Assembly (NCBI RefSeq): GCF_003340345.1
Contig: NZ_PPTQ01000001.1
Location: 1-64,000, forward strand
Origin: Paraeggerthella hongkongensis
GTDB taxonomy: Bacteria > Actinomycetota > Coriobacteriia > Coriobacteriales > Eggerthellaceae
Direction: 5' to 3'
Length of the DNA: 64,000 bases
Shown: one piece after another, positions 1 through 64,000 of the stretch
Layout: the number at the start of each line of letters is the position of its first letter
Numbering within the stretch: position 1 is the first letter of the stretch
The notes under the pieces: generated by a model
Database searches by the model: none
Told to the model about the DNA's origin: nothing
The model's input: only the letters and a program-made list of their open reading frames with translations
Position numbers and translations under genes: made by a program

Positions 1-1027
1 CTCCCGACGAGGCGCGCGCCTCGTCCGCGCGGAAGAACTTCTCGAAAATGCGCTCGATATGCTGGGGAGACAGCTCGCGGCCCCGGTTGGTCACCGTCAG
101 CTCCCACCATACGAAGCCGTCCGCCGCAACGGTCAAGTTCGTGCGCACGACCACGTCGGTTCCGGCATCGGCGTACGCTACCGCGTTCTTCATCACGTTG
201 TTGAGCACGCGCGCGACGCGGCTTGCGTCCGCAAAGACCGAAAGCTCCTCGGGTCCTTCGTAGGCCAGGCTCAGGGCGCGCCCTTCGGCCAGAGGATAGA
301 ACTCCTCGATCACCTGGTTCACGAACAGAACGCCGTCGAAACGCGAGCGCTCAATGGGAAGCGCCTGTAAATTGTACCGCGTGATCTCGAAGAACTCTTC
401 GAGCAGCTCCTCAAGCCGATGCGCCTTCGCCAACGCGATGCCCGTGTAGCGAGCGCGGACTTCCATCGGTAAGTCGGGCGACTCTTCAAGCAGCGAGAGG
501 TAGCCGATAATGGACGTGAGCGGCGTCTTGATGTCGTGCGCCAAGTACATGACCAGCTCGTTTTTGCGCTCCTCGGCCGCCTTGGCCGTGCGCTCGTTCT
601 GCTCCGACTCCACCTTTATCCCGTTCAAAGCCATGGCCGTTGGAGCCAGCTCGGCCGGCAGCACGATGGGGCCTTCCCGCTTCGCGAGAATGTCGGACAC
701 CGAGTCGAGCAGCAGATCGAAGTAGCCGAGCGCCCGGTTGATGCCGGAGCGCACCACCAGCACGATTCCCAGGACGAACCCGCAAATCGTCAGCGGGATA
801 AACAGCATGGCGATCAGTCCGTGAATCTGGTCGTTGTACAGCACCAAGCGGTAGACGAGGTTGGATACGACGTTGCCCAGCGTCAGCATGAACAGCGCGA
901 ACCCTGCTACGTACGCCACCGAGAACAGGATCACGTTCACGATCGTACGGCGCAAAATGGCATTCGAAAGCCTGCGCGTCTGATCCTGCCGGGCCTGGTC
1001 GAGGACCGTTTCCTTCATAGCATCCAT
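1..1027 (-). CDS. Sensor histidine kinase (C-terminus beyond window edge)
   Basis: Membrane sensor kinase that would phosphorylate the response regulator encoded just upstream. Reading the minus strand from an ATG at 1027 (or 1018, same frame), I see two membrane segments (VILFSVAYVAGFALFML and LIAMLFIPLTICGFVLGIV) around a very short extracytoplasmic loop, then a HisKA H-box (LAHDIKTPLTSIIGYLSLL) and an HATPase region with the N-box (VLNNVMKNAVAYA) and the start of the following segment (IFEKFFRADEAR). The last part lies outside the window. A purine-rich AAGGAAAGGG precedes the start. It follows the regulator by 25 nt, so the two form an operon. The layout resembles VanS/PhoR-type kinases with a tiny sensor loop. 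The signal cannot be read from the sequence. Confidence 0.9.
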   Translation of the reverse strand, partial: MDAMKETVLDQARQDQTRRLSNAILRRTIVNVILFSVAYVAGFALFMLTLGNVVSNLVYRLVLYNDQIHGLIAMLFIPLTICGFVLGIVLVVRSGINRALGYFDLLLDSVSDILAKREGPIVLPAELAPTAMALNGIKVESEQNERTAKAAEERKNELVMYLAHDIKTPLTSIIGYLSLLEESPDLPMEVRARYTGIALAKAHRLEELLEEFFEITRYNLQALPIERSRFDGVLFVNQVIEEFYPLAEGRALSLAYEGPEELSVFADASRVARVLNNVMKNAVAYADAGTDVVVRTNLTVAADGFVWWELTVTNRGRELSPQHIERIFEKFFRADEARASSG

Positions 1028-1052
1028 CCCTTTCCTTGCAAGCGCGAAGTTG

Positions 1053-1748
1053 TCAGCCCAACCTGTACCCGACGCCCCACACCGTCTCGATGAATTCCTG
1101 CGAGGAGTCCACGGCGGCCAGTTTCTTGCGCACGTGCCTGATATGCACCATGACCGTGTTGTTGCTTTGAGGGTTCGCAGGTTCGTTCCATACGCTCTCG
1201 AACAGCGATTGCGATGCCACCGGCCGCCCTTTCGCGCGCAGCAGCTCCGCCAGTATCGCGAACTCCTTCGGCGTGAGCGTGAGCGGTTCGCCGTGCAGCG
1301 AGGCTTCGTGGGCACCCTCGTCGAGCACGATTCCGCTCGATTCCAACAGCGACGGCGTTGACCGCGCATCTGAGGGTTGAGCCGTGCGGCGAAGACGCGC
1401 CCGTACGCGGGCTATCAGCTCGCGCGGCTTGAACGGCTTGACCACGTAGTCGTCGGCGCCCAGCTCGAAGCCGACCACCTTGTCGATCTCCTCGTCTTTC
1501 GCCGTGAGGAAAATGATGGGGACGGCGCTTGTCCTGCGGATCTCGCGACAGCAGGCGAACCCGTCCATACCGGGCATCATGATATCGAGGATGACGAGGT
1601 CGAACCCCTCGCGCTCGAAAACGTCGAGCAGATCGGCGCCCGCGTAGAACACCGCGGGCTCGAAGCCCCGCTCGGAAAGCAGCTGTCCTACCAGGTCAGC
1701 GATGGCCTGCTCGTCATCGCATACGGCCACCCGGTTCCTCGACTCCAC
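1053..1748 (-). CDS. OmpR/VanR-type response regulator
   Basis: DNA-binding response regulator of the OmpR family, partner of the kinase downstream. The receiver domain has the acidic pair (CDDEQ), the phospho-acceptor region LVILDIMMPGMDG and the conserved lysine in DDYVVKPF. The C-terminal winged helix runs from about residue 130 and ends in the usual WGVGYRLG. I chose the GTG at 1748 (VESRNRVAV) because an AGGAAAGGGG ribosome site sits 6 nt before it; the reading frame stays open upstream to 1823, but that part has no homologous look. About 231 residues, normal for the family. Which genes it controls is unknown, though a palindrome lies in its own upstream region. Confidence 0.92.
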   Translation of the reverse strand: MESRNRVAVCDDEQAIADLVGQLLSERGFEPAVFYAGADLLDVFEREGFDLVILDIMMPGMDGFACCREIRRTSAVPIIFLTAKDEEIDKVVGFELGADDYVVKPFKPRELIARVRARLRRTAQPSDARSTPSLLESSGIVLDEGAHEASLHGEPLTLTPKEFAILAELLRAKGRPVASQSLFESVWNEPANPQSNNTVMVHIRHVRKKLAAVDSSQEFIETVWGVGYRLG

Positions 1749-1781
1749 GTCTAGCCCCTTTCCTTGCCTCTCGTTGGATTC

Positions 1782-1787
1782 ATTGTA
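1782..1787 (-). promoter_or_regulatory. -10 element of the response-regulator operon
   Basis: The minus strand reads TACAAT here, 34 nt upstream of the GTG start at 1748. The -35 region is weak. Confidence 0.45.
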
Positions 1788-1826
1788 TCCGCCCCGGTCG
1801 ATCCCCCGGTCGCGGCGACTCAAAAT

Positions 1827-1841
1827 TTAAGGAAAGCTTAA
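1827..1841. promoter_or_regulatory. Candidate operator, TTAAG-N5-CTTAA palindrome
   Basis: A perfect 5-bp inverted repeat (TTAAG GAAAG CTTAA) lies in the divergent region between the response regulator and the first C39-like peptidase gene. It is AT-rich in a GC-rich background. Binding by the neighbouring regulator is an inference from position only. Confidence 0.35.
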
Positions 1842-1967
1842 TACATCGGTTGGCGTTTCTTATGAGACGCGAAAGCTGCCTGCGGGGATACTGGAAGCGA
1901 AGGCTCGCCCGGACCGACGCCCCGCCCCGCGGCGCTCCGCCGCATCGGCCAGTAGAAAGGACCCGCT

Positions 1968-2711
1968 ATGGGCTACACCAATTCGTTCGAGCACGATCGT
2001 CACGGCTATCGGCCCGTCCGCCGCAGCGCGCCAGCTCGACGTGGCACGGCGAAAGGACGGGCCGGCGCCGTCAAGCTGGCCGGGTTGACGGGACTTGTCG
2101 CCGCGCTCGTCGGGGCGTGCTTCTACGCAGCCACCTCGCTCACGACGCTCATCGAGGGCGCGCAGGCAACCGCGAACGCCGGTCCCGCAGCGCAAAGCAC
2201 GCCGCGCAGCGCCTGGCGCATCGGCGAGATGCCGATCCTGTACCAGGAAGATCCCGCATGGTCGAACACGACGTACGCAGGAGACTCCTTCGGGGAAACC
2301 GGCTGCGGCCCCACGTGCATGACCATGGCGTACATAGCTCTGACCGGGAAAGACGATATGACCCCGGCCGATATGGGGGCGTTCTCGGAAAGCCTGGGGG
2401 CGGCATCCACCGAAGGCACCGCCTGGACCTTCATGACCGACGGCGCAGCCCGGCTGGGACTTGCCGCGACCGAGCTGCCCGCCGACGAGGCCAGCATCAG
2501 GCGGGCGATCGTTTCGGGGTCGCCCGTGATATGCAGCGTAGGACCCGGGGATTTCACCACCACGGGGCATTTCATCGTGCTTGCAGGCATCGACCAGCAA
2601 GGCCGGCTCATCGTGCGCGACCCCAACAGTCCCGAGCGCACCGCGCAAAGCTGGGATTTCCAAACCGTTCTCGGCCAATGCAGCGCCATCTGGGCGTACC
2701 AAGCGGCATGA
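1968..2711 (+). CDS. Membrane-anchored C39-like cysteine peptidase
   Basis: 247-residue protein with a basic N-terminus, one membrane segment (about residues 36-57) and a papain-like Peptidase_C39_2 domain outside the membrane. The catalytic cysteine is C113 in ETGCGPTCM, the histidine H201 in GHFIVLAG and the aspartate D218 in VRDPNS. Start ATG at 1968 follows AGAAAGGACCCGCT. Substrate unknown; C39-like domains of this type hydrolyse peptide bonds in extracellular or exported proteins. A paralogue with the same domain but a longer stalk is encoded at 8526-9644. It is transcribed divergently from the two-component system, which may regulate it (inference). Confidence 0.85.
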   Translation: MGYTNSFEHDRHGYRPVRRSAPARRGTAKGRAGAVKLAGLTGLVAALVGACFYAATSLTTLIEGAQATANAGPAAQSTPRSAWRIGEMPILYQEDPAWSNTTYAGDSFGETGCGPTCMTMAYIALTGKDDMTPADMGAFSESLGAASTEGTAWTFMTDGAARLGLAATELPADEASIRRAIVSGSPVICSVGPGDFTTTGHFIVLAGIDQQGRLIVRDPNSPERTAQSWDFQTVLGQCSAIWAYQAA

Positions 2712-2712
2712 T

Positions 2713-2756
2713 CCGCTAGAGGGCCGCACCCGGTTCAGAAGGCGCGGCCCTAGCGG
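2713..2756. terminator. Bidirectional hairpin between convergent genes
   Basis: CCGCTAGAGGGCCGC pairs with GCGGCCCTAGCGG, with a 2-nt bulge, across a 14-nt loop. It sits between the convergent C39 peptidase and TSCPD genes and overlaps the end of the latter. There is no strong T-run. Confidence 0.5.
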
Positions 2757-2998
2757 GCGGTCTGCGCCTCGCGAAGCCCTTTCACCAACTGATCGGCGCA
2801 TGATGTGGAACGGCGACCGCACGTATTGCCTTCGAGCAGCGCAGCAACCTCGTCCACCGACATGCCCTGAACCAGCTTCGAGATAGCTTTCAGATTGCCG
2901 TCGCAGCCCCCCACGAAGTCGATATGCGACACCGAATCGCCCTCAAGCTCGATGTTGATCTCGCGGGAGCACGTTCCCCTCGTCTTGTACGTGTACAT
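2750..2998 (-). CDS. TSCPD-domain small protein
   Basis: 82-residue protein of the TIGR03905 family: a TSCPD domain with cysteines at GTCS, GGCD, NTCG and TSCAD, the pattern that gives the domain its name. TSCPD domains are also found at the C-terminus of some vitamin B12-dependent ribonucleotide reductases, where they are thought to bind metal or nucleic acid. The role of the free-standing form is not known. Start ATG at 2998 follows GAGGAAAGG. It lies 18 nt downstream of recO, same strand, probably cotranscribed. Confidence 0.85.
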   Translation of the reverse strand: MYTYKTRGTCSREINIELEGDSVSHIDFVGGCDGNLKAISKLVQGMSVDEVAALLEGNTCGRRSTSCADQLVKGLREAQTAR

Positions 2999-3016
2999 GT
3001 CAAACCTTTCCTCATA

Positions 3017-3784
3017 TTAGAATAAACCGCTCGTGAACAGGAAGTTCAACGATTTCAAGCGCGTCCCAACATGTTCGTAGATCCATTCCTGGCAAAAACG
3101 CAGAACCGCGAAGGCTTCGGAGGGACCCGCTTCCATGTCTTCGATGGCGGAGAACGTAGAGCAGAGCAGGGCTTTGCTCCAGGCTACCACCTCGCCGGGC
3201 ACCAGCTGCGACTCAACCTGGGACGCGCAGCTTGAGCAGAGCACCCCGCCCTCGCGATACGACACGAACACCTCGCTGCGTTCGGCAGAAGCAACGTCGC
3301 AGGCGCATCCCGCGCAGACGCTCAAACTGGGGCGCAAGCCCGCAAACGACACGGTCTTGAGCAGGTGAGCTGCGCAGATCAACGGAGCGCGCGATGCATC
3401 CACCCGTCCCAGAGACGAGAGCGCGGTGCAGGTCAATGCGAACAACCGAGGGCTCTCCAGATCCATCTGCGTAACGCGGTCGAGCAGCTCGGCCATGGGA
3501 GCCGCGCAGGCCGCGTGCTCCATGTCGCGGCGCAAGCGCTCGTTGCTCTCCACCAAGCGCGCTTCCTTCACCACGTCAAGGCTGCGCCCCCGCGCTAAAA
3601 GCACGTCTGCCACCGAATAGAGCTCCAAGCGCGAAGCGAAAGAGCTCGCAGGCTTGCGCGCCCCCTTCGCCACCGCGCGCACCTGCGAACCGTCCTCGAC
3701 GAGCATCGTCAGGATCAGGTCGCTCTCGCCCAGCTTCGTCTTGCGCAGCACGATGCCACGCGCATCGTAGGTTGGCTGAGCCAC
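3017..3784 (-). CDS. recO: DNA repair protein RecO
   Basis: Recombination mediator of the RecFOR pathway; it anneals single strands and helps load RecA. The N-terminal OB-fold begins YDARGIVLRKTKLGESDLI, typical of the family. A four-cysteine zinc-finger-like part appears around residues 155-185 (CAGC and CSSC). 255 residues, normal length. The start codon is GTG at 3784, only 7 nt after the stop of the PASTA-domain gene, with a weak ribosome site, so it is probably translated from the same mRNA. Confidence 0.95.
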   Translation of the reverse strand: MAQPTYDARGIVLRKTKLGESDLILTMLVEDGSQVRAVAKGARKPASSFASRLELYSVADVLLARGRSLDVVKEARLVESNERLRRDMEHAACAAPMAELLDRVTQMDLESPRLFALTCTALSSLGRVDASRAPLICAAHLLKTVSFAGLRPSLSVCAGCACDVASAERSEVFVSYREGGVLCSSCASQVESQLVPGEVVAWSKALLCSTFSAIEDMEAGPSEAFAVLRFCQEWIYEHVGTRLKSLNFLFTSGLF

Positions 3785-3791
3785 GCCGCGC

Positions 3792-5306
3792 CTACGAAAT
3801 GCTCACGATGCTGTTCGCGCTGTCCCAAACGATAACGCCGCTCTTCTGCTTGTACGAGCCGCGCACCGTCTCGCCGTCGAGCGTGGTTATCGCCGCAGCC
3901 GTGATGGTGAAAGCGGTCGTGTCGTTTCCTTGGTACGTTATGCCGTCGACCGACTGGATCGCGTAGGTGGTTCCCCCGATGTTCACCGTACCCGCACTTG
4001 CCAGATACGCCTGCGCCGCCGCCGTCAGCTCGGCCCCGCGCGAACGCGCGATGTTGACGGTAACGCTCGAACCCGACGCAACCTTCTCGCCTGCCGCAGG
4101 CGACGTGCCCAGGATGGTTCCGTCAGCCGCAGCGTCATCGTAAACGTAGGCACTCGTGGCCGTCAGGCCCTCGGCCTCGATCGCAGCAACCGCCTGATCC
4201 CAGGTCATCCCTGTGATATCGGGAACCGTGTATGCAGCGGCCACCGTAACGGTGACGGGCTCGTTCGCCTTGGCCTTCGTACCGGCTTCGGGGGAAACGG
4301 CCAAGACGATGCCTTCGCGCTCGTCTGATTTCTGCGTCACGAACTTCACGTTCTCGAAACCGAATTCCTTCAGCTTCGCAGCGGCTTCGTCGCGCTGGAT
4401 GCCTACCGTTTCGGGCACGACACGCGCTTCCGACACATGTATGACAACCTCGGTTCCCTCGTCTTGGCGCGCGCCGGCGCCCGGGTCCATAAGCAGCACG
4501 ACGCCTTCGGTCTCGTCGGACTTCACCTGCATGGTGCGCACCGCGAAGCCCTTGCCCTCAAGCACGTAGGTGGCGTCGGTCTGCGTCATGCCCACAACAT
4601 TGGGAAGGATCTTTCCGCCCCAAAGCTCCATCTGGTACGTCGCAACCGCTGCGATTCCCGCGGCAGCCACCAAGCATGCGAGCACGATGGCAACCACCTT
4701 GCCCTTGCCGCCCTTCTTCGCGTTCGGATCGGGCGCGCGGAACTCCTTCTGCTTCGGCGCTGCGCCGCCTTCGATACGCGGCATCTCCATCGTGCCGCCG
4801 GAACACCACGACGATTGCGGCGGCACGTAGTTGGAATCGACCAAGCACTCGTCAAGGCCGGAAAGGTCGGCTGTGCGCCCCGCCTCGAAGTCTTCCTGAG
4901 AACGCTTCGGAATGAACGGGGTCAGATCGTCGTCACGCGTCGGCGGCTCCTCGGAAGCCTCATCGGAGACGGCTTCTTCGTCGGACGGGCTGAAATCGAA
5001 CGCGTTGCCGTCTTCGTCGACGTTCACGCCCGCAACGTCTATGGCGGGAAGCTTGGCGGGGTCGAGCGGGCCGGATGATCCCGCCTGCACGCCGGCAGTC
5101 GGCTCTTCCTCGTCGGAAGAGACCGAGCCTGCGAAATCGGGGTCGAGCTCGTCGTCGTTCGCGGCTTCGGGTACAGGCGCAAGCGACTCCCGATCGGCAT
5201 CGACCGCGGCGGCAACCTCGGCTATTTTTCCCGACAGCGGCAGTCCGCATTCGTTGCAGAACTTCGCGCCGTCGCGGTTTTCGGAATGGCAATGAGGACA
5301 GATCAT
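3792..5306 (-). CDS. Zinc-ribbon, PASTA-repeat membrane protein
   Basis: 504-residue protein. An N-terminal zinc ribbon (CPHC at 3-6, CNEC at 17-20) is followed by an acidic, disordered stretch to about 200, one membrane segment (about 203-223), three PASTA repeats (about 233-293, 294-358 and 359-422, starting PNVVGM, PETVGI and PDITGM) and a C-terminal domain of about 80 residues that I do not recognise. PASTA repeats bind peptidoglycan fragments or beta-lactams in Ser/Thr kinases and penicillin-binding proteins. No kinase or transpeptidase domain is present here, so a cell-wall sensor or scaffold is a guess. Cotranscribed with recO. Confidence 0.8.
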   Translation of the reverse strand: MICPHCHSENRDGAKFCNECGLPLSGKIAEVAAAVDADRESLAPVPEAANDDELDPDFAGSVSSDEEEPTAGVQAGSSGPLDPAKLPAIDVAGVNVDEDGNAFDFSPSDEEAVSDEASEEPPTRDDDLTPFIPKRSQEDFEAGRTADLSGLDECLVDSNYVPPQSSWCSGGTMEMPRIEGGAAPKQKEFRAPDPNAKKGGKGKVVAIVLACLVAAAGIAAVATYQMELWGGKILPNVVGMTQTDATYVLEGKGFAVRTMQVKSDETEGVVLLMDPGAGARQDEGTEVVIHVSEARVVPETVGIQRDEAAAKLKEFGFENVKFVTQKSDEREGIVLAVSPEAGTKAKANEPVTVTVAAAYTVPDITGMTWDQAVAAIEAEGLTATSAYVYDDAAADGTILGTSPAAGEKVASGSSVTVNIARSRGAELTAAAQAYLASAGTVNIGGTTYAIQSVDGITYQGNDTTAFTITAAAITTLDGETVRGSYKQKSGVIVWDSANSIVSIS

Positions 5307-5342
5307 GCTGACTTACTCCCTCGCAGGTGACGGTACGAAAAG

Positions 5343-5348
5343 ATTGTA
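5343..5348 (-). promoter_or_regulatory. -10 element upstream of the PASTA-protein gene
   Basis: Minus strand TACAAT, 36 nt before the ATG at 5306. The -35 region is weak. Confidence 0.4.
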
Positions 5349-5410
5349 GCCGAAAAACCACGAGAGCACCCGAACAACCCGGCGAACCTCCGGTTCACGA
5401 CAATACTTGC

Positions 5411-5449
5411 AAAAAAACGCGAGCCAAGCTGGCTTCGGCGCGCCGAAGC
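5411..5449 (-). terminator. Terminator downstream of era
   Basis: On the minus strand an 18-nt palindrome (5432-5449, GCTTCGGCG and its complement) is followed by a short stem AGCCA/TGGCT and then seven T residues. It ends the phoH-ybeY-dgkA-era transcript. Confidence 0.75.
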
Positions 5450-5464
5450 GCGCGCATCCAAACC

Positions 5465-6367
5465 CTACAAGCCCTCGCCGTAGCCGAATCGGCGAATCTG
5501 GTTCTCGTCGCGCCGCCAGTTCTTCTTCACCTTGACCGACAGGTCCAAGAACACCCGCGTGCCCAGCAGCTGCTCAAGGTCGGCGCGTGCTTCGGTGCCG
5601 ATCTGCTTGATGGCGGCGCCTCGCTTGCCGATGATGATGCCCTTCTGGCTGTCGCGCTCCACGTAGATGCGCGCGAAGATGCGATGGAGATCCTTTTTGC
5701 GGTCGTATTCCATCTCTTCCACCTGCACGCCGATGGCGTGGGGAACTTCGTCATGGAACGAACGCAGGATCTTCTCGCGGATGAACTCCGCCACCACGAC
5801 CTCGATCGGCTGATCGGTCTCCATGTCGAGCGGGAACCACGCCGGGCCCTCGGGCAGCAGGAACACCACTTCCTCGATGAACGCGTCCACGTTCTTCCCG
5901 GTCTCGGAGGACAGCCCCACCATCGCATCCCATTCGCCAAGCTTCTCAGCCGCTTCGCGCTGGCGGGAAAGCTGCTCGGGATTCACGAGGTCGGTCTTGG
6001 ACAGCACGCAGATCTTCTTCGCGCGCGATCGGCGCAGCTGCTCGGCCACCCACTCATCGCCGCGGCCCACGGGCTTCGACGCGTCGATGAGCATGGCCAC
6101 CACGTCCACGTCCTCGAGCGCCTTGAGCGCTGAAACGTTCAGCTCCTCGCCCAACGCGTCATGCGGCTTGTGCAGGCCGGGCGTGTCCACGATGATCATC
6201 TGGTAGTCGTCTTTGGTGTAGACCGCGCGGAAGCGGTGGCGCGTGGTTTGCACGGTGTTCGACGTGATGGCGATCTTCTTGCCCATGATCGCGTTGAGCA
6301 ACGTCGACTTGCCGGCGTTCGGCCTGCCCACCAACGTGACGAAGCCTGATTTGAAGTGTTCGGGCAT
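5465..6367 (-). CDS. era: Ribosome-maturation GTPase Era
   Basis: Essential GTPase that binds the 3' end of 16S rRNA during 30S assembly. The 300-residue protein has the P-loop GRPNAGKST near residue 14, the G3 motif DTPG, the G4 motif SKTD (an S in place of the usual N, a common Era variant) and a C-terminal KH domain with the GKRGAAIKQIG loop. I chose the ATG at 6367 (MPEHFKSGF); an in-frame TTG at 6373 is an alternative with slightly better spacing to GGAAGGA. Last gene of the phoH-ybeY-dgkA-era run, the usual order in Gram-positive bacteria. Confidence 0.96.
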   Translation of the reverse strand: MPEHFKSGFVTLVGRPNAGKSTLLNAIMGKKIAITSNTVQTTRHRFRAVYTKDDYQMIIVDTPGLHKPHDALGEELNVSALKALEDVDVVAMLIDASKPVGRGDEWVAEQLRRSRAKKICVLSKTDLVNPEQLSRQREAAEKLGEWDAMVGLSSETGKNVDAFIEEVVFLLPEGPAWFPLDMETDQPIEVVVAEFIREKILRSFHDEVPHAIGVQVEEMEYDRKKDLHRIFARIYVERDSQKGIIIGKRGAAIKQIGTEARADLEQLLGTRVFLDLSVKVKKNWRRDENQIRRFGYGEGL

Positions 6368-6423
6368 TTCCAAGGTTGCGTTCCTTCCAACCGATTCTGT
6401 ATCTTTGCGCGACGCCGAAGCTT

Positions 6424-6906
6424 CTACGCCCCGAGCAGCGCCGCCAAGCGAGGGACGAACACGAGCGCGGCCACCGCCACAGCGGCGAGGGCGAACACGA
6501 GCACGGCCGCCGCCGCGCAGTCCTTCGCGCGCCGCGCCAGCTCGTGGTACCCGGGCGACACCAGGTCGACCACCGATTCGAGCGCCGTGTTGAAGCACTC
6601 CGCCGCGAACACCGCAGCGATGCACAAAACGATCGCGATCCACGATACGGCGTCGATGCGCAGCAGAACGCCCAGGATCACGGCCGCTGCGGCAACGGCC
6701 AGGTGTATCTTCATATTGCGCTGCGTGCGCACCGCGAAGACAAGCCCGTCTCCCGCGCATGAGAACGCGCGGCCGAGCGAAAACCTCGCATGCGATTCCT
6801 TCGACGCCCGATTGCGGACGAACCCTTCTTCGTCCCGCACGTCCCCCTGCGCAGAAGCGCGCTTTTCCCCGTCCTCGTCCATGATGTTCGACGCTTTCGT
6901 GATCAC
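6424..6906 (-). CDS. Diacylglycerol/undecaprenol kinase family protein
   Basis: Small integral membrane lipid kinase of the DgkA family. In Gram-positives these phosphorylate undecaprenol for lipid-carrier recycling. Three membrane helices follow a cytoplasmic N-terminus of about 60 residues. The catalytic glutamate region AAECFNTALESVVDL is present. At 160 residues it is longer than the usual 120-130 because of the N-terminal extension. Start GTG at 6906 lies 9 nt after the ybeY stop; an ATG at 6882 is possible. In Gram-positives the gene commonly sits between ybeY and era, as here. Confidence 0.9.
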   Translation of the reverse strand: MITKASNIMDEDGEKRASAQGDVRDEEGFVRNRASKESHARFSLGRAFSCAGDGLVFAVRTQRNMKIHLAVAAAAVILGVLLRIDAVSWIAIVLCIAAVFAAECFNTALESVVDLVSPGYHELARRAKDCAAAAVLVFALAAVAVAALVFVPRLAALLGA

Positions 6907-6915
6907 GTCGAGCGC

Positions 6916-7377
6916 TTAGCGCTTCGACCAGGCTTCAAGGATCTCGGCCTCGCGCTTTTCCATGACCTCGGCCTCGTCGTCCTCGATGTGGTCGTAGCCG
7001 CACAGGTGCAGCAGGCCATGCACGAGAAGCAAACTGATCTCCTCTTCGAAGGTGGTGCCGAACTCGCGCGTCTGCCTGCTTGCCACGTCCGGGGCGATGA
7101 TCACGTCGCCCAGCTCGAACACGGGGTCCTGCGCCAGCGTCATGGCCGACAGATCGTCGTCCACGCCGTCGCACTCGAACGACAGCACGTCGGTGGGACC
7201 GGATTTCTGACGGTACTTCTCGTTCAGCTCGGCGATGGCCTCGTCGGTGACGAAGCTAATGGACACCTCGGTGTTGAAGGGCTTGTCCTCGCGCGTCAGC
7301 ACGAACTGGGTCAACTCGTGCAGCGGCAGCTTTTCCAGCTCGTCTTTTCTAAAATCGTAGTTGATCTGGATATCCAT
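6916..7377 (-). CDS. ybeY: Endoribonuclease YbeY, rRNA maturation factor
   Basis: Zinc-dependent endoribonuclease needed for 16S rRNA 3' end processing and ribosome quality control. The metal-binding signature HGLLHLCGYDH places H120, H124 and H130 as ligands. Also visible is the conserved TDVLSFECD segment. 153 residues, normal. The start is 3 nt downstream of the phoH stop, so expression is coupled. Confidence 0.96.
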   Translation of the reverse strand: MDIQINYDFRKDELEKLPLHELTQFVLTREDKPFNTEVSISFVTDEAIAELNEKYRQKSGPTDVLSFECDGVDDDLSAMTLAQDPVFELGDVIIAPDVASRQTREFGTTFEEEISLLLVHGLLHLCGYDHIEDDEAEVMEKREAEILEAWSKR

Positions 7378-7380
7378 GGC

Positions 7381-8337
7381 TTATCCCTTCTTGCTTGCCT
7401 GGTCGTAGGCGGATACGATGGCGGCCACCAGAGAATGGCGCACCACGTCTTTGCCGGAGAAGTCGCAAAACGCGATATCGTCCACGTCTTCGAGAATGCG
7501 GCGGACACCCTTGAGCCCGGAAATGCCGCGCGGCAGATCGAGCTGGGTCACGTCGCCCGTGATCACCATCTTGGAACCGAATCCCAAACGCGTCAAGAAC
7601 ATCTTCATCTGCTCGGGCGTGGTGTTCTGCGCCTCGTCGAGGATAATGAAGCTGTCGTTGAGCGTGCGCCCGCGCATGAACGCAAGCGGGGCGATCTCGA
7701 TGACGCCGTTGTCTATGAGCTGGGTTGCGCGCTCCATGTCGGTCATGTCGAACAGAGCGTCGTAAAGCGGACGGATGTAGGGATCCACCTTTTCGGTCAA
7801 GGTGCCCGGCAGAAAGCCCAGGCTCTCCCCCGCCTCCACGACGGGCCTCGTCAAGATGATGCGTCCCACTTCCTTGCGCTTGAGCGCAGCCACCGCCATG
7901 GCCATGGCCAGGTAGGTCTTGCCCGTTCCGGCCGGCCCGATGCCGAAGGTGACGGTGTTTTCGCGAATGGCGTCCACGTACTGCTTCTGACCGGCGGTCT
8001 TCGGGCGTATGGCCCGTCCTCGGTACGTGAGCAGGATGTCCTCGCGCAAAGCGCGCGGCGAGAATTCAGCCGTACGCAGCAGGTCGATAGCGCGACGGAC
8101 GTAGTCCGAAGTGGGCTCGTCGCCGCCTTCCACCAGCTTGATGAGATCCGAGAATAAAACGGTAAGCGACTGCACCTCGATGGGATCGCCTTCGAGCATG
8201 ATGGAATCGCCCCGTACCGTGATGCGCGCCTCGAACGCGCTTTCCACGATGTGCAACAGCTCGTCGGCCGGGCCCACGATGAGCGCCATGTTCACGCTCT
8301 GAGGAGCCGTGAGGGTAATGTGCGTCTGATCAGTCAT
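7381..8337 (-). CDS. PhoH-like ATPase
   Basis: Cytoplasmic PhoH family ATPase, linked by gene order to YbeY and rRNA/RNA metabolism. 318 residues with Walker A GPAGTGKT (134-141), Walker B SFIILDEAQNT (about 229-239) and the family segment TRPVVEAGESLGFLPG. An N-terminal KH-like part precedes the ATPase. The ATG at 8337 is the first plausible start. No ribosome site lies before it, and a -10 box ends only 7 nt upstream, so the mRNA is probably leaderless. Confidence 0.93.
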   Translation of the reverse strand: MTDQTHITLTAPQSVNMALIVGPADELLHIVESAFEARITVRGDSIMLEGDPIEVQSLTVLFSDLIKLVEGGDEPTSDYVRRAIDLLRTAEFSPRALREDILLTYRGRAIRPKTAGQKQYVDAIRENTVTFGIGPAGTGKTYLAMAMAVAALKRKEVGRIILTRPVVEAGESLGFLPGTLTEKVDPYIRPLYDALFDMTDMERATQLIDNGVIEIAPLAFMRGRTLNDSFIILDEAQNTTPEQMKMFLTRLGFGSKMVITGDVTQLDLPRGISGLKGVRRILEDVDDIAFCDFSGKDVVRHSLVAAIVSAYDQASKKG

Positions 8338-8344
8338 GCCGGCT

Positions 8345-8353
8345 ATTGTACCA
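8345..8353 (-). promoter_or_regulatory. Extended -10 promoter of phoH, likely leaderless
   Basis: The minus strand reads TGG TACAAT, an extended -10. The last base of the box is 8 nt from the A of the phoH ATG, so transcription should begin at or within a base or two of the start codon. The same TGGTACAAT string precedes pyrK and the LytS-type kinase gene. Confidence 0.6.
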
Positions 8354-8447
8354 TGCGGCCGCCCGCTCGGAGACGATGTCACCGAACCGACAAGGGAATA
8401 TGGTGCAGGTGCCCAAAACGGTGCCCGGAACAAGTTCGCAGTCGATT

Positions 8448-8509
8448 CGCATTGTCGCCCGAAACGTACGGTTTCTGCGGCAAAACCGTACGTTTCGGGC
8501 GACAATGCG
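8448..8509. repeat. Perfect 27-bp palindrome with 8-nt loop
   Basis: Arms 8448-8474 and 8483-8509 are exact inverted copies, with the loop CTGCGGCA between. It lies 17 nt past the end of the second C39 peptidase gene and upstream of phoH, both on the minus strand. There is no T-run on either side, so it is not a standard terminator. The rest of the 188-nt intergenic space (8338-8525) holds the phoH promoter and nothing else I can name. Confidence 0.9.
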
Positions 8510-8525
8510 GTCTGCGGGACCGTCC

Positions 8526-9644
8526 CTAGGCCAGGCGGTACGCCCAGATCGCCTTGGTCTGGCCGATCACCTGGTCGATGCTCCACGTGCGATCCGAGCG
8601 CTGCGCCGAGTACGGATCGTTCACCTTGAGCGTGCCGTCGTCGGCGAGCCCCGTTACGACGAAGAAGTGGCCGTTGTCCGTGAAATCGCCGGGGCCGACG
8701 TTGCAGATGACCACCGCGCCGCTTTCGAGCGCGCTGCGCAGGCTGCCCGCATCGACCCCGATCGGCTGGCAGGACAGGCCGAGCGACGCCGCTTCGTTGG
8801 TCAAGAAGGACGAATCCGTGCCGTCGAAGGTGGCCATGTAGCCGCCCTGCTTCGCCCGAACGCCCATGTCGTAGGGCGACAGGTCGCTTTTGCCCGTCAA
8901 ACCCTGGTACACCATGGAAAGCGCCGTGGGACAGCACCCCGTAAGCGCGAACGTGGTCGAGCTGTACACGGTGAAGCCCCAGCGGCTGTCCCACTGGTAC
9001 AGCCGGGGCACCTCGCCTTTGCGCGCCTCGTCGCACGCCCCGGCTTCGCTGGCAGGATACGCGTCGGGGAACTGCCTGACGGAGGAAACGGCCTCGGGCT
9101 CGGTCGCCGCCAGTTTGAGCAGCTTGTACTGCACCGCTTCGCCGTCAACCGCGTACGCTTGGGGATGCGCGGCAATCCAAGCCGCATCGTCGCTGGTCTC
9201 GGCCGCTTTCACAAGCTGCGCGGTCAGGTCGTCTCCGAGTATCGCGGAAAGAGCCGCCTGGTCGATGGGATCTTTCTGCGGCTGCTGCGCTTCAGGGACA
9301 GGATCGGGAGCCGGCTCGTGCTGCTCGGCCGTGCAGCTTGCGCAGCTGCGAACGCCCACCACGGCCAGCACGATCAGGAGCACGGCCGCAAGCCCTGCAA
9401 GCAGGCGCTTCGGACCGAGTGCGCGGACGGCATTCGACACGGCATCGACGCCCGCAAGCAAGAGGTCGGCCGGCTTCGAACCATCATGATGCTGCCCGCC
9501 CGCACCTGCGCGGCGGGCTTGCCGACCATCGGGGCGCGACGACGCTTCGCGTGGCGGATGCGGGCCGGCCGCTTGCCCGTTGCGCCGTGCGGTTCGCTCT
9601 TCAAGCCGTTTGCGCGCTCGCTCGCGCGCCTCTTCGTCGGTCAT
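8526..9644 (-). CDS. Membrane-anchored C39-like cysteine peptidase, long form
   Basis: 372-residue paralogue of the peptidase at 1968-2711. A cytoplasmic, arginine-rich region (1-78) is followed by one membrane segment (about 80-100), a proline/acid-rich linker and a stalk, then the C39-like domain. Likely catalytic residues are C237 in LTGCCPTAL, H326 in GHFFVVTG and D343 in VNDPYS. The glycine after the catalytic cysteine, present in the paralogue, is a second cysteine here. Ends near a perfect palindrome. Substrate unknown; no bacteriocin or ABC exporter is nearby, so a role in leader-peptide processing is not supported. Confidence 0.85.
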   Translation of the reverse strand: MTDEEARERARKRLEERTARRNGQAAGPHPPREASSRPDGRQARRAGAGGQHHDGSKPADLLLAGVDAVSNAVRALGPKRLLAGLAAVLLIVLAVVGVRSCASCTAEQHEPAPDPVPEAQQPQKDPIDQAALSAILGDDLTAQLVKAAETSDDAAWIAAHPQAYAVDGEAVQYKLLKLAATEPEAVSSVRQFPDAYPASEAGACDEARKGEVPRLYQWDSRWGFTVYSSTTFALTGCCPTALSMVYQGLTGKSDLSPYDMGVRAKQGGYMATFDGTDSSFLTNEAASLGLSCQPIGVDAGSLRSALESGAVVICNVGPGDFTDNGHFFVVTGLADDGTLKVNDPYSAQRSDRTWSIDQVIGQTKAIWAYRLA

Positions 9645-9745
9645 GGCTTCCCCGTTTCGCGATCGTTATCGAAACAGAGTATACCGTTGCACCTGCGCGA
9701 ACGCCAGACGGAAGTCGGTCGTGCAGGACTTCCGCCAGCAGTTGG

Positions 9746-11020
9746 CTACAGAGCGACCTCGACGAGCGACCCGACTTGCGCGCCCGCAGGAGCGTCCACC
9801 TCGTGATAGCTTTCCGTCATGGCCACGCCGCCCTCTTCCACCAGGGCAAGCTCGACGGTTCCCACGCGACGGGCGCGGTCGGCGGCGCGCAGCTCGTCGC
9901 CGAGGGCGCGCAGGGCCGCGGCGCGCGACGCCTTGACCTCGGAAGTCACCTGGTCGTCGCGCGCAGCCGCCGGCGTTCCCTCGCGGCGCGAATAGGGAAA
10001 CACGTGAATCTTCGAGAAGCGGCAACGCCGCGCCACGGCAAGCGTCTCCTGGAACTCGGCATCGGTCTCGCCCGGAAAGCCCACGATGACGTCGGTCGAC
10101 AGGCTGATGCCGGGCACACTGGCGCGCAATCGGTCCACGAGCGCCTCGAAACGCCTCGCATCGTAAGGACGCGCCATCTCGCGCAGCACCTTGTTGCTAC
10201 CCGCCTGCAAGGGCAGGTGCAGATGGCGGCACACGCGACCCTGCGCAGAAGCCAGCAGCTCGATGAACGCCTCGTCAACGTCGCGCGGCTCGATGCTCGA
10301 CACGCGGAAGCGCACGGGAGGCGCGTCGGATTCGTGCAGGCCCGCCGTCTCGTCGAGCAGGCGGCGCAGCAGATCGGCCAGGCGCAACGCGCTTGGATCG
10401 CGCCGCGCGCCGTCGCGATACGACCCCAGGTTGATGCCGGTCAGCACGATCTCGCGCGCTCCGGCGCGTGCGAGCGATGTGCATTCGGCTGCCACGTCGT
10501 CGGCTGGACGACTGACGGCGCGACCGCGCGCCACGTGCACGATGCAGTACGTGCACGCGTTGTCGCATCCGTCTTGCACCTTCACGCCCACGCGCGTCCG
10601 AAAGCCTCGACCCAGCGGCAGCACCGAAGCAGGCGCAAGCTCGACGTCCCCTTCGCCCGCCTTGGCGACGCAAGGAACGGCGCCCGTATGATCCCATTGC
10701 CCTTGCTCGATCTGCTCCAGAAGCTGGCCCTTGCCCACGACGCACACGCGCGGATCCATGGCCTCGTACGTTGCGGCGTCGATGGCCACCGCGCACCCGG
10801 TAACCGCCACCACGGCTCGATCGTTGCAACGCAGCGCGCGCCGCACGGCCTTGCGCGTTTTCTTCTCGGCCTCGCCGGTAACGGTGCACGTGTTCACCAC
10901 GATCAAATCGGCTTCGCTTTCAGCAACGCAGGCCTGCCCTCGGGCAAGCAAGGCGGCGGCGAAGGAATCCGACTCGACCCGGTTCACCTTGCACCCCAGG
11001 TTCACCACGGCGAAGCTCAT
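9746..11020 (-). CDS. mtaB: tRNA (t6A37) methylthiotransferase MtaB
   Basis: Radical SAM enzyme that turns t6A37 into ms2t6A37 in tRNAs reading ANN codons. 424 residues: the N-terminal UPF0004 domain starts FAVVNLGCKVNRVESD with further cysteines in VNTCTV and VTGCA; the radical SAM CxxxCxxC is CDNACTYC; a TRAM-like end follows. The segment CKVNRVE is typical of MtaB rather than MiaB. ATG at 11020 follows CGAAAGGGAC and overlaps the rsmE stop by 4 nt (ATGA), so translation is coupled. Confidence 0.93.
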   Translation of the reverse strand: MSFAVVNLGCKVNRVESDSFAAALLARGQACVAESEADLIVVNTCTVTGEAEKKTRKAVRRALRCNDRAVVAVTGCAVAIDAATYEAMDPRVCVVGKGQLLEQIEQGQWDHTGAVPCVAKAGEGDVELAPASVLPLGRGFRTRVGVKVQDGCDNACTYCIVHVARGRAVSRPADDVAAECTSLARAGAREIVLTGINLGSYRDGARRDPSALRLADLLRRLLDETAGLHESDAPPVRFRVSSIEPRDVDEAFIELLASAQGRVCRHLHLPLQAGSNKVLREMARPYDARRFEALVDRLRASVPGISLSTDVIVGFPGETDAEFQETLAVARRCRFSKIHVFPYSRREGTPAAARDDQVTSEVKASRAAALRALGDELRAADRARRVGTVELALVEEGGVAMTESYHEVDAPAGAQVGSLVEVAL

Positions 11021-11961
11021 AGCAGTCCCTTTCGAGGAGCACGGGCGGGATCGAGCGTCCGGCGGCCCGCTTCCCCGGCTTCGCCCGCCTGCTCGGGCGC
11101 ACGGGCGGACTCGCCCTCGGAGGCGCCGTTCGGCAACGGATCCGCCCCGTCGCCCGCATCGCCCCGGTCGCTTGCCGCTGCCATGCGACCCAGCTCGTAG
11201 AGCACGAGTGCCGGCGCCACGATGCCCGCCGTTTCCGTACGCAGAATGGAAGGTCCCAGCGTGACCAGCGCCGAAGAAGGGTTGCATTCCAGAAGCGCAT
11301 CCACCTCGCGCTGCGTCAAGCCGCCTTCCGGGCCAACCACCACGACGATGCGCGCCTCGTCGGCCGGCATGCCGTTGCGCATGAGGCCGCGTGCGATCGC
11401 GTCCTCCAAGCGCGCCGTCTGCGGAGCCTCTTCCCAGCAGATCAGCACCGCAGTCGCGTTTTTCGCGAACGCGCACGCCTCGGCAAGCGACAAAGGCGCG
11501 CTCACCTCGGGAACCGCTCGCTGGCCCGACTGCATGGCGGCGCTTTTGGCGATGGCACGCCAACGCTCCGCCTTGGACGCAGCCTTTTTCGCATCCAGCT
11601 TGACGATGGAGCGCTCGCATGAAAGCGGGACGAACCCGCTCACTCCCAGCTCGGTCGCGTGGCGCACGACCGTTTCCATCTTGTCCCCCTTGGCAAGGCC
11701 CTGCACGAGCACAACCGAGGGCCCGTTGGAGCCGCGCTCGAACCGCTGGGCTACGCGCACCAGGGGAATCTGGTCGGAAAACGACACGATCTCGCATTCG
11801 AAATAGTCCTGCGCGGCATCCACCACGGCAATGTGCTCGCCCGGAGCAAGGCGCAGCACGCGCGCATGCTTGGCATCGTCGCGTGCCAAGCGCAACGGGA
11901 AGGACTCGGCGGACTCGTCGGCGATCACCTGGTCGTGCAGGTAGAAATGTGGCAGGGACAT
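11017..11961 (-). CDS. rsmE: 16S rRNA (uracil1498-N3)-methyltransferase RsmE
   Basis: SPOUT-class methyltransferase for U1498 of 16S rRNA. The PUA-like N-terminus (HFYLHDQVI) and SPOUT signatures (VVVGPEGGLTQREV and LGPSILRTETA) are clear. 314 residues against about 245 in most relatives: the extra 60 or so form a C-terminal tail rich in Gly, Ala, Glu and Arg with no recognisable fold. ATG at 11961 chosen (MSLPHFYL) with GAGG 8 nt upstream; the open frame before it is not RsmE-like. Downstream of dnaJ, a common neighbour. Confidence 0.93.
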   Translation of the reverse strand: MSLPHFYLHDQVIADESAESFPLRLARDDAKHARVLRLAPGEHIAVVDAAQDYFECEIVSFSDQIPLVRVAQRFERGSNGPSVVLVQGLAKGDKMETVVRHATELGVSGFVPLSCERSIVKLDAKKAASKAERWRAIAKSAAMQSGQRAVPEVSAPLSLAEACAFAKNATAVLICWEEAPQTARLEDAIARGLMRNGMPADEARIVVVVGPEGGLTQREVDALLECNPSSALVTLGPSILRTETAGIVAPALVLYELGRMAAASDRGDAGDGADPLPNGASEGESARAPEQAGEAGEAGRRTLDPARAPRKGLL

Positions 11962-12032
11962 ACGGGGAACCTCGCAGGTCGAACGGTCGCAGGGTGATAC
12001 AAGTGGGCGCATCGGCCGGCAGGCCGACGATC

Positions 12033-13169
12033 CTACTGGAACGCGTCGCGCAGTTTCTGCAACGGCGTGCGCTCGTCGGCCACGTCCTCGCCCATCTCCT
12101 CGGCCAGCTGCTCCAAAAGCTCGCGCTGCTTCTTGGTGACCTTCTTGGGCACCTGCACGTTCACATGCACGAACATGTCGCCGCGCGCGTCGCTGCGGAA
12201 GCGCGGCATGCCGCAGCCCTTCACGCGCACCACCTGCTCGTTCTGGCAGCCTTCGGGAATGCGAACCTGCACCTTCTCGTCCTCGAAGATGCCGTCGATC
12301 TCGATTTCCGAACCGAGCGTTGCCTGCACGATGGACACGTTCGCACGCGCGTGCAGGTTGTCGCCATCGCGTTCGAAGAACTCATGCGGCTGGATGCGGC
12401 AGGTTACGATCAGGTCGCCCGGACGCGCGCCGTGCATGCCCGCTTCGCCGAATCCGGACAGGCGAAGCTGCTGGGAATCGCGGATGCCCACGGGAACCTC
12501 CACGGTCACGCGCTGGCGGTCGGGCACGCGGCCCTGGCCCTCGCATTCCGGGCACGGGTTCTCGATGGTATGGCCAGTGCCGCCGCAGGTCTTGCACGTG
12601 GTGGCCGTCTGCATGTCGCCCAAGAACGTACGCTGCACGGTGACCACGCGGCCCTGTCCGTTGCAATCGGGGCACACGACCTCGCGACCGTCGGGGCCCA
12701 AGCCCGAGCCATCGCAGTCGGGGCACGGAGCCAGGCGGTCGTACACGATCTCCTTCTTGGCTCCAGCGGCCACTTCCTCAAGCGTCAGGCGCAAGCCGAC
12801 GCCCATGTCGCGGCCTTCGCGGCGCTGGGGCGCATGGCCGGCGGCCTGCCCGCCGAAGAACGAACTGAAGATGTCGCCCATGCCGAAGCCGCCGCCGAAC
12901 AGATCCTCGAAGTCCACGTAACCGCCGCCGTAGGGGTTGCCGCCGCCCGCCGCGCCCGGCATGGTCCCGAACCGGTCGTACTGCGCGCGCTTCGCCGGAT
13001 CGGACAGCACGTCGTACGCCTCGTTGAGCTCTTTGAACTGGTCCTCGGCATCGGGGGCCTTGTTTACATCGGGGTGCAGCTCGCGCGCGCGGCGGCGAAA
13101 CGCTTTCTTGATCTCGTCTTCGTTCGCGTCCCGCGACACTCCCAGAACTTCGTACAGATCCTTGGCCAT
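12033..13169 (-). CDS. dnaJ: Chaperone protein DnaJ
   Basis: Hsp40 co-chaperone. 378 residues: a J-domain with the HPD motif (ELHPDVNK), a glycine/phenylalanine linker ([11 protein letters not shown]), four CxxCxGxG zinc motifs ([32 protein letters not shown]) and the C-terminal substrate-binding domains. Type I DnaJ. It follows hrcA by 75 nt that carry a hairpin. dnaK and grpE are not in this window, so the partner Hsp70 is encoded elsewhere. Confidence 0.97.
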
Positions 13170-13192
13170 CTGTCGTTGAAACCTTTCTTCAC

Positions 13193-13218
13193 CAGCGGAA
13201 GGACCGCCCCTTCCGCTG
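13193..13218. terminator. Intercistronic hairpin between hrcA and dnaJ
   Basis: A perfect 10-bp stem (CAGCGGAAGG / CCTTCCGCTG) with a 6-nt loop. For minus-strand transcripts no T-run follows, so it may process or partly stop the hrcA-dnaJ mRNA. A T-run follows on the plus side. Confidence 0.5.
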
Positions 13219-13244
13219 CACTCGTTTTTGCTTCTACCTAACTG

Positions 13245-14258
13245 CTATACGTCTTCGAGCGCGGAGCTTGCTATGCGCACCGCGCGGATAACCTTCGAGT
13301 AGTCCATGCGCGTAGGGCCTACCACGGCCACCACGCCGGCAGACTCGCCCCGTCCGTACCGGCTTGCCACCACCGACACGCCCGAAAGCGCCGCCGCATC
13401 GTTTTCGCTGCCGATGCGCACGCTTGGAACGCCGGCAGCCTGACGGGACGCCTCGTCCATGATCTGCAGGAGCACCGTGTCGTCCTCGAGCACTTGCATG
13501 ACGGGCAGCAACGCCTGCGACTGGCTGAATTCAGGCTGGCTGAGCAGCGAGCTTACGCCTAGGCGATGCGCGCGCGACTGCTCGCTTTCCTGCAAGCACG
13601 ACAGCACCTCGTCGAGCGCCATGCGCACGAGCGGGTCGCGAAACGCCTCGACCATGCCCTGCCCCAGCCCGTCTTCGATTTCCTGGAGCGACTTGCCCGT
13701 GAAGACGTCGCTCAGGAAATGCTGCACGTGCGCCAGATCGTCGCCCGAAACCTCTTCGGCGAACTCCATCTGGCGGTTGAACACCTGGCCGTCTTCGGTC
13801 ACCAGCACCACGAGCGCCCTCATGGACGACAGCGATATCAGGGAAAGCTGCTTGATATGCAGGTTGAGGACCGAGGGGGCGATCACGATGGAAAGGCAGT
13901 CGGTCAAGCGCGTCAGAGCCGACGACGTCTGCTCGAGCAGGGCGTCCAGCTCGCTTGCGCTGCGGCGCAGCTGGTCCACCACAGGGCTGTAACGATCATC
14001 GTCGCCCGCAAGGTCGGTCTGCAGCAGGTTGTCGACGAACGCACGGTACCCGTGATCGGTCGGGATGCGCCCCGCCGACGTGTGCGGCTGCGCGATGTAG
14101 CCGCCGTCCTCGAGAACCGACAGCTCGTTGCGCACCGTCGCGGGGCTCACGCCCAGCTGGTAGCGCTCCGTCAACGTGCGCGAGCCCACCGGCAGAGCGC
14201 GCGCGACGTATTCTTCGATGAGGGCTGCAAGCACCCTTTGCCTTCGATCCGAAAGCAC
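13245..14258 (-). CDS. hrcA: Heat-inducible transcription repressor HrcA
   Basis: Repressor of class I heat-shock genes through CIRCE. 337 residues: an N-terminal winged helix (ERYQLGVSPATVRNELSVLEDGGYI is the HTH region), a GAF-like core and the C-terminal dimerisation part (VVGPTRMDYSKVIRAV). The GTG at 14258 is preceded by GGAAAGGTGGAG; longer in-frame starts up to 14330 would remove this site. A CIRCE operator lies upstream, which indicates autoregulation of hrcA-dnaJ and perhaps the downstream rsmE-mtaB. Confidence 0.96.
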   Translation of the reverse strand: MLSDRRQRVLAALIEEYVARALPVGSRTLTERYQLGVSPATVRNELSVLEDGGYIAQPHTSAGRIPTDHGYRAFVDNLLQTDLAGDDDRYSPVVDQLRRSASELDALLEQTSSALTRLTDCLSIVIAPSVLNLHIKQLSLISLSSMRALVVLVTEDGQVFNRQMEFAEEVSGDDLAHVQHFLSDVFTGKSLQEIEDGLGQGMVEAFRDPLVRMALDEVLSCLQESEQSRAHRLGVSSLLSQPEFSQSQALLPVMQVLEDDTVLLQIMDEASRQAAGVPSVRIGSENDAAALSGVSVVASRYGRGESAGVVAVVGPTRMDYSKVIRAVRIASSALEDV

Positions 14259-14339
14259 GCTTCTCCACCTTTCCTCTCTCTTCCACCGCTCAAGCCGCCG
14301 CTTCATCGGCACCAGGCGATGCGATACCAACGTGTCATT

Positions 14340-14366
14340 TTAGCAGCCGATGCAAGAGAGTGCTAA
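14340..14366 (-). promoter_or_regulatory. CIRCE operator
   Basis: On the minus strand: TTAGCACTC, 9-nt spacer, GGCTGCTAA. The consensus is TTAGCACTC-N9-GAGTGCTAA; the first half is perfect, the second has two changes. It lies about 80 nt upstream of the hrcA start and is the binding site of HrcA. Confidence 0.9.
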
Positions 14367-14536
14367 AAAAGGTGACAATTATGGAGAATCTCAACGGAAG
14401 CGTCACAGAACGCGGCGGCTCGCCGCCAAATCGGAGCCGCCGGAAGGCAGACGACCGCGAACGTGGGCGCAAATCGGGACCTGCGACACCGTCGAGCACG
14501 AAGACGCCGAGGTGCGGATCGCTCCCCTCGAGGCGC

Positions 14537-15649
14537 TTACGGAGCCAGATCGAACAGGTCCCCGTACAGCTCGTTGCCGCAAAGCCACCCGCGTTCCGTG
14601 GGTCGCCAGCGACCGCCTTCGTGAACGACCAGGCCCCGGTCTTCCAGGTCGGCAAGCGTTTCGCCTACCCGCGGCAGCAGCCCCGCCGCGCGTTCAACGC
14701 GCGCGTCGGACACGCCGCGCGTCATGCGCATGCCCAGCATGAGGTCTTCCGCCGCCATTTGGCGCGCATCAAGATCGTCGGTGACCGCGCCGTCCTTCAC
14801 CCGCATGCGCCGCTCGGCGTTCTGCGTCATGGTGGCGGCGCTGCGGCCCAGGCCCAGGTAGGGCACGCCCGTCCAGTACGCGATGTTGTGGCGGCACGCG
14901 AAGCCCGGCCGCGCGTAGCTGGCCACCTCGTACCGCTCGAAGCCGGCTTCGGTCAGAACCCGCGCGGCGATCTCCATGTGCGAGGCCTCCACGTCGTCGT
15001 CGACCTCGTCCAACTCGCCCGCCAGAACAGCCGCGTCGAACGGCGTGTGCGGCTCGACGATGAGGGGGTACACGCTCACATGGGTCGCCCCGAGCGCAAC
15101 GGCCTCGCGCACGCTCGCCTCGAAGCTAACGTCGCTCTGGCCCGGGATGCCGCACATCAAGTCCACGCTGACGTTTTCGAACCGGGTCAGCGCCGCTTCG
15201 ATGGCCCGACGCGCATCGTCGGCGGAATGCGCGCGACCGAGCGTGCGCAGCACCTCGTCGTCGAAGCTCTGCACGCCGATGGACAGCCGGTTCACGCCCA
15301 GCGCCCAGATGTCGCGCACCATGCGCTCGGTCAGGCTTTCGGGGTTCGCTTCCATGGTGCATTCCACGTCGGGCTCGAGCCGCATGGACAAGGACAGCGT
15401 GTACAGCAGCATCGACAAGCGCGAAAGGCCCAGATGGCTCGGGGTCCCTCCGCCGAGGTACACCGTTTCGACGGAGCCCAGCTCGCCTTCTTTCGCCTTG
15501 CGACGAACTTGAAGCACCAAGTCGTCCACGTACGCGTCGATCTCCGGCGCATCCGTCGGCACCGCCGCCGTGGCGAAGTCACAGTATCCGCACCGCTTCA
15601 CGCAGAACGGCAGGTGCAGGTACAGCGCGCGATACGGATCATGAGGCAT
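14537..15649 (-). CDS. hemW: Radical SAM heme chaperone HemW
   Basis: 370-residue HemN-like radical SAM protein. The cluster motif is CVKRCGYCDF: three cysteines followed by phenylalanine where HemN has a fourth cysteine. That pattern marks HemW, a heme-binding chaperone, rather than coproporphyrinogen dehydrogenase. Also visible are LGGGTPSHLG and the C-terminal HemN domain. ATG at 15649 overlaps the end of dusB by 11 nt, so the two are translationally coupled. Confidence 0.93.
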   Translation of the reverse strand: MPHDPYRALYLHLPFCVKRCGYCDFATAAVPTDAPEIDAYVDDLVLQVRRKAKEGELGSVETVYLGGGTPSHLGLSRLSMLLYTLSLSMRLEPDVECTMEANPESLTERMVRDIWALGVNRLSIGVQSFDDEVLRTLGRAHSADDARRAIEAALTRFENVSVDLMCGIPGQSDVSFEASVREAVALGATHVSVYPLIVEPHTPFDAAVLAGELDEVDDDVEASHMEIAARVLTEAGFERYEVASYARPGFACRHNIAYWTGVPYLGLGRSAATMTQNAERRMRVKDGAVTDDLDARQMAAEDLMLGMRMTRGVSDARVERAAGLLPRVGETLADLEDRGLVVHEGGRWRPTERGWLCGNELYGDLFDLAP

Positions 15650-16610
15650 GATGGGCCCTTTCCAGCAACTCGTCGAACACCCGGTCGAAGTCCTCCACGG
15701 TCACGCAGGCGTTGATCTTCCCGCGCGCCGACGCCGCGCCCGGCAGGCCGGCCAGATACCACATGGCGTGCTTGCGCATGCGCACGATGTTCTTGCCCTC
15801 GCGCTCGGAAAGCAGCCGCGCATGACGTCGCGCCATGGCTATGCGCTCGTCTACGTTCGGCATCGCAGGCTCGGCGCGCCCGGCAAGCGCCGCCTTCGCC
15901 TGCGCGAACAACCAGGGGTTCCCCTCTGCCGCGCGGGCGATCATCACGGCGTCGCAGCCCGTGCGCTCGACCATGGCCGCCGCGTCGCAACCGCGCTTCA
16001 CGTCGCCGTTGCCGATCACCGCAACGCTTACGGCCTCCTTGACGCGGGAGATCACGCCCCAATCGGCGCTGCCGCGGTACAGCTGCTCGGCGAACCGTCC
16101 GTGCACGGCCACGGCCGCCGCGCCCGCGTCTTCCATGCGGCGCGCGAACTCGGGGGCGCTTTCATCGCCCATCGCCCAACCGCGGCGGAACTTCACCGTC
16201 ACCGGGTGCTCCACGGCATCCGCCACGGACCGCACGATGCGCGCCGCCAGCGCAGGATCCTTCATGAGGGCCGAGCCGTCGCCCTTCGTGACGATCTTGC
16301 GCGCCGGGCAGCCCATGTTGATGTCGAGGTAGGCAAGGCTCTCCCCCATTTCCTGCTCGATCCACCCGGCCTGCGCCGCCATCGTATCGGGTTCGTGCCC
16401 GAACAGCTGGACGGCCACCTGGTCCTCGCCCGCGGCCAGGTGAAGCAGGTGGCGCGTCTTCTCGTTCGCATACGAGAGCCCTTTTGCCGACACCATTTCA
16501 GTGTACGTGAGATCGGCGCCCTGCTCGCGGCAGAGCGTCCTGAACGCCTCGTCGCTCACGCCCGCCATGGGCGCGAGCAGCAGGCGGTGCTTTTGGAAAA
16601 AATCGTGCAT
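15639..16610 (-). CDS. dusB: tRNA-dihydrouridine synthase
   Basis: FMN enzyme that reduces uridines in tRNA. 323 residues: an FMN barrel starting LLLAPMAGVSDEAFR, the catalytic cysteine in DINMGCPARKIV, and the phosphate-binding parts VKFRRGW, VHGRFAEQLY and IGNGDV. DusB-type by length and motifs. ATG at 16610 follows AAAAGG. Between a small membrane protein gene and hemW in one minus-strand transcript. Confidence 0.93.
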   Translation of the reverse strand: MHDFFQKHRLLLAPMAGVSDEAFRTLCREQGADLTYTEMVSAKGLSYANEKTRHLLHLAAGEDQVAVQLFGHEPDTMAAQAGWIEQEMGESLAYLDINMGCPARKIVTKGDGSALMKDPALAARIVRSVADAVEHPVTVKFRRGWAMGDESAPEFARRMEDAGAAAVAVHGRFAEQLYRGSADWGVISRVKEAVSVAVIGNGDVKRGCDAAAMVERTGCDAVMIARAAEGNPWLFAQAKAALAGRAEPAMPNVDERIAMARRHARLLSEREGKNIVRMRKHAMWYLAGLPGAASARGKINACVTVEDFDRVFDELLERAHHAS

Positions 16611-16643
16611 GATGCCTTTTCGCTCGTTGGAGACGGCCGCGAG

Positions 16644-16841
16644 CTACATGCTGGACAGAATGTCGAGCGCGCTTATGCCCGCGAATATGAACAGGACGAC
16701 CAGAGCCACAACCGCGAACAGGCACCCGCAGCCGACTGCAGCCTTCGCGCCGCTGCCCATGCCGGCCGGCTGCTGCGCGGCCTTCTTATCGTTGAAGGGA
16801 TCGTCCAGCCAGTCGAACTCTTCTGTATCCTTACGTGCCAT
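16644..16841 (-). CDS. Small single-pass membrane protein, unknown
   Basis: 65 residues. The N-terminal half is hydrophilic (acidic, FDWLDDPFND), then a glycine/cysteine turn (VGCGCLF) and one membrane helix (about 40-60). No family recognised. It fits neatly between lepA (21 nt away) and dusB (33 nt away) on the same strand, and its coding look is good, so it is probably real. Confidence 0.65.
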   Translation of the reverse strand: MARKDTEEFDWLDDPFNDKKAAQQPAGMGSGAKAAVGCGCLFAVVALVVLFIFAGISALDILSSM

Positions 16842-16862
16842 GCAACCTCCTCGGGCTTTCGA

Positions 16863-18668
16863 TCACTCGTCCACTTTGAGGATCGCCATGAACGCTTCTT
16901 GCGGCACCTCCACGTTTCCGATGTTCTTCATGCGCTTCTTGCCGGCCTTCTGCTTCTCGAGCAGCTTGCGCTTGCGGCTGATGTCGCCGCCGTAGCACTT
17001 CGCCAGCACGTCCTTGCGCTTCGCCTTCACGGTCTCGCGCGCCAGAACCCGACCGCCGATAGCGGCTTGGATGGGCACCTCGAACATCTGGCGAGGAATG
17101 ATGCTCTTGAGCTTTTCGGTCAGGATGCGCCCGCGATCGTACGCCTTGTCCTTGTGCACGATGAACGACAGCGCGTCCACGGGCTTGCCCGACAGCAGGA
17201 TGTCGAGCTTCACCAGCTTGGAGGGCTTGTATCCGTCCATCTCGTAATCGAGCGACGCATAGCCCTTCGTGTTGGACTTGAGCTTGTCGAAGTAGTCCAT
17301 GATGAGCTCGGACAGCGGGATCTCCCACAGCATCTCCACCGTGGTGGTGGACAAGTAGTTCATCGTGACGAAGGTGCCGCGCCGCGCCACGGTCAAGTCC
17401 ATGACCGCGCCCACGTAATCGGGCGGGATGAGGATCTTCGCCTTGAGGTAGGGCTCCTCCACGCGCTCGATCTCGCCGGCGTCGGGCATCTCCTGCGGCG
17501 AATGCAGGCTCACCATCTCGCCGCCTTGCTTGTACACGTGGTATTCCACGGAAGGCGCCGTGGCCAGCAGGTCCAGCCCGAACTCGCGCTCGAGGCGCTC
17601 CTTGATGACCTCCATGTGCAGCAGGCCCAAAAAGCCCACGCGGAAGCCGAAGCCCAGCGCATGCGACTTCTCGGGCTCCCAGATAAGGGCCGGATCGTTG
17701 AGGGAGAGCTTTTCGAGCGCCTCTTTGAGCGGTTCGTACTGATCGCCGTCGATGGGGTACAGGCCGGTGAACACCATGGGCTTGACCTCGCGGTATCCGG
17801 GAAGCGGGTCGCTCACGCCGCCATGGGCCTGCGTGATGGTATCGCCCACCTTCACCTGCGAGACGTCCTTGAGCCCCGTCACCAGGTACCCGACCTCGCC
17901 CACGCCGAGCGCCGGAAGCGCCGTCTCGGCGGGTCGGCGCGCGCCGACCTCTTCCACCAGCGCTTCGGCGCCGGTGGCCAGCATGCGAATGCGGTCGCCC
18001 TTCTTCATCTGCCCGTCCACCACGCGCACGAGCGCCACCACGCCGCGATACGCATCGAAGTACGAGTCGAAGATGAGCGCGCGCAGCGGCGCGTCGGCCA
18101 CGCCGACGGGCGCGGGCACGTTGTACACCACGGCCTCCAGAAGATCGTGCACGCCCACGCCGGTCTTGCCCGAGGCCAGCACCGCGTCGTCGGCGGGGAT
18201 GGCCAGGCCGTCCTCGATCTCCTCGCGCACGCGATCCGGCTCGGCAGCCGGAAGGTCGATCTTGTTGATCAGCGGGATGATCTCCAGGTCGGCGTTCATG
18301 GCCATCATCGCGTTGGCCACCGTCTGCGCCTCGACGCCCTGCGTGGCGTCGACCACCAGGACGGCTCCTTCGCACGCAGCCAGAGAACGGCTCACCTCGT
18401 AGGTGAAGTCGACATGGCCCGGCGTGTCGATCAGGTTGAACTGGTAGGTCTGGCCGTCGTCGGCCGTGTAGTCCACGCGCACAGCCTGGCTTTTGATGGT
18501 GATGCCGCGCTCGCGCTCGATGTCCATGCTGTCGAGCAGCTGCTCTTGCATATCGCGCTTCGACACGGTGCCGGTCAGTTCCAGCACGCGATCGGACAGC
18601 GTCGATTTGCCGTGGTCGATGTGCGCGATGATGGAGAAGTTTCGTATGAAGTGAGGGTCGGTGGTCAT
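16863..18668 (-). CDS. lepA: Elongation factor 4 (LepA)
   Basis: Translational GTPase that back-translocates or rescues stalled ribosomes. 601 residues with G1 [25 protein letters not shown] and NKID, domain II, EF-G-like domains III and V, and the LepA-specific C-terminal domain ending in the basic segment [16 protein letters not shown]. Full length. Start ATG at 18668 follows ACAGGAC. Likely first gene of the lepA-dusB-hemW transcript. Confidence 0.97.
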
Positions 18669-18723
18669 GTCCTGTCTTTCAAAACGTAAAGCCCGCGCGC
18701 GGGCGCTTGAGAAACGAAAGCCT

Positions 18724-18729
18724 ATTCTA
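18724..18729 (-). promoter_or_regulatory. -10 element upstream of lepA
   Basis: Minus strand TAGAAT, 55 nt before the lepA start. A GC-only palindrome (GCCCGCGCGCGGGC, 18692-18705) lies between it and the gene. Confidence 0.4.
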
Positions 18730-19012
18730 CCTTATTCGCCCCGGGTGGAAAGGGCGCGCCCACTACAGTTCCACGACAGCGGCGTGCGGGCTCGACGAGC
18801 CGACGTGCGCCAGCTGCGCGCGAACGGAACCGCCTCGTTCGCGTCGATCGCCCGATGCGCCCGGGCGCGCAGCCCGCAAGCGTTGCCGCAAAGACGGCAA
18901 CCGCGAGCGCGTCAAAGCGGGATTTCGCGAAGGATACGGGCGGGCTTCTCCTCGGCTCTTGCACTCTTTCTCGGCGAATGGATGGTTTCGTGTGCGGTTT
19001 CGACAAATTCTC

Positions 19013-19041
19013 GTGCAATCTCGGCCAACCTTTGCTATTCT
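19013..19041 (+). promoter_or_regulatory. Promoter of rpsT
   Basis: -35 GTGCAA (19013-19018), 17-nt spacer, -10 TATTCT (19036-19041) preceded by TGC, an extended -10. It leaves a leader of about 285 nt before rpsT. The rest of the 18730-19332 interval shows a short hairpin (CGATGGG/CCATCG near 19075) but no clear gene. Confidence 0.5.
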
Positions 19042-19332
19042 ATCGCATTGTGTATCCAGCGATACGTACGCGCGATGGGCGTTTCCATCGCCGAATCAGC
19101 AGACGTGGCTGCGCTTTACGATTCGTAGATGCTGGGTGACCGATAGGTCGATGGAGCAGAGAAATCCCGCCTGTTCCCCATGCATCGAGCGCTTTCTTTG
19201 AAAGCTGGGTCCTCATGGATCGCATGCGTGGCTATCGGACGCCTGGGCAACGAGCGCGTGACGCCGGAAGCACGGGAAGCCCGAAGGCTTCGCAGAAGTT
19301 TACGTTCGTGATCCATTGGAGGAAACACACAC

Positions 19333-19836
19333 ATGGCGAACATCAAGAGCCAGAAGAAGCGCATCATCACCAACGAGAAGGCCCGCATGCGCAATCGCGC
19401 CGTCAAAAGCGAGCTGAAGACCGCTATCCGTCGCGTCAAGGAAGCCGTTGCCGCCGAGAACGGCGCCGAGGCTTTCGCCGCCGCTATGGCCGCCTGCCGT
19501 CTGCTCGACAAGGCTGCCTCGAAGGGCGTTATCCACAAGAATCAGGCTGCCAACCGCAAGAGCGGCGTCATGCTGCTCATCAAGGACCTCGTGACCGACG
19601 CCGATCGCGCCGCGTACGTGAAGCCCGCCAAGAAGGCTCAGAAGACCGGTTCCAAGAAGGCTGAGCGCAAGGCTGCCCGTCTCGCAGAGATGAAGGCCGC
19701 GTCCGAGGAAAAGGCGAAGCGCCGCGAGAAGCACATGGCTGAAGTGAAGAAGGCCGAAGAGCGCAAGGCGAAGGAAGCTGCCGAAGCCGCCAAGGCCGAG
19801 GCTGAGGCCGAGAGCGCCGAGGAAGCCGCTGAATAG
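19333..19836 (+). CDS. rpsT: 30S ribosomal protein S20 with long C-terminal extension
   Basis: Primary 16S rRNA-binding protein. The first 87 or so residues are a normal S20 ([20 protein letters not shown], then [13 protein letters not shown]). About 80 extra residues follow, made almost only of Lys, Ala, Glu and Arg, predicted as a long charged helix or coiled coil. Total 167 residues, about twice the usual length. ATG at 19333 follows TTGGAGGAAAC. Monocistronic, with a promoter at 19013 and a terminator at 19886. Confidence 0.96.
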
Positions 19837-19885
19837 CGACCACCCTATCGGAGATCGCCCCGCGATCCTTCCGCATATCAAGAGA

Positions 19886-19913
19886 GAACAGGCCCCGGTT
19901 TCGGGGCCTGTTC
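19886..19913. terminator. rpsT terminator hairpin
   Basis: Perfect 11-bp stem GAACAGGCCCC / GGGGCCTGTTC with a 6-nt loop, 50 nt past the rpsT stop and between the convergent rpsT and holA genes. No long T-run. Confidence 0.75.
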
Positions 19914-20063
19914 GCATTCTCGCGCCCGGTTTTCGACCACGGCTCGCAGCTCCCGCTGCCCCTGCATGCGAAAGCGCCGCCGCAACTCGCGCCTCAGTGC
20001 AGAGACATGAGCTGCGGCGGCGCTTGACGCGCGCGTGTACACGGTGCAGGGATGCTCGCTGCG

Positions 20064-21038
20064 CTAGCGCGCAACCACGCCGAGCACCCATTCGAGGAAG
20101 GCGGCGTCCGGATCGGCGCCGCTTTTCATGGCGCGCTCGGCATCGCGCGCGGCGACGAGGGCTGCGCGCAGCTGCGCGGAGGTGAACCCGCGCGCCCAGG
20201 TCGCATGGTTCTTCACGCGCCAATCGGGCATCTTGAGCGCCGCAGCCACACCACGCGGATTGCCGCGATCGGCCAACGCGCGAGCGCAGACGAGCTCGCG
20301 CAGGCGCGTCGTGCACATAGCCAGCAGCGCATGCGGAGACACCGAGTCCATGCGCCCCAGGTACAGCAGGCATTTGCGCGCATCGCGCGCCGCGAAGGCG
20401 TCGACGAATTCCCACGGCTTGACCTCGGCGGTGCGACTGACCATGGCGACGATCTCATGCTCGTTCACGGCATCGGTTCCACGATGCGCAAGCGCGATCT
20501 TCTTGAGCTCGCTGTCGAGGTGCACCGTGTCCTCGCCCACCAGATCCACCAGCTTCGCAGCGGCGCCTTCGGTAAGCGTGACGCCGTGGCCCACCGCCAT
20601 GGCGCGAACGGCCTTGGGAAGTTCGAAGCGCTTGAGCGGAGCGCAGTCGATCACGGCCGTCTTGCCGTGCTTGGCGACGGCCTTGTACAGACGCGTGTTC
20701 TTCGCCAGCTTTTCGGCAATCAGGGCGAGCACGGTGGTTTCCGCCGGTGAATCGAGGTAGGCTACCAGCTCCTCGGAATCGGCTTTCTTCAGCTTGTCGG
20801 CGGCGCGTACCTCGACAAGGCGCACGGGGCTTGCGAACGGCACGGTGTTGCATGCCGAGACGATGTCGGCGCCGGTTGCCGTTTCGCCGCTGAATTCGTC
20901 GGAGTTGAACGACAGGTCCCCCAAAGCGGAAAGGCGAGCGCGAAGGCGCTTCATCACCGTGTCTCGCTTCAGGGCGTCCTCGCCGCATACCAGGTAGACG
21001 GGGAGCAAGGGTGCGTTTTGTTTCTTCTGAGCAGTCAT
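20064..21038 (-). CDS. holA: DNA polymerase III subunit delta
   Basis: Clamp-loader subunit that opens the beta ring. 324 residues; N-terminal PVYLVCGEDALKRDTVMKRL and FNSDEFSG are typical, followed by helical domains II and III. Start ATG at 21038, 9 nt after the comEC stop. holA after comEC is a widely conserved arrangement. Confidence 0.92.
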   Translation of the reverse strand: MTAQKKQNAPLLPVYLVCGEDALKRDTVMKRLRARLSALGDLSFNSDEFSGETATGADIVSACNTVPFASPVRLVEVRAADKLKKADSEELVAYLDSPAETTVLALIAEKLAKNTRLYKAVAKHGKTAVIDCAPLKRFELPKAVRAMAVGHGVTLTEGAAAKLVDLVGEDTVHLDSELKKIALAHRGTDAVNEHEIVAMVSRTAEVKPWEFVDAFAARDARKCLLYLGRMDSVSPHALLAMCTTRLRELVCARALADRGNPRGVAAALKMPDWRVKNHATWARGFTSAQLRAALVAARDAERAMKSGADPDAAFLEWVLGVVAR

Positions 21039-21047
21039 GGCTTCATT

Positions 21048-23501
21048 TTACCGCAGCGTCTCCACGACGATTCTATCGGGTTCTAATTTGCATGAAACAT
21101 CCCCCGACTCATCGGTTCGCAGTACGCGCGACCCCGCGTTTTCCAAGATCTCGAGGGTCTTGGCGGCCGGATGCCCGTACCGATTTCCCGCCCCTGCGCT
21201 CACCAGGGATATCTTCGGGGACAATGCAAAGGCAACCTGCTCGTCCAAAGCGTTCTTCGATCCGTGGTGGCCCACTTTGTAGATGTCGACCCCTTCCGCC
21301 GCTCCTGTGTCCAGCAGCTCTTTCACCTGATCGCGCTCAGCATCGCCTACCAGCAAGGCGGTCCAGTCCGTCGAGCCGTCGCCGTCCACGTCCGCAAGCG
21401 CTTTGAGGCACAGGCTGTCCGCGTTCCCGCCTTCGTCCTCGAAGCGCCGCGGCCAGACGACCTGCAAATCGATCGACCCTACGCGAACGCTATCGCCCAG
21501 CGCGAGGCCGCAGACGCCGTCCTCCCCCGCCACGGCGACGGCGTCTTCCCGCAGGCTTCGACACGCATCGCACGGGCAGGCGAGCGCGTCTTGTGCAACG
21601 AAGACGCGCTCCGTGCGGACCACGCCCGCCAGAGAGGAAAGCGACCCCTTGTGATCGTCGTCCCCATGGGTCACCACGACAGCGTCGAGGCGTGAGAGCC
21701 CCTGCCGCGCAAGCGCCTCGAACAGCCTTGCATCCTGGTTGCCGGTATCGACGAGCACGGCGGATCCGCGGCTCCGCACGACGATCGCATCGCCCTGCCC
21801 GACGTCGAGCATGACGATGCTATCGCTGCCTGCGGGCGGCGCAACCAGAAAGCACGCCGCCGCGAACGCGACGCACGCCGCACCGCCCAGCACGATGCGC
21901 CGAGTCGGCCGCGGCCACGCGATCCAAAGCGCCGCCGCCAGCGCGATCGATACCGCCAGCGCGGCAAGAACCGAAACGGAGGCGGGAGCGCTTGCGTACG
22001 GAATGCGCGCCAGCGCTTCGACGGCCGCGGTGAGGGCGTACGACCCGGCGCAGGCGACGTCGAGCAGAGCGGAGGCAGCCCCGGGAGCCATCGTCGCAGC
22101 TCCCACGCACAGCAGCCCGAGCGCGCACGCGGGCGCGAACAAAGGAGCGGTGACCACGTTGGCCAAAGGAGCCACCAGCGAGAACTGCGAGAACAGCGCG
22201 GTCGAAAGCGGCGTTGCCAGCACGGCGGACGCGAAGGTGAGCGAGAGCGCTTCGCAGGCAAAACGGGGGATCCGGGGCGCCGCATGGGCGATCCAAGCCG
22301 AGAACAGGCTGGCGAACAGCACGATGCCCAACGTCGAGAGCGCCGAGAGCGCGAACGAGACGGACAGGGCGACGCGCGGATCAAGGCTCGCGAATCCCAC
22401 GATGCAGACCGCCAGAGCGCTCAGCGCCGCAGGACGGCGCCCGACCGCGAACGAAGCCATGCCCGCGAACGCCATGACAGCGGCTCGAACGGCCGATGAC
22501 GGCGCGGCCGTCAAAACGAGGTAGCTCAAGAGGAGCGCCGCTTGGACGACTCCCGTCACCGCGCGGGGAACCCTCAGCGCGCGCAGCGTCGCGCAGCAGA
22601 ACGCGGAAACGATGGAAAGATGCGCACCCGACACCGCCACCACGTGGGCCAAGCCCGCAACCTTGAACGCCTGGTACGTCGATTCGGGCAGGTGCCCCCT
22701 CCATCCGCAGACAAGCGCGGCAAGAACCCCGCTCTCGCTGCCGCCGCGGTCAGCCAGAAGCCCGATAGCGCGCGACCGCAGATCGACCAACGCTCCCATC
22801 GGCCCGCCGCGATCCACCCGCTCCAAGCCGAAGATGCGCGCCGACGCCACCGCGCCGTTGCGCCAGCAGTACGCCGCCGAGGAATCGGAGGGAGCCGAGA
22901 ACGAAGCCTGCGCCTCGAACGCCTGGCCGTACTGCAGAACCTCTTCGCCTTGAGGAAGCTGCACGCGCACGAGAAACGACTCGCCGCCTTCAACGGTCGC
23001 ACGCGCAAGGCATGTCGAGCCGAACATGCCCGCAGACCCGTCGGCCACGGCTTGAAAAGACGCGCGGGTCGAAAGGCCCTGGACGCGCTCTTCGAAGCCG
23101 TGCTGCACCGCAGCGTGCCAACCGCCGCAGCACACCCCCAGGGCGCACCCTAAGACGACGACCCCCGCCAGCGCGCCTCGACGCCGCCACACGAGCGCCA
23201 AGCACGCAAGCGAGACGACCAGCCCGACGGCTCCGATAGCCGCGCACGCCGAAGCCGACAAGAGGCGAGCGGCTTCGACCACGGCCGCGCACGTCGCCCA
23301 AAGCCCCAACGCGCACCCGAACACGGGCGGCAGCGAGGGGCGAACGGGAATGCGGCCGGCATCCGCGCGCAACCCGTCGGCGTATTCGGCTTCGGGCACG
23401 AAAGCCGCCCGCGCCCGCCTGGGCGGTTTCGGCACAAGCTGCACGGAAGCCCTGGTCGCAGCCCTGCGCATTGCGCGCGCGAACGCGCCTAGCCCACGCA
23501 T
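21048..23501 (-). CDS. comEC: DNA-uptake channel protein ComEC/Rec2
   Basis: Polytopic membrane protein thought to form the channel for single-stranded DNA in transformation. 817 residues, full length: N-terminal membrane helices and a DUF4131-like soluble part, the Competence domain with many helices (AVSGAHLSIVSAF is its start), and a C-terminal metallo-beta-lactamase-like domain (MLDVGQGDAIVV, VVTHGDDDHKGS). No frame disruption. Overlaps comEA by 13 nt. Intact comEC/comEA do not prove competence; pilus genes are not in the window. Confidence 0.95.
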   Translation of the reverse strand: MRGLGAFARAMRRAATRASVQLVPKPPRRARAAFVPEAEYADGLRADAGRIPVRPSLPPVFGCALGLWATCAAVVEAARLLSASACAAIGAVGLVVSLACLALVWRRRGALAGVVVLGCALGVCCGGWHAAVQHGFEERVQGLSTRASFQAVADGSAGMFGSTCLARATVEGGESFLVRVQLPQGEEVLQYGQAFEAQASFSAPSDSSAAYCWRNGAVASARIFGLERVDRGGPMGALVDLRSRAIGLLADRGGSESGVLAALVCGWRGHLPESTYQAFKVAGLAHVVAVSGAHLSIVSAFCCATLRALRVPRAVTGVVQAALLLSYLVLTAAPSSAVRAAVMAFAGMASFAVGRRPAALSALAVCIVGFASLDPRVALSVSFALSALSTLGIVLFASLFSAWIAHAAPRIPRFACEALSLTFASAVLATPLSTALFSQFSLVAPLANVVTAPLFAPACALGLLCVGAATMAPGAASALLDVACAGSYALTAAVEALARIPYASAPASVSVLAALAVSIALAAALWIAWPRPTRRIVLGGAACVAFAAACFLVAPPAGSDSIVMLDVGQGDAIVVRSRGSAVLVDTGNQDARLFEALARQGLSRLDAVVVTHGDDDHKGSLSSLAGVVRTERVFVAQDALACPCDACRSLREDAVAVAGEDGVCGLALGDSVRVGSIDLQVVWPRRFEDEGGNADSLCLKALADVDGDGSTDWTALLVGDAERDQVKELLDTGAAEGVDIYKVGHHGSKNALDEQVAFALSPKISLVSAGAGNRYGHPAAKTLEILENAGSRVLRTDESGDVSCKLEPDRIVVETLR

Positions 23502-24145
23502 ATCGAATCGGCGAGGGCGGCGTACTTCTTGTCGCCGATGCCCGATACGCGCTTCAAATCCTCTATCGCGGCGAACGGCCCGTTAGCCTGCCTGTCCGCA
23601 ACGATCTTCTCGGCAGTCGACATTCCTATGCCGGGGAGAGCATCCAGTTCCGCAGCGGATGCCGCATTGATGTTCACCTTTCCCCCGCCGGGCGCTGCCG
23701 CCGCGCCCGGCGGGGCGGCAGCGGCAGCCTCCTCCACCCCGGACAACGTCGGAACCACCACGTGCTCGCCGTCCGTCAGAACGCGCGCCAGGTTCAACGC
23801 ATCCGTCGCGGCCTGCTCCCCGAACCCTCCCGCAGCCTCGATCGCATCCTGCACGCGAGCGGATTCCGCAAGCTCGTACACGCCGGGCGCAAGGACCGAA
23901 CCGCCTACATGGACCACGATGGTCCGCGCTTGCTCCTGAGGCCGGTCAGGCGAAGCCCCCTCGACGTCAGCCTCCCCCGCCTTCTCGACCACAAGGGGGT
24001 CCGAAGAAAAAAGGGACAGGAAGCTTGCCCCGGCCGCCACGAGCACAACCACCGCTAAAGCAGTTACGCCGACGAGCACGGGAAGACGCACGCCGCTCAG
24101 GTGCGCCTTGGCCCGCAACGACTCCGCCTGTTCGGTAAACGACAT
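23489..24145 (-). CDS. comEA: DNA-binding competence protein ComEA
   Basis: Membrane-anchored DNA receptor. 218 residues: one membrane helix near residues 21-43, an SLBB domain (VVHVGGSVLAPGVYEL) and a helix-hairpin-helix DNA-binding domain (VNINAASAAELDALPGIG, then VSGIGDKKYAAL). ATG at 24145 has GGAGG 5 nt upstream. First gene of comEA-comEC-holA. Confidence 0.94.
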   Translation of the reverse strand: MSFTEQAESLRAKAHLSGVRLPVLVGVTALAVVVLVAAGASFLSLFSSDPLVVEKAGEADVEGASPDRPQEQARTIVVHVGGSVLAPGVYELAESARVQDAIEAAGGFGEQAATDALNLARVLTDGEHVVVPTLSGVEEAAAAAPPGAAAAPGGGKVNINAASAAELDALPGIGMSTAEKIVADRQANGPFAAIEDLKRVSGIGDKKYAALADSICVG

Positions 24146-24172
24146 CCCGACCTCCGATCCTCTCGAAGACCA

Positions 24173-24178
24173 AGCATA
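24173..24178 (-). promoter_or_regulatory. -10 element of the comEA operon
   Basis: Minus strand TGC TATGCT, an extended -10, 27 nt from the comEA ATG. Confidence 0.45.
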
Positions 24179-24216
24179 GCAACGCAACCTAGCGAAAACA
24201 TGAGAGGAATCCAGCA

Positions 24217-24255
24217 GAAAAGCCGCTGAAAACCAAACGGTTCCAGCGGCTTTTC
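24217..24255. terminator. Terminator downstream of thiI
   Basis: A 12-bp stem GAAAAGCCGCTG / CAGCGGCTTTTC with further pairing inside. T-rich flanks on both strands make it work in either direction; it separates thiI from comEA. Confidence 0.8.
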
Positions 24256-24368
24256 CGCTTCGATCCAATGCGGATCCCCACCGGATGCGACGCAGGTTCA
24301 GCGTGCATCCAGCCACAATCTAGCAGCTTTCCAGCGCGCATCTAAACGCGCTGGTCAAAAGCGTGCGG

Positions 24369-25589
24369 TTACTTCTGAGGGCGCTTCTTCTTGCGCTTGA
24401 ACGCCGGGCAGGCGTAGTCGCGCACTTCGGCGGCGTCGGCAATCTCGGCCACCCATTCGTCCACGGGAAGCGCGCTTTCCGCTTCTTCCACCACTGCAAG
24501 CTTCGCATGCGTCTCGGGACTGCGCGGCATGAACAGCGTGCAGCAATCGGGCGCGTCCTGCGCCGAGATCTCGAACGTGCCCAGGCGCTCGGCCTCGGCG
24601 ATGATCTCGAGCTTGTCGGTGCCGATCAAGGGGCGGAACACCGGAAGGCTCACGGCAGCGTCGGTGCAGCGGATGTTGTCGAGGGTCTGCGAAGCAACCT
24701 GGCCCAGGCTCTCGCCCGTAACGAGCGCGCCCGCCCCTTCGCGATGCGCCAGTTCCTCGGCCACCTTGAACATGAGCCGCCGGTACATGATGACGCGCAG
24801 CTCGGGCGGGACGGTGAGCGCGATCTCGCGCTGGTAGTCGCCGAACGGCACCGTGTACACGCGCGCGATGCAGCCCGTGCGCTCGAGCACGCGCGCGATG
24901 TCGTCCACCAGGTACTCGCTCGCATCCGAGGTCTGCGGACGACCGGAGAAGTGGACGCCGATGCACACCGCGCCCCGTCGCGCGAGCTTCCACGTAGCCA
25001 CCGGCGAGTCGATGCCCGACGACAGCAGGCACGCCACGACGCCCGAGCTTCCCACCGGCAGCCCGCCGATGCCCGGAAGCGAGCGCGCGTACACGTACGC
25101 GGCGTTCTGCACGACCTCGACGCCTACCGTGAGGTCGGGGTTCTTCATACGAACGCTCTTCTCGGGAAACGCCTGGCACAACGCCGCGCCCACGATCTGG
25201 TTCATCTCCATCGAGTTGGTCGGGAAGTCGGTGTGATTGCGTCGAGCGGCCACCTTGAACGACTCGAAGTCGCCAGCTTCGAGCATCGCCGCACGCGCGA
25301 CCTCAGCCATGACGTCCAAATCGCGCGGGCACTTGAATCCGCATGAGACGCGCGCCACGCCCGGCACCTTGCCCATGACGTCCGCAACGGCCTTCGCCGT
25401 TTCCCAATCCGTGCCTTCGCGCAAGAACACGCACAGGCGTCCCGCTATGCGATGGACGGTCACCACGGGAAAATCGCTCAGCAGGGCTTCGAGGTTCTTG
25501 AGCAACCGCATTTCGAACGTCGAGCGATTATGGCCCTTCAGGCCGATCTCATGGTAGTGGGCAAGGCAAATGCGCTGGTAATCAATCAT
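24369..25589 (-). CDS. thiI: tRNA 4-thiouridine synthase ThiI
   Basis: tRNA sulfurtransferase making s4U8, and in some bacteria thiazole. 406 residues: an NFLD/THUMP RNA-binding part and a PP-loop ATPase with LLSSGIDSPVATW. The C-terminal rhodanese domain of the E. coli enzyme is absent, which is normal for Gram-positive forms. ATG at 25589 (MIDYQRI) has GGAG 8 nt upstream. Confidence 0.94.
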   Translation of the reverse strand: MIDYQRICLAHYHEIGLKGHNRSTFEMRLLKNLEALLSDFPVVTVHRIAGRLCVFLREGTDWETAKAVADVMGKVPGVARVSCGFKCPRDLDVMAEVARAAMLEAGDFESFKVAARRNHTDFPTNSMEMNQIVGAALCQAFPEKSVRMKNPDLTVGVEVVQNAAYVYARSLPGIGGLPVGSSGVVACLLSSGIDSPVATWKLARRGAVCIGVHFSGRPQTSDASEYLVDDIARVLERTGCIARVYTVPFGDYQREIALTVPPELRVIMYRRLMFKVAEELAHREGAGALVTGESLGQVASQTLDNIRCTDAAVSLPVFRPLIGTDKLEIIAEAERLGTFEISAQDAPDCCTLFMPRSPETHAKLAVVEEAESALPVDEWVAEIADAAEVRDYACPAFKRKKKRPQK

Positions 25590-25629
25590 GGAATGCTCCG
25601 TCGTGCCAAGGGCGAATGGTCGTAACGCA

Positions 25630-25659
25630 CGAATAGGCGGGCCCATGCCCGCCTATTCG
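25630..25659. terminator. Hairpin downstream of rpoZ
   Basis: Perfect 13-bp stem CGAATAGGCGGGC / GCCCGCCTATTCG with a 4-nt loop, between rpoZ and thiI. There is no T-run on the minus strand. Confidence 0.6.
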
Positions 25660-25681
25660 GTCAACCAGTACGTGTTTCGTA

Positions 25682-25942
25682 CTAGTGGTTCTTGATGTCG
25701 ATGGACGAAGGATCGTACGAAACTTCGCCGCGCGCAATCTCGTTGAAGGCAAGAGACAGCGGCTTCTTGTCGGCAGCGCGCGCGATTTCCACGGCGGTCT
25801 GCAGCTGAATAGCGCGATCGCGCTGGCCGCGCATCATGTCGTTGATGTCGTGCGCGCGCTTGGAGGCAAGGGCGCACAGCAGGAAGCGGTCGTTGTCGGT
25901 TTCGTCCAACAGAACGTCGATCTTCGGTTCGATAATGCTCAT
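25682..25942 (-). CDS. rpoZ: RNA polymerase omega subunit
   Basis: 86-residue RNA polymerase assembly subunit. The hallmark region is DNDRFLLCALASKRAHDIND, with the C-terminal AFNEIARGEVSY. 7 nt after the gmk stop, in the mihF-gmk-rpoZ order typical of Actinobacteria. Confidence 0.93.
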   Translation of the reverse strand: MSIIEPKIDVLLDETDNDRFLLCALASKRAHDINDMMRGQRDRAIQLQTAVEIARAADKKPLSLAFNEIARGEVSYDPSSIDIKNH

Positions 25943-25949
25943 ATCGTAT

Positions 25950-26522
25950 TTAACCTCGTGTTTTCTCGGCTTGTTCGTTCACGTAGCCAACCAAGGCGGC
26001 GGTGGCTACGTCCAAATCATCGTTCACAAGCCGTATATCATACTCCATTTTACGAGAAAGCTCCACCCGTGCGGTTTCCATACGGGCGGCAACGGCCTCT
26101 TCGGTCTCTGTACCGCGCCCTCGAAGGCGCTTCTCAAGCTCTTCGAGCGAAGGCGGCTCGATGAACACCAGATGCGCCGCAGGGAACTTCTCGCGCACCT
26201 GGAAACCACCTTGCACGTCGATTTCCAGGATAACCTGGTCTCCTCGAGCGATATGCTCCTCAACGCTCGCACGCGGGGTGCCGTAGCGGTTCCCCCCGTA
26301 CGTAGCCCATTCCAGCAGGCCGTCTTCGTTCACGAGCCGCTGGAACTCCTCGCCGGATGCGAACTGGTAATGAACGCCGTCCACCTCGCCCTCGCGCGGC
26401 AAGCGCGTCGTGACCGAGACGGACACCCAAGCATCCGGAACCTCATGCAGCAGACGGGCCACCAGCGTGCCTTTTCCAGCACCCGATGGCCCCGATATAA
26501 CGAACAGATTGCCAGCGCGCAT
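25950..26522 (-). CDS. gmk: Guanylate kinase
   Basis: Converts GMP to GDP. 190 residues with the P-loop GPSGAGKGT, the GMP-binding VTTRLPREGEVDGVHY and YGGNRYGT. Starts 6 nt after the mihF stop with no visible ribosome site, so it is probably translated by coupling. Confidence 0.96.
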   Translation of the reverse strand: MRAGNLFVISGPSGAGKGTLVARLLHEVPDAWVSVSVTTRLPREGEVDGVHYQFASGEEFQRLVNEDGLLEWATYGGNRYGTPRASVEEHIARGDQVILEIDVQGGFQVREKFPAAHLVFIEPPSLEELEKRLRGRGTETEEAVAARMETARVELSRKMEYDIRLVNDDLDVATAALVGYVNEQAEKTRG

Positions 26523-26528
26523 GCGAAT

Positions 26529-26837
26529 TTAGCCCAAGCGCTCCAGCAAGGCGGTCTGCTGACGCTCGCCCAAACCGCGCAGACGGCGGCTCTCGGCGAT
26601 CTGCAGCTCCTTCATGATCTTCTCAGCCTTGGCCTTGCCGTAGCCGGGAAGCGTCTCGATGAGCGTGGAGACCTTCATACGACCCACGATGGGATCATCC
26701 TTCATCTCGATAACCTGCTTAAGGCTGAGTTTGCCGGACTTCAGATCATCGCGAACCTCGGCGCGCTTGATGCGGGCCGCCTTCGCCTTCTCCAAAGCCG
26801 CCTGGCGCTCTTCAGGGCTGAGTTGAGGAATAGCCAT
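26529..26837 (-). CDS. mihF: Integration host factor, actinobacterial type (mIHF)
   Basis: Small nucleoid protein that bends DNA through a helix-two-turn-helix. 102 residues; the core VIEMKDDPIVGRMKVSTLIE and the LPGYGKAKAEKIMKEL helix-hairpin segment are diagnostic. The presence of mIHF is one of the reasons for assigning the window to Actinomycetota. ATG at 26837 follows AAGGAG. Confidence 0.94.
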   Translation of the reverse strand: MAIPQLSPEERQAALEKAKAARIKRAEVRDDLKSGKLSLKQVIEMKDDPIVGRMKVSTLIETLPGYGKAKAEKIMKELQIAESRRLRGLGERQQTALLERLG

Positions 26838-26873
26838 CAGTTTCTCTCCTTCTGTTCCAAAAGCGATGCCGTG

Positions 26874-26882
26874 ATACTAGCA
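26874..26882 (-). promoter_or_regulatory. Extended -10 promoter of mihF-gmk-rpoZ
   Basis: Minus strand TGC TAGTAT, 36 nt before the mihF ATG. The DNA behind it (26900-26935) is unusually AT-rich, as expected for an UP-like region. Confidence 0.5.
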
Positions 26883-27045
26883 TGCAATCGCTCGTTTGAC
26901 CTTGTAGATTGCTATAAATTCAAAAAATTTCAGGTCGCAGTCACACATTCTAGACTCAAATCGTGCAACCGTAGTTCTTTCGTCGCTCAATCGTCACTTT
27001 CGCTGACCATCTGGGAAAACGTTGGAACAGCATCCGTTTCGGCTT

Positions 27046-27771
27046 TTACAGCTCTGCCACGATGGCGTCGAACGCGGCAGCAGGGTCCGCCGCCTGCGTG
27101 ATGGGCCTGCCGACGACGATATGGGAAGCGCCGTTCTCGAAGGCCTGGGCAGGCGTTGCCACGCGGCTCTGATCGCCCTTGTCGGCGCCCGCCGGACGCA
27201 CGCCCGGCGTGACGATGTAAGCGTCGGGTCCCAAGATGTCGCGCAGGCGCGCAGCCTCCTGCGGGGAGGCGACCACGCCGGAGATGCCGGAGCGCTTGGC
27301 TTGCTCGGCCAGCACCACCACCTGGTCGGACATGGCGCGCGAAACGCCGGTTTCCGCAAGGGCAGCGTCGTTCATGCTGGTAAGCACCGTGATGCCCAAG
27401 GTCGCGGGAACCTCGTGGCCGTACTCCGCTGCCGCGCGCTCGGCGCCGCGCTGAGCGGCGGCCATCATGTCCACGCCGCCGACGGTGTGCATGGTCAGCA
27501 TATCCGCGCCGCTGCCAGCAGCCGCGTACGCCGCGCCTTCGACCTGATGGGGAATATCGTGGAACTTGAGGTCGAGAAACACCTTGAAGCCGCGCTCTTT
27601 CAGCGCGTAAACGATGGCGGGGCCGTTCGCGTAGAACAGCGTCATGCCTACCTTCACCCATGTCGCTTTGCCTTGCAGCTGATCGGCAAGGTCGAACGCC
27701 TCGTCGATGCCGCAGTCGAGGGCCACGATCACGCGATCGCGCGCCGGCACGTTCTCGAACGTATTTACCAT
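27046..27771 (-). CDS. pyrF: Orotidine-5'-phosphate decarboxylase
   Basis: Last step of UMP synthesis. 241 residues: VIVALDCG near the N-terminus, the catalytic FLDLKFHDIPHQV region and GVRPAG near the C-terminus. ATG at 27771 has AGGAG 7 nt upstream and overlaps the end of pyrD by 7 nt. Confidence 0.96.
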   Translation of the reverse strand: MVNTFENVPARDRVIVALDCGIDEAFDLADQLQGKATWVKVGMTLFYANGPAIVYALKERGFKVFLDLKFHDIPHQVEGAAYAAAGSGADMLTMHTVGGVDMMAAAQRGAERAAAEYGHEVPATLGITVLTSMNDAALAETGVSRAMSDQVVVLAEQAKRSGISGVVASPQEAARLRDILGPDAYIVTPGVRPAGADKGDQSRVATPAQAFENGASHIVVGRPITQAADPAAAFDAIVAEL

Positions 27772-28715
27772 TCCAACGCTCCTATCAAATCCTGCACGTC
27801 GTCCACGCCGTGCTGCTCGCAATACTGCGCTATTCCATCGATGATTTCAACCGTCGCGAAAGGATTCACGAAGTTAGCGGTGCCCACGGCTACGGAGGTG
27901 GCTCCCGCCAGCATGAACTCCACCGCGTCGGTAGCGTTCGAGATGCCGCCCATGCCGAGAAGCGGAACCTTCACGGCTTTCGAGCACTCCCACACCATGC
28001 GCAGCGCCACGGGCTTCACGGCGGGGCCGGAGAACCCGCCCACGCCGCGCGCGAGCACGGGACGTCGGCGCTCGACGTCGATGGCCATGCCCAGAAGCGT
28101 ATTGATGAGCGAGATGGCATCGGCTCCCGCAGCCTCGGCTGCGCGCGCGATCTCCGTGACGTCGGTGACGTTCGGGGTCAGCTTCACGATGAGCGGGCGC
28201 TTCGTGGCGGCGCGGCAGCGACCGACCACGTCCTCGACGCTCGCAGCGCACGTGCCGATGGTCATGCCGCCGGCATCCACGTTCGGACACGAGATGTTCA
28301 CTTCGTAAGCGTCCACGGGCGCGTCCTCGAGCGCCTCGATCACCTGCACGTACTCGTCGAAGCTATGGCCCGACACGTTCACGATGGTCGTGGCGCCGCG
28401 CTCGTGCAGCCACGGCAGCTCCTCGGCCTTGAGGTGCGCCACGCCGGGATTCTGCAAACCGATGGAGTTGAGCATGCCGGAAGGAGTTTCCGCGATACGC
28501 GGGCTGGCGTTTCCTTCCCAGCCGTGCAGCGACACGCCCTTCGTGGTGACCGCGCCCAAGCTTGCCACGTCCACGAAGTCGTTGTACTCCATCCCTGCGG
28601 CGAACGTGCCCGACGCCACCGTCACGGGGTTCTTCATGTCCAGGCCGCCCAGATTCACGGCCATGCTCACGTTCGTAGGAGCGGGCACGAGGGGCAGCGC
28701 GTTCTCGATAGCCAT
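27765..28715 (-). CDS. pyrD: Dihydroorotate dehydrogenase, NAD-dependent catalytic subunit
   Basis: Type 1B enzyme that works with PyrK. 316 residues: KNPVTVASGTFAAG, the catalytic cysteine in VNISCPNVDAGG, GGFSGPAVKPVA and GMGGISNATDAVEFMLAGA. Start ATG at 28715 shares one base with the pyrK stop (TAATG). Confidence 0.96.
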   Translation of the reverse strand: MAIENALPLVPAPTNVSMAVNLGGLDMKNPVTVASGTFAAGMEYNDFVDVASLGAVTTKGVSLHGWEGNASPRIAETPSGMLNSIGLQNPGVAHLKAEELPWLHERGATTIVNVSGHSFDEYVQVIEALEDAPVDAYEVNISCPNVDAGGMTIGTCAASVEDVVGRCRAATKRPLIVKLTPNVTDVTEIARAAEAAGADAISLINTLLGMAIDVERRRPVLARGVGGFSGPAVKPVALRMVWECSKAVKVPLLGMGGISNATDAVEFMLAGATSVAVGTANFVNPFATVEIIDGIAQYCEQHGVDDVQDLIGALEW

Positions 28716-29515
28716 TACCACACCACCTTCGCAGCGTCGAATACGGGACCGTCCACGCAGGCGCGCAGCTTGCCGTCCACCGTGTCCACCACGCACGACA
28801 GGCAGGCGCCCACGCCGCAGGCCATGCGCTTCTCCATCGAGAGCTCGCAGGGCACGCCCGCATCGGCGGCCATGCCGGCCACGATCTTCATCAGGGGCTC
28901 GGGGCCGCATACGGCCAGGTAGCCGTACGGCTCCCCCGAAGCCGCAGCCTCGGCCAGCGCTTCGGACACGAGCGAGGTGCAGAAGCCCTCGCGACCGAAG
29001 CTGCCGTCGTCGGTCGCGCAGCGCGGCGGCTCGGCCAGCAGCGCCTCGTAGCGCCCGCGGCACGTGAGCGCCGCCTCGGTCTGCGCACCCAGCACCACGT
29101 CCGTGCGCACGCCGGCCTCGACCAGGCTCTCGCACAGCATGAACAAAGGCGCCGCGCCCACGCCGCCGCCCACCAAAAGCGCGCGCTTCGCGCCGGCGGC
29201 CGGCTGCCAGGCGCGGCCGACGGGCCCGATGAGCTCGGCGTCCGCGCATTCGCCCGGCACGAGGCGCGTCATGTGGTCGCTGCCGAAGCCGACCACCTGG
29301 TACAGCACGTCGAGCGTGCCTTCGGCTGCGTCGCGCGCGTACACCGAGAACGGTCGGCGCAGGATGTGCGCTTCCATGCCCGGAACCTTCATGTGAACGA
29401 ACTGCCCCGGCTCGATGGCCGCTGCGATTGCAGGCGACGAAAGCTGCATAAGATAGAGGTTCGGGCCGACGCATTCGTTCCCCAGAATGCGCGCCCGCTC
29501 GTTGACAAGCGCCAC
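28715..29515 (-). CDS. pyrK: Dihydroorotate dehydrogenase electron-transfer subunit
   Basis: FAD and 2Fe-2S subunit that passes electrons from dihydroorotate to NAD. 266 residues: FAD-binding RRPFSVY, nucleotide-binding GGGVGAAPL, and cluster cysteines in CGVGACLSC with a final C in LRACVDGPVF. GTG at 29515 has AAAGGA 5 nt upstream; the open frame continues to 29554 but with no homologous look. First gene of pyrKDF. Confidence 0.95.
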   Translation of the reverse strand: MALVNERARILGNECVGPNLYLMQLSSPAIAAAIEPGQFVHMKVPGMEAHILRRPFSVYARDAAEGTLDVLYQVVGFGSDHMTRLVPGECADAELIGPVGRAWQPAAGAKRALLVGGGVGAAPLFMLCESLVEAGVRTDVVLGAQTEAALTCRGRYEALLAEPPRCATDDGSFGREGFCTSLVSEALAEAAASGEPYGYLAVCGPEPLMKIVAGMAADAGVPCELSMEKRMACGVGACLSCVVDTVDGKLRACVDGPVFDAAKVVW

Positions 29516-29574
29516 GTTGGTCCTTTCATGCCCCCGGGCCGCGCGCGGCCCCACGTCTCATCTTCTGGCCGATG

Positions 29575-29583
29575 ATTGTACCA
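29575..29583 (-). promoter_or_regulatory. Extended -10 promoter of pyrKDF
   Basis: Minus strand TGG TACAAT. The short leader contains the GC palindrome GGGCCGCGCGCGGCCC (29536-29551) just before the pyrK ribosome site. No PyrR-type loop is seen here, unlike carA and pyrR. A second TATAAT string lies at about 29678. Confidence 0.5.
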
Positions 29584-29896
29584 TTGACGTGCCCGCCGAG
29601 CCGTTGAAGTGCCGAAATGCACGGGAAGCGCATGGAAGCTGCGGGATTGTCCCTCTCGTGGGCAAGGCCGCCGCCTACCATTATATAGAGCGTTGCGGCG
29701 GCTTCGCGCCGATCGTCCGCACCGCAAAGCCGCCGCCCTTCCGTTCGCCTCTCGAACGTCGATTCGCGAGCCCCGGCCGCCCATGCCCCGCGCATCGGCC
29801 CGGTTCGTCGTCAGGTTAGGTTGTTTGCGGTGGGCGATCCGTCCCTCGGCCGTCCATGCCCCGCAAAGCGCCCCGCCGCTACCGCGCGCCACGGGC

Positions 29897-30106
29897 TTGC
29901 GCGCGAAAAACGGCGCTCGCTGGCAGGTTCTGACGGTTTGAGGTCGTTTGATCCGACGGGCCAAGCGCCCGCAAAAGCGGGAGGCGACCAACCGACGCTG
30001 TGACCAGGCAAAACGAAAAGCAAGCCGAACGACGGCCAAGCAAGGGGGCCGTTCGACGACCTCAAACCGTCAGAACCTGCCAGCGAAGAGGGTTTTTCGC
30101 GCGCAA
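29897..30106. repeat. 210-nt element with 51-bp imperfect inverted arms
   Basis: Arms 29897-29947 and 30056-30106 match at 46 of 51 positions; the five mismatches are clustered. The 108-nt interior has its own hairpins (CCCGC/GCGGG and GGCC/GGCC) and the string GACCAGGCAAAACG at 30002-30015, which also occurs in the element at 49110. It fills the otherwise empty interval between carB and pyrK (29584-30271). No protein is credible here: frames on both strands just read through the arms. Confidence 0.85.
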
Positions 30107-30271
30107 CGCCCCCATTGCCCCTGGCGAACGCGGCCCATCGGCAGCATCGGCGGCCTTCGGCGGAAATCGAGCAACCTTCCCAGCCCCATCCGAGCACGGC
30201 GCGCCCTTCCCGCCGAAAAGCCGAACCGCCGCGCACGACGAACAGGCGCGGCGGCAGCTCGGCTCGCAGCT

Positions 30272-33506
<3,235 letters not shown>

Positions 33507-33514
<8 letters not shown>

Positions 33515-34898
33515 GACGGCCTCCTTCCATCTCAGCGAACGACCAGCCGGCAAGGCGGTCGGCGGCGATGTCGATGTCGAGGTAGCTCGCACGTTCACGG
33601 GAGTCGAGCGCACCGCCCTCGCTCGTCACTGCGGAATCCATCAAGCGCGAAAACGCGGTGAACAGGTAGTGCGCGTCGGTCGGCCCGGGAGACGCCTCGG
33701 GATGGTACTGCACGCTGAACGCAGGCAAATCCAGAAACGCGACGCCCTCCGCCGTGCCGTCGTTGAGGTTCACGTGCGTGAGGCGAATGCGGCCGAAGCG
33801 ATCGTTCATCACAACGGGGGCAACCTTATCGCGCGCCCAGATGCGCAGGTCGTCGCAATGGTTCGCGCAGCCGCCCGACAGCGCGGGAACGAGCGGCCCC
33901 AAGCTGGAAAACACCAGGCCGAACCCGTGGTTCTGCGCCGTGATCTCCACGCGGCCCGTGAGCAGGTTCATCACCGGATGATTGCCGCCGCGGTGGCCGA
34001 ACTTGAGCTTCTCGATCTGCGCGCCCGCAGCTTTGCAGATCATTTGGTGCCCCAGGCAGATGCCGAATACCGGCACCTTGCCCAGCAGCTTCCCCACCTG
34101 CGAGTAAGTGCCCTCCACAGCCTCGGGGTCGCCGGGGCCGTTCGACAGGAACACGCCGTCAGGCCCCGTGGCCAGCACCTCTTCCGCCGGCATGTCCCAC
34201 GGTACAACCGTAAGCTCGCAGCCCGAGCGTACGAGATTCTGAAGGATCGAGCTCTTAACGCCGCAGTCGTAGGCGACCACGCGATATCGCGCGGGCGCAG
34301 CCGGAGCGACGGCGAACGCGTGGCTCGCGGGAAGGTCGTCCGCGCCCACGGCGTACGGCTTCCCGCACGACACGGTAGCCGCCAGGTTCTGCCCCACGAG
34401 CGACGCGCTCGCACGTACCTTGCGCAGAAGGCTCGCCTCGTCGGCGTCGACGGTCGAGAGCACCGCGCGCTGCGCGCCGCAATCGCGCACGTGACGCACG
34501 AGCGCGCGCGTGTCCACTCCTTCCACGGCCACCACCCCGTGTTCGCGCAGGTAGTCTGCGAGCGTGACCGTACTGCGCCAGTTCGACGGCGTCGCGCATA
34601 TATCGCGCACGACAAGGCCGCGCAACGCAGGCTTGCCCGCCTGGGCGTCATCGGGATTCACCCCGTAGTTTCCGATCTGCGGATACGTCATGGTGATTAT
34701 CTGGCCTGCGTAGGACGGGTCGGTTATCACCTCGAGGTAGCCCTCGAGCGACGTGTTGAAGCAGATCTCGCCGAACACCTCGCCTTCGGCGGCGCACGCC
34801 GTGCCGCGGAACACCGCACCGTCCTCCAGCACCAGCGCCGCCGGACGCGGCACGGGCTTCGACGTACCCTCTAGCAGCTTGTTCGCAATCTCGCTCAA
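33507..34898 (-). CDS. carA: Carbamoyl-phosphate synthase small subunit
   Basis: Glutaminase subunit. 463 residues against about 360-390 in most bacteria. The catalytic cysteine is in FGICLGHQ and the His/Glu pair in QYHPEASPG. The extra length is an insertion of about 35 residues after the AQNHGF motif and a C-terminal tail of about 45 after SRLMD. The start is TTG at 34898, with GGAAGGA suitably placed. Its leader carries a PyrR-type attenuator. Confidence 0.95.
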
Positions 34899-34927
34899 AA
34901 TCTTCCTTCCGCTCGGACAGCATATAC

Positions 34928-35032
34928 AGAAAACGCCTCCGTCGTAAACGAAGGCGCACGTGGTTCTGGGAAAGTTATGCTGCGCACCTTGTCGGTCTCT
35001 CCGTACCGCCTTAAAGGTTGAGAGTCAGTATA
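34928..35032 (-). promoter_or_regulatory. PyrR-type attenuator leader of carAB
   Basis: Minus strand order: -10 TATACT (35032-35027), a conserved hairpin (35017-34987) with the core GCGGTACGGAGAGACCG, and a terminator stem (34956-34949 with 34941-34934) followed by TTTT. The loop CGGAGAG fits the PyrR-binding loop. An almost identical element (34987-35017 against 52426-52457) precedes pyrR. Premature termination when UMP-bound PyrR holds the hairpin is inferred from the known Gram-positive mechanism. The remainder, 35033-35190, is AT-rich spacer. Confidence 0.8.
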
Positions 35033-35190
35033 CGACTTGTAAGATTATTTAGAGCTAAAATTGCATTATTTTTAATGTTTTGGAAATAAATATGCAATTT
35101 TGGGTGCTCCAGAATCCCGAAGCGCCCAACTTCCTATCGAAAGGGGCGAAGCGAGTTCTCGACCTTTCAACCCGCCTCGCCCCACGAACC

Positions 35191-38100
35191 CTACCGCTCC
35201 TTGCGGCTGCAACGGCGAACCGTCAAGCCGCCGAGCGCCACCGCGGCAGCAAGCGCGACAAGGGCGAGCGGAGCCGCCTTGAACTGGTCGCCCGTTCGCA
35301 CAAGCTGCTCGGACGTGGCGCTGCGCGAAGCGTCGCCGGGAACGTCAGGTACAGGAGCCGGATCAGGGGTCGGCGTTGGATCCGGAACAGGTTTCGGAGG
35401 GACCGCCGCATCGCCCGGCTGGGGAACCGTCTCCATAGCCGTTGCGCTGAATACGCGATACGGATTGTTCTGCGATCCCGCCAGCACATAGAACTGGCCA
35501 TGATACGCCGTGGCAGCCGAAGCGAGGAACGCCTGCTCGGAAGCCTTCTTTCCATACGCCGTCACCGAAGGCGCCTCGCCTTCGGAAAGCAGGTACGTGT
35601 CGGCCTTGCCGTCTTTGCTCACCGGACCAGCAAGTGCGAACCCGTCCTCGACAACCCCTGACGCATAGGCCAATTGACCCGTCTCGGTTACCAGCGAGGA
35701 AAAATCAACCGGCGTCCCCACGAGCCACCCTGCAGCGGCGCCCTTCTCTGCTGCAGGGTCAAGATCGGCTTGCTGCGGCTTCAACAACTCGGCGCCAGGC
35801 AAGCCGCCCATCTGAATTCTTCCAGAAATACCGCCCGACACCATGAACGAGCCGTTGCCGTACGTCACTTGGGGACGAATACGTCCCATAGAAAGCTCTC
35901 CTGCTTCTTCAAAAATACGCGATGCGAGGTCGGCGCGGAACACCTTTGCACTGTCGCCGTCATCGATCAAACCGCCGAGCACGTAGAGATACTCGCCGTC
36001 ACTTCCCAAAGTGGAGGCGACTGGAGCGGTATCCAAGCCTGCGAACTCGAAGGCTAGAGATTCCCATGCCCCATCGGCGGTGTAGCGAACAAACGACACG
36101 CTTTTCGCATCGGTCAATTGCAGCACAAGCGCACCATCAAGCGTTGCCCCCGATACGTCAACAACGCCACTCGATACAGCAACGCCATCAGCCGTGCATG
36201 CCGGGAGCGAAACTTTACCCCACATCTTCACATCAGGATCGTAGCACAACAGATGGTCGTAGGTCTTATCTGCGTCAAACAAAGACGTGCGCGGCAGGCA
36301 GTACACGTCTCCATTGAAACCTACCAACTGCCAGGAGCCCCACATGCTCAATTCATCGGGAACAGGTAGGTTCGTCTGGTCGTAATACGCTACATCAACG
36401 CGCTTTCCCAGATCCACCCGTTGATTAGCTTGCTTACCGTTCGATTTCACCTGCACAACCGTCTGACCGCCCGCAAACCCCTCGGGCTTTTGCACAGTCA
36501 ACTCGGTTTTATCGTCACCCAAGTCGATGCGCCCAGACACCGACGCTGCCGCATCGTCCAACCAGACCTCGGTATCTCCTTGAGGCATGAAGTATCCGCG
36601 TACACTCACTGAGCTTCCGTTATCCACGACTTCGGTGATAGCCGGACCAGGGTCCGCCGCACCGTCAACCGTCGCATACCCGCCCGTCGAACACATACCC
36701 TCATAACGCTCATCGGGTTCGGCGGCACCTTTCACCAATGCTGCCAACTTTTCAGCAGATTTTGACATATCGGTTGAATCTACGTTGTCTAAACCCTGTC
36801 CAGCAATCACTGCCGCAGCGCCCGCTACCGCCGGACAAGCCATAGAAGTACCCTGCATATACGTATAGGGGACCAGATCGCTGCCCATGCCTATGCTGTC
36901 AACTAAAACGGTACCCGGCACGTACGATCCCAAGCTCTTCAAGCCACCGACCATAGAAAACTCTACTATGGCGAAGCCTATCCTTATTTGAAAATGCTCC
37001 CAATCGACATCCTCCGGCAACCGCCCCGACAAGCCTGCCCACGCATCGCCTCCCATACCGAAGGCGCCTTCCGCTACGGGCAATTCCGCCCATCCGTCAT
37101 CACCGTCGCCGTCAACGACCGTTCTCACACCAACCATAAGCCGCGTCGCAACCGAATCGCCTCCAGCGGTGCCTGCATAGCGAACGCTTAAATGCGTAGG
37201 CTTTTCAGCAAGTCCTGAAAGATCGACTGCACCGCTTTCGACAACGGCAAGATTGCCCGCTCCCGCAGACTCGGGACTGTAGGAGAGGGCCAGGGCTCCT
37301 TCACCATCGAAGCGATAGCCGCCCTCGACAATTGAACCAGCGGTGAACGAGGAAAACTCGCTCATATCAACCCCGCTGGGACAATGGCTTTCGTCATCGA
37401 AGCTTTCGTATAGAGCCGCTTCGTCATCCTCCTCGCCTAGATATTGCGGGCCCGCCGTAGCATCCGGACCGCCGGTTGCATAGGTGGACAAAATGGTTCC
37501 ACCAGGTGCCATCACATCGGTCGTCGTCTCGCCGAACTGGGTAAATGGAGTAGGATCTCCCGTCGCATCGATGGCATCGACAACCACCACATACGGATTA
37601 TCAGCCAAAACCCCCGCGGTGCTAGCCGCTGCATCATTATCGAACGCCGAGTTGCCCGACGCGAATACGCTTACAACGCCCTGTTGCCCGAGCTCCGTCA
37701 CAGCAAGATCGATCGAGCGCAGTTGAGTCTGGCCGAATCCCCATGAATTGTTTGCCACCCGTACCCCAACGCCCGCATCGCAAGCACGGCTCACATAATC
37801 GAAACACTCCAACATTCCCGAAAGAGTATCGTTATGACGGACTGCCATAATCTTCGCGTTCCCCGCAAGACCCGAGATGCCTGCGCCATCCCATGCAGCT
37901 CCTATAGTGCCCGCTACATGCGTACCATGATAACTAGAAAGACCTTCTGTCGAGGAGATGTCCTTGCCGGCAACAGCGGCAAATCCGTGCTTGTCTTCTT
38001 TGCCTGTTTGCTCAATACCGGATTCCAGTCCTTTATCCCACATGACCGGCGCTAAATCAGGGTTCGTTGCATCTACGCCTCCATCAATAACAGCCACGAC

Positions 38101-38901
38101 GACTTCTTTTAACTGCTTGGCCGCATCTCGGTTATTCCAATTGCCGTAGGACATATCGATAGCCTTGTCCTGCGGCATGCCGCCCATGCGGCCATCGTTA
38201 CTGAAACCCCAAACGAAGCTATTGATATCCGTTGCAGGATCGTTCTCGTCCCGGCCAAGAACGATCCCGGAAGAAGCTGCGCTCGGCTCGTCGCTTTCAC
38301 TGCCTCCAGCTGCAAGCGCCTCGTTCCCATCGATTGCATTTCCCTCTTCGCCGCCGTCTTTGGCTTCGTCGGTTTGGCGAGTTCCCCCTTCGCCGTCCGC
38401 AACCTCTTCTGTCGGCTCGACGATGGCGTCAGTTGCATCTACCTCAACATCGACGTCATCGGATTTTACGATTGCGTTCGGCTCTGCAAACGCCACGCGC
38501 TCATCGGATTCCAACTCGGCGATGAGCTGCTCGGTGGTCTTGCCCTCATCTCTAACCAGCACCAACCGTCCTGCGGCGGTTTGCCGTGCATTGTCTGCCG
38601 AGCGCGACCTAGCCGCACGGGCGCCGTCTCCGCCTAGGTCGTCCCCCAGCGCCTCAGTGGCCGCATCCGCGTCGATGTCCATGAGGCCTTCAGCGTTATC
38701 GAGCGGATCGTTGCCAAGGGAAAACGTCCGCACCCCATTGTCGATCACATAGGCAATAGCCTCGTGCTCGACATACGTTCCCGGCGCGAAAGACGCATTC
38801 GGGGAATCAGCAGCCTCGTCGGCCGCTGCTGCACCAGTCGATATCGGCACGAGCGAACATGCCAGCAGCGCTCCTAGCGCAGCTCTTCCGAACCTCTTCA
38901 T
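35191..38901 (-). CDS. Cell-wall-anchored subtilisin-like serine protease
   Basis: 1236 residues. Signal peptide (MKRFGRAALGALLACSL...), a propeptide-like I9 segment (RLVLVRDEGKTTEQLIAELE, about 112-145), then an S8 catalytic domain with D273 (VAVIDGGVD), H325 (YHGTHVAG), oxyanion N385 (NNSWG) and S686 (QGTSMACP). About 200 residues of extra domain sit between the Asn and Ser blocks. A TIG-like part and kelch-like repeats follow. The end is LVRTGD, hydrophobic stretch, RRCSRKER: a sortase signal variant. ATG at 38901 has GAAGGG 7 nt upstream. Promoter with a direct repeat at 38938-38972. Confidence 0.92.
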   Translation of the reverse strand: MKRFGRAALGALLACSLVPISTGAAAADEAADSPNASFAPGTYVEHEAIAYVIDNGVRTFSLGNDPLDNAEGLMDIDADAATEALGDDLGGDGARAARSRSADNARQTAAGRLVLVRDEGKTTEQLIAELESDERVAFAEPNAIVKSDDVDVEVDATDAIVEPTEEVADGEGGTRQTDEAKDGGEEGNAIDGNEALAAGGSESDEPSAASSGIVLGRDENDPATDINSFVWGFSNDGRMGGMPQDKAIDMSYGNWNNRDAAKQLKEVVVAVIDGGVDATNPDLAPVMWDKGLESGIEQTGKEDKHGFAAVAGKDISSTEGLSSYHGTHVAGTIGAAWDGAGISGLAGNAKIMAVRHNDTLSGMLECFDYVSRACDAGVGVRVANNSWGFGQTQLRSIDLAVTELGQQGVVSVFASGNSAFDNDAAASTAGVLADNPYVVVVDAIDATGDPTPFTQFGETTTDVMAPGGTILSTYATGGPDATAGPQYLGEEDDEAALYESFDDESHCPSGVDMSEFSSFTAGSIVEGGYRFDGEGALALSYSPESAGAGNLAVVESGAVDLSGLAEKPTHLSVRYAGTAGGDSVATRLMVGVRTVVDGDGDDGWAELPVAEGAFGMGGDAWAGLSGRLPEDVDWEHFQIRIGFAIVEFSMVGGLKSLGSYVPGTVLVDSIGMGSDLVPYTYMQGTSMACPAVAGAAAVIAGQGLDNVDSTDMSKSAEKLAALVKGAAEPDERYEGMCSTGGYATVDGAADPGPAITEVVDNGSSVSVRGYFMPQGDTEVWLDDAAASVSGRIDLGDDKTELTVQKPEGFAGGQTVVQVKSNGKQANQRVDLGKRVDVAYYDQTNLPVPDELSMWGSWQLVGFNGDVYCLPRTSLFDADKTYDHLLCYDPDVKMWGKVSLPACTADGVAVSSGVVDVSGATLDGALVLQLTDAKSVSFVRYTADGAWESLAFEFAGLDTAPVASTLGSDGEYLYVLGGLIDDGDSAKVFRADLASRIFEEAGELSMGRIRPQVTYGNGSFMVSGGISGRIQMGGLPGAELLKPQQADLDPAAEKGAAAGWLVGTPVDFSSLVTETGQLAYASGVVEDGFALAGPVSKDGKADTYLLSEGEAPSVTAYGKKASEQAFLASAATAYHGQFYVLAGSQNNPYRVFSATAMETVPQPGDAAVPPKPVPDPTPTPDPAPVPDVPGDASRSATSEQLVRTGDQFKAAPLALVALAAAVALGGLTVRRCSRKER

Positions 38902-38937
38902 TTGCATCCCTTCGCTTCACGCGTACATTATGCAAAT

Positions 38938-38972
38938 ACTCTAAGAAATCCCGTACAACAAAAGAGCAACAG
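38938..38972 (-). promoter_or_regulatory. Direct-repeat operator and -10 of the S8 protease gene
   Basis: Minus strand: CTGTTGC TCTT TTGTTGT, 11 nt, then TAGAGT as the -10. The two heptamers repeat at an 11-bp period and replace a -35 box. The same 16-nt core (CAACAAAAGAGCAACA on the plus strand) occurs at the same distance from the -10 of the surface gene at 42476-45139. Confidence 0.65.
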
Positions 38973-38984
38973 GGATGTACGCAG

Positions 38985-41900
38985 ATGAGAACGATATGCT
39001 TGATGGTTCGCTGGAACAGTCGTTCGCGGCGCTGCTTTGTTGCGCTTTTGTTGCACCTGCTTCATTACACTCGCCTTTTACGAAGCCGACGTGCGGGAAT
39101 CGCCAGCGCACGACGCACGGTGCTGGTCAAGCAAGAGAACATGACCACGGAAGACCTCCTGCGCGAACTCACCCAAGATCCGCGCGTCGTTTCGGCGGAG
39201 CCGAACTACCTGATAGAGCTCCCTCGCGAAGAGGCAGCCGCGATTACCGCAGCAAGGACGAGCGCAGCGAACAAAGACGAGGACGCATCTCCCCTCGCCG
39301 ACCTGAGCGACTACCAATGGGCCGGACGCAACGACGGCGAACGCCTGACGACGAGCAACGCCGGACATCCCACGCAACAAGGCTTCGATATCAACGACGG
39401 CGCCTGGACCGCGGCCAAGGGCGCAGGCTGGAAGGGCGCCGCCCCCAACGCCTCCGGCACGGTAGCCGTTCCGGACACCGGCATCGACTACACCCATCCC
39501 GATCTGAAAAACGTCATGTGGAACGGCGAGAGCCTGGTCGATCTGGCGGGCGAAGGAGGCCCCTACGGTCTGAACGTAAGCGGGTCGGGCGAGCCGGACG
39601 ACGTGATGGACCGCCACGCGCATGGAACGCACTGCGCGGGCATTATCGCCTCCTCGTGGGACGACAGCGGCACAAGCGGCGTGGCCAACGGCGTTCGTCT
39701 TGTTGCGGTAAAGATGCTAGACGATCAGGGGTACGGAACGCTCGACATGGAGCTGCGCGCCTACGACTACCTCGCGCGCATCGCCACGACCGTGAACCTC
39801 AAGGCAATCAACAACTCATGGGGAGGATCGGCGCCTTACCTGGCCTTCTCGCTTGCCGTCGCCGAGCTGGGACGACTGGGCGCCGTCACCGTGATAGCCA
39901 CGGGGAACAACGCGCTCGACACCGACCGAAACCTGTTCACTTCGGCAACGCTGGCGACGAACCCCTACGCCGTAGCCGTGAACTCGTCCGATGCGACGGG
40001 CCGGCTCTCCGCGTTCAGCAACTACGGCGCCTACACCACCGATCTCGCAGCACCGGGCAGCTGCATACTGTCCACCGTGCCCGCCTCGACGCAACATTAT
40101 TTTCCCGAAACGTCTCCCAGCAATATCCAAGGCGCGTACGAAACGTTCGCGAGCGGCTCGCCCTCGTGCACGACCGCGAGCGCGGGGCGCGACGAAGCGA
40201 CGCGCAGCAGCATAGGAAGCGCGGACTTCGCGCTGCATTACGACGAATCGCCTTCGTGGAGCATCAAGATAGCGGATATGGACGAGGTGCCCTCTGAAGA
40301 ACTTGCGAACATGGCCATCGCGAACGGCACGAACGCCAGCCGCGCCTTCGCCTTCAACTTGTCCGTCAACGTGCCGGAAGACCAAAGGAGCGATGCTCGC
40401 AAGATGGAGCGATTCGCGCTCAAGTGCCTGAACGCCGGTTTCTCCATGGAGAATACGGGCAAGATGTTCGTGGGCGTATGGGGAGTTGAAACACTGGATT
40501 CCAACGGAACCGTGCAGCTTGCGACCAACGAGGGCCTGGGAAGGATGAGCGGGCGGGCGCGCATGGTTGACAGCTGGGAGCCGCTCTCGCTCGATCTTGA
40601 GCAGCTGCTCGAGGACTCGGGTTTGACCGAGGTGGCATTCGACGACGCCGGGAACATGACGGTGCGCATGGTCGTGCTGCTTCCCTACGATCCGGGAGCC
40701 GACGACGCGGTGAACCTTGACTGCATAGGCGTAGGTTCCCCCGAAGGGTCCGTCGGATCTTACGACGTCATGAACGGCACCTCCATGGCGGCTCCTGCGG
40801 CGACGGGCGCAGCCGCCGTGCTCGCGCGCGACGAGGCGTCCAATGCAGCGACGCTTTCCCAAGGAAGCGCGCACGCCCTTGCCGCCTCGGCTGCCGAGCG
40901 GGCCGCGCGTCTCAAGGGATCGACCTCCCCGACAAGCACGTTCGTCGGAACATGCCGCACCGACGGAGCGCTTGATCTCGGCCTGGAGGAAGGAGCGTAC
41001 GCGCCCTCCGTTGCAAAGGTGCAGCCGACCGACGATCAGCGCAGCATCGCCGTGCAGGGCTACTTTTTCGGCGACGACGGCAACGAGGGAGCGCTTTCGA
41101 TCGACGGCACACCCGCAACAGTCGCGTCCTGGAGCGACGACGAGGTGATCGTAGAGCGTCCGGACGGTCGCGAGAACGGCAAGGCCGACATCCTGCTTAC
41201 CGCCTCGAACGGCAAGACGACGCGGTACCGGGCGGATCTCACGTTCTCGGACCGCGGTCCAATGCCGCCTTTGTACGAAAAAGAGCTTGCTTCCCCGGCG
41301 AATATCGACGCCTTCATGCGAGAGGACGCCGCGTTCTTCTCCTCCACCGCTCTCGACGGGTCGCTGTACCTGCTCACTCTGGCCAACGGCTTCCTAGCTA
41401 AAGGCTTGTGGCGCTACGATATCGCCCATGACGCATGGAGCCGATGCGCCGACCTTCCCGAAGGCCTCACCTGCTCGAACAGCGCCATAACCGCGCATGG
41501 AGATTCGATCATGCTGCTGGGAACGGCAGACGACAACCAAGGCGGGGTGCAGCTGCTGTATCGGTACAGCCCCGAATCGGACGCTTGGCAGCAAAACCCC
41601 TACGAGGAGCAGGCGATATTCTCCAGCATTGTATCCTGGAAAGGTTCAGTGCTGCTGGTAGGCGGGATCGACTCAACGGGCGCGAGCGCGGGCGTTCGCA
41701 CGTACGACCCGCAAGCGGGAAAGATCGCGCACGTTGCCGACCTGCCTGCCGAAACGCTGCTTCCCTCCCTTGCCGTATCCAGCGACAGCCTTGTCATCGC
41801 CCAAGGCCTCAGCAGCAAATCCGCAGCGCAACCCGGACTGCTCATGAGGGCTGTCGAGACGGACGGAGCCTGGTCGATCGAGAAACGGGACGGCGTGCTT

Positions 41901-42389
41901 CCGGCAGAGCCCCCGTATAACGCTCCTTTCGAAAACTACGGCCTTGCAAGCTATGCCGAAGGCGTCGTCGTCGTAGGACTGGCCGAGCCGGGTTGCGACA
42001 CCGCGCTGCTGCCCGAAGGTGCAACGCAGCTTCAGCCGTTTGCGAAAACGCTTTCGCAAAGCGCGATCTACCAGCCCACGGCAACGGCTCACGACGGCTA
42101 CCTGTACGCGCTTGCCTTTTCCAACCTCGAATCCGAACGCATAGTATTCCGCGCGACAGCCATCGATACAGGCGGCGAAGCCGATACCGGAGGCGGCGAA
42201 GGAGGCGCGCCGGGCGACGAAACGAAGAACCAGGGCGCAGGAACGAGTGAAGGCACCGCGGCCAAGCCGCTCGCGTCCACCGGAGACGGTGCGGCCGCAA
42301 CCGTATCGGCGGCCGGCATGGCCGGCCTGACGGCACTGTTTGTCGGCGCATTCGCCCGAGCGAGGACGCGGCGAACCGCACGCGACTAA
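38985..42389 (+). CDS. Second subtilisin-like wall protease, atypical N-terminus
   Basis: 1134 residues from the ATG at 38985. S8 catalytic residues D164 (VPDTGIDYTHPD), H213 (HAHGTHCAG), N277 (INNSWGG) and S600 (MNGTSMAAP), with a long inserted domain before the Ser block. Kelch-like repeats follow; the end is PLASTGD, hydrophobic helix, basic tail. The propeptide-like segment (RTVLVKQENMTTEDLL) starts at about residue 44, while the paralogue has about 110 residues before it. The short N-terminus is arginine-rich with a weak hydrophobic core (CFVALLLHLLHY), so export is uncertain and the 5' end may have been lost or replaced. Divergent from the first protease. Confidence 0.8.
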   Translation: MRTICLMVRWNSRSRRCFVALLLHLLHYTRLLRSRRAGIASARRTVLVKQENMTTEDLLRELTQDPRVVSAEPNYLIELPREEAAAITAARTSAANKDEDASPLADLSDYQWAGRNDGERLTTSNAGHPTQQGFDINDGAWTAAKGAGWKGAAPNASGTVAVPDTGIDYTHPDLKNVMWNGESLVDLAGEGGPYGLNVSGSGEPDDVMDRHAHGTHCAGIIASSWDDSGTSGVANGVRLVAVKMLDDQGYGTLDMELRAYDYLARIATTVNLKAINNSWGGSAPYLAFSLAVAELGRLGAVTVIATGNNALDTDRNLFTSATLATNPYAVAVNSSDATGRLSAFSNYGAYTTDLAAPGSCILSTVPASTQHYFPETSPSNIQGAYETFASGSPSCTTASAGRDEATRSSIGSADFALHYDESPSWSIKIADMDEVPSEELANMAIANGTNASRAFAFNLSVNVPEDQRSDARKMERFALKCLNAGFSMENTGKMFVGVWGVETLDSNGTVQLATNEGLGRMSGRARMVDSWEPLSLDLEQLLEDSGLTEVAFDDAGNMTVRMVVLLPYDPGADDAVNLDCIGVGSPEGSVGSYDVMNGTSMAAPAATGAAAVLARDEASNAATLSQGSAHALAASAAERAARLKGSTSPTSTFVGTCRTDGALDLGLEEGAYAPSVAKVQPTDDQRSIAVQGYFFGDDGNEGALSIDGTPATVASWSDDEVIVERPDGRENGKADILLTASNGKTTRYRADLTFSDRGPMPPLYEKELASPANIDAFMREDAAFFSSTALDGSLYLLTLANGFLAKGLWRYDIAHDAWSRCADLPEGLTCSNSAITAHGDSIMLLGTADDNQGGVQLLYRYSPESDAWQQNPYEEQAIFSSIVSWKGSVLLVGGIDSTGASAGVRTYDPQAGKIAHVADLPAETLLPSLAVSSDSLVIAQGLSSKSAAQPGLLMRAVETDGAWSIEKRDGVLPAEPPYNAPFENYGLASYAEGVVVVGLAEPGCDTALLPEGATQLQPFAKTLSQSAIYQPTATAHDGYLYALAFSNLESERIVFRATAIDTGGEADTGGGEGGAPGDETKNQGAGTSEGTAAKPLASTGDGAAATVSAAGMAGLTALFVGAFARARTRRTARD

Positions 42390-42475
42390 GCGAATCGTGC
42401 GCGGACGGAGGACCCGCCCGCGCATCATGCCGACGCGCTTGCCACCTCGTTGCCCTCGCAAGAGCGCTATCTGCG

Positions 42476-45139
42476 CTAACGCCGGGCCCGCCGATACGTC
42501 GCCGCCCCTGCGGCGACGATCAAGGCAGCACCGGCCAGACCCACGGCAACAAGCACACCGCGCGCATCGTCGCCGGTACGCGCAAGCTCGAGAGAGGCGA
42601 CGCTCGAGCTTGCGCCGGGCTGTTGGCCAGGCTGCGGGGAGGGAATCGGCTCGACAACCGGTCGCTTCGAGAACTCGATCCGCACGTAAGCATCGCTCAA
42701 ACCGTCAAGGCTCGTCGGCTTCACGACGTCGAGCAAAAACTGCTCGCCGGACGCCGCCGAAGAGCCTTTCCAGGCGCTCGCCATGAGCGCGTCGGGCACT
42801 GCGACCTCGACGCCCTGCGCCGCAATCGCGCGCTCCTGGCTTCCGAGAATCTCGAGCTGGCTGCCGTCTTCCGCGGCCGTCACGACGATCCGTCCGGCAT
42901 CGCCGTCTTTCTGAATACCCGCGCAACCCGTTCCGCCAGCTAACACGTTCTTGCCTTTGACCAGCAAATTCACCTCACCCGCGCCTTCCTGCAACAAAAG
43001 CGCGTTCCTCTTGCGGCCAAGCTCGACAACCACGCCGTCAAGCACGATGGTAGGCGAACTTCCCTCTTTCACGACAATCCGGCTCTTGCTGCTTTCGACG
43101 CCGTCGGTCATGCGCACGGTATACGTCCCGCTGCCGGTGACGACCAGGTTGGCGTTGTCGTTGTAGTGGTAACCGCTATCGGTCCCCTCGCACGTCAAGT
43201 CGCTTACCGCGTCCATGCCCGTCTTCAAAAAGCGCGCCGTGAACCCGTCGAGCGAAACGGGAGCCGTCTCGTACCGAATGAAGCGATCGGACGTCTCAAG
43301 CTCCTCGAACGTATCGCCCTTCCAAGCGCTTGCCCAGTGCTCGTCATCGCCCGGCTCCAAGGAAATGCGCTCGCATGCGCTCGTCGAGCATGCGCCCGCG
43401 CCCACGGCGGGCAGCGCTGCGCCCCCGTCGCCTGCACCGCCCTGCACGATCGTCGTCGATGCGCGAAACGCGATACCGCTCACTCGGGCGGAACCTTGCG
43501 AGACCGCGCCTGCGCCTATGCCCGCCGCACGGCCTTCGCCCTGAATGGATCCTTCAACCAGATTGAGCAAAACGCCCGAAACGAGCGCGCCCGTTCCCGA
43601 CGAACCGGTGCCGATCCCCGCGCCGTTCTCTCCCCCCACCGCGGTCAGCTCGATTCCGGAAAGCGTCACGTTGAAAACCGTTGCACGGCCCTCGCAAGCC
43701 GCCGTCCCGATGCCGGCCGCACCCCGACCGCCGTAAGCCTCCACGTCCGCCTTGATCGACACGTTCTTGAGTTCCGAATTGCCCGAGGGCAGTACGCCGC
43801 CGCCAATGCCGGGATACCCCGGCGCACCGATAGCCGTCAACGAGCCTTCGACGTCCGCTCTGCTTGCATCGCGTATCGCAAGCCGTGCGCTCCCGTTGCT
43901 TTTCATGATCCCAGCTCCGCCGGACAAGGATTCCAACCGGCACGGGCCGACAGCGACGAGCTCGACATCCCCCGCATCGGGAGAAACCGTCACGCACGAG
44001 CCGTTTTTCACCCGCATGTCCAACGATGGAAGATAGATCGAGGTTGACCCTGCTGCCGCTATCTTGATCGGCGTGCGCACGGGCCCGTCACCGTTCAGCC
44101 CCCTCACACAGTAAGTTATCGGCTCTTCGTCCTCCGGCCCTTCGATGACAAGCGTTCCATCATCTGTCAATTCGAGCCAATCGGACGGAACGGACCAACC
44201 TATAGAATCCTCCACTATCAGGTCGGAGCCGTTCTTCACTACCGCGATCTCAACGCACAAGACAACCGGGGTCTCGTACCCGTGCCCACGGTACGCGTAC
44301 CCCGTTTTATACCAATACATGACCTTCGAACCTGCTTCAAGGCCGACGATCTTCGTTCCCTCAAGCGTGCCGTTCAATATCTCCGGTTGCCCATCGTCGC
44401 GCTTGAGCACCCTACTCGGATCGAACGAAGGATCCAGTTCTGCCAGATCGATGGAGGATTCCTTCGAGGCATCCGAGATATCCGCCACCAAGAGCTTGCC
44501 CTCGATCCAAAACTCCTCGTTCACCTTGTTATCGTTCCCCATGTTGAAGCTGACCAGGGGATTGTCGTCGCAGGAAAAATCCTCCAGCTGGGCGTTCTTC
44601 GTCAAATCCAACGTAGACAGGCTGTTGTGCTCGCAGTTCAGGTACCGAAGCTCTGCGTTGCGCGATACATCTAGCACGTCGAGCGCGTTGGAACTGCAGT
44701 CGAGATAGGCGAGCGCCGAGAAGTGCTCGATTCCTTTCAGGCTGTAAATTCCCCGGCCAGGCACCCGTATCTCAGTTGTCGCATCAATGCGCTCCTGCGT
44801 CAGCAGATCCCCGCCGGCCAGCTCGCGCACGTACGCTCGAAACGCCTGATCGGGAAAGTTCTTCTCATCCACGGCCACCCCGCCCGCAATCGCATCGACG
44901 TCTTTCGGGTCCGAGACCCCGGCAGGCACGTCGGAAACGGGATTCGACGCTGCAGCGGTCACGTCGAGAGAAGGATCCGCCGCCACGGACTCGCGCGCAA
45001 CAATGCCTTCATCCGACGCAAGATCGGCCGCAGGCTCCCCTTCGGCAAACGCTGCCGCAGGCAGCATCGACAGGGCCAACCCCAACGCGAGCGCGGCTTC
45101 CATCGCGCGCATTCGCGAACCGCGTGTTTTCTGCTTCAT
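42476..45139 (-). CDS. Cell-wall-anchored leucine-rich repeat surface protein
   Basis: 887 residues. Signal peptide ending at AAAFA, then a segment of the type found in internalin-like proteins (NFPDQAFRAYV, SLKGIEHFSALAYLDCSSN) with about three short leucine-rich repeats (130-200). A long region of Gly/Ala-rich, beta-helix-like repeats follows (GAAGIGT, GAGIGTG, AAGIGAG). The end is LELARTGD, membrane helix, RRARR: the same LxxTGD sorting signal as the two proteases. ATG at 45139 follows GGGAAGGAAA. Role in adhesion is an inference. Promoter has the shared direct repeat. Confidence 0.88.
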   Translation of the reverse strand: MKQKTRGSRMRAMEAALALGLALSMLPAAAFAEGEPAADLASDEGIVARESVAADPSLDVTAAASNPVSDVPAGVSDPKDVDAIAGGVAVDEKNFPDQAFRAYVRELAGGDLLTQERIDATTEIRVPGRGIYSLKGIEHFSALAYLDCSSNALDVLDVSRNAELRYLNCEHNSLSTLDLTKNAQLEDFSCDDNPLVSFNMGNDNKVNEEFWIEGKLLVADISDASKESSIDLAELDPSFDPSRVLKRDDGQPEILNGTLEGTKIVGLEAGSKVMYWYKTGYAYRGHGYETPVVLCVEIAVVKNGSDLIVEDSIGWSVPSDWLELTDDGTLVIEGPEDEEPITYCVRGLNGDGPVRTPIKIAAAGSTSIYLPSLDMRVKNGSCVTVSPDAGDVELVAVGPCRLESLSGGAGIMKSNGSARLAIRDASRADVEGSLTAIGAPGYPGIGGGVLPSGNSELKNVSIKADVEAYGGRGAAGIGTAACEGRATVFNVTLSGIELTAVGGENGAGIGTGSSGTGALVSGVLLNLVEGSIQGEGRAAGIGAGAVSQGSARVSGIAFRASTTIVQGGAGDGGAALPAVGAGACSTSACERISLEPGDDEHWASAWKGDTFEELETSDRFIRYETAPVSLDGFTARFLKTGMDAVSDLTCEGTDSGYHYNDNANLVVTGSGTYTVRMTDGVESSKSRIVVKEGSSPTIVLDGVVVELGRKRNALLLQEGAGEVNLLVKGKNVLAGGTGCAGIQKDGDAGRIVVTAAEDGSQLEILGSQERAIAAQGVEVAVPDALMASAWKGSSAASGEQFLLDVVKPTSLDGLSDAYVRIEFSKRPVVEPIPSPQPGQQPGASSSVASLELARTGDDARGVLVAVGLAGAALIVAAGAATYRRARR

Positions 45140-45219
45140 GTAGGTTTCCTTCCCTAAGCCCCCCGCACGGCAGACGAGCCGTTGTCGAAGGGGATCGCGC
45201 ATATCGATTCCAAAGTTTT

Positions 45220-45254
45220 ATCATACGAAACAAGACGCAACAAAAGAGCAACAC
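45220..45254 (-). promoter_or_regulatory. Direct-repeat operator and -10 of the surface-protein gene
   Basis: Minus strand: GTGTTGC TCTT TTGTTGC, 11 nt, then TATGAT. A possible third copy (TGTTTCG) lies at the same 11-bp period directly before the -10. No -35 box. This is the same arrangement as at 38938-38972. Confidence 0.65.
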
Positions 45255-45322
45255 GTCCGCTTCGGCCTCGCATTGCTCGGAGAAATTTCTTCCGCCGTTC
45301 ATCCGACGCGCAAAGCAAGCAC

Positions 45323-45331
45323 TGGTACAAT
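45323..45331 (+). promoter_or_regulatory. Extended -10 promoter of the kinase-regulator operon
   Basis: TGG TACAAT on the plus strand, 52 nt before the kinase start at 45384. Confidence 0.5.
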
Positions 45332-45383
45332 GACGAGCATCCGTATCGTCGAGCACCGCTCACCGCGTCGGGAAAGGGAGGGC

Positions 45384-46688
45384 ATGCTGCACCAGTTCAA
45401 TATCGCGCTTGATTTGTACAGCGCGCTCCTGTGCCTGATCTTAGGTACGTACGTGCTGGTCAGCGGCGACCGACGAGACCGCGCGAACCAGTGCTTCGCG
45501 GGCATCTGCGCCTGCAACGCCGTCATGGCCCTCGGCGATATGACGGCCTGGATGTTCGCTGTACCGCTCGACGCCGCGCAGCATGCCGTCATGCTGGCGG
45601 GAGCGTTTCTGTTCTATACGGCCCCCGCTCCCCTGTTCCTGTTCTTCACGGGCTACATCGTGGCGTTTCTTTCCAAGCGCACGCGCATCGCGCGCAACTA
45701 CTTCCGGGCGTCGATCGCCTTGTTCTCGCTCTACGTGGCAGGCTGCATCGTCTCTCTTTTCAACGGCATGTTCTTCGGCGTGGACCCCGAGTTAGGCTAC
45801 GTGCGCGGCCCGTTGTTTTGGCTTGCGCAAGTGGTGCCCGTCGCGTTGCACCTGCGCAACGCGGCCATCGTGATTCGCTACCGAGCGCATCTCGAACGCA
45901 AGGAGCTGGCGGGGTTCGCCAGCTATATCGCGCTTCCCATAATCGCCGAAATCGTGCAGGTGGCCGTTTTCGGGATCGCGCTCATGAACACGGCCGTGTC
46001 CCTTGCCATCTTCCTGGTGTTCTTAAGCATCCAATCCGAACGGAAGGCCCTGCTGGCCCAACGCGAGCAAGAGCTGACGGAAGCGCGAGCCGACATTATG
46101 CTGAGTCAGATCCAACCGCACTTCCTTTACAACACGCTGGCGGGCATTCGCGAACTCTGCTCGAGCAACCCTGCGGAAGCGGCGCGCGCCGTGGGCGATT
46201 TCTCTTCGTTTCTGCGCAGGAACATGTCCTCGCTCACCAGCAAAGCGCCCATTCCCTTCGAACGCGAGCTGCAACATACAAAAACATATCTTGATCTGGA
46301 AAAACGTCGACTTGGATCCCGACTGAGCACACGGTTCGACATCGAGCTCGATGATTTCTTCCTGCCGCCGCTCACCATGCAAGCCGTCGTTGAGAACGCC
46401 GTGCGCCACGGCATCGCCCCGCTTGAAGAGGGCGGCTGCATCCAGATAACCACGCGCCGCGAGCAAGACGACGCCGTGATCACGGTGTCCGACGACGGCG
46501 CAGGCTTCGAGGCAACCGACCCCTCCGCGCGCGACGAACGCGCGCATGTAGGCATCGCGAACGTACGCGTGCGTTTGGCGGAATGCTGCCAGGGCACGCT
46601 CGAAGTGCGCTCGTCGCGCAACGCGGGCACGGTAGCAACGATACGCGTGCCACTCGACCTTCCCGCACAACAAGGAGCGTTTCTGTGA
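45384..46688 (+). CDS. LytS/YehU-type sensor histidine kinase
   Basis: 434 residues: six or seven membrane helices (about 5-220), then a His_kinase domain whose phospho-acceptor is in LSQIQPHFLYNTLAGI, and an HATPase with VVENAVRHGI and DDGAGF. This is the family that usually pairs with LytTR regulators. ATG at 45384 follows GGAAAGGGAGGG. Its stop overlaps the start of the response regulator gene by 4 nt (GTGA). Confidence 0.92.
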   Translation: MLHQFNIALDLYSALLCLILGTYVLVSGDRRDRANQCFAGICACNAVMALGDMTAWMFAVPLDAAQHAVMLAGAFLFYTAPAPLFLFFTGYIVAFLSKRTRIARNYFRASIALFSLYVAGCIVSLFNGMFFGVDPELGYVRGPLFWLAQVVPVALHLRNAAIVIRYRAHLERKELAGFASYIALPIIAEIVQVAVFGIALMNTAVSLAIFLVFLSIQSERKALLAQREQELTEARADIMLSQIQPHFLYNTLAGIRELCSSNPAEAARAVGDFSSFLRRNMSSLTSKAPIPFERELQHTKTYLDLEKRRLGSRLSTRFDIELDDFFLPPLTMQAVVENAVRHGIAPLEEGGCIQITTRREQDDAVITVSDDGAGFEATDPSARDERAHVGIANVRVRLAECCQGTLEVRSSRNAGTVATIRVPLDLPAQQGAFL

Positions 46689-47479
46689 ACATCATTGCCG
46701 TAGACGACGAGCCGCTTGCGCTGAACGACTTGATCAGGTCGCTAAAGAGCCTTTATCCGTCCTGCGAACCGCTTTCGTTCGCCACGCCCCGGGCGGCGCT
46801 CGAGCACGCGAGCTCTCGTCCGGTCGACATCGCCTTCCTCGACATCGAAATGCCGGGCATGAGCGGGCTCGAGCTTGCCAAGCGCCTGAAGGACCTGCAT
46901 CCCGACGCGCATATCGTGTTCGTCACCAGCTACGAGCAGTACGCGATCGATGCGTTCGCCCTCCATGCCACCGGCTACCTGCTCAAACCGGTGCAGGCAG
47001 CCGAGCTCGAGCGCGAGATGACCTTCATCTACGAGCGCAGCCCGCAGGAGCCCTCCAAACGCATCAGCATTCGAACCTTCGGCGGCTTCGAAGCGCTTGT
47101 CGACGGGGAGCCCTTGGCTTTCAAACGGTCGAAGACCAAGGAGCTGCTAGCGCTTTTGGTCGATCGGCGCGGCTCGGGAGTGACGATGCGCGAGGCATGC
47201 GCGACCCTGTGGGAGGACGCCCCGCACAGCACCTCGCAGCGCAGCTACTACCAATCGCTCGTCGCCGATCTGCGCTCGGCGCTTGCAGCCGCGCACGTCG
47301 AAGACGTGCTGGTGAAGACGTGGAACAACCTGGCAATCGATCCGCACGCCATCGAGTGCGACAGCTACCGGTTCCTTGACGGCGATCCGATTGCCGTCAA
47401 CTCGTACCGCGGCAACTACCTGCCCGCATACTCGTGGGCGGAGTTTTCATCGGGCGCGTTCCGCTCGCAACCGCGATAG
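46685..47479 (+). CDS. Response regulator with SARP-like DNA-binding domain
   Basis: 264 residues: a receiver with acidic DDE at 7-9, phospho-acceptor D53 (FLDIEMPGMSG) and K101 (YLLKPV), then a winged helix of the SARP/Trans_reg_C type (about 115-215: IRTFGGFEALVDGEPL, KTKELLALLV, ACATLWED). The bacterial transcriptional activator (BTAD) domain that normally follows in SARPs is missing. Partners of LytS kinases usually carry LytTR instead. GTG at 46685 with AAGGAG upstream. SARPs bind direct repeats with an 11-bp period, which is what the two surface-gene promoters show. Confidence 0.85.
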   Translation: MNIIAVDDEPLALNDLIRSLKSLYPSCEPLSFATPRAALEHASSRPVDIAFLDIEMPGMSGLELAKRLKDLHPDAHIVFVTSYEQYAIDAFALHATGYLLKPVQAAELEREMTFIYERSPQEPSKRISIRTFGGFEALVDGEPLAFKRSKTKELLALLVDRRGSGVTMREACATLWEDAPHSTSQRSYYQSLVADLRSALAAAHVEDVLVKTWNNLAIDPHAIECDSYRFLDGDPIAVNSYRGNYLPAYSWAEFSSGAFRSQPR

Positions 47480-47500
47480 CGCCCCGACGACCGGCCGCTT

Positions 47501-47652
47501 TATTCCGGGTCACTGTTCAAAGACAACCCCTACGCCGTCGTGGTGGCCGCCACGAACGCGGCCGGCGAGCTATGGAGCCAAAGCCACTGGGGGGCGAACA
47601 CCGTGGACATCGGCGCTCCGGGCGGCGGCATCTTATCAACCGTGCCGTTCGC
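47501..47652 (+). pseudogene. Remnant of a subtilisin-like protease
   Basis: About 50 codons read as an S8 fragment: DNPYAVVVAATNAAGEL, then WGANTVDIGAPGGGILSTVP. This matches the block after the oxyanion Asn in the two proteases nearby (their NPYVVVVDAIDATG and NPYAVAVNSSDATG). No start, no Asp/His block and no Ser block are present. It begins right after the regulator stop. A 12-bp hairpin (47684-47695 with 47704-47715) follows. Part of a decayed third protease gene. Confidence 0.7.
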
Positions 47653-47795
47653 AAACGCACGATACATGCCCGCCATCGCTTCCGCATCGGCATGGCACGC
47701 CCGCCATGCCGATGCGCTGCGCTCATGCAGCCGTACGGGCGGCGCTCGTCCGCCAAGCGGGTACCGGGTGCCGGACGGGCGCTGCGCTTGTGCAG

Positions 47796-47932
47796 TTCTT
47801 CCCCAAATGTTGCGCATTTCAACCTATTTCGACGAACCGCCGAACGACGCGCCGCCAAATTGCCTGATCAGCTGGGAATGCGCTACCTCAACAACCCGAA
47901 AACTCCCCGTGAGCGCAACATTTCGGAAAGAA
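47796..47932. repeat. 137-nt palindromic element, copy A
   Basis: Inverted arms 47796-47815 and 47913-47932 match at 18 of 20 positions. The left arm differs from the left arm of the element at 49110 by one base. The interior carries TGATCAGGCAA on the minus strand (47870-47860), a variant of the GACCAGGCAA motif in the other copies. Confidence 0.75.
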
Positions 47933-47958
47933 TCGCTCACCAAGGCCCGCTCGAAGCC

Positions 47959-48948
47959 CTAGTCGTAGCCTACCGGAAGCCCAAGCCGCCGCCGAAGCCT
48001 CAATTTGCGCGCATGATAATCAGAAACACGAATCTGCACGCGCTTACCAAGCTGTCGCTGAATCGCCTGGGCAATCGCGTCGGTGGCAACAAGGCTGTCC
48101 AGTTCGTCATTGGTGACGCCGACAACCGTCCAGCCCATCGCCATCAGCGCATTCGCCCTCCTTGAATCCTTGATGCGACTTGCCTCGCCTTCGTGCATCT
48201 CCCTGCTCTGGTACTCCACATCGAGCTTCGCCTCCGGCCAGCACAGATCGCAGCGAAAGCTCTTTCTGCCGGAAAGCGCTCGGGCGGCCGCGCTTGCCTT
48301 CACCTCGTAGTTCATTTGCGGAATGCCCAAACCGTATCCACCGTACGAAGTAGGCAAGCCCAGCATGAGCGCTTGCTTCGTCTCGCGCGGAGAAGCCGAT
48401 CCGTCCGTCAAATACGGCATGATGCGAGCCACGCTCCGAGCGCCTCTGATAGAAGGATTGACGGAGACGAAATCGCGCAGGGATCGCACCGAAGCAAGAG
48501 CCGGCACCTGGTACGCCGGAGCAGTCGACGTCCGCTTGGTCCGATAGGTTCCGCACAGTTCGTAGACCAACTCAAGCAGGTCGATCTTGTCCTTCGCCGA
48601 TGAAGCCATCTGCATGCAAGCAAGCGGCGCGCTGCACACGCCCATGCCGCCCGGCAGTCGAAGCAACGGCTCTCCTCGCATCTTCACTGTGGAAACGTGC
48701 GGGACTCGGCGCGAAGTGGAACGGCATCTCGAAGCGGTCCCTAGAAGAAGATGGGCGGGGCGATCGATCGTCAAGCCAGGATGATCGCTCTCTACGCTTT
48801 CGATCAGCTTTTCGAGTTCGCGCTCGCTCGGCGCTCGATCGGGCAGGCGCTGCGCGGCACCTTTCGCCCCCGCGAACTCCCGCGCATCGATCGCTCGCAA
48901 CATCTGGAAAGCGGTTCGGTAGCCGAAACAAACCTGCATAGGCTCCAT
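47959..48948 (-). CDS. Orphan protein with PD-(D/E)XK-like nuclease end
   Basis: 329 residues, function not established. The C-terminal part (from about 225) looks like a DUF559/Vsr-type nuclease fold: FRCDLCWPEAKLDVEYQSRE supplies the D...E-x-K pattern, followed by H and a WTVVGVTNDEL strand. The middle has SAPLACMQMASS and YELCGTY segments of the kind found in AbiEi-like or related coriobacterial orphans. Start ATG at 48948 follows GAGGGG. Single gene with no partner, flanked on both sides by copies of one palindromic repeat. A defence or toxin role is a guess. Confidence 0.7.
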   Translation of the reverse strand: MEPMQVCFGYRTAFQMLRAIDAREFAGAKGAAQRLPDRAPSERELEKLIESVESDHPGLTIDRPAHLLLGTASRCRSTSRRVPHVSTVKMRGEPLLRLPGGMGVCSAPLACMQMASSAKDKIDLLELVYELCGTYRTKRTSTAPAYQVPALASVRSLRDFVSVNPSIRGARSVARIMPYLTDGSASPRETKQALMLGLPTSYGGYGLGIPQMNYEVKASAAARALSGRKSFRCDLCWPEAKLDVEYQSREMHEGEASRIKDSRRANALMAMGWTVVGVTNDELDSLVATDAIAQAIQRQLGKRVQIRVSDYHARKLRLRRRLGLPVGYD

Positions 48949-49109
48949 AGGAATCCCCTCGTTCGCCCTTGACTACGAGGATCTTGCAGACGTGGTACCA
49001 GGAAGCGAGGGCTCGGCTTCCCCTATGGGCTGCTCCGCGAAGCGAAGAGCGCCTACATTGGCTCGATAACGAAACGATTCTACCATGCATCGCGCGCTCG
49101 CGCGTGCGG

Positions 49110-49246
49110 TTCTTCCCCCAATGTTGCGCACGGGCGCGCGTCGAAGCCCGCCTGCCAGAGACGAGCATCTGCGACCAGGCAAAACGCACGGGCACATCCA
49201 AGATCGCCCGCGCGCTTGTCTTCCGAACGCAACATTGGGGGAAGAA
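49110..49246. repeat. 137-nt palindromic element, copy B
   Basis: Perfect 19-bp inverted arms (49110-49128 and 49228-49246; TTCTTCCCCCAATGTTGCG). Same span as copy A at 47796-47932. The interior holds GACCAGGCAAAACG at 49173-49186, identical to 14 bases inside the element at 29897. Confidence 0.85.
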
Positions 49247-49312
49247 TCGAACAACGGGCAGCATAGACTGCGCCCCACGACCATCGAAGTCCGCTAGCCG
49301 GAACATGCAGAA

Positions 49313-49344
49313 CGGCCCCGCATCAGCGAAGCGATGCGGGGCCG
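49313..49344. terminator. Terminator of the pyrRBC operon
   Basis: Perfect 12-bp stem CGGCCCCGCATC / GATGCGGGGCCG with an 8-nt loop, about 80 nt past the pyrC stop. Only a short TT follows on the minus strand. Confidence 0.7.
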
Positions 49345-49423
49345 CAACGTACCGCGGGCTCGCACCGTTCGATGAGAGCCCGCGTCATACCAGGGCATGG
49401 CCCCGGTTCGATTCTGAAGCGTC

Positions 49424-50716
49424 CTATTCGACGATCGCGCCGTCCTCGAGCGTTGCGTAGCCGCCCACGTAGACGTCGGTGGCGCGACCCTTCAGCTCGG
49501 CGCCGATGAAGCCGGAGTTCTTCGCCTTCGAGACGAAGCCGTCGACCTCGACCGTCCAGGCGGCCTCGGGATCGATCACCGTGAGGTCGGCCGTGCTGCC
49601 CGCCTCGATCTTGACCGGCTCCACGCGCAGGATGGCGCGCGGGTTAACGGCCATCACTTCGACGAGCTTCGCGTAGTCGATCGCGCCGGTTGCCACCAGG
49701 TTCGTGATCATCAGCGAAAGCGAGGTTTCCAGGCCGGTCATGCCGAACATGGCAATCTCGAACTCGCAGTCCTTCTCCCATGCGGCATGCGGCGCATGGT
49801 CGGTTACGATGGCGTCGATGGAGCCGTCCTTCACGCCTTCGATGAGCGCGGCCGCGTCATCGGCCGTGCGCAGCGGCGGGTTCACCTTAAGGAAGGTGTT
49901 GTAGTCGTCGCCGATGGCGTCCTCGGTCAAGAACAGGTGATGAGGCGTGACCTCGCAGGTGACGGGCAGGCCTTCGGCCTTCGCCGCGCGCACCATGTCA
50001 AGACCGCGAGCCGTGGTGATGTGCTGGATGTGCAGCGGGCATCCCGTCAGGCGGCACAGCGCGATGTCGCGGGAGATCTGCAGCTCCTCGCCTTCCGCCG
50101 GCCAACCCAGCATGCCCAAGCGCGTAGAGGCAACGCCCTCGTTCACCTGACCGTCGCCCACCAGGTCTTCGTCCTGGCAATGGCTCATGATGACCTTGTC
50201 GAACATCGCGCCGTAATCCATGACGCGGCGCATCATGCCCGCATCCTGCACGCCGCGGCCGTCGTCGGTGAAGGCCACCGCGCCATGAGCCACCATGTCG
50301 CCCATTTCGGAGAGCGTCTCGCCCTTGAGCCCCTGGCTGCAAGAGCCCGACACGTGCACGCGGCACTTGCCTACTGCGGCTGCGCGCGACTTGACGTACT
50401 CCACGCCCAGCGCGTTGTCGATGATGGGCTTGGTGTTGGGCATGCAGCACACCGCCGTGAAGCCGCCGTGAGCCGCCGCGCGCGTTCCGGAAGCGATGTC
50501 TTCCTTCTGCTCGAAGCCGGGCTCGCGCAGATGCACGTGCATGTCCACCAGGCCCGGAACCACGATCTTGCCGGAAAGGTCGCGCTCGACGCCCTTCTCC
50601 ATGGTCAGGCCTTGGCCCACCTCGACGATCTTGCCGTCGCGGACCAGGATGTCGGCCGTTTCGTCCAGACCCACCTGCGGGTCGATCACACGGGCGTTCT
50701 TAAGCAGCAAAGCCAT
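49424..50716 (-). CDS. pyrC: Dihydroorotase
   Basis: Zinc enzyme closing carbamoyl aspartate to dihydroorotate. 430 residues, type I: metal ligands in VDMHVHLREPG, further motifs CCMPNTKP, CEVTPHHL and the catalytic D in VTDHAPH. ATG at 50716 with GGAGGGAG upstream; overlaps pyrB by 17 nt. Confidence 0.96.
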   Translation of the reverse strand: MALLLKNARVIDPQVGLDETADILVRDGKIVEVGQGLTMEKGVERDLSGKIVVPGLVDMHVHLREPGFEQKEDIASGTRAAAHGGFTAVCCMPNTKPIIDNALGVEYVKSRAAAVGKCRVHVSGSCSQGLKGETLSEMGDMVAHGAVAFTDDGRGVQDAGMMRRVMDYGAMFDKVIMSHCQDEDLVGDGQVNEGVASTRLGMLGWPAEGEELQISRDIALCRLTGCPLHIQHITTARGLDMVRAAKAEGLPVTCEVTPHHLFLTEDAIGDDYNTFLKVNPPLRTADDAAALIEGVKDGSIDAIVTDHAPHAAWEKDCEFEIAMFGMTGLETSLSLMITNLVATGAIDYAKLVEVMAVNPRAILRVEPVKIEAGSTADLTVIDPEAAWTVEVDGFVSKAKNSGFIGAELKGRATDVYVGGYATLEDGAIVE

Positions 50717-51644
50717 CTTCGCTCCCTCCGAGAAGAAGATACATTTCAGCCATACGGGTGAGTATTCCGGCGTAGACCTGGTCGAGGATGACCGAGCGGT
50801 TCGGATGGTCGGCCATGTAGCTGTCAAGCTCGACGCCGCGGTTGATGGGGCCGGGGTGGCAGATGAGCGCATCGGGCCTCATCAGATGCTCGCGCTCGCG
50901 GGTCAGGCCGAACAGCTGGTTGTACTCGCGCAGGCTGGGATACGGCGCGCCCTCCAGGCGTTCGCGCTGGATGCGCAGCATGTACACCACGTCCAGGGTG
51001 GGCAGCGCCTCGTCGAGGTTCGTGGTCACATGGTCGGCACCCAGAACGTCGGGGCGGGCAGGCATGAGCGTGCGCGGCGCCACCACGGTCACTTCGCAGC
51101 CCATGATCTTGAGCGCGGGGATCAGGCTGCCGCACACGCGGGAGTGGCCGATGTCGCCCACGATGCCCACCTTGAGGCCGTTCAGGTCGCCCTTCTTCTC
51201 CCAGATGGAGTACAGGTCCAAAAGCGCCTGGGTAGGATGCTGGTGCTTGCCGTCGCCGGCGTCGATGACGTGGGCGCCGGACACGTCGGCGATCTTGCGG
51301 GGCACGCCGGCGTGCTTGTCGCGCACGATGATCATGTCGATCTTGTAGGCGCACAGCGTTTCCACCGTGTCCACCAGGCTCTCGCCCTTCACGAGCGAGG
51401 TCGAGCTGCCGCCAAAGTTTAAGCTGTTGGCGGAAAGGCGCTTCTCGGCGATCTCGAACGAGGAGCGCGTGCGCGTGGACGGTTCGTTGAACATGTTGAC
51501 CACGGTCACGCCCTTGAGCGTGGGCACCTGCTTGATACGGCGCTCGTTGACCTCTTTGAAGCGGACAGCCGTCTCCAGGACGGTCATGATATCGTCAGCG
51601 GAATACTCCGTGATGTCGATCAGGTGCTTGTGGTTGAAGCCCAT
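50700..51644 (-). CDS. pyrB: Aspartate carbamoyltransferase catalytic subunit
   Basis: Condenses carbamoyl phosphate and aspartate. 314 residues: carbamoyl-phosphate site FNEPSTRTRSSFEIA, aspartate region HPTQALLDL and CHPGPINRGVE. No regulatory PyrI subunit is adjacent, as usual in Gram-positives. Starts 2 nt after the pyrR stop. Confidence 0.97.
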   Translation of the reverse strand: MGFNHKHLIDITEYSADDIMTVLETAVRFKEVNERRIKQVPTLKGVTVVNMFNEPSTRTRSSFEIAEKRLSANSLNFGGSSTSLVKGESLVDTVETLCAYKIDMIIVRDKHAGVPRKIADVSGAHVIDAGDGKHQHPTQALLDLYSIWEKKGDLNGLKVGIVGDIGHSRVCGSLIPALKIMGCEVTVVAPRTLMPARPDVLGADHVTTNLDEALPTLDVVYMLRIQRERLEGAPYPSLREYNQLFGLTREREHLMRPDALICHPGPINRGVELDSYMADHPNRSVILDQVYAGILTRMAEMYLLLGGSEDGFAA

Positions 51645-51646
51645 CT

Positions 51647-52495
<849 letters not shown>

Positions 52496-52559
52496 CCCCT
52501 TTATTCAAGATTTACGGGGAATGTATGCAAAACCAGTTCAAAAGCCTCGCTGAACTGCG

Positions 52560-52713
52560 CGGCGAACGGCGTGTGCGCAGCCGAAAAGATGCCGCACACG
52601 CACCGTTTCGCATCTTGACCGTACGGGGAAATAGGAGTAGACCGTCATCACCTCGAACTGAGGGGTTTCGCCGCCTCGAGCGCAACGTCCCGAGGCGAAC
52701 CGGTAGGAGGGTC
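52560..52713 (+). other. Structured leader of the KimA-like gene
   Basis: Two stems are visible: AACGGCGTGTGCG with CGCACACGCACCGTT (52571-52608 region, one bulge) and CGCCTCG/CGAGGCG (about 52671-52697) just before the ribosome site GGTAGGAGG. KimA genes in Bacillus are controlled by a c-di-AMP riboswitch; I could not fit its conserved core here, so this stays an unassigned structured leader. 52496-52559 holds no recognised feature. Confidence 0.4.
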
Positions 52714-54600
52714 ATGTTGAACGCGAACGCGTTGAAGTATCGGCTCATCGGCGAGCCGCTCAAAAGCTCGGAGATCGAGTCGCAGAAATACGGCGTGGTA
52801 TGGGGCCTGCCGGTCCTTTCGAGCGACGCGATCTCGTCGGTCGCCTACGCCTGCGAGGAAATCCTCCTGGTCTTGGTTCCCGTGCTCGCCCTGGCAAGCT
52901 ACACGCCCATGCTCGGCGTGGCCGGAGCCATCATCGCGCTCCTGTTCATGCTGGTGCTGTGCTACCGCCAGGTCATCGACGCCTATCCTCAAGGCGGCGG
53001 CGCCTACAGCGTGGCGCGCGAGAACCTGGGGCGCGTCCCGTCGCTCGTGGCGGCTTCGGGCCTCATCCTGGGCTACGTGCTCACCATCGCCGTGAGCTCG
53101 TGCTCGGGCGCGGCGGCCGTCACGTCGGCCCTGCCCGCGGCAACCCCTTTCAAAGTCCCCCTGATCGTGGCGTTCGTCGTGCTCATGACGATCGGGAACC
53201 TGCGCGGCCTGCGCGAGTCGTCGAAGATGTTCGGGCTGCCCACCTATTTCTTTATTGCATCGGTCCTGGTCATGATCGTGACCGGCGTGGTCAAGTCGGC
53301 CCTCGGCCTGACCACGCCGGTTCAGCAGGCGGCGGCCCTCTCCCAAACAACGGGCGACCTCACGCTGTTCCTCGTGTTGAGAGCGTTCTCTTCGGGATGC
53401 TCCGCGCTCACCGGCGTCGAGGCCATCAGCAACAGCGTGCCGAACTTCGCGGCTCCGGCGCGCCAGCACGCCAAGGCGACCTTGAACCTGCTGGGAATCG
53501 TGGTGCTGGTCATCTTCGGCGGCGTGTGCCTGCTCGCGATGCTCTGCCAGGTCACGCCGTCTTCCGAGATGACCGTGGTGGCGCAGATCGCCACCAGCGT
53601 GTTCGGGGCGGACAGCATCATGTTCTACGTGATCCAAGCGGCCACGGCGCTCATCCTGCTTCTAGCCGCCAACACCGCCTACAACGGCCTGCCGCAGCTC
53701 ATGTCCCTGCTCTCCCTCGACGGATTCCTTCCGAAGCGCTTCGCCGACAAGGGATCGCGGCTCGTGTACACGCACGGCATCCTGTTCGCCTCGGCATTCG
53801 CCATCGTTTTGGTGCTGGCGTTCTCCGGGGACACGCACATGCTCATCCCGCTGTACGCGGCCGGCGTGTTCCTGTCGTTCACCATCGCCCAAGGCGGCAT
53901 GGTCGTCCATTGGCGGCGCAACCGCACGGGTCCCTGGCTTCGTCGCGCCAGCATCAACGGCTTCGGAGCGATTGTCACAGCAGGCGTGTTCGTCGTCATC
54001 ATCACCACGAACTTCTTCGCCGGGGCATGGATCTCGCTGGTGGCCATCGGCTGCATCGTCGCCGTCATGTCAGTCATCAACAGGCACTACCGCGACGTCA
54101 AGGAAAGCCTGGCCATCCACGACGACGAGAAGGCCCGTGCGCTTTTGCAGGTGGACATACCCCGCACCCACGTGGTCGTGCCCGCCTACTCCGTCAACCG
54201 GCCGTTCATCAAAACGCTCAACTACGCGCGAAGCCTGAGCAACGACATCGAGGTGTACCACGTGAAAGTCAGCGCGGCCGCCACGCGACGATTCAAGGCC
54301 GACTATCAAAGGCTGGGGGTCGATGCGCCGCTCGTCATCGAGAAAGCCCCCTACCGCAACGTTCAGGAAGTCCTCATCAACCACATCGATGCACGGCTTG
54401 CGCTCCTGGAAAAGCACGAGACGCTCACCATCGTCATGCCCCAACTGGTGACGAAACCATGGCAGATGCCGCTGCACAATCAGACCACGCTGCTTCTGGA
54501 GTCCGAGCTGATAGAGCGCCGCGACGTGGCGCTGATCACGATACCGTACCTGATATACTGCCCGCCCACGTCAGAGAGCCGCCGCACCGACCTGCAATGA
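52714..54600 (+). CDS. KimA-like potassium/proton symporter (APC family)
   Basis: 628 residues. Twelve membrane helices (about 40-470) and a cytosolic C-terminal domain. Agrees with Bacillus KimA (YdaO) in several signatures: IGEPLKSSE, LSSDAISSVAYACEEILL, YPQGGGAYSVARENLG, AFSSGCSALTGVEAISN and the tail VALITIPYLIY. KimA is a high-affinity K+ importer inhibited by c-di-AMP. ATG at 52714 with TAGGAGG. Its end overlaps the convergent glycosyltransferase gene by 30 nt. Amino-acid transport cannot be excluded by sequence alone. Confidence 0.85.
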   Translation: MLNANALKYRLIGEPLKSSEIESQKYGVVWGLPVLSSDAISSVAYACEEILLVLVPVLALASYTPMLGVAGAIIALLFMLVLCYRQVIDAYPQGGGAYSVARENLGRVPSLVAASGLILGYVLTIAVSSCSGAAAVTSALPAATPFKVPLIVAFVVLMTIGNLRGLRESSKMFGLPTYFFIASVLVMIVTGVVKSALGLTTPVQQAAALSQTTGDLTLFLVLRAFSSGCSALTGVEAISNSVPNFAAPARQHAKATLNLLGIVVLVIFGGVCLLAMLCQVTPSSEMTVVAQIATSVFGADSIMFYVIQAATALILLLAANTAYNGLPQLMSLLSLDGFLPKRFADKGSRLVYTHGILFASAFAIVLVLAFSGDTHMLIPLYAAGVFLSFTIAQGGMVVHWRRNRTGPWLRRASINGFGAIVTAGVFVVIITTNFFAGAWISLVAIGCIVAVMSVINRHYRDVKESLAIHDDEKARALLQVDIPRTHVVVPAYSVNRPFIKTLNYARSLSNDIEVYHVKVSAAATRRFKADYQRLGVDAPLVIEKAPYRNVQEVLINHIDARLALLEKHETLTIVMPQLVTKPWQMPLHNQTTLLLESELIERRDVALITIPYLIYCPPTSESRRTDLQ

Positions 54601-55815
54601 CGTCGCGGCGACAAGCTCCAACATGCGCGCTCCGAGCGCATTCCACGAAAGGCGCGCCATGTCGACGGGAGCGTCCTCGCAGCGCGCGGGCTGCAGCGCT
54701 TCCTGCGCGCTGCGCTCGATGGCGCGAGCCAGCCGTTGCTCGAACGCGGGCAGGTCCTCCTGCACCGGCTCATCGACCCCAACCATGCGAGGCGGCTGCA
54801 CGTACGCTACGGGCGCGCCGGGCACCGATTCGTCCAGCCATTCCCGAATGCCGGGCAGGTCGGTGACCACCACCCGGCACCCGCAGGCAAGCGCCTCGAT
54901 CACCACGAGCGGCAAGCCCTCGTAGAACGAGGGAAGCACGAACACGTGCGCCCTCTGGTACGTGCGCACCAGCTCGTCCTGATCCACCTTGCCCGCGAAC
55001 TCCACGGGAAAGCGCGCTTCCTTTGCAAGCGCGCGCATGCGCGCAAGCTCGTCCTCCGTCGAATGGCCGCCCACCAAGCGCACTGCAAGCCGACCCTTCG
55101 GCAGGGACAGAAGATCCAAGCACCGAAGCAGGCTCTCCACGCCTTTCTTCCGGCTGATCTTGCCCACGTAGGCAACCTCGGCGCGATCGACCGTGCGAGA
55201 GTTCGGATCTTCGCGGAACACGGTGCGATCGTAGCCCGTGCCCACCACCCGAATGCGCTCGGCGGGCACGCCGTACACGTCCTCGATCTCGCGCTTCTGC
55301 GCTTCGTGCAGCGAGAACACCAGATCGAGCGCGCGCACGGCCGACACGATGCGCTCGCGCTCCAAACCGTGGCTGCGCATCTGGCGCAGGTCGGTGGAAT
55401 GGCACACCGCCGTCACCGGGCAGGGCAAGCCCGCCTCCACCGTCACCGCGGCAACCAGGTACAGGTGGTGGCAGATCACCAGGTCGGGTTCGAACGTACG
55501 CGCCACGTCGGCGATGGCGGCCGAGAACGCAGCCTCGAAGCAAGCCGTCATATCCGTCGTCATGTCGCGGTAGCGCGTGGAGGCGTACGGCATCTGGTCG
55601 CTCATGCCGCACACGGGAAACGGCAGGTCGGACGTACGATAGCGCACCGGATGAAACAAGACGCCCTCGCCAAGCGCGGGATCGTCGTCCGCGTCGACGC
55701 CCGCGATCACCGCGACTTCATGGCCGGCGGCGCGAAACGCGCGCACGGTCTGGGCCAGGTACACGCCGCTGCCCGTGCTGTCCGGCTTCTGCGCGCTGAT
55801 CGTCAATATCCTCAT
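54571..55815 (-). CDS. Glycosyltransferase family 4
   Basis: 414 residues with GT-B fold signatures: N-terminal ILTISAQKPDSTGSGVYL, C-terminal YVGKISRKKGVESLL, LVGG, and the donor-binding LPSFYEGLPLVVIEALACG with the E-x7-E pattern. A retaining GT4 that probably uses a nucleotide sugar. ATG at 55815 with GGAGGAG upstream. No capsule or lipid-glycan genes are adjacent, so the acceptor is unknown. Confidence 0.9.
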   Translation of the reverse strand: MRILTISAQKPDSTGSGVYLAQTVRAFRAAGHEVAVIAGVDADDDPALGEGVLFHPVRYRTSDLPFPVCGMSDQMPYASTRYRDMTTDMTACFEAAFSAAIADVARTFEPDLVICHHLYLVAAVTVEAGLPCPVTAVCHSTDLRQMRSHGLERERIVSAVRALDLVFSLHEAQKREIEDVYGVPAERIRVVGTGYDRTVFREDPNSRTVDRAEVAYVGKISRKKGVESLLRCLDLLSLPKGRLAVRLVGGHSTEDELARMRALAKEARFPVEFAGKVDQDELVRTYQRAHVFVLPSFYEGLPLVVIEALACGCRVVVTDLPGIREWLDESVPGAPVAYVQPPRMVGVDEPVQEDLPAFEQRLARAIERSAQEALQPARCEDAPVDMARLSWNALGARMLELVAATSLQVGAAAL

Positions 55816-55843
55816 GGGCGTCTCCTCCTGTTGTCGGCTACCC

Positions 55844-55849
55844 ATGATA
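55844..55849 (-). promoter_or_regulatory. -10 element of the glycosyltransferase gene
   Basis: Minus strand TATCAT, 28 nt from the start codon. The interval 55850-56028 otherwise shows one 8-bp hairpin (AACGCGGT/ACCGCGTT) and no gene. Confidence 0.4.
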
Positions 55850-56028
55850 CTACGAGGCTTCGCGCCAGAGGAAGGCATCCGGGCAGGCGGCACTCGGCCG
55901 CAACCGCCGCAACACCGCCGAAGCTAGCGAACAAGGCGAGCCCAACGCGGTCCGACCGCGTTCACAGAGGTTGCGGAGAGCGCCGCGGCGGCGTTCCCGG
56001 AGGCTGCGACGGGCATCATAGTGGCACC

Positions 56029-56172
56029 CTGTCAAAACGGGCGAGTTTTGCGGCGGTTTTCCGCCTTTGAAGAAGCTGCCGGCTGAAGGTGCTTTGCATC
56101 GCACCTGGTCACGAGCTTGTCAGCACCTTTTATCCTGATTCGAGGATCAGCAAAACTCGCCTGTTTTGACAG
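56029..56172. repeat. 144-nt palindromic element C
   Basis: Terminal inverted arms 56029-56051 and 56150-56172 match at 22 of 23 positions (the odd one is a G-T pair in RNA). The interior can fold into further hairpins (GGCGG/CCGCC at 56052-56065; CTGAT/ATCAG before the right arm; AAGGTGCT/AGCACCTT). GTGACCAGG is present on the minus strand (56112-56104). Lies between the glycosyltransferase and selD promoters. Confidence 0.85.
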
Positions 56173-56310
56173 AACGAGCGAAACCGGGACGGAGCCGGGT
56201 TCCGCGAGGCTCGCTTCCGGGTCGCGTTTCGGCGCCACGGGCGCGAATCCCACCGTCAGCCCCAGGTCGACGCTCGCCCGGCGGGTACGCGCGTCGCTGT
56301 TCGCCGCCCA

Positions 56311-56319
56311 TGCTATACT
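56311..56319 (+). promoter_or_regulatory. Extended -10 promoter of selD
   Basis: TGC TATACT, 53 nt before the ATG at 56373. Confidence 0.5.
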
Positions 56320-56372
56320 CGACCGAAACGCGCCGCCCGACGCGGCGGCCGATGAGCAGAAAGCGACGCATC

Positions 56373-57428
56373 ATGAGCGAAACCGAGCGCATACGCTTAA
56401 CCCGCCTGACCGAAAAAGGCGGTTGAGCAGCGAAGTGGGGTCCGGGTGACCTCGAAGCCATATTGAAGGACATCGCGCCGCCGCCCGACGCCGATCTGCT
56501 GCTGGGATTCGACACGTCCGACGACGCCGCCGTGTACCGCCTCGACGACGAAACGGCCGCCGTGCTCACGCTGGATTTCTTCACGCCCGTCGTGGACGAC
56601 CCTTACGAATTCGGAGCCATCGCAGCGGCGAACGCTCTTTCCGACGTGTTCGCCATGGGCGGCAAGCCCTTGACGGCGCTCAACATCCTCGCGTTCCCTT
56701 GCAGCTTGGGCACGAACGTGGTAAGCGACGTGCTGCGCGGAGGGGCCGACAAGGTGCGCGAAGCCGGAGCGTTCGTGGTGGGCGGCCATTCCATCGAAGA
56801 CGACGAGCCCAAATACGGGCTTTCGGTTTTCGGAACCGTGCATCCCGACCGCATCGTGCGCAACGGCGGGGCGCAGCCGGGCGACGTGCTGTTCTACACC
56901 AAAACGCTGGGATCGGGCATCATGAACGCGGGCTATCGCGCCGGATTGGTCGATGAAGCGGGCATGCGGCCCGTCATTGACTCCATGATGGAACTCAACA
57001 AGGACGCCGCTTGCGCCATGCTCCAAGCGAACGTCCACGCCGCCACCGACGTGACCGGATTCGGGTTGGCAGGGCACCTTCACGAGATGCTTGCCGCAAG
57101 CGGGGCTGCCGCCCGGCTCGACTGGAACGCGCTGCCCCTGTTCGACGGCGTGTACCAGCTGTCCTGCGACTACTGCCGACCCGGGAAGAGCTTCGGCATC
57201 ATCGAGTGGGCCAGCGCGTACGTGTCTTCAGAGGGCCTGGACGACGAGGAATTCGACAACCGCATGGGCGTTCTGTGCGATCCGCAAACCTCAGGCGGCC
57301 TGCTGGTGGCCGTCAGCCCAGACGAAGCCGACGCGTTCTCGGAAGCGTTCGAGCAAAGGACGGGGCGCGCGCCCTCGCGCATCGGCTGGGTGGAAGTGGG
57401 CGAAGCGGGACGCATCAGGATGGTTTGA
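56373..57428 (+). CDS. selD: Selenophosphate synthetase, a selenoprotein (UGA = Sec18)
   Basis: Makes selenophosphate from selenide and ATP. The gene must be read through an in-frame TGA at 56424-56426: from ATG 56373 the protein begins MSETERIRLTRLTEKGG, Sec, AAKWGPGDLE. That aligns with the E. coli GAGCGCK loop, Sec18 taking the place of catalytic Cys17, while Cys19 is Ala here. The rest is a full SelD (DDAAVYRL, TLDFFTPVVDDPYEFG, AMGGKPLTALNI, TDVTGFGLAGHLHEM, CDPQTSGGLLVA). 351 residues. A start downstream of the TGA would lose the active site. Confidence 0.93.
56424..56453 (+). promoter_or_regulatory. Sec codon and putative bacterial SECIS hairpin of selD
   Basis: The UGA is followed after 10 nt by a hairpin (56437-56442 GGGGTC with 56448-56453 GACCTC, loop CGGGT). 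Position and size fit a bacterial SECIS recognised by SelB. The pairing was found by eye. Confidence 0.65.
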
Positions 57429-57469
57429 GCGCGCGTCGAGCAACGTCGATCCGAAACCGCTCGACGTTC

Positions 57470-57709
57470 TCAGTACAGGTAGACTTCGTGCATGCCCTCG
57501 AAAGCCAAGCCGCGCTCCCGCAGCGCGGCTTCGAGCACGTCGCGCTCTGCCGCCGGAACGCACCAGGCGATGCCGCAGCCAGCCGCTATCTCCGAAGGCA
57601 CGGGAATGGCTCGACCGGGAATTCCGCCGTCGCGCGCCTGCGACTCCACGGCCAGCGCATCGCTCGAAGACGCGAACGTCGCAACCGCCTTCGGCGTCTT
57701 GCTCCTCAT
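57470..57709 (-). CDS. DUF3343 putative selenium/sulfur carrier-like protein
   Basis: 79 residues of the DUF3343 family, commonly found beside selD, yedF and selenium genes. Two cysteines in the centre (AAGCGIAWCVP) could carry Se or S. Starts inside the end of the cysteine-desulfurase gene (4-nt overlap), so it is coupled to it. Convergent with selD, 41 nt away. Confidence 0.82.
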   Translation of the reverse strand: MRSKTPKAVATFASSSDALAVESQARDGGIPGRAIPVPSEIAAGCGIAWCVPAAERDVLEAALRERGLAFEGMHEVYLY

Positions 57710-58857
57710 CGACCTTCGACCTCCGCCGCTATCTCGGCCACGGCGCGAACCGCCGCGTCCACGTCGGCCTCGGTGTTGAAGGAGCTGAAGCTGAACCGCA
57801 CCGCACCCTGCTCGCGCGTGCCCAATGCCTCATGCATGAGTGGCGCGCAGTGGGCGCCTGCGCGCGTGCAGATGCCGAACTCGGCGTTCAGGATGTCGCC
57901 CACCGTTGAAGAGTCGCACGCTCCCACGTTGAGCGCGACGATCCCGCACCTGCCAGCATCGCCGCCCCCGCCGTACACCCGCACGCCTGCAACGGCGCGC
58001 ACGCCGCGTTCGAACCGTCGGGCAAGCTGGGTCGCTTGGGCGGCAAGCGACGCGACGCCCCGCTCCTCGATGTAGGCCAAGCCCGCCTCCAGCCCTGCGA
58101 TTCCATGGGCGTTGAGCGTGCCCGCCTCCAGACGGTCGGGCATCTGAGCAGGTTGGAATCTGTCGTAGCTGCGCGCGCCCGTGCCGCCAACCTTGAACGG
58201 CCTGACCTCAACATGCGAGGCCACCGCTAGGCCGCCGGTGCCCTGCGGGCCGTACAGGCTCTTGTGCCCGGTGAACGCCGCAACGTCAATGTCGTCGCGC
58301 TCGATGTCGATGTCGAGCAAACCGGCCGTCTGGGCAACATCCGCCACCAGAAGGGCGCCGTGATCGTGACTGATGCGGGCCAATCGGGCGATGTCGTAAA
58401 CGTCCCCAGTCAGGTTCGAGGCATGGGTCACCACGGCAAGCTTCGTGTCCGGGCGAAACGCGGCGTCGAAGGCGTCGTAATCGAGGGAGCCGTCCCGCCC
58501 CACGTCAACGATAGACAAGCCGCAGCCGCGCTCGTCCTGCATGCGGTACAGCGGGCGCAGCGCCGAATTGTGGGAAGCCGCGGTGGTAACCGCATGCGCG
58601 CCCGGCTCCAAAAGGCCGAGCACGGCGGCGTTAAGGGCCTCGGTGGCGTTGCAGGCGAAGGCGATCCGCGCCGGGCCCGCCGCGCCCAGAAGGCGCGCAA
58701 GGCGCTCACGGGCGCGAAAGACCGCCAACCCGGCATCGAGCGAAGCTCCATGCGCGCCCCTGCCTGCACCGCCGAACCCGTCGATGGCGCGGGCGACCGC
58801 CTTCGCGACCTCGGGCGGCTTGCGCGCGGTCGTCGCGGCGTTGTCCAGGTAGATCAT
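57706..58857 (-). CDS. Class V aminotransferase, cysteine desulfurase-like
   Basis: PLP enzyme of the Csd/SufS type (TIGR01977 group). 383 residues: MIYLDNAATTARKP, the histidine in TTAASHNS, the PLP lysine in AFTGHKSLYGPQG, and a C-terminal cysteine loop ICTRAGAHCAPL. The family takes S or Se from cysteine or selenocysteine; being in a selenium locus suggests supply of Se to SelD (inference). ATG at 58857 follows AAGGAAGG. Confidence 0.9.
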   Translation of the reverse strand: MIYLDNAATTARKPPEVAKAVARAIDGFGGAGRGAHGASLDAGLAVFRARERLARLLGAAGPARIAFACNATEALNAAVLGLLEPGAHAVTTAASHNSALRPLYRMQDERGCGLSIVDVGRDGSLDYDAFDAAFRPDTKLAVVTHASNLTGDVYDIARLARISHDHGALLVADVAQTAGLLDIDIERDDIDVAAFTGHKSLYGPQGTGGLAVASHVEVRPFKVGGTGARSYDRFQPAQMPDRLEAGTLNAHGIAGLEAGLAYIEERGVASLAAQATQLARRFERGVRAVAGVRVYGGGGDAGRCGIVALNVGACDSSTVGDILNAEFGICTRAGAHCAPLMHEALGTREQGAVRFSFSSFNTEADVDAAVRAVAEIAAEVEGR

Positions 58858-58885
58858 GGCGCGCTTCCTTCCTTGCCGCAGCCGA

Positions 58886-59500
58886 TTACGGCCTGATCAC
58901 CGTAGCGGCAGCCGCTTGCTTCTCGACGATGGCGTACATGTTGGTAACCTCTCCCACCGCCAAACGCTCGGTCAAGCCGAAGTGCGCCAGGCAGGTCCCG
59001 CAGCTCATAACCTCGACCCCCGCGCGTTGCAGCGCGGTCAAATCCTCGAGCGAAGCCGACCCTTCGCACGCCAGCTTCACGCCCGAGTTGTACAGCAGCA
59101 CCGTCGAAGGCAGCTGGTCGAGCTGCGTCAGCGCGAACACGAAGCCCTTCATGAGCACCGCGCCCAGCTCGTCGTCACCCGACCCCATGAACTCTGACGC
59201 GATGACGACCGCGCTTGCAGCCCCGGCATCGGAAACCGCAGCAGGCTCCGCCGCAAGAGCAGCTTGCGAAGCGCCCGCAGCAACCGCGCCCTTCGAAAAG
59301 GTCACCGCGAACGCCCCGTCGTCACGATCCTCGCGGTGCGCCGTGCACTTGAGGGCGCGGGCGAGCGATTCCAGGTTGTCCGCGGCCGTCGCATTGTCCA
59401 CGAGGACTTCCAGCCGACCGGCGTCCATAGCCGCGAGCGCCTTTTTCGCGCGTACCACCGGCAGCGGGCACGCCTGCCCGCGCGCGTCAACTTGCTCCAA
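58886..59500 (-). CDS. yedF: Selenium-metabolism protein YedF
   Basis: 204 residues: an N-terminal TusA-like domain with the CPLP motif (C11, ARGQACPLPVVRAKKAL) and a C-terminal DsrE-like domain with CGTC (EVMSCGTCLAHFG). YedF accompanies selD in selenium-using bacteria; the exact reaction is not established. The start codon is TTG at 59500 with GGAG 6 nt upstream, directly after the stop of the FNT gene (TAATTG), so the two are coupled. Confidence 0.92.
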   Translation of the reverse strand: MEQVDARGQACPLPVVRAKKALAAMDAGRLEVLVDNATAADNLESLARALKCTAHREDRDDGAFAVTFSKGAVAAGASQAALAAEPAAVSDAGAASAVVIASEFMGSGDDELGAVLMKGFVFALTQLDQLPSTVLLYNSGVKLACEGSASLEDLTALQRAGVEVMSCGTCLAHFGLTERLAVGEVTNMYAIVEKQAAAATVIRP

Positions 59501-60328
59501 TTAAGACTCCTTCTTCCGGTAAATGAACCAGTACGCCAAGCCCACCAGAACGCCGCCCGCGATGTTGCCAAGGGTAGCCGCCGACAGGTTCGCCAGCATC
59601 CCGCCTAGCGTGACCGCGTCCGCAGCGCCGAAGCCCATGCCGTTCAGAACGAACCCCAACGGCAGCAGGAACATGTTCGCCACGCAGTGCTCGAACCCGC
59701 AGGCGATGAACGCCGACACGGGAAGAAGCACTCCCAGAACCTTATCGGCAACCGTGCGCGCCGAAAAGCCGATCCACACGGCCAAGCATACCAAGACGTT
59801 GCACAAAATGCCCTTGAAGAACAGCGTGATCCAGTCGGGCGACACCTTTCCGGCGGCGATGCTCACCATGGCTTCGCCCACCGCGCCGCCGTTCATCTGA
59901 AACACCTGCGCCATGTACACCATCCCCACGATGACGAGCGCGCCTACCAGGTTTCCGATCCACACTGTGGTCCAGTTCTTCAACGTAGCGCTCCAGCTGA
60001 TCTTGCGCGAAGCCTTAGCGCAGATCAAAAGCGTGTTCCCCGTGAACAGCTCGGCGCCGCAGCACAGCACCAGAACCAAACCCAGGCAAAAGCACACGCC
60101 GCCCACCATGCGCTGCACGGCGAAGGGCATGGCGGGATCGCCCAAAAACACGCAGAAGTACAGGCCGCCGAGCGCGATGAACGCGCCCGCGAGCATCGCC
60201 GAGACGAAGCACTTGCCCAACGGCATGGCCGCCTTCGTCTTGCCAAGCGTTTCGGCTTTCAACGCCGTCTCCGCAGGAGACAGCGCATCGGGCTTGAGAG
60301 CCCTCAAATCCTCGTCGCTCACGTTCAT
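59501..60328 (-). CDS. Formate/nitrite transporter (FNT) family protein
   Basis: 275 residues, six membrane helices. FNT features visible: GAFIALGGLYF in the first helix, GAELFTGNTLL, NLVGALVI, and the conserved histidine in FEHCVANMF. FNT channels move formate, nitrite, hydrosulfide and similar small anions. Its place upstream of yedF suggests transport of formate (for a selenium-dependent formate dehydrogenase) or hydrogen selenide-like ions; this is inference. ATG at 60328 chosen; 60364 is an alternative. Confidence 0.88.
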   Translation of the reverse strand: MNVSDEDLRALKPDALSPAETALKAETLGKTKAAMPLGKCFVSAMLAGAFIALGGLYFCVFLGDPAMPFAVQRMVGGVCFCLGLVLVLCCGAELFTGNTLLICAKASRKISWSATLKNWTTVWIGNLVGALVIVGMVYMAQVFQMNGGAVGEAMVSIAAGKVSPDWITLFFKGILCNVLVCLAVWIGFSARTVADKVLGVLLPVSAFIACGFEHCVANMFLLPLGFVLNGMGFGAADAVTLGGMLANLSAATLGNIAGGVLVGLAYWFIYRKKES

Positions 60329-60621
60329 GGAGCCCGTATCCTCTTCTCTCGTCGCCGACAACACGCCGCTCGCCTGCCGAAGGCCGCAGCATCGTTGCCG
60401 TTCATCCTTGATTCCTCACCGTCCGAGCCTGTTGCAGGCCCGATCACCGAACAACATCGCATTGTTGCACATTCGTCGCGCCGCGCCTACGGGAAATCCG
60501 GCGGAACGGCTTGCGGAAGGTCGTTTCGTGCGCCCTGAAGCCTTCCGAACGGAGCCGCCCCGACCGCCGACGCGGCCCCGCAAGCCGGTTCTTGGCGCGG
60601 GAGCCACGCACGGGCGCGCCT

Positions 60622-60630
60622 TGGTATACT
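60622..60630 (+). promoter_or_regulatory. Extended -10 promoter of selAB
   Basis: TGG TATACT, 36 nt before the selA start. The rest of the 60365-60621 divergent region has a small inverted repeat (CAACAT/ATTGTTG near 60452-60470) with no clear gene; selC (tRNA-Sec) is not here. Confidence 0.5.
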
Positions 60631-60666
60631 CTTACGCGATCTACGCGCGTCGAAGAAAGGCAGTCC

Positions 60667-62145
60667 ATGAAACCCGCTTCCGTTCAAGACATACTCCGAA
60701 CCCTTCCGCAAGTGGAAGAAACGATCAACGCGCCGCAGCTGCGCGCGCTCGATACGCTGCTGCCCCGACGCATCCTGGCCGACTGCGCCCGCGCATCCAT
60801 CGACGAAGCGCGCCAAGAGGTGCTGGCGGGCCGTCGAACCGCCGTGGACGCAGACGCCGTCGCGGATAGCGCATGCGCCCGCGCGCTCGCCAACCTCGCA
60901 CCGTCGCTGCGCCGCGTGATAAACGCCACGGGCGTGGTGGTTCACACGAACCTCGGACGCAGCGCGCTTGCCGAGGAAGCCGTGGAGGCCGTCGTGGAGG
61001 CAGCGCGCGGGTACTCCACGCTGGAGTACGACGTGAACGCCCTTGCCCGCGGCAGTCGCCACGATCATGTGGAGCATCTGATCTGCGCCTTGACCGGGGC
61101 GGAAGCGGCCATAGCCGTGAACAACAACGCCGCCGCCGTCATGATGGTGCTCACGGAGTTCGCCGCCGGGCACGAGGGCGTGGTCTCGCGCGGGGAGCTT
61201 GTGGAGATAGGCGGCTCCTTCCGCATCCCCGACATCATGGCGCTGTCGAACGCGGCCATGGTGGAGGTGGGCACCACGAACAAGACCCATCCGGCCGATT
61301 ACGAGCGCGCCCTCAGCCCGGACACCGCCATGCTGCTGAAAGTGCATCCCTCGAACTACCGCATGGTCGGGTTCACCGAAAGCGTGGGCATCCGCGAGCT
61401 CAGGCGTCTGGCGGACGCCGAAAACGAACGCCGCCGCGCCAACCCGCAGACGCCGCCCCTTCCCGAGGTTATGGTCTACGAAGACCAGGGGTCGGGCGCG
61501 CTGCTGCGACTGGACTGCTTCGGCGATTACGCCGAACCCACGGTGGCGGAATCGCTGCAAGCAGGCGTCGACCTGGTCTCGTTTTCCGGGGACAAGCTGC
61601 TCGGAGGGCCGCAGGCGGGCATCATAGCGGGCTCGAAGCGTCACGTCGACCGCCTGAAGAAGAACCCGCTCGCGCGTGCGCTTCGCCTGGACAAGATGAC
61701 GCTTGCCGCGCTCGAGGCGACGCTGCGCCTTTACCTGGACCCCGAGCGAGCCATGCAGGCCGTCCCGACGCTGCGCATGCTTTCGGAGGACGCGGCCGTC
61801 GTCCGCACGCGCGCCGAGCACCTGAGCGAACAGGTTTCGAAAACCGTAGCCGATCGCTTTGCCCGCATCGACGTGGTGCCGGAAACCGGACGCGCCGGCG
61901 GCGGGGCGCTTCCCATGTGCGACATCGACACCTTCGCCGTGCGCGTCTCGTTCTTGCGGGGCAGCGCGCAAGAATGCGAGGAGCACCTGGTGAAACGGGG
62001 TGCCGTCCCGGTGGTGGGCCGCATCAAGAAAGAGTGCGTGCTGCTCGACGCCCGCACCTTGAGCGAAGAGGATCTTCCCGTGATAGCCGAATCCTTAGGC
62101 GCTTACTTCAACAACCTGGACGCACGGAAGGAGACATGCTCATGA
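60667..62145 (+). CDS. selA: L-seryl-tRNA(Sec) selenium transferase
   Basis: PLP enzyme converting Ser-tRNA(Sec) to Sec-tRNA(Sec) with selenophosphate. 492 residues; VVVHTNLGRSALAEEA, YEDQGSGALL, and the PLP lysine K310 in LVSFSGDKLLGGPQAG. ATG at 60667 follows GAAGAAAGGCAG. Stop overlaps selB start by 4 nt (ATGA). Confidence 0.96.
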   Translation: MKPASVQDILRTLPQVEETINAPQLRALDTLLPRRILADCARASIDEARQEVLAGRRTAVDADAVADSACARALANLAPSLRRVINATGVVVHTNLGRSALAEEAVEAVVEAARGYSTLEYDVNALARGSRHDHVEHLICALTGAEAAIAVNNNAAAVMMVLTEFAAGHEGVVSRGELVEIGGSFRIPDIMALSNAAMVEVGTTNKTHPADYERALSPDTAMLLKVHPSNYRMVGFTESVGIRELRRLADAENERRRANPQTPPLPEVMVYEDQGSGALLRLDCFGDYAEPTVAESLQAGVDLVSFSGDKLLGGPQAGIIAGSKRHVDRLKKNPLARALRLDKMTLAALEATLRLYLDPERAMQAVPTLRMLSEDAAVVRTRAEHLSEQVSKTVADRFARIDVVPETGRAGGGALPMCDIDTFAVRVSFLRGSAQECEEHLVKRGAVPVVGRIKKECVLLDARTLSEEDLPVIAESLGAYFNNLDARKETCS

Positions 62146-64000
62146 GCGCGCCGTCGCATCCCGATCTGGTGCTGGGCACCGCCGGGCACATCGATCACGG
62201 CAAATCGTCGCTCGTGCTCGCGCTTACCGGAACCGATCCCGACCGCCTGTCCGAAGAGAAGAAGCGCGGCATAACCATCGAGCTGGGCTTCGCGCAGCTT
62301 TCCCTGCCAGAAGGCTTGACCATGGGCGTGGTGGACGTTCCGGGCCACGAGCGCTTCGTGCGCCAGATGATCGCCGGTGCCACGGGCATCGACCTGGCTC
62401 TGCTGTGCATCGCAGCCGACGACGGCATCATGCCCCAAACCGTCGAGCACCTTGCCGTGCTGGAGCTTCTGGGCATTTCATCGGTCGTCGTCGCGTTGAC
62501 CAAAACCGATCTGGTCGACGACGAATGGGCGACGTTCATGGCCGACGAGATCCGCAGCCGCCTTGAGACCACGCCGTACGCGGACGCACCCGTGGTACGC
62601 GTTTCCAGCCGAACGGGGCGCGGACTCGACGCGCTCAAGGACGAGTTGGTTCGCGCTGCGCGCGCCACGTCCCGGGTCAAAAAAGGCGCGCACCTGCGCC
62701 TGCCCGTCGACCGGACCTTCACCATCAAAGGCGCGGGCACCGTGGTGACGGGCACGCTTTGGAACGGAGAAGCGTCCGTCGGCGACGAGGTCGAGGTGCT
62801 TCCCGGCGGCCTGCGCACGCGCATCCGCGGCATCCAGGTGCATGGAAGCACGGTCGAGCGCGCCAAAGCCGGCCATCGCGTGGCCTTGAACCTGAACGCG
62901 CTCTCGACGGCCGAGGTGCGTCCGGGCGATTTCCTGGCAACGCCGGGCGCAATGCGCCCGACGGACCGCTTCGATGCCGACCTGACCTATCTGGGAATCC
63001 CTGGTCGAGACGCAAAGCCCCTGGAAAGCGGCTCGCGCGTGCACGTGGCCCACGGGACGCGCGAGGTCACGGCGCGCGTACTGCTCATGGAAGGCCGAAC
63101 GAGCCTCGCGCCCGGAGACCGCGCGCTCGCGCAGATTCGTCTCGACGAGCCCTTGCCCGCCGCATGGCGGGACCGCTTCGTCATACGATCCTACTCTCCG
63201 GTGCGCGTCATAGGCGGCGGCGTGGTGCTGCGCGCGCACCCCCGCCGCACCACCACGCTGTCCGAGCCCGCCCGCCATCTGCTGGAAGCCCTGCGCGCAG
63301 ACGACGAAGCGGCCGTGGTTCAGGCGGCGTTCTCCCTGGCGACGCTGCCCATCCTGGCTGACGAGCTGGCGGAAACCACGGGGCTGGAAGCGTCACGGGC
63401 CACGCGCGAGCTTGAAGCGCTGGCAACCAGGCGCGCGGCCGTGCGCCTGGACGGCCCGCAAACCCGCTACGCGAGCGCGCAGACGCTGCAGAAAGCGCGC
63501 TCGACCATAGAGAACGAGCTGCTGAGGTTTCACGCCCAGAACCCCGATTCCACGGGGGTCGCGAAGGACGCCCTGCGGCAGAAGAGCCTGCCGCGCGCAG
63601 ACGCCGCCTGCTTCGACGCGCTGCTGGCCTACGCAGTCGCCCAAGGCGCCGCCGTGGTGGCGGGCGGCGAGGTCAGCCACCCGCGCGCAGGCGCGGGCGC
63701 ACGCATGAAAGAGGAGCAAGCGGCCAAAAAGCTGGGCGATGCGCTCGCGCAAGCCGCGGGAGCACCGCCGACCATCGCCGATCTTGTGAGCAAAGCAGGC
63801 TTGGAGTCCTCGCTCGGGTACAAGGCGCTCGGAATCTTGGAAAAGCAAGGGCTTGTACGGCGGGTCGGAAAAGACTTCTGCTTCGACGTAGCGGCGCTCG
63901 AAGCCTTCGAGAAAGCCGTGAGGAACCGGCTGGCGCACGGTCCGGCAACCGCCGCCGATCTTAAGGACGCCATGGAGACCAGCAGAAAGTACGCCATCCC
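62142..64000 (+). CDS. selB: Sec-specific elongation factor SelB (3' end beyond window)
   Basis: Delivers Sec-tRNA to UGA codons at SECIS hairpins. At least 619 residues are in the window: G1 GTAGHIDHGKSS, KKRGITIE, VDVPGHERFV, TKTD, EF-Tu-like domains II and III, and winged-helix repeats (the last ends TSRKYAIP). Only the last part of the final winged helix is missing. ATG at 62142 overlaps the selA stop. It should read the UGA in selD. Confidence 0.95.
   Translation, partial: MSAPSHPDLVLGTAGHIDHGKSSLVLALTGTDPDRLSEEKKRGITIELGFAQLSLPEGLTMGVVDVPGHERFVRQMIAGATGIDLALLCIAADDGIMPQTVEHLAVLELLGISSVVVALTKTDLVDDEWATFMADEIRSRLETTPYADAPVVRVSSRTGRGLDALKDELVRAARATSRVKKGAHLRLPVDRTFTIKGAGTVVTGTLWNGEASVGDEVEVLPGGLRTRIRGIQVHGSTVERAKAGHRVALNLNALSTAEVRPGDFLATPGAMRPTDRFDADLTYLGIPGRDAKPLESGSRVHVAHGTREVTARVLLMEGRTSLAPGDRALAQIRLDEPLPAAWRDRFVIRSYSPVRVIGGGVVLRAHPRRTTTLSEPARHLLEALRADDEAAVVQAAFSLATLPILADELAETTGLEASRATRELEALATRRAAVRLDGPQTRYASAQTLQKARSTIENELLRFHAQNPDSTGVAKDALRQKSLPRADAACFDALLAYAVAQGAAVVAGGEVSHPRAGAGARMKEEQAAKKLGDALAQAAGAPPTIADLVSKAGLESSLGYKALGILEKQGLVRRVGKDFCFDVAALEAFEKAVRNRLAHGPATAADLKDAMETSRKYAI

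Follow-up and report, generated by a model that had tools for sequence, protein, structure and literature searches.

In a 2006 survey, no selenoproteins were more widespread than selenophosphate synthetase (SelD) and FdhA, and selenocysteine (Sec)-containing SelD was listed there for Actinobacteria as then classified, e.g., Symbiobacterium and Rubrobacter (PMC1794560); a 2026 review ranks SelD as the second-largest prokaryotic selenoprotein family (PMC13188914). Among 223 reference prokaryote genomes surveyed in 2015, 19% of the SelD genes carried Sec, and its position never varied (PMC4561486). The arrangement that we report here is thus long known and common (PMC4561486, PMC1794560, PMC13188914), and the finding is right but ordinary. 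Eggerthellaceae were not named for Sec-containing SelD in the literature matched by term, so this particular gene may not have been described before.

The gene lies in a stretch of DNA of 64,000 nucleotides that was analysed as a whole (the window; Table 1). It resembles the described bacterial Sec-containing SelD proteins (SelD-Sec/SPS2) in having a TGA at the same single position, an N-terminal selenium-binding loop and the Sec machinery, and we found no difference of substance. SelD of Aquifex aeolicus (2yye, 2zod, 2zau) aligns over the full length, and its loop reads GCAAKVGPGDL where the present protein has GG-U-AAKWGPGDL; the crystallised chain 2yye has Cys at the site of the TGA, and the native Aquifex enzyme has Sec there. 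The SelD of E. coli (3u0o) is of the same enzyme family and length but uses Cys instead of the proposed Sec, and its second Cys (in GCGCK) is replaced by Ala in the present protein.

Read from ATG 56373, the frame runs MSETERIRLTRLTEKGG-TGA-AAKWGPGDLEAILKDI and is otherwise open as far as its stop codon (57426-57428), in agreement with the preliminary description of this DNA. When a residue is put in for the TGA, the product scored 371.8 bits with the SelD equivalog TIGR00476 (cut-off 125; covering positions 1-310 of the 311 in the model), and it was aligned over its full length with 3u0o (E = 1.4e-66) and 2yye (E = 2.4e-62). In the profile model as well as in the solved relatives the match covers residues 5-35, i.e., it continues across the TGA, as expected from the earlier statement that the codons on both sides of it are SelD-like, and the alignment of the 351-residue translation, proposed then as a check, placed the catalytic Cys of 3u0o (E. 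coli Cys17) and that of 2yye exactly on the TGA. The conserved Lys following the proposed Sec and the motifs DDAAV, LSDVFAMGG and TDVTGFG, all of which we take to have catalytic roles in SelD, were found in the translation and the alignment. The closest named relative is the SelD of Paraeggerthella hongkongensis (94% identity). The least certain point of the gene is its start, which is not settled: relatives align from 56373, and further in-frame ATGs at 56352 and 56310 are candidate alternatives.

Table 1. Features of the selD region, the Sec machinery and the related loci discussed in the text (window coordinates unless a contig or locus is given)
Feature	Position	Strand	Remarks
selD, selenophosphate synthetase (selenide, water dikinase)	56373..57428	+	351 aa, one in-frame TGA; start by alignment of relatives
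TGA codon 18, proposed selenocysteine	56424..56426	+	opposite the catalytic Cys of other SelD proteins in the alignment
Region constrained at the RNA level, from codon -1 (GGT) to codon +12 (ATA)	56421..56462	+	synonymous bias, 68 orthologues
Predicted SECIS hairpin, GGGGUC / CGGGU loop / GACCUC	56437..56453	+	fold; pairs kept in relatives
Cysteine desulfurase / probable selenocysteine lyase, TIGR01977 (EF2568 type)	57706..58857	-	396.5 bits, cut-off 377
yedF-like selenium metabolism protein, TIGR03527	58886..59500	-	206.4 bits, cut-off 110; Pfam TusA and DsrE(-like)
Formate/nitrite family transporter (FNT)	59501..60364	-	Pfam Form_Nir_trans 235.2 bits; FocA model just missed
selA, selenocysteine synthase	60667..62145	+	TIGR00474 544.1 bits, cut-off 267.9
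selB, Sec-specific elongation factor	62142..64000	+	TIGR00475 330.5 bits, cut-off 242.25; runs past window end
selC, tRNA-Sec	contig 64157-64249		157 bases beyond window end; 70.6 bits, gathering score 47; anticodon UCA
TGA-containing formate dehydrogenase 1 (L079)	G000:C6:18969-20993		hairpin 3' of TGA, loop GGUCU
TGA-containing formate dehydrogenase 2 (L083)	G000:C1:~102510-103289		~38 kb downstream of selC; hairpin loop GGUCU
Tandem second SelD-like gene in L039 (= G034)	1061-2203	-	named-collection contig L131 or L135 (pair with L040)
Tandem second SelD-like gene in L040 (= G115)	3079-4338	+	named-collection contigs of the L039/L040 pair: L131 and L135

We assign a probability of about 0.96 to the reading that this is an ordinary Sec-containing SelD, in which the UGA of codon 18 is read as Sec via SelB, tRNA-Sec and a downstream SECIS hairpin, which was also the interpretation of the preliminary description and is supported here. 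One inference attached to it was weak. Ala does replace the second Cys of the E. coli enzyme, as had been noted, but it is no special sign that the active site depends fully on Sec, because Ala is the rule at this position in Sec-containing SelD (GG-U-AAK and its relatives, among the wider loci) and is also present in Aquifex 2yye.

The conservation of the TGA was followed in a family survey of 140 genomes, counting the Sec-type orthologues in which the site was read through (n = 68): all 68 Eggerthellaceae sequences had TGA at the position of codon 18, within the motif GG-U-[AS]AKW. A separate named collection of 80 SelD loci had a TGA-type stop at the site in 75 cases and Cys in 5; TAA or TAG never occurred there and Cys was the only substitute. 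In surveys of the class and the phylum, the TGA form was present in many families and uninterrupted forms were scattered (e.g., in families f2 and f3 of the order), the site residue having been read individually in a minority of the latter. A Cys-type SelD with GGCGAKLGP on a long branch was observed in G111, a genome assigned to the family (L041:3311-4339), where selA, selB, yedF and a desulfurase gene adjoin it; horizontal transfer or a misplaced contig is a possible explanation.

These comparisons bear on two alternatives. An in-frame stop is the usual sign of a pseudogene or of a sequencing error, but nothing else interrupts the frame, and this TGA recurs in independent assemblies across many genera; this explanation, to which we would give next to no probability, is refuted by the orthologues. 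The other is termination at the TGA, with a functional protein that starts downstream of it, e.g., at TTG 56463, without the selenium-binding loop. A mechanical ORF caller indeed reported an ORF of 321 aa from that TTG, as the preliminary description had predicted for automatic annotation (our result is for the mechanical caller only), and the match to one solved Aquifex chain, 2zau, starts no earlier than query residue 48. Against a true stop stand the absence of TAA and TAG among the 80 wider loci, with Cys as the sole replacement, and the conservation at the protein level of GG-U-AAKWGPGDL around the TGA in relatives down to 41-55% identity, and we regard it as highly improbable, if slightly less so than a pseudogene or error.

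A hairpin had been said to follow the TGA, and a stem of 6 bp was found (56437-56442 with 56448-56453), beginning 10 nt 3' of the TGA and with a loop G at 18 nt. Its support is comparative. The stability of the hairpin did not differ significantly from that of shuffled sequence (z = -0.79 for 56435-56455 and -0.06 for 56424-56460), and single-sequence folds of the region differ among relatives; for both reasons folding energy was set aside as an argument. An Rfam scan of the window gave no matches. Codon bias was measured against the synonymous codon usage of the gene itself at 263 testable positions in the 68 orthologues, and the five most strongly biased positions (GGT at -1, GGT at +5, ATA at +12, CCG at +6 and CTC at +9) all lie within codons -1 to +12 relative to the TGA, a stretch that includes the predicted hairpin. 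At codon -1, GGT was present in 64 of the 68 orthologues, compared to a background share of about 13% of Gly codons. This bias supports selection at the RNA level for the predicted SECIS, and the CGGGU loop together with the codon constraint corresponds to the bacterial SECIS pattern of a hairpin shortly 3' of the TGA with a G early in the loop.

When the ungapped alignment was given to RNAalifold, no consensus helix emerged, partly because eight sequences take a bulged register. A direct count of the pairs then showed that each of the 6 forms in 60-67 of the 67 distinct sequences. GCT at +5 is accompanied by GAG at +8 in two sequences (the G-C pair becoming C-G), and AGT at +5, present in eight sequences, is in every case accompanied by Gln (CAA or CAG) at +10, which would allow a stem of 7 pairs with one bulged base; either of these compensatory changes may have arisen once and then been inherited. 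GGT 56421-56423 and ATA 56460-56462, both outside the hairpin, are under strong synonymous constraint throughout the family, and a proposed lower stem of CGGU with AYUG, which would include them and their neighbours, forms its full 4 pairs in only 42% of the sequences.

The genes expected around such an enzyme are present. The claim that selA and selB lie nearby was confirmed by the TIGR00474 and TIGR00475 matches downstream of selD, and tRNA-Sec completes the Sec machinery expected with a Sec-containing SelD. It also encodes two formate dehydrogenase alpha-type proteins with an in-frame TGA (R-V-U-H, in the usual V-U-H-[AS]-P-T context). As in the selD-sclA-yedF group of Enterococcus and Clostridioides (PMC2276186), TIGR01977 and TIGR03527 genes adjoin selD; the desulfurase-like product did not reach the cut-off of the SclA model NF040779 (303.2 bits compared to 525), and the locus differs from that group in that Sec genes are present and YqeB, the marker of selenium-dependent molybdenum hydroxylases, was not found in the genome. 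A search of the genome for SelU gave only a partial match of 24 residues, far below the cut-off, so with neither SelU nor YqeB found Sec is the only use of selenium identified in this genome.

The intergenic DNA 5' of selD contains an interspersed repeat of about 145 bases (window 56030-56171). It has inverted ends of 22 bases (one mismatch), each with CAAAAC-N6-GTTTTG, about 35 further copies occur in the genome, mostly at 69-79% identity, and the Rfam scan of the window did not match it; it may be classed as MITE-like or REP-like.

For the Sec-containing SelD, the following route may be proposed. SelB and tRNA-Sec would decode the UGA of codon 18 as Sec, directed by the SECIS hairpin just 3' of it. 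The Sec in the N-terminal loop (GG-U-AAKW) would then act with the conserved Lys to convert selenide and ATP to selenophosphate, from which SelA would produce charged tRNA-Sec. Since SelA charges tRNA-Sec with selenophosphate, new SelD would need pre-existing SelD. The actual recoding of the UGA, the catalysis by SelD and this positive dependence loop are what we infer from what is established for this enzyme family.

The dependence raises the question of whether the UGA doubles as a selenium-sensing switch, at which low Sec-tRNA would cause an early stop so that the level of SelD tracks selenium. Several points agree with it: the pathway suggests that the product of SelD is needed for its own synthesis, the 2.86-Mb genome has a single SelD copy (a second SelD acting as a Cys-containing back-up is excluded by this count), and the constrained RNA region reaches from codon -1 as far as +12. 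An earlier work that several papers cite has, by its title, autoregulation in selenocysteine metabolism as its subject. The SECIS element alone, however, fully explains the RNA constraint, and a positive loop is by itself no useful sensor, so that we consider a switch unlikely. Somewhat more doubtful still is the stronger form, in which the extended SECIS (GGU at -1 to AUA at +12) would make the sole SelD a bistable on/off gate responsive to selenium.

Outside the window, two Eggerthellaceae MAGs carry a second, intact SelD-like gene (SelD2) directly after selA and the Sec-containing SelD. The Sec position is occupied by Ala or Ser in the two copies, whereas only Sec or Cys was reported there in the prokaryotic SelD survey (PMC4561486), and of the acidic motifs LSDVFAMGG is changed to LSRLYAAGV or LAPLYAVGV and TDVTGFG is lost. 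They are 54.5% identical to each other and form a monophylum (100/100 support). Both score above the cut-off of the SelD model (about 235 bits compared to 125) and would therefore be annotated as SelD. When SelD2 was used in a class-wide search, the best matches were ordinary SelD genes. In these two MAG cases SelD2 looks like a probable SelD pseudoenzyme, an inactive partner of SelD, or like a gene with a new role, and it is a more unusual lead than the Sec-containing SelD of the window.

For the Sec-containing SelD itself, the main relevance is to annotation: a start placed after the TGA drops the catalytic residue, and the gene should run from 56373, with codon 18 annotated as Sec. It is also an instance of a circularity discussed in the literature, in which selenium use depends on what it itself produces, and the codon constraint across the family gives clear comparative access to the SECIS of this lineage.
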